Below, in pieces: positions 1-21,841 of a stretch of 21,841 nucleotides of DNA. This DNA is from Calocera cornea HHB12733 (taxonomy: Eukaryota; Basidiomycota; Dacrymycetes; Dacrymycetales; Dacrymycetaceae): assembly GCA_001632435.1 (NCBI GenBank), contig KV424171.1, positions 2,889 to 24,729 of the forward strand, read 5' to 3'. Position 1 is the stretch's first letter. The number at the start of each line of letters is the position of its first letter. Under the pieces are notes generated by a model. It did no database searches. It had not been told where the DNA came from and saw only the letters and a program-made list of their open reading frames with translations. Both the position numbers and the translations under genes were made by a program.

Positions 1-272
1 CTCTCATCCGACGGGACGCCTTTCCAGTTGTCCCGTTTGTAAATTGAGGACCATCCGATGAGAGAGAGTCTTCGCCCGTGAATCCGTCGGGTGCGTTCCG
101 TCGTATACGCCATTCCGAGAGGGTTCCGTGACCGGAACGGCTATACGGAATAAACCCCTCCAACCCGGAATTGGCTGACGGACCGGAGGGCGAGGCAGGG
201 CGAGTCCGGAAGGTGTCCGGACTTCCGGTGCCGTATCTCCGGAAGGCCGGAACGCGAAAAATTGGGCCACAG
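1..272 (-). repeat. GC-rich repeat-like segment at the window edge, possibly an LTR fragment
   Basis: This stretch differs from the sequence after it: it is rich in CCGGA/TCCGG words (several near 190-255, forming small imperfect inverted repeats). On the minus strand it opens with TGTGGCCC at about 272, the TG dinucleotide with which LTRs begin. A minus-strand frame stays open through it but shows no recognisable domain and has biased composition (Pro, Arg, Gly). A truncated LTR or other repeat end is the best guess. The other end and any target-site duplication lie outside the window, so this is inference. Confidence 0.25.
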
Positions 273-464
273 TGACAAAGGGAACTGTACAGCGTTATGT
301 GCATCCTCTGCGCACTGTATGCGATCGCCATAGGCCACTAGCCCTGCCTCATGTGATTTTTGCACCCGCATGGAAACAAAGTACTTCCGGCCTATGCCAG
401 GTCTAGTCGCACACACCAATCAAGAGTACACTACATTGTGCATCATTCTTCTTCCTTGGCTCCA

Positions 465-1331
465 ATGTCTCAGCCACCTCTCACGCCTGAACCTGCACGC
501 AATACCCAGCCCACTCGTGGCTCACCTTGTTGGACCCATGCGCATGTGAGACTGCCTACACGAGATGCCCCTGGAAACTGGCCTGCCTTCCCTGACAACG
601 GCCATGTTTGCAGCTCCTCCGTCTGTCTATGTTTCTACACTCTGCGCACTGTGTCTCATGTCCCCTAGTCCCTTTGCTCCCCTCTCCACGGTGACCCTGC
701 GCACTGTTTGCCTGCCCGCCCTCACACATTGATTCGTGGGGGTGGCAGGGGCCAAGCCACCTTCCAACCGTAAGCGCGCGCGCTCTGTCTATTTTCTTCA
801 CTGAACTATATGCAGAGGATGGGTCAACAACATGAGGGATGATATCGATGACGAGCTGGATGAAGACAAGGACGTCAACAATGCTCTGGGTGGTGACGCT
901 GCGCAGGGTCGTCCTCACCAGCCCAATGACACTGTTGCTCTCAGCAACACGTGGATCGCCATGTATGGCGAGCAGCACTCAGAGGACACCGAAGTGATAG
1001 CTTCTCTCCAAACGCAGATCTGCCAGCTCAACGCCAAACTCGCCGCGCTCCATCACACCAATGCGCAAAGTCAGGCAGATTGCACCGTCTCACTGCTGAA
1101 CTCGCCCGTATGGAACAAGACAATGTGCAGCATCAAGCTGAATTCAACCGAGTCACCGCCAAAGCAACAGCCTTGCGCGCACGCAACACCAAATTGCAGC
1201 ATGACCGAGCGGAGCTCCTCGAGCTATGCAAAATGGTTGTTCGCATAGGCACCTTGTCCCAAGCCCTGGGCACGCGGTGTTCTCGCACGGACAACACGGT
1301 TCCGCCCCCACCTCGCAGTCATAGATATTGA
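465..1331 (+). CDS. hypothetical coiled-coil protein, multi-exon or decayed
   Basis: I do not recognise this gene. A plausible start is the ATG at 465 (MSQPPLTPEP...). Splice-like sites follow: GTGACC at about 692 to GGCAG at about 749, and GTAAGC at about 770 to ATGCAG at about 815. A short basic stretch (SNRKRARS) lies between them and would suit a nuclear signal. From about 832 the product is very acidic (MRDDIDDELDEDKD), then forms a coiled coil (IASLQTQICQLNAKLAALHH), which continues in another frame from about 1083 (LTAELARMEQDNVQHQ...) to a TGA at 1329-1331. The frame change near 1080 needs an unseen intron or is a real frameshift, so this may be a pseudogene. Its stop lies only 31 bp from the stop of the convergent RPA gene. 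It carries several copies of the TGCGCA palindrome. Confidence 0.4.
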
Positions 1332-1362
1332 ACACACTGTGCATTGTTATTACTGTGACAAG

Positions 1363-3771
1363 TTACACACATTCAAACAGAGTAGCTATGTAGTTAATTT
1401 TCTTCTCCCACTGTTTCCGAAATTAGTAGATCATTTGTCAATGCGCAGTGTTTGCTTACCCGACGATTCGTTTGCGGCGTAGCCTCAATGATAATCCTCC
1501 AACAATGTGCATTGGGGACAGTCAAGAATGTTTTGTATGTTATGTGGTCCACCCACTGAAATCAGTCAGTACAATGCGCAGAGTGAGAAATACTGAATAT
1601 ACCTGTTTCGAATGCATCCATGTGTACATGTCGCTGGCGCTGTGCTGGATCAGGCGCGTTGATGCCCCATTGAAAACATGCACCCAAATTGGTTCACTGC
1701 CTGGCTCGTCAAAGATCGGGAAGTTCAGGTGCCACCTATTTGTTTTAGTGAAGACTCTGCGCAAAGTTGCATCACTTACTTGTGTCCAGGAACTGGGTAA
1801 TCCTGGCCGCACACATTGCACGTATATGGCCCTGCTGTATTCTTTAGCGTCATCTTATTGCACTCCTCGAACGGGCAGCTGAGGTAGATGTATTCTGGGC
1901 AACCAATCTTGATGTCCATGTTGGCGACCATGTAGAAAATGCTCTTGCTCTTCAGCCCAAGCTGCGTGTTCACCGCCTGCGCAATCATGTATGTCGCATT
2001 GGGGAGCGTGAATCTCCAATGCGGGAAGCCATCCGCACTGAAGCTGCCGGTAAGCGTATGCCAACTTTGCGCATTGTTGCCACCGTTCCTGAACCTGCCA
2101 TACAATGTGCAGTGTTGGGGGGTGAAGAGCCCACAAAATTGGACCACGCACCAGTGATGCATACGCTGCGCAGTGGGATTCAGCGGGTTGAAGTAGAACT
2201 TTGTATGTGCCCTGTCCAACTTCAAGCACGGACCGTTGAAGAACCCCACCGAGACAGACTTCAGGCACACAACCTGCCCAGCTCACCCAACGAATGCATG
2301 ACCTAGGCCGTCGAAGAGTACCAGGCGAATAGCAACCAGGGAGTCGTCAACAATCCACACATCGACTCGGCTAGACAACGGTCTGGACGCATGACCCTGC
2401 ACAGAGTCAGCGACAGTCCATCCCGTGCACCCCACCTTACCTTTGCTGCCTTTGCGTTCTCCAGCACTCCACTGTTAATTGGCTTCCCCATGCGATGAAT
2501 CACAGCCAAAATGTCTGTGTTGCATTCAGCTTGCTACTTGACTATGCGCATTGTCTTCCTTACCAATGTACATCCCTGTTCCAAGGCATTCCATTTTGTT
2601 GATCTTCAAGAAGTGGAAGTAGATGTGCGGGATGTTGGCGTTCTGCGGTTCCTGTTCGCTGTCAACAAAGTTCAACAGACTCTGCGCATTGCTCACGATA
2701 GTCTTTGTTGTATGCTCGTTCCACACCATTTGGTACTTGTGCGGCACCCGCCCAATTGCATCCGGGTTCTCCTCAACTTTTGCATCCTGAATATGCCATA
2801 CCTATGTGCACAGTTAGCGTACTACTCACACGCATACACTTCCTCACCAATCCGGGCACCATATCCGACAGATTCTCCACAAACGGCCCAAACCCGACAA
2901 ACTCGATCTTGCCCGTACGGTCAATGACCACCACCATTTGTCGGCCGTTCTTCTCCGCGTTCTGCTCGTACACTCGACAGTATAAGTCTCTGCGCAGAGT
3001 TCAGCTTATTGACCAGGTCCCCGCTTTTGCGACTCACACTCTGCGCATTGGGTCAATCTGGGCGACCTCTGTTTGCTGAACACCTGGCTGCATTGGGACG
3101 ATGACAGTGCGCACAGACTGTTGCGGAATGGGATTGGGTGCCTGGTCACTCAGACCTTCCGCTTTCACAGTCCTCCACTCAATACCATGCGCAGGGTTTG
3201 TCAGCGGCGGTGGCGGAGCGTGCAACTGGCCGGGATACCCAGCCTGAAGATGGTGATTGTCCGGGAAGATCGAGTGGCCGATATCAGGCATCTTCAACAT
3301 GTAGTGGTGCTTAGTTGATGCGCATTCAACACAATCTGATGTATGAATCTTCTGGTAGTCAATGATTGTTGTGATCCTGCTAACTGTTAGTACCTTGACC
3401 ATGCGCAAAGTCAATACATGCACCCTTTGCTGGCACCCGGACTCATCCCCACGCAATAGTGAAACACATCAAGAATGTCTCGAGTGTGCAGCTTCCCGGA
3501 CCGCAGCTCGGCAAGCATGCATCCTCTCGGGACCACCGGGAGCATACGATGCGCATTGCCGAGAACGACTCTGCGCAGGGTCAGCGTGCCGCTCTCACCA
3601 CTGGTGAGCTACTCACAACCAATCCAGCGGATCCACAAGCTGATTCATTGTTGGATTGCGCACAGGGGTGACCTTGACGACTTGAAGCACGGCGCAATAG
3701 TGATCCACGTGCGTCGTCCCCATGATCATGAGCGCCCCAGGCGTCAAGGGCTGAGCCGGCACCAGATCCAT
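1363..3771 (-). CDS. RPA1-like: replication protein A large subunit-like (RPA1/RPA70), 11 exons
   Basis: Single-stranded-DNA-binding protein of the RPA70 family, expected to act in the nucleus in replication and repair. Exons: complement(join(1363..1410, 1460..1555, 1603..1735, 1780..2094, 2152..2396, 2441..2514, 2564..2801, 2848..2989, 3038..3376, 3424..3570, 3617..3771)). They sum to 1932 nt and keep phase at every junction. Family features in order: the N-terminal QPLTPGAL and VLQVVKVTP start of DBD-F; an OB fold with VVVIDRTGKIEFVGFG (DBD-A); a second OB fold with VDVWIVDDSLVAIRLVLF (DBD-B); the four-cysteine zinc site of DBD-C, CPFEECNK then CNVC (about 1830-1890); and a C-terminal OB fold ending at TAA 1363-1365. 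Length (about 643 codons) fits the family. Two oddities: an in-frame TGA at 2283-2285 (codon 403), and a TGCGCA palindrome in every supported intron. It is divergent enough that it may be a paralogue of the housekeeping gene. Confidence 0.85.
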
Positions 3772-4355
3772 CGGGAGAGAGCGACAGCGGGAGGATCGAG
3801 AGACAGAGGTGTGGGGCAGCCATGCTGACTGACAGCCCAATTACCCTGCGCATGGTCTGCCTCCGCTTTGCTTCCGGTCCACTGCCCCAAGTCCATATAT
3901 TCCTCCCGTTCGCTTCTGTTCACCGGCCGCGTCATCGCCCTAGTTGCCCAGGGGTGCGCGGAGCAGGTGCTATATCTACTATGTCTCCTAATTCTACCAT
4001 ACATTATTCCCCTTCTGCCTGCAATGCCCATTGCCCCATTGATAGACTGTAGTGATGCTCAATGACTAACGCCAGGTGACATTGTAGTGGCGCCAGCCGC
4101 CAGGTGACCCTTCATTTTGCGGGATTTTTGCTGGAATGAGGAAGCAGTGATGGGCCCTGGCAAATTTGGGAGGGGAACCGTATTTGCTGCACCGGCTAAT
4201 TTGCCCGCTGTAGCTCGGAGATACAGGTGGGAGCAACAGGGAGTGGTTACAGCTCAACCCCAATCGGGGACACCTGTGATATTGTAGATATCCAATGATG
4301 ACCTGACGGCTCATAGTAATATTTGATCTCACGCCATGGAGCTTTTCAGGAAATA
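3772..4355. other. intergenic region: RPA1-like promoter and ligase 3' flank
   Basis: This 584-bp gap separates the end of the ligase gene from the start of the RPA1-like gene, both on the minus strand, so it should hold the ligase terminator and the RPA promoter. The last TGCGCA palindrome (3843-3856) lies about 72 bp upstream of the RPA ATG and marks the right limit of the motif island. An ATG in another frame at 3821-3823 precedes the chosen RPA start and could open a short upstream ORF. I saw no ACGCGT box here, unlike at the ligase promoter. Open frames in the gap have no family resemblance. Confidence 0.5.
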
Positions 4356-7300
4356 TCACCAGAAGTCGTCGTCCACGTCCCCTTCGCCCCTCCTTCTCTT
4401 GCTACCTTTACTTTGCGTGAGTGCCTGCTTTTCATACATCTCCGCAATTTGCTCGGGTGACGTCGCGTCTTCGGGTGCTTTGTCGTCGCGCACTCGTATG
4501 AATCTCGGGAATCGGAGCGAGATGCCTCGCTCTTCCACCTGCATACCGCGTCAATCCTGGCATCGGACAGGCGGAGAAGAACTCACCAGCCCCTGTGCGG
4601 CCGTATAAACCGGGCTCAGGCTTAGATCGGCAGCCAGCACTTCCCACACAACTTTTGGCGTGAACCAAACATCGGGTTTGGCTTGACCAGCGGCGATGTC
4701 GCTGCGCATGACGTCGATCTCAGACTCTCGGAGAAGGGTGTAGTGGTGCTGTAACGCCTCGTCAGAGAAGCCGGTTCCAATCTTGCAGATCACCTGGAAC
4801 TGTTCCGACTCGGAGTCATAGCAAGCAAGCAGGAACGCGCCATATACGGCGGTTCTCTTGCCATGCCCATGGTAGGCACCGACGACCACAAGATCAAGCG
4901 AATCCCCTATTCCGCTCAGGTAGTCCTTCTTTAGCTGTTCGAGTTGTCAGCGGACCATCTAGTTGACTGAATAATGCACGACTAACCTTCAGCCAATTCA
5001 CACTTCGCCGGCTCGGCTCATAGAAACTGGCGTCGCTTTCGAGCATCTTCACCATGAGGCCCTCACAACCATCTTTGACGCTTTGGTCCAGGAAAGCTTG
5101 TATCTCTTCGGTGCTGCTTCCATCGGACGACTGTGCAAACGAAAACTCGCCTGCGATGGGCTGGAAGGATTTGTGCAGGAGCTGTCTGCGCGATGCGAGA
5201 TCCGTGTGTAGTAAGGGCTGCACGCAAGGTGAACCGGCGTTTCTACGTGCACCGTCGGCCAAAAAGAAGAAAAGGACAGCTTACTTGGCCGTTAAGATAC
5301 AGCAAGTCGAACGCAAAGAGGCAAACTTTGACCTGCACGTCTTCGGCTTTGACATCCTTTCTCTTCCTCCGGCTCAGTTCTTGGAAGGGTAGAAGTTTCC
5401 CGGTGTCACGCTCGACAGCAACCGCCTCGGCGTCCAGCACAAAGCTGGAGGTGTCTGCTTGGATGCACTGGTTGCCATGACATAAACCGAGCGGGATGTA
5501 CATGATGCAACTCACTTTAGGTAGCTGCTCAATGATATCAGGATATTTCGCGCTCATATCCTCCGAGTTGCGGCTGAAAATCTTTACAGAACCGTCCTCC
5601 GATCGATGCACCTAGGTTTTGTCGCTTTAGCAGGGCGACTGTAGGGGGTGTGGTTCAGCACATGCCTGAGCTCGTTCTCCGTCGTACTTGTATTCACACG
5701 TGAACTGCTTGCCTTCAAACCGATCGAGCACCTCTCCAATCGCTTTGGTAGGTTTGGCGAGCATCGGTTTCAAAGGGATTCCTGGCGAACTCTATGGGCT
5801 AAGCAAGTCGCAGTAAGGATTGCTGTACCCACCTGGAGTCAGCTTACAACGTTCCCTTAATCCTACAATTCCGCCCTCCAGTAGAGCTGGTATCACGTGC
5901 TCATACGACGGTAGTTCACTGCGAGCTATCGTGAGGCCCGTGCTGTAGAATCATGTCGCAGTTGTCTCACCTGTAAACCGACTTCACCACATTGGCGCCT
6001 TCCTCAAGCTCGATGGTGAGCTGCTCCTTGCTCCGCATCTTCGGGCCTGGCAGATCAACATCAGGTAAGTTCCTTCTAGCCTCTTCTGACAATAAGCATA
6101 AACGGGCATACCTAGGTCCCGTAGGACCATAGCCCATGCCACAGCGACCAATACTGTTCGCTCAGCCAATCTGATCCGCAGCTTGCCTTCGAGGGATCGT
6201 ATGATGAACTTGGCTTCCGTGTCCACAGAGGCTGCCAACAAGGATTTGATGATCCCGATCTTCTTCGATTGGGACTAACGAACGCGGTGGTGTAAGCAAG
6301 CTTCTGCGAAATCCAGAAGGATTGACTTACAGAATTGCCAGCTACTTTCGCAATCTCAGTCAGCTTGCCGAAGACTGAAGACACTGTCAGTGGCTTGGGT
6401 TTGAACATGGTCGGCTGTGTATTTCTGCTCATCTGTCATGCTCTCGTCAAGATGAATGCTACAGGCTCAACAAAGACCTTCATACCATCGCGACAAGACC
6501 GAGATCGCCCTCTTTCCTCAAATCCGCCTTGATTTTAGCCAGCGAACGCCCAGTGCTCTCAGCAATGGCCTTTTCAAGGATCGATTCTCCGATGCCAAGT
6601 TCAAGACCAACATAGTCGGGACATAACTATCATTGTCGGTCAAAAGTCATATTATGTGGTGAAAGCGCAGCTTACCCGATTGATACAGAGATAGACTGTC
6701 TTCAGCAGCTCTTGGGGACTGAGCCGGATTACAAGAAGGAAAAACGCGGTAAGATGGGTCGTAATCTCCGTTCGTTTAGACGTTGCTTCAATTTGGGTGA
6801 ATGTCGCGACGAGCGAGGCATAAGGCACCCTGGAACGTCGGTCAGCGAGAGTCACTTGCAACCCTCGAACCTCACTCACGGTTGCCCCGCCTGCCAATGC
6901 CTTTGTTTGGCAACGAATCCGTCGGTATCGGCCAATTCGGCACTGTCTGAAAATGAACGATGCGCCGGAAGCTTGACACGCAAGACTTACGCGAGACTAG
7001 CTGCGTCTTGTACCTCATCCTCTAGTTCATCTTCACCGTCGTCTCCTTCAGCCTCACCTTTCCCATCGGACGCACTCTCGCCTATCACCGCAAGACTATG
7101 ATGCTTGGTTAGGACATTCTGTGTGTAGCTTAGAGCACTTGTAGCTCCGGGACCGCTCGAAGAGGTGCCGGCATAGTCGATAGCTACAGCGGGACATTGA
7201 GTTGGAAGAAGTTGGATCTGCAACCATGATGACTAACCAGGCGGTACAGCTTCTTGCTGCCGGTGATCTTCGCCCTCATCGTCCGACACGATAACCCGTC

Positions 7301-7742
7301 TCTTCTTGAGCTTTGGTGCATCTACAAGTACTCAACAATCACATCGTTGGTACAGTGACTTAGAGATGCACATACCGGATACCTCGGGGACAAAGGGTGC
7401 CTTCCTCTTTTCAGAAGACGACGTGTTTGTGGATGGGCCAGAGTTCAACTGTGTTTCTGGCTTGAGTTCAGTTCAGAACCACAGACAAAGAATAGCTTCC
7501 CAACCTGTGACATTTGTCCCGTCATCTGCTTGACCGACGGGGCCCTCTTTTGCCTCTCCATTCGACTGGGACGCGGACGGGGCGCTCGTCTTCCAGAGTG
7601 CATCGAGCTTTGCCTGCTGTGGTGGTGGAGGGTTCACTCCAGCGGGCATCGTAAAGAACTTGCCTGGAATGAAGAGAATGAGGTTTCTCCGAGCCAGATT
7701 ATTCAATAAGGGCTGCCCACCTAAGGTTGCCTGGCGGGACAT
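4356..7742 (-). CDS. CDC9: ATP-dependent DNA ligase I (Cdc9/LIG1 type), many exons
   Basis: Seals nicks in DNA (Okazaki fragments, excision repair) through an enzyme-AMP intermediate. The N-terminal region is low-complexity with a PIP-like box QAKLDALW near 7610, expected to bind PCNA. The DNA-binding domain follows ([52 protein letters not shown], 6100-6850). The adenylation motif [10 protein letters not shown] has its AMP lysine codon at 5687-5689. Next come FSRNSEDM, the EGLMVK motif at about 5047-5064, the NWLK..KDYL motif at 4915-5000 and the C-terminal OB part ([23 protein letters not shown]) ending DDDFW at TGA 4356-4358. I chose the ATG at 7740-7742; a second in-frame ATG is at 7647-7649. 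Exon joins in the disordered N-terminal part (about 6900-7500) are uncertain; the conserved core looks intact. Confidence 0.9.
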
Positions 7743-7864
7743 TGTAGAATGGTAGAGGACGAAGAGATGTTGTACTAGGTCGCGGTGACTGGGCCCAAAC
7801 GCGTCGACGCGTCCGAAATTGGCCGCGCTGGTCCCTGGTGTCTCAGGCAGTGACAGCGCCACAT
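7743..7864. promoter_or_regulatory. divergent promoter of ligase I and MID1
   Basis: Only 122 bp separate the two divergent start codons. The gap holds two ACGCGT boxes (next entry) and a GC-rich stretch, so both promoters must overlap or share elements. No TATA-like box was obvious. Confidence 0.6.
7799..7812. promoter_or_regulatory. palindromic pair of MluI cell-cycle boxes (MCB)
   Basis: The 14-mer ACGCGTCGACGCGT is its own reverse complement and contains ACGCGT twice (7799-7804 and 7807-7812). It lies 57-70 bp upstream of the ligase ATG. In budding yeast the MBF complex (Mbp1/Swi6) binds ACGCGT and drives G1/S genes, of which CDC9 is a classic example. The match of box and gene supports cell-cycle control here. 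Whether the box also acts on the MID1-like gene is unknown. Confidence 0.75.
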
Positions 7865-9071
7865 ATGGCTATGTCCCTCAACGACGCTTCTCGCTCACCA
7901 ACCTCAGTTATGTTCCCAACATCCTTACTCGCACTTCTCGCTATCCTCCTCCAGCCGAGTTCTGCGCAGGACGCTCCAGCTGTTGGAGACACTACTCAGT
8001 CCCTCGCACTCGTGTTCTCGCCACCGTTCCTCCCGCCCGAAGTCACACCTCAAACATATCCAAACTACACGTTGCCACCTGTGCAACCTTCATGGCAGCC
8101 TCCAGCCGACTCCTATAACTACACCTTGTTCGTGTTTCCCACCACCGAAGATACACCTACATCTGCAAACGATACATCTTCTCAAGGCCTCCGTGCGGTG
8201 AACGGCGTGGTCCAGCTTGCAAGTAACGCAACAGACTCCAGCCTCGTGCTACGCGATCCTATCGAGGGTTGGCGAAGACAGTGGCTGGTCGGCGGGCTGA
8301 ATGCGTCCACTAACTATACTGTATTCACAGTGGAGGACAGAAGCCAGGTGGTGACGGGGCCGGTGTATCTACTCACCAAGAATGGTGAGTTCATCGTGTG
8401 CGAGTAACTTGCATAACGCCTGACGGTTCCCAATAGTGTCCTTCCCATGCACTTTGGTGCATTCACTGCCATATTGCCCATTTGTGTCATATGCAGTCCC
8501 TATTCCTCCACCGTCGCAAACGGACCCGTCTCAATTGGGCACCAGCCTGACGCAGCAGACGTACGCTGCGGATGACCTCCCAGGGGAGTACACCGCTATT
8601 CTGCTTTCGAGCCTCGGCAATTTCTCTATCACCCTTTCGTCTTTTGCTTGCGGCAGAGACGTCTACTCACCGCTCAAGACATGCGAAGATTGTTACGATG
8701 CTTACCGCGACTGGGCTTGCGCCATCTCATTCCCGCGATGTGCAAACACGGACGTTTCAGCGCTCCCCCGCGCCCCTTTGCCTGCACCTGCGCTCATGCC
8801 ACGCACAAACATGTCCCGGAATACGTTCCCACCACTGGATCAAACATACACGGAGCTCTTGCCTTGTATCGAGACGTGCACGATGGTCGATCGTTCGTGT
8901 CCATACTTTTTGCAGTTTGGTTGCCCTTTGCCAGGTGTAACGGCTGAGTTCAGCTACGGTGTTGGCTTCATCGACGATGCTGTCCACGGCAGGCAAGGCA
9001 AGGGTGTGCCTGGAGCGGCAGAGGAGTATGGCTATGCATGGTGCAATGCAGGTTCAAGCTATGACTACTAG
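7865..9071 (+). CDS. MID1: Mid1-like stretch-activated calcium channel subunit
   Basis: Fungal Mid1 is an extracellular, glycosylated partner of the Cch1 calcium channel at the plasma membrane. The model is join(7865..8384, 8437..9071), with one 52-nt intron (GTGAGT...AATAG), giving 384 aa in frame. The N-terminus has a hydrophobic signal peptide (about residues 16-36, FPTSLLALLAILLQPSSAQ, cleavage probably after SSA). Several N-x-S/T sites follow (NYT, NAT, NYS-like). The family-typical middle reads VSFPCTLVHSLPYCP and YAVPIPPP. The Cys-rich C-terminal part has CEDCYDAYRDWACAISFPRC and later CIETCTMVDRSCPYFLQFGCP. The product looks shorter than many Mid1 proteins. A GTG 27 bp upstream in the same frame is not a credible start in a eukaryote, so the first ATG (7865) was used. 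Confidence 0.88.
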
Positions 9072-9463
9072 CTGTTGAAGGTGGCACCTTAGGAGGCGGG
9101 AACAGCATCTGTATGTCCGTTTATCACCCCGTTATGCATGGTTTAGAGTCTCTAAACACCACGTATGAGAAGTTGAGTTTCGTTGTGCCAAGTATCTGAA
9201 GAAGCGTAACGTCTCGAGTTGTTCCCATTTTGTGCGGTCGATGCTGGTAAATCACACTGCATGGCGGCACTAAGACCCAGGAACACGTTGATTAATGTGA
9301 TAATTAATTGGCAAGTACCTGCGGCATCCTCGGTCACGCTTATAATGTTTGCGGAAGGGCAAGGGTGACGAACCGTGATAAATGCGCTACGAACAACGTG
9401 CGCTGGACCGCATGTAAAAAATACGTCCGTACAGTAGGTCTAGGAGGGGTATTTGTATATTGC
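9072..9463. other. convergent intergenic region between MID1 and LKR/SDH
   Basis: This 392-bp gap lies between two convergent genes and should hold both 3' UTRs. It has an AT-rich patch near 9290-9310 (TTAATGTGATAATTAATTGG). Nothing else stands out, and the short open frames here show no family resemblance. Confidence 0.5.
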
Positions 9464-12400
9464 TTATGAACCAGTCCAGTTCTGTCGAAGTGCAGGTCCA
9501 AGGCCTGGCCCCCTACTGACGGTTTCCTTGAACACAAGACCAGCCTCCGCCAAGTCCTTCAGCATACGCCTGTAGATGCTAGGGATTGTGGGTCCAGTGA
9601 CACCGCGCACATCGATGCTGCCATCTAGAATGCGCAGGGCAGCAAAGGCGACTGGTAATCCTACCGTTCTCGCCATAGCTGACGAATGCTCATCTCCGTA
9701 GACGACAAGAAGAGATGAGTGCACCGTAGCCTCCAAATTGCGGTTGGAAGCCAAGCCAGGTTGTGCGACAACTTCGTGTCCTAGTATGACAAGATCGCGC
9801 TCTCCTGGTTGGTACCGAAGGCGGTGACTGAGAAGAACACTGAGCAGGTCCAGCGGTGAAAGAGCTACCGTAGGCAACTTGGGATAGAATCCGTGCTCTG
9901 GTGCCGCACCAGATGGTAATAGCCCGAGCCTGTGAGGGATTTAGTATTCAGTCAAGTCCGCCCGGCTCAACGCTTACGAACCATTGCAAAGACGCTTCAG
10001 CTTGATACCAGCGATCTCCCAGAACGTCTGTCATAGCGGCGCCACGAGACAACGCATCGCTGATCGGCAAACCAACTATGTGTTGAAGGCAGCGGTCTGT
10101 TAACGAGCTCCAGGAAGTGAGAATAAGCCGTTGTTGCTCGTCGAGGAGCCCAAGTCGGCTCAAAGTTGACATCAGTGTCGCAAAGCCTTGATAACTGTGG
10201 AGAAATTACATGAGGTGTCCCTAATGTGATAGGTTCTCCTCACCGTAGTGTGCCTCGGAGCTGCGAATTCATCTCATCCAGTGTCAGGCCATAAGGCTTC
10301 AAGTAATCAAAGCTGTTGCGATTCGCCAAGCCCTCCAGGGCAAATCCGGGAAACAGGGGCACACTGCCGAACCGTGACTCAAGAATCTTCTTGGCCGGTA
10401 CCTCGATCACCTTCCAGCAAGCGGTCAAACGCTGACTTTCAACACAACCAGCAGACGCACCTCATCCTCTAACTTGAAGACGGCCGCATTCTTGGCTGCG
10501 GTGAGTACACCTTTAGGAGCCCAGGAGAATTTATATCCCAAGGGCACCTAGGCAGCGATTCAGTTAATATTCACTGAAATTCTATGTACACACGTTAGAG
10601 TGCTCAGGGGCGGGCAGGCCACCACAAAACGAGATGAAGCTCTTGATTTGTTGTCCAGAACTTTGAAGGCGACGAATGAGCTCGACAGCGGCACAATGAT
10701 CAATGCCGGGGTCCAAACCACACTCGTTTAGGAGGAGCACCTCAGCCCCAAGAGCTCTGGAGCGGGAAAGTCAGCAATGCACCAATGCATTGGGCAGCCC
10801 TTACTTCTCATGCAGCGCTCTCATAGCAGGTGAGATGTAAGATGCGGTGACGAGATGCGCTCGATGTGTCAGGCAAATCTCTGCAACAGACGGGTGCATT
10901 GATGCGGGAAGGAGGCTGATTACCACGTCGACTTTGCAGATAAGAGCCTCCAGTTGCGCTCTATCGGAAGCATCTGCCAGGACTGCTTTCGCGTTGTGGT
11001 GACCCGCTGCGAGGCCTTCCGCTTCTCGAACATCGTTGGCGGCTGTTTCCGGTCAGGCGTTGCCTCAATGCGTCACAGACATCGCTCACCTATTACGAGA
11101 GCTATATCTGAGCGCTGGCACAAGGCATGTACCACGGGTTTTGCAACCATACCCGATCCAAGTAGCAACACGGTTTTTGGACTTGCGGGATTGCCGGTGA
11201 GATTTGACCGTGCTGCAAGATCACTGGGCAGTTGAGAGTATAACCAGTCGTGCGGCGACGACAATCTTCCATGTCTCGCAATGGTGGCTCGATCCAGGGC
11301 TTCCAACAGCGACTGTTGGTCTTGTGTAAGTGGGAGGTGTTGTAGCTGCGTGACGAAGGCACGTAGATATGGCATGAAGACACTGCTGAACTGCATCGAA
11401 GCATCCTTGGCTATGCTACTTGAGCGAAGAACTCGTCATGATGCTTGTGGACTCACGAAGCTCCGTGGGAAGGATATCTATGGAGACTATCTGTGTGCCA
11501 GGGTGGCTTGCGGGTGACCCAGGAGGCTTTGCGGTGAAGAAGGGGTCGTCGATCGTAGAAGCTTTGGTTACAAATTCCAGACCTCCCTGAGCACCTGTAA
11601 ATGTATCTCCAAGGTGACGTTTATTTGACACTGTACCTCCAAATCGCACGTGACATCAGATATTGCTCCCAAACGGCCGGGGCCAATGCTCCATGCTCCA
11701 TGCAGCGCCTCTGCCAGTTGGGTGTTGTCCATCAAGCGAGGAAAGCCGGGGTGCCATCCAGCACCGTTAACAATGATAGACACATACGGCGCAACCTTCA
11801 TTAGAGGCAGCAGACATGAACATCATGCTATCAATTTAAGTCATGATTGACTTACTAGCTTATGGAGCACGCTGCGGTAATTGTTTGGAGCGTTGTAGTA
11901 GTCGGTTCGGTCGTATGGAGTTCCATCATTGCGTTCGAGATAATACATAGCAGGGACATGAACGACATACACCTGTGAACCATTTATAAAGGCGGTATAA
12001 GTGTACAGCCTGGAGAGGTATTACTTTGTGCAAGTCGGCACCTGTCGCATCTGCGTGAACATTTGACAACGGCTTTTGAGCATGGGCAACTCACCCCCTT
12101 CCTCAACAAGCTTTAGAAGATCCGAAGGGTAGACTTGAACAGCGGGTATCTCCTTCAGCATGTCCAAGGCACCCGTGGAGACCTGTCCAGCCCTGAAAAG
12201 ATGATAGGTTAGATGCCAAGTACGGGTATGAAAGCAGTTGGCTTACCCAGTAACCGCGATTATGACTGGTCCGGCCTCCACAGGCACGCCATCGGCGCGT
12301 ATTCGTTGGCCCAAGGTCCGCAATGATTCCTTCATATCAGACAGTGAAGGTTGCATGAACGGCCGAGGTAAGTGCTGGGTCCCGGATGAGCGTTGTTCTT

Positions 12401-13160
12401 CACATATCCGTCACAAACTCACTAGAATGGGCGTGGCAATGCCAAGCGTCAGTAAGTGTCTCGAATAAGCACAAAGGCCTTCGACAACTCCAGCCGCTGT
12501 AAACCAGTCAGATGCTGATACGCCCCGAACTGGATCATTACCTCCTGCGTACCAACCAAAAGCAATGGTCCGTTTAGCGTCGCGACCGGCACGATCGGTA
12601 ATCAGCTCGTAATCTATTAAGCGCGCTTGACCAAGCAGGCGGGCCAAAAGCTTCATATTATAGGCCTGTATGAGAAGGTTATTAAACTCAAGAGAGAGAA
12701 AGAGCGTCCCAAATTACTTGTCCCTTGTGCGTGTGGGAGAACATGAAGTGAGTCTGCTCGTGCGTAGGCGAGGTGGGCAGTTCCGAGATTGGGACTTCCT
12801 TGATGCCAACAACAATGTCTGCATGAGAGACATCCCGAACAATGGTAGCTCCAGCCTGGCAAGCCGTAAACCTCCGATTATAGGGTGACGCGAACACATG
12901 GGCTGTACCTTGCGAAAGTCGTCGTGAGTCCAGACACGGCGATTGCAGTGTTGGACTTGAACGCGGATCCCCATTGCAACGAGCTCCGTAACTGCAGCAG
13001 GAGATAACGGACATCTTCTCTCCCAAGTCCTGCTTGGATCCTCCCGGCGTATACCCAGGGTGATAGCAGAACCCGCCCTGGTCGATAGCGGCTGGCAGCG
13101 AGAAAGCCCGGGCGCTCGCCGGCAGAGAAGGCGAAGGAGGATGGGAGAAGGCGCAAGCAT
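9464..13160 (-). CDS. AASS (LKR/SDH): bifunctional lysine-ketoglutarate reductase/saccharopine dehydrogenase, mitochondrial
   Basis: Joins lysine and 2-oxoglutarate into saccharopine, then oxidises it to aminoadipate semialdehyde and glutamate. Exons, minus strand: 9464-9929, 9982-10194, 10244-10410, 10461-10547, 10594-10756, 10805-11042, 11090-11410, 11457-11586, 11637-11795, 11856-11972, 12025-12050, 12095-12192, 12247-12374, 12423-12496, 12542-12665, 12718-12855, 12909-13160. They total 2901 nt (966 aa) with all phases consistent. Residues 1-30 are Arg-rich without acids (LLRLLCRRAPGLSRC), a mitochondrial-type presequence. LKR half: ITLGIRREDPSRTWERR, FSHTHKGQAYNM, LIDYE. SDH half: Rossmann LLLGSGMVAKP (about 11150), NECGLDPGIDH, FCGGLPAPEHSN, YKFSWAPKGVL, RTVGLPVAFAALRILDG. 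Fungal lysine synthesis usually uses separate Lys1 and Lys9, so the fused order and the presequence point to lysine breakdown. The last splice (GTTCGT donor) is the weakest. Confidence 0.9.
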
Positions 13161-14027
13161 AGCATGGAATGGGAGTGGCTCTGGTGATGCAATGCAGCGA
13201 GATTTGAGTGAGTGGAACGGGAATAGGAGCCCAGCTCTACGTCTATAAGGGAAGCAGGGAGACGTCTAAGGCATGTATGCGGTCGAGGACCAAGTGACCC
13301 TCGGCTCACCGCGCCCGATCATCACCGTCGTTCAAGATCCGGCGCGCCCAGGGCCGCTCCCTCACGTCACGCATCAATAATCACGTGCACGGAGGAATTT
13401 GTGCGAAAGTAAGGGGTACGTTCTGCGGCAAGCTTTGTTCAGTCCAGGTTCTATCCCTGTGCAATGTAGTTGCACTAGTATGTCCCGGTCTGGCAAGGCC
13501 AGTCCCCCGATTCCGTGTTATCTGCCTGTCCCATTCCTGTCCTGTCCCTGCCTTTCAGTGCTGGTTTATACCCTTCCTTACCCTTGTTCACCATATTTGC
13601 ATGCATTTCAATTATCAGTGCAATTCCTGTGTGCCAAGGTCCCTGTCTGTGCTATGTTGTTCTAGGAAGTCCCCAACTGCTTTTCCAGTTCACCCATTCC
13701 AGCTTGTCAATGTAAGTCTACCATCTTGTCTCCCATGACAATCATTTTCTGTGTCATAATATCTCTCTTGTGCATGTGGTGTTTATATACCCAGTCCTTC
13801 TATCCTGTTGTCATCCCACATATCCATCCCTCAACAGTCTCTTTATCCCACATTTTTCTCTGCCCTGTATCATTTCCCTAAAGTGGAGTGTGTATTGTTT
13901 CCCTCTTTTGATGATAATCCATTATTACCAACTCAATGCTTCATCAATGCTTCTATCATTTCAATTCAATGTGGAATGTACAAAGAGCCAGTGGGGCCCA
14001 TATTCAACAATAGTATCTTTCCCTATT
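13161..14027. other. LKR/SDH upstream region and pyrimidine-rich non-coding stretch
   Basis: The first 200 bp should hold the LKR/SDH promoter. They include a CACGTG box at 13382-13387 and a nearby CACGTCAC word, both common bZIP/bHLH-type sites. From about 13430 the plus strand becomes strongly pyrimidine-rich (CCCTGTCC, TTCCTTACCC, TCTTTATCCC). Frames read through this part give only low-complexity, Cys/Ser/Pro-rich peptides with no family resemblance, so I treat it as non-coding. Confidence 0.4.
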
Positions 14028-14053
14028 CTCCCGTCTCCCGTCTCCCGTCTCCA

Positions 14054-14095
<42 letters not shown>

Positions 14096-14103
14096 GTCTC
14101 TCT
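14028..14103 (+). repeat. 7-bp microsatellite (CTCCYGT)10
   Basis: Ten consecutive 7-mers run from 14028 to 14097, six reading CTCCCGT or CTCCAGT and four CTCCTGT, followed by CTCTCT. The block caps the pyrimidine-rich stretch before it. No coding role is apparent. Confidence 0.9.
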
Positions 14104-14183
14104 AAATCTATTTTGTCCAAATTCCAAATTGCTCTTGATTATTGTGCAAATTTTTGTTTTGGCCAATACATGGCTCAGGCTTT

Positions 14184-14210
14184 ATAGGGTTGGGGCTTAG
14201 GGTTAGGGGG
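14184..14210 (+). repeat. short telomere-like tract
   Basis: TTAGGGTTAGGG occurs at 14197-14208, preceded by ATAGGGTTGGGG at 14184-14195. Two perfect units plus degenerate ones match the TTAGGG repeat used by most filamentous fungi. The tract is too short to be a chromosome end. It may be an interstitial remnant or chance. Confidence 0.4.
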
Positions 14211-14868
14211 TAGTTACAATTGCTTCCATATGCCTCCGCTGCACTATGGCCCCCCCTGACCGGACCCTTGTCCGCGTCCAGTGTGCACCACTTTCCTTGA
14301 CGCAGACCGGGTACCCTGCCACGTGGCCCCAACGCATGTGGCAAACCGGTCCTGCTTTCACTAATAAGATAGGTTTTCCCAGAGATTTTGGATGCACATT
14401 CCTTCCTAATTGGAAACGGATCAATTAGTAAGCACAGGTGACAAATCTGTCTGGTTCCATCCTCACGTTTCCCTCTGGAGTTCTCTTGTGGCTTGCCAGT
14501 CCTTCAATGTGCACCTCTTGTGCTATCATGCTTGTGCTACTTTTTATCTTTGGTGGCTTGTTGGGTTGTAGTATGTCTCTCCACAGTCCTGCGCTATGTG
14601 GCTGGCACACTGTGTACTGAAAACTGGTGCCATTTGCCTTGCATTGTAACAATTCATCTATATTGGCTGCCCTTCCTGGTTTGTATATCATTTTGTTTGA
14701 TGAGATGGGCATTGTTTTATTTGCTCTTCTCATGTCTTCTGGTCATTCCAGTGTGCACCTGTTAGCACATGTGTAGCCAGTAGGCTGGACATATATGAAC
14801 CAAGTACTTTTCAGGTCTGAACCACCACAAATTGTCACAATTAGTTGCTGCACACAGCTATTCAAGAT
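14211..14868. other. gene-poor stretch, nothing recognised
   Basis: Frames in both directions are short, broken and of low-complexity composition. I see no family motif, RNA gene or clear repeat unit here. Confidence 0.4.
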
Positions 14869-15016
14869 TGCACAGGAGGTGGGTGGGTGGGAGTTCAATT
14901 AATATGCATAGCTGCACTGGGGATGGGTGGGTGGGGGTTCAATTAATGCACATACCTGCACAGGGGCTGGGTGAGTAGGGGTTGCATCAATGCCCCATTA
15001 GATGTTGCACAGGGGG
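14869..15016 (+). repeat. three degenerate tandem copies of an about 45-bp unit
   Basis: The words TGCACAGG, GGGTGGGTGGG and GTTCAATTAATGCA recur in the same order starting near 14869, 14915 and 14958. Copies one and two agree well (GGGTGGGTGGGAGTTCAATT against GGGTGGGTGGGGGTTCAATT); the third is more decayed (GGGTGAGTAGGGGTTGCATC). This is a small minisatellite with a G-rich half and an AT-rich half. Confidence 0.75.
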
Positions 15017-16990
15017 TGCGCGGAGCACTTGGCTATGGGGTTTTATGCAAGTGGCTGTTTGCAGTGTCCTGCACTTGGGTCCATAAGCACAGCCCTATTA
15101 GTCAACCCAAAAAGAAACACAAAATCTCATTTTGTGCTTCCCAGATAGAGTTCTGATTATGTTATGTTGGGCCCTCATATACAAGCAAAAAAGGGACTTT
15201 TGTGGGTACACACCCTCTTCTTTTCTTTCAATCAGATTTGTTTGTGCTCCTTTTTCATTGATTCCCAACTCAAGTTACCAGACAATTTATAGTACTAGCA
15301 TTACAAATAGATTAATAAATCAGGTTAATGTGGTCCATTAGGGAGCAGGTCATTTGAGGGAGTGGGTCACCTGCACTGCCACACATACTCACTGCTTTGT
15401 ACATATAATTTCTCTGTTACCACACTGCCTAGTGCGTCCCAGAAAAGAGCAAGGAGTTCAGGGGGGAATATGCCTTGGTCTCCAATTTTGATTCATTCTT
15501 TTACCTTGCTCCTAAGACCTGTATGACCCTTTCTATGATGGTACAACCACATTTATGCAGTCTTGCTTCTAAGGTGCATAGCTGGTGTAACAAGGCCAAT
15601 CTGGCTAGTGGAGAGTACAGGATACTTGTTTAGTATATGAACAAGCTATGTGCAAGAGGGATTCTGCTGGAGAGGCCCCATATTGGAAATAGGATCAACC
15701 CTGGTCCTTACCCTGCACATGATTGGCATATTTCCACAACCAGGCTGATCCAGCAAGATCACGCTTGCTGTCAGGGGACACCCTGTTTGGCCCAAACCTC
15801 AGCCACTTTCAGCAATGTTCACACAGATTCAGTCTCTTCAATGGAGTGCAGCTCTTATGGTATACCTTTGGACAACCAAACAATGAGTGTGGCCATATCG
15901 GCACAGGATTAGGTAAGGCTCTGCAAGGCTGTGACCCTTCAGTTATGCAGGGCTACATTTGGCTATGCACAGCTATGTTTGGCAGTGCTTCAGGCAGTGT
16001 CAGGCAGTATGTTGGTGTTTCAGGAAAAGCTGAAGCTATATTCACTACTTTGTATATAACCTTTGGTAGCTTTGGTAGCTTCTCCTTAGATCTGATCTCT
16101 GAGGAATCTCCATAGTCTTGTGAGAAAGCCTGGTCATCACATCCATCCTCCCACTCTAAACATTCGAACTCTCTCCAGACTCTGATTGCTCTGTCTGAAC
16201 ACCTTTTGAAGTCCCATGTATCTCCTGTTTGGACTTACAAAAGGCACAATTGGTTGATTATTGGATACTGTCAGCCACAACCTCACCCAAACCCTTGCGT
16301 CTTTGGTTTCTTTGACTCAGTTGGGTTTAGTTGGCAGCCTTGCTAGACTGTGTGCCCTCACAGCTTCTGGAACTTGGTTTCCTGCTGCAGGTTTCTATCA
16401 CCAACAAGGCCACATTGACCATGCTAAGCAGCCTTATAGTCAAGATTGATACCATTGACCTTTCAAAGTGTGTCCCACAGAAGTCCAGATATCATCTCCT
16501 GCAACAGCAGAAGAGTATGCTAGGCCATGTACTTGATATGCTTTGATTGGCTTGTTGCAGCAAATGGCTTCTTCTTCTCACCTAGACATGTATGGTTGGG
16601 TACCAGCTCACAAATACAGAAACATGTTCCTTTGGGTTGGATAGATACCCAAAATGGGCAGGCATTGGTGGTGTTGCAAGACATCTTGAGAGACTTCAGA
16701 TTGCACTTCTGAATATGACAATCAGCACCTTGCACATTACAATGAGTAGTGATGGCAAGGCTGCCTCATTAAGAGTATCAAAGAATTATCCCTGTCCCTG
16801 AATGACAGATGCCATAGAGTAGACGTTGCCATCAAGAATATTGCAGAAGGCATGTCAGAAGACATGTCAAAATATGTCAACACCCAGACATGTCAATAGC
16901 AGACCCTTATGGCCTCTCTCTCTCTTACCACTATCTGTGTGTGATGGTTGCTTAGGGCTGGCGTTTCCTTGGGAGGGTTCATTTTAAGAT
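15017..16990. pseudogene. unrecognised decayed region, probably old mobile-element remnant
   Basis: Open frames of 60-130 codons occur (15723-16115, and 16331-16546 then 16592-16801 in the same + frame), but none has a start, splice pattern or family motif that I recognise. Two of them share a frame broken by two stops, which is what a decayed coding sequence would show. The composition is full of short echoes (GGCAGTG/CAGGCAGT near 15980-16010, TTTGGTAGC twice near 16062-16078, ACATGTCA three to four times near 16850-16900). Transposon decay is a guess from context only; no transposase or reverse transcriptase signature was seen. Confidence 0.3.
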
Positions 16991-17289
16991 TGCACCTTGA
17001 GGGGCCACGCTAGGCATGCTGCCTCTGTAGAGGGGTCATCAGAGGAATTACCTCTGCTATGCAGCCACTGAGTGGAATTCAAAAAGAAACCACCACCTGA
17101 GAATGGAGCAAAAAGCTCTGCTTCTGCTGTGCAGACCCCTGGGCTCCCACACAAAAGTGCATAATCCCTGAATGGTATCCCACCATCCACCATCCCCCAT
17201 ATACTAATGCAAAATCAGGCCAGTGGCCATGAGGGCCATGACCATGGCTCACATGACTGGTCAAAATGTCCTGTGGACCACCAAGTGCA

Positions 17290-17800
17290 GCCAAGAAGCA
17301 AACCCTTGAGCAGAAATAGCTTCCCTAGCAGAAGTAAACTCCCACAAAGAAGCAAACCTCCAGAGGAAACAAGGAACTTCTAGAAGCAAGCTGCCAGGCA
17401 GAAGCATAGGTCCAGATGGATGCAAACATGTAAGCAGGAGTAAATTTGTATTCAGAAGCAGACTACTACATAGACAGAAGTGTATCACAGAACCTGTGCA
17501 AACTCCAAAGCCAGCAAAAAATATTAAGCAGAGATAAACTCCACAGAAGCAGCCCCGGAGCAAGCAGAGGCAAGCTGTTTGGCAGAAGTAAATAAAACTG
17601 GAAGTATGTTGATTAGCAGAATTGAAATATTGGGTGGAAGCAACTCACTGCATGGAAGTAGATATACAAGCGGAAGTAAATTACCAGGGGGAGACAAATT
17701 GGCCAGGGGGAAACAAATTGATAAGCGGAAGTAAAATATACTCGGAAGTGGTCCTCAAACGGGAGCAAACTAGTAAGCGGGAGCAAAACTGACAAGTAAG
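17290..17800 (+). repeat. degenerate minisatellite, unit about 18-20 bp, GGAAGTAAA/GGGAGCAAA type
   Basis: Words of the form GAAGCAAAC, GAAGTAAAC, GGAAGTAAAT and GGGAGCAAAC recur every 17-30 bp across about 500 bp. The right end (17660-17800) is the most regular, with units such as GCGGAAGTAAATTACCA, GGGAGACAAATTGGCCA and GGGAGCAAACTAGTAAGC. Copies on the left are more decayed and more widely spaced. The purine bias is strong on the plus strand. The block ends about 250 bp from the NOC1 stop codon. Confidence 0.75.
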
Positions 17801-18047
17801 GACTGCATGAGACGGACACAGCAGTAAACGGTTACTATATTTGGAGGTTATGCGCTCTGGTGAAGAGCGAAGAGCGGTTGTCACGGAACTACAAAGTCTT
17901 CCGGCAAAAGCGAAGGTGCGCAAGTGCGGGAATCAGGTGAAAAGCAAGCTTACGGCCTCCAGACCCAAAAGCCCTTGCGAAGGAAGGGTTAAGCAGGTCG
18001 TGGCTCTCTGTGCTGTACAAGGACAACAAGCGCCGAGACACGGCTCA
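17801..18047. other. NOC1 3' flank
   Basis: About 250 bp between the minisatellite and the NOC1 stop codon, expected to contain the NOC1 3' UTR and terminator. No separate gene or RNA structure was seen. Confidence 0.4.
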
Positions 18048-21000
18048 TCAGATGTTCTCCTCTGGAGCTGCCTCGATCATCTCTCGATAGTCCTCGTACG
18101 TGGCGAAGGTCGGCAGCTGTCCAAGCTTCCTTCTTTTCCCAATCCCGTGGCCCCCAGAAGCCCGGCGCTTTCCACCAATGGCAGGCGGTTCCTCCAGTTC
18201 CGCCTCCAGATCTACGAGATCCTCCAGTTCCTCGTCAAACGTGGGGAAGTCCTCGTCCCCGTCCCCGTCCCCGTCCTCACTCACAGCATCGACTTCTCTG
18301 CCAGCTGCGCCATCAACATTGCCACCATCCAGCAGTTCTGCCTCCTCGTCCTCGTCAGTTTCCTCGACACTATCGTCGGTCGACAGGTCACTGATGTCCA
18401 GCATGTCATCGTCCATGTCATCTATATCGCTCTCATCCAACTTATCGTCGAAATCTGGTAAAGAGGATTTCATAGCCTGTGGTGAACGGATCAGCCATCA
18501 GGAGCGATTCGCTTGGCTAATCCCATACCTTCCAAATCTCAGCCTCGTCCTCACTGGCTTCTGACGATTCCATGTCCTCTTCCTCATTGCGTGGTCCATC
18601 GTCTTTATTTTCTGGTGCACCGGAGTCCAGTGCTTGCGACCCAGCTTCTGTCTCCCCCCTCTTCCGCTTGCTGACCTTCTCCACCTTCGCTTGATGACGG
18701 CCAGACTTTTGCGAAAAGTACTGGTGGAAGAACAGCTGTGCGCAAACTAAGCCACGTGGACATCACTGTTTCCACCACGCAACGCACTTGATCAACGGGG
18801 ATAGACTCTGCCTTCTGAGACCAGAAAGATGAAGCATTCACAGTTCCCATGTTGCCTTGGTAGCCCTTTGTCAGACGAACTGTGCCCGGTTTCTCCGGAC
18901 CAGCTATGGTGGGCTGCATGGCTGATGCACCTTTGGGTTTCGGCGTCTTCGGATTGCGATACACGAATCGATCGAGGAAGTGCATTATTGTGTTCAAACC
19001 GAGGTCAGCAGTTGCCGTAATCTGCTGGTTGTCTGCCAATTGTCGGGTATGGAGGGAGACTGAAGGATGGAAATGCTGCAGGAAGGGAGACTTCCGCCAA
19101 GTCAATACAGACTAGCACGATAGAACAAGCTCACTCACTACTTCCCATAAACCGGACTTAGACGCATTCGCGTATAAAGGCTCACGCTTCCGAGGATCGT
19201 AAGGCTTCTCAGTATCTCCGTCTTCTGGAGTAGCTATCAAGGCGGAATTCGACTTCAGTAGATGGCGCAGTTCTGGTTTGTCGGTAAGTAACTGGGAGAG
19301 ATTCAGCTAAGTGAGACGCGCATTTATGCTGGTTTCACTGACCTCTCCCATGAGGTATGCTGCTCCACAAATGAAGGGTGGTTGGTGCAACGTCAGAGCT
19401 TGGAAGATTCGCTTGACAAAGGCCATCTGTCGCTCGATGCTCGTGTCGGCCTTCAAGGCGCGAAACAGAAGGTTCAGATACATTGTTTGCTTCGACGCTG
19501 TCAGGAGGCGGGGGTCAAATAATGACTCATACAACGTTCTGTGGAACCGATCGACGATGGTCTTGTTTTCAGCCATCACATGGAACACAAGAACCAGTGC
19601 CTGAACCGAAATGTTGAAAGTGGCAGAGTGAGTGATCCGGAAGAGCAAATCCACATGGGCATTTAGGCTGATATGCAACTGCGTGAGTATCTCAAGGGGA
19701 CTGATGAGAAAGTGACATACGTTTCTTGGTCGAGCTCAGCAAAAGGAAGAGCCCGATTGATGCCAGTTAGGATGGCCGCTATCATTTTGGAGTTTTCGTC
19801 TTCCACATCCGGCGATACAGGAGCTCGGGATTTTCCTTTGTCCTTCCCTCTGGGCATCGGGGAGGCCTTCTCGAGTTGCTCCATAGAACCTTCGCCTTCC
19901 TTTCCCAGCATTTCTCGGAAGAGGTCAAAATAGACATCCACCAAAGCCCGCGCGACCTCTGTATCTGACTTAGTCAACGTCGTCTGGTTGAAGGTGATGA
20001 TTCCATAGTATTTTGCATGTTGATTCTCTGCCCCATTCGCACCAGAAGAACTTGACGGCGTCCGAAGAATGAGGGAGGAAATTTCCCGAATAACGACGGC
20101 TTTCATGGCCGGGTGTGACTGCAGTAGGTGGAGGAGATGGAACGAAGCTTTGGATGCCACAGAGCGTTCAGGATCTCCAAGTTTGTTGACTAGAAGCCGA
20201 AGGAGATTCTGCTCCTGTTCCGGCTTCTCCTTCAAGAGCTGGGAAACAAGCGTCATAGCTTGTGTCCTAACGAAAGGCAATGGGTCAAGTAACAGACTCT
20301 GCAGTACAGGTCAGCAGGCTTCCAGGACCCGATCAGAGGGACTGACTTCGAGCAGCTGGAGGATCGAGAAGAAGTATTTCTTCACCCAGTCCTCAAAGTA
20401 CCACACCATTAAGTGCCTGTCGGTCACACTGGGGTGATTCAACGGCTGGTCACGAATGTATCTGGATATCTGGCTCAGCACGTGTCTGGATAAGGCGAAA
20501 GTAGTCGGACGAACGCACTTCAGCTTCCTCGTAGGAGCACCTCCCCCAATCCACCAATCGGCAATCGCCCTGAGCGCCTTGAGGCTCTCATCTCTACTCT
20601 TCTTTCCAGCCATTGACTTGAGTGCATCCAAAGCTCGAGTATTGTGCAGGGGCGAAGATTGTACCATCAGCGTGAGAGCTGAGAGACGGTCGGACAGCGT
20701 GCCGGATGAGAGTATCCGGGACAGGAAAGTCGCGTCAGAGGCACTCATGCCGAGTACTGTCGAGCTAGTGTCGGAGCTTGTATATGCCTGAGTCTCCTTC
20801 TCGAGCAGGTCTGACGCACGAGACAGTCGTGCAGCGAGGATGTCCGCAGATAGATGAGCGGCGCCATCGTCGCGACTCAGTGGGGTCAGCTCGATGTCGT
20901 ACCAATAAGGTGTCGCGGCTATCGTGGTCTTCATGGCTCTTCCCAGCATCTTTCGAGCCATTGCGGTGACGCTGCTGCTCTCCAATTGTTCCAGTGAACG

Positions 21001-21174
21001 GACGCCGGACTTCCCGCCAGCAACGTGCGTCGCTTGGCGATCCGTTGTCGGTCGAGGCTTGCCCAAACCGTACGTCGCTTGTTCTGCATGACGGAAGCCA
21101 GCTGAACGACCCTTTCCCTGGCGAGCCACGATGTTCGGTTTGGACCTGCGACCCAGCTCGGCGTGTGTGACCAT
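18048..21174 (-). CDS. NOC1: ribosome-assembly factor Noc1/Mak21 (CBF/Mak21 family)
   Basis: Noc1/Mak21 works in the nucleolus with Noc2 in export and maturation of 60S pre-ribosomes. Exons: complement(join(18048..18476, 18529..18735, 18788..19090, 19139..19291, 19343..19667, 19721..20298, 20347..21174)), 2823 nt and 940 aa, phase-consistent throughout. Family blocks in order: LSDRLSALTLMVQSSPLHNT (exon 1), LPFVRTQAM and KPEQEQNLLRLLVNKLGD (exon 2), HVDLLFRITHSATFNISVQA (exon 3), YDPRKREPLYANASKSGLWE (exon 4), LFFHQYFSQKS (exon 6). An acidic tail rich in Asp, Glu and Ser follows, then basic GKRRKLGQLPTFATYEDY near the end, as usual in the family. Two introns use GTCAGT donors; skipping the first would place a TGA in frame. 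The TTG 57 nt upstream is not a likely start. Further 5' exons cannot be excluded. Confidence 0.93.
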
Positions 21175-21568
21175 GGTTGACTGCAAGTGGTTTGGAAGGC
21201 CACTACTACCACCGCGTCCTTCAGGTCGCAAAATTCTGTTTCCGACGGAGAGACCCTGACACCCTGGTGCGTCTCCGCAATAATAATAATAAGAATACCT
21301 AATCTTGGGGCGTGATGTTCACCACCTTTTCCGACATTTTGCCGCACGTGCAGCTCTGGCGCCACCCAAGTTGGAGTGGCAGTGCAGACCAATCTTGGCT
21401 GTTGCTGGACAAGGCCCCTTGCCCAGCCAGGTGACAATACACCCATCACACCCACCACTGCAAGCAAGAGCATTCACCAGGCTGGTGCATGTTTGGCAGG
21501 CAATGCACATGTCCAATGTGCCAATCAGGAAGCACAGGCTGCTGTTCTGCAGCTTCCTAAGCCCACTG
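21175..21568. other. NOC1 upstream region
   Basis: The region holds the presumed NOC1 promoter and 5' UTR, with a short TAATAATAATAA tract at about 21280-21291. A CTTGCAG|TC junction just upstream of the NOC1 ATG resembles a 3' splice site, so a non-coding or short coding 5' exon is possible. Frames crossing the region give no recognisable protein. Confidence 0.4.
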
Positions 21569-21685
21569 GTTGACTGGCAAGCCCCGGTCAACTGGCAAGC
21601 CCCGGTCAACTGGCAAGCCCCGGTCAACTGGCAAGCCCCAGTCAACTGGCAAGCCCCAGTCAACTGGCAAGCCCCAGTCAACTGG
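21569..21685 (+). repeat. 18-bp minisatellite, 6.5 copies
   Basis: The unit GTCAACTGGCAAGCCCCR repeats head to tail six times plus GTCAACTGG. The first copy has GTTGACTGG. The last base is G in copies 1-3 and A in copies 4-6, so two unit types lie in blocks, suggesting recent expansion. Because 18 is a multiple of three, each frame stays open (WQAPVN in one), which creates long but meaningless ORFs on both strands. Confidence 0.95.
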
Positions 21686-21841
21686 TGAGCCACTCAACAA
21701 TTCAGGAGGCCCACCAATTCACATGCAAGTATTTAATAGTTGATAGTGCTCCATCATTTAAGCTCAAATAACTGTCAGGGGACACCAACTTTGCCCCGAC
21801 TTCGGCTAGTATCGGCAGGTTCACAGGTATTTGGCTACTTT
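21686..21841. other. right-end sequence with a possible repeat terminus
   Basis: The 15-mer CTGTCAGGGGACACC at 21772-21786 also occurs at 15768-15782, and both copies continue with loosely similar sequence (TTTG.CCC..AC.TC.GC.A). It could be the end of a dispersed repeat running out of the window. No gene was seen. Confidence 0.3.

Follow-up and report, generated by a model that had tools for sequence, protein, structure and literature searches.

A dispersed CpG-centred word along a clade of Helitron2-like transposons in the jelly fungus Calocera cornea

The element and its genes

The window, a stretch of 21,841 nucleotides (contig C258 in the contig numbering used for the genome), carries near its left end an island of TGCGCA cores together with two recognisable genes (Table 1). 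By its proteins and ends, the island belongs to a Helitron2-like transposon of about 12 kb from the jelly fungus Calocera cornea, forming the 3′ third of it. It is not a self-contained unit. The proposal of the initial annotation that the sites are part of a mobile element holds. The element is cut by a retrotransposon LTR, and its other part, RepHel included, appears to lie on contig C79; GCGT sits before the LTR in C79 and after the LTR in the window. Of the two sharp limits first described for the island, the right one coincides with the 3′ terminus of the Helitron (3943-3973). The left one (305) is not the end of the phenomenon because the LTR sits there and the rest of the element is apparently on C79.

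Assignment to the Helitron2-like group relies on a protein that joins Rep and helicase (read in C36) and on an asymmetric terminal inverted repeat with a hairpin, the latter recognised by eye. In the C36 RepHel, Helitron_like_N (107.7 bits) and PIF1 (67.6 bits) both score above their cut-offs, placing Rep (HUH) and helicase in one protein. The 5′ arm of the terminal repeat reads TCCCTGGGC[AC]AC in C36, C118, and C79, while the 3′ arm reads GT[TG]GCCCAGGGG in C36, C118, and the window, which also have their 3′ terminus in common. In C118, a matching change is found in both arms.

Motif-bearing elements encode RepHel, an RPA-like gene, and a gene termed gene 2. The RPA-like gene matches Rep_fac-A_C (20.8 bits in the window copy, 26.3 in C36) and REPA_OB_2 (21.8 bits in C36), in each case under the Pfam cut-offs. 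Gene 2 was considered as a mark of motif-bearing elements and rejected, since diverged matches to it adjoin motif-less Helitrons (C8, C28, C62, C7); its structure model, with a mean pLDDT of 35.2, was unusable. Genes 3a and 3b are matched by tblastn in C36, C118, C79, and the window, and have no match in C140 or C45 by the same search. The product of 3b is small, with a basic N-terminal part and a leucine-rich coiled coil judged by eye, and a protein search returned no relatives at E 0.001 among 1624 candidates. On C140, small proteins resembling 3a/3b were noticed by eye. A scan of viral contigs found no relatives of RepHel.

FoHelis, which are fungal Helitron2-like elements, share with the Calocera element RepHel, an asymmetric terminal inverted repeat, and a 5′ hairpin. 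In the parts of that study drawn on here, however, they are without an RPA-like gene, whereas the Calocera element has this gene as well as gene 2 and 3a/3b, and no dispersed internal word is described for them (PMC5148889). HELPO1 and HELPO2 of Pleurotus are likewise basidiomycete Helitrons with a RepHel gene, but their ends differ and their RepHel is about 1400 aa long compared with about 1990 aa in Calocera; a dispersed word is again not described in the portions of the source used (PMC4289320).

Table 1. Coordinates of features in the window
Feature	Position	Strand	Basis or remark
Right part of retrotransposon LTR, cutting the Helitron	1..291	.	99.7% identity to C79:136875-137165
3′ third of Helitron2-like transposon	292..3973	+	window 417-3973 77.8% identical to C36:192229-195793
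Site island overall	305..3856	.	24 TGCGCA-core sites
Gene 3b, candidate binder	465..1331 (approximate)	+	tblastn of C36 protein: window 465-770, 925-1226
RPA-like gene	1480..3775 (approximate)	-	tblastn conservation in C36, C118; weak Pfam matches
TGCGCA cores, first twelve of 24	starts 309, 539, 643, 698, 900, 1062, 1442, 1575, 1758, 1978, 2068, 2167	.	
TGCGCA cores, last twelve of 24	starts 2545, 2683, 2991, 3042, 3108, 3188, 3319, 3402, 3550, 3572, 3657, 3847	.	
Complete 14-mers (n=11)	starts 639, 694, 896, 1571, 1754, 2064, 2541, 3184, 3398, 3568, 3843	.	
CpG-decayed complete site, TGTGCA core	1334..1347	.	C36 has TGCGCA in the same alignment column
CpG-decayed complete site, TGTGCA core	2102..2115	.	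C36 and C118 have TGCGCA in the same column
CpG-decayed complete site, TGCACA core	2394..2407	.	C36 and C118 have TGCGCA in the same column
3′ copy of asymmetric terminal inverted repeat, GTTGCCCAGGGG	3943..3954	+	partner TCCCTGGGCAAC at 5′ end of C79, C36
Terminal bases common to C36 and C118; Helitron 3′ end within 1-2 bases	3955..3973	+	

Density and conservation of the sites

TGCGCA occurs 24 times in the island (core starts 309-3847) and five times in the remaining 18 kb, bearing out the density first reported. Under a dinucleotide model, about 2.2 cores are expected in the island rather than the roughly one given initially, and chance or base composition is rejected as the source of the excess. 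Gaps between cores range from 22 to 380 bp, the lower bound as noted earlier and the upper slightly above the previous 330. The full word AC-NN-TGCGCA-NN-GT is complete at 11 of these cores, AC counted alone being present at 16/24 and GT at 15/24.

Across the 32-Mb genome the complete 14-mer pattern is found at 161 places, compared with 37 for a reversed control pattern. Seven islands hold 109 of them: C36 (35), C118 (25), C79 (19), the window (11), C64 (7), C34 (6), and C243 (6). Other islands, about which the initial annotation had asked, therefore exist, and a uniformly high density across the genome is rejected. No further dense cluster was seen among the matches listed for the remaining 52 places.

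Two complete relatives of the element, C36 and C118, contain 76 and 77 cores, respectively, which span the whole of each element at about one per 155-160 bp. Their spacing is more even than random (coefficient of variation 0.59 and 0.56 versus 0.90 and 0.89), although several elements show little or none of this regularity. CACTA, Ac, and similar cut-and-paste transposons possess many short subterminal repeats bound by the transposase; these repeats lie near the ends, whereas the Calocera sites run evenly through 12 kb.

The sites are strongly conserved in position. In the alignment of C36 with C118, 51/76 C36 cores are found at the same columns, compared with 962/12220 (8%) of other 6-mers (binomial tail 6e-38); 24/31 are kept within RepHel and 27/45 outside. 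The conservation footprint spans 14 bp, in which the outer AC and GT are kept and the NN spacers are freer, while the flanks are only about 55% identical. Such a footprint supports the earlier reading of the word as a half-site pair of a DNA-binding protein, not copied DNA. Mechanism aside, a word conserved in this way leaves a clean mark within a transposon and opens the question to direct testing.

The single-frame RepHel open reading frames contain 31 (C36) and 30 (C118) cores. After synonymous-codon shuffling, which retains codon use though not codon-pair bias, 6.3 cores are expected in the C36 gene, and none of 500 shuffles reaches the observed number in either C36 or C118. Codon usage alone, the refutation that the initial annotation had named, is therefore rejected as an explanation. 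The same coding sites make it extremely unlikely that the word works in RNA, for instance in splicing. When C36, C118, and C79 are aligned and inspected by eye, some sites do overlap a 3′ splice site as TGCGCAG, in introns of genes 2 and 3b, but the word is strand-symmetric and also occurs on the strand opposite the RPA-like gene. An origin through insertion of a tiny palindromic mobile unit, as once suggested, or as a side effect of codon usage or base composition, would account for the high density only. Cores of C36 missing from C118 are substituted in 19 cases and opposite a gap in six. Because differences between relatives are mostly substitutions in place, and because shuffling fails to restore the excess, both of these origins can practically be dismissed.

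Words of other transposons

RepHel DNA was read for 13 of the 36 Helitron_like_N matches in the genome (C36, C118, C79, C140, C116, C45, C8, C62, C28, C7, C125, 2.5 kb of C67, and 2.3 kb of C48). Three of these loci carry TGCGCA, three carry CACGTG (C116, C45, and the C67 sample), one carries a GCGC-type word, and five have none such; the C48 sample includes fragments of the LTR found at window 1-291, at 95-99% identity. The GCGC word with AA/TT arms belongs to C140, where the motif model was trained on the same element that was used for counting. Like TGCGCA, CACGTG and the GCGC word are dyads centred on CpG. A single word common to all Helitrons is thus rejected. Nor is a word required by every Helitron, since the RepHel frame is open in the five examined elements in which none was found. 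A candidate word in C8, AGACGGAC, was rejected as a dispersed site, being a tandem microsatellite behind RepHel. The distribution of words follows the RepHel tree, which comprises elements of this genome only. The C140 word retains the geometry of the C36 word with shifted bases, as though it had evolved together with a changing protein.

The same 14-bp word as in the C36 clade is borne by an unrelated transposon. The islands on C34 and C243 are PIF/Harbinger elements, with a DDE_Tnp_4 transposase (49.8 bits), a perfect terminal inverted repeat of 21 bp, and 3-bp target duplications (TGA and TAA) read off the flanks. The outer AC/GT is the same in the Harbinger and DDE_3 islands. Compared with its relative C6, 17/18 Harbinger sites align without a gap (15/15 within the part aligned by BLAST), and the relative differs by in-place substitutions, which again argues against insertion of small units.

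Conserved places, the outer AC/GT, even spacing, the excess over shuffled codons, and lineage-specific words together show that AC-NN-TGCGCA-NN-GT is a selected, lineage-specific recognition site tiling the entire length of one Helitron2-like clade, RepHel coding sequence included.

The reader of these sites could be a host protein. Transcription or chromatin factors, such as a bHLH protein in the case of CACGTG, might be recruited through many pioneer or enhancer sites, with a different factor for each lineage. CACGTG is the classical E-box, and a word common to different transposon classes (Helitrons, Harbinger, and a DDE_3 element) is simply explained by a host factor and fits one equally well. 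However, the whole 32-Mb genome has 161 places with the 14-mer, and transposon islands account for 109, so that it is no widespread regulatory site of the host; the shifted C140 word also resembles co-evolution with a changing protein, and a host factor is accordingly regarded as somewhat unlikely. Distinctly less probable is a role in replication or transposition, in which RepHel, the RPA-like protein, or the gene 2 product would be loaded at the sites or a circular intermediate handled there. The elements do encode all three genes and bear sites from end to end, yet a Harbinger, a transposon without rolling-circle replication, has the same word, five examined Helitrons lack one, and the strand symmetry of the word suggests that it acts in double-stranded DNA.

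Candidate roles of the sites

A sequence-specific anti-silencing coat is the preferred, though unproven, function. In this scheme, a dimeric sequence-specific DNA-binding protein would coat the element, with 3b and 3a as candidate binders; the protein would probably be encoded by the element and change together with the word. With less certainty, the coat may hold off CpG methylation or heterochromatin and so leave the chromatin of the element open, in function resembling VANC proteins on VANDAL elements, and other transposons could gain the same protection if they evolved the word. Selected sites, an element-encoded dimeric coat, and an anti-silencing role are proposed tentatively as one explanation, at slightly under an even chance. 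Its fullest form, possible but more speculative, likens the word to a password for chromatin. A CpG-centred dyad peculiar to each lineage would recur about once per nucleosome length over all of the element, genes included, and a dimeric protein co-evolving with it would recognise it and shield the element against silencing. Among related Helitrons the password would have been altered (TGCGCA with AC/GT, GCGC with AA/TT, CACGTG), and the unrelated Harbinger would have forged one by point mutation to share in the protection.

The nearest parallel is in plants, where VANC anti-silencing proteins act on VANDAL (Mutator-like) elements of Arabidopsis. According to the parts of these studies drawn on here, both systems have short family-specific words that are dense inside the element and differ between related families, but VANC words have one orientation, form tandem repeats, are mainly non-coding, and turn over fast (PMC5735166, PMC10398659). 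In Calocera the words are instead dyads, scattered at even intervals, frequent also in coding sequence, and conserved in position, and the elements are Helitrons by their proteins and ends rather than Mutator-like. Within fungi, several DNA transposon superfamilies, including Helitron and Harbinger, share a TET/JBP anti-methylation gene, as far as the portions of the source used here describe; the shared device is there an enzyme gene, whereas in Calocera it would be a DNA word (PMC12730594). Neither the three RepHel proteins nor the accessory ORFs scanned against Pfam gave a TET/JBP match.

If the anti-silencing coat is real, transposable elements can bear a recognition code that extends over the whole element, constrains even its protein-coding sequence, and is open to copying by other transposons, and plant Mutator elements are not alone in sequence-specific self-protection. 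The three words on one tree would then be natural replicates of a switch in protein-DNA specificity, and would supply short tags for asking what holds DNA open in a basidiomycete.

The window and C79 show CpG decay, stronger outside the cores, which fits methylation of these elements. The word might be the target of a CpG methyltransferase, as the initial annotation had considered, but the differing words between lineages argue against one host enzyme. Alternatively, the sites could be marks by which the host recognises and silences transposons. They are transposon-specific and CpG-centred, and copies decay at CpG; however, such marks should be eliminated by selection acting on the element, whereas the sites are kept in place, making this very unlikely. 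In the intact C118, 28/31 CpGs survive in cores compared with 64/110 others, and since core CpGs survive better in this element as well, selection suffices as an explanation.

Distribution of the site and the elements that carry it

The initial annotation had described a palindrome-saturated 3.5-kb island with about 24 TGCGCA cores against about five elsewhere, and counting bears this out. Of 29 cores in the window, 24 start at positions 309-3847 and five lie in the other 18 kb, while the dinucleotide composition of the island predicts 2.2 within it. The full 14-bp site, AC-NN-TGCGCA-NN-GT, is present at 11 of the 24. The 32.1-Mb genome of Calocera cornea contains 161 matches to the full pattern, compared with 37 to the reversed one. 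The other islands whose existence had been raised as a question do occur: seven islands, including the window, hold 109 of the 161 places (see table), with no further dense cluster among the genome matches listed. Four Helitron stretches carry 4.2-6.5 cores/kb, as against 0.19-0.97/kb in ten flanking stretches.

Elements and features by contig, with counts of the full site
Element or feature	Coordinates	Full sites	Description
C36		35	Helitron, complete
C118		25	Helitron, complete
C79		19	Helitron, first two thirds
C258 (window)		11	Helitron, last third
C64		7	Single element, 13 cores; DDE_3 match 24.1 bits (cut-off 28.6)
C34	C34:172883-175604	6	PIF/Harbinger copy, 2.7 kb; 99.5% identical to C243
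C243	C243:22047-24768	6	PIF/Harbinger copy, 2.7 kb
Window segment aligned to C36	window 417-3973; C36:192229-195793		77.8% identity
LTR	C79:136528-137165		638 bp
Right part of the LTR	window 1-291; C79:136875-137165		99.7% identity
Introns ending TGCGCAG	C36:190500-192700		By eye; also in C118 and C79
Microsatellite	C8:318240-318480		Tandem AGACGGAC, directly after the RepHel frame

The C36 and C118 elements, about 12.1 and 12.3 kb long, encode RepHel (the Helitron protein with Rep and helicase domains) in a single frame of 1990 and 1989 aa, respectively. C36 RepHel scores 107.7 bits against Helitron_like_N and 67.6 bits against PIF1. A DUF6570 domain precedes the Rep domain in C36 (aa 277-419), C140, and C8. 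In C36, RepHel is followed by gene 2 and the small genes 3a and 3b, with an RPA-like gene on the opposite strand whose matches are weak (Rep_fac-A_C, 26.3 bits, cut-off 28.5; REPA_OB_2, 21.8, cut-off 27). The third protein match of one gene reaches 93-100% by exon to the C79 copy. At the 5′ end, C36, C118, and C79 start with TCCCTGGGC[AC]AC, and by eye these ends could form a hairpin. Toward the 3′ end, C36, C118, and the window have GT[TG]GCCCAGGGG a short distance ahead of the last base they share; C118 has a matching change in both inverted-repeat arms. This terminal repeat is of the asymmetric type known for Helitron2 and Fusarium Helitrons (PMC5148889).

The Helitron portions in C79 and the window do not overlap, and GCGT stands before the LTR in C79 and after it in the window. 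From these flanks, the shared LTR, and the complementary portions, we conclude that the two appear to be parts of one Helitron interrupted by a retrotransposon.

Conservation of the sites

The alignments show that a conserved, strand-symmetric 14-bp site tiles the element, and the sites are under selection. C36 6-mers were compared with the same columns of C118 in an alignment that also included C79. TGCGCA was kept at 51 of 76 places (binomial tail 6e-38), compared with 962/12220 for other 6-mers and 48/772 for NNCGNN words. The kept cores number 24/31 inside RepHel (21/31 by codon alignment) and 27/45 outside it. Window cores were kept at 14/24 places in C118 (other 6-mers, 201/3329) and at 20/24 in the closer relative C36 (854/3685). 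Over the 51 kept sites, the outer AC reaches identities of 0.69 and 0.82 and the outer GT 0.90 and 0.84, with 0.63 and 0.71 in the left spacer, 0.45 and 0.67 in the right, and means of 0.56 and 0.53 over the 16 bases beyond. When synonymous codons were shuffled 500 times with protein and codon use fixed, RepHel cores fell from 31 to 6.3 ± 2.4 in C36 and from 30 to 4.8 ± 2.0 in C118, and no shuffle reached either observed count (0/500), ruling out codon usage alone as the cause of motif density.

Mean gaps between cores are 159 bp in C36 and 156 bp in C118, with coefficients of variation of 0.59 and 0.56 against 0.90 and 0.89 under random placement (P < 0.0002 for both, 5000 trials; 0.0002 in a repeat C36 run). 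None of seven other common C36 6-mers, mostly pieces of the word's surroundings, is evenly spaced. Evenness gives P = 0.008 in C79, 0.039 in the window, 0.035 in C45, and 0.053 in C34, and higher values in C64 (0.11) and C116 (0.18); C140, scored with a loose pattern, is not even. A gap of ~155 bp is close to a nucleosome repeat. By eye, several cores lie exactly at 3′ splice sites, and in those introns the word looks fitted into the splice signals.

CpGs common to C36 and C118 were scored for retention in C79 and the window. Outside cores, 65/166 are kept in C79 and 46/101 in the window, compared with 207/270 and 101/133 for GC controls, and most losses are to TG or CA, a decay that fits methylation of these elements. 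In shared cores 25/32 are kept in C79 (p = 7e-5) and 14/21 in the window (p = 0.096; pooled p = 2e-5). Since intact C118 shows the same preference (28/31 in cores, 64/110 outside), selection acting before the decay suffices to account for the better survival of CpG in cores.

Other words and another transposon class

The elements compared show lineage-specific words and, in addition, the TGCGCA word in another transposon class. The lineage survey covered 13 of the 36 Helitron_like_N matches in the genome. CACGTG occurs 23 times in RepHel of both C116 and C45 (codon-shuffle means 5.2 and 7.0; 0/500 each), 47 times over 12.7 kb of C45, and 10 times in a 2.5-kb C67 sample (1.2 expected); 6/23 sites occupy the same place in C116 and C45, compared with 361/5703 other 6-mers (p = 0.0025). 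C140 holds 29 GCGCCA/TGGCGC words against 6.6 ± 2.4 under codon shuffling (0/500). A model seeded on these words, A-(A/C)-NN-(T/G)GCGC(C/A)-(A)-N-(T)-T, finds 161 places in 13.3 kb (266 overlapping hits, versus 13 in each of two similarly sized control stretches). Its arms lie as far from the dyad centre as AC and GT do in the window word. In C8, C62, C28, C7, and C125 none of the three words is enriched to a similar degree under codon shuffling (lowest rank 33/500, TGCGCA in C8), and no other dyad of such strength stands out. An unrooted tree of ten RepHel proteins places the word-bearing elements as (C116,C45) and (C140,(C36,C118)) and the word-less ones as ((C7,C125),(C8,(C62,C28))), so the words track element lineage.

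The Harbinger copies encode a DDE_Tnp_4 transposase and have 21-bp inverted repeats and 3-bp target duplications. That two near-identical copies sit in different flanks and keep their inverted repeats intact suggests that this word-carrying element moved recently. It holds 18 cores against 1.7 expected. Pooled over C34 and C64, the outer A/C positions score 0.71 and 0.71, versus 0.70 and 0.84 in the Helitrons, and the spacer preference is unlike theirs. Seven relatives of the transposase share 58-73% identity, with no motif cluster at their loci among the genome matches listed. One of them, C6, is 66.7% identical in nucleotides over 2333 bp and has 2 cores in 2961 bp. Because 17/18 C34 sites align to it gap-free, one core being identical, the word was either gained in C34 or lost in C6 through substitutions in place.

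The LTR that interrupts the Helitron is rich in TCCGGA (6 versus 0.6 expected), which may be another such word, carried by a retrotransposon, or a chance excess in so short a sequence. Fragments of this LTR are found in the C48 Helitron sample.

Candidate binding proteins and a possible anti-silencing role

We infer that a dimeric protein binds the sites, and our best guess at a function is that it would coat the element and so guard it from silencing. Among documented systems the closest is VANC, the anti-silencing protein of Arabidopsis VANDAL transposons, which binds short, dense, family-specific words and strips methylation from its own family (PMC5735166, PMC10398659). A TET/JBP anti-methylation gene is common to fungal DNA transposons of several superfamilies (PMC12730594). 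Titles and abstracts yielded no report of dispersed sites of this kind in Helitrons, and no paper was found on C. cornea DNA methylation or on Calocera and Helitrons; most subscription journals lay outside the search, so absence from print is not proven.

Genes 3a and 3b have tblastn matches only in C36, C118, C79, and the window. By eye, small proteins of C140 resemble them, and none were seen in C45; as candidate binders they account at most for the 14-bp words. Gene 2 also occurs on contigs of motif-less Helitrons, and a search of 5.8 billion proteins (3 hits) gave no relative outside C. cornea. Its 27 genome matches, exons counted apart, lie mostly on Helitron-bearing contigs, including C8, C28, C62, C7, C48, C67, C23, C82, C21, and C86.
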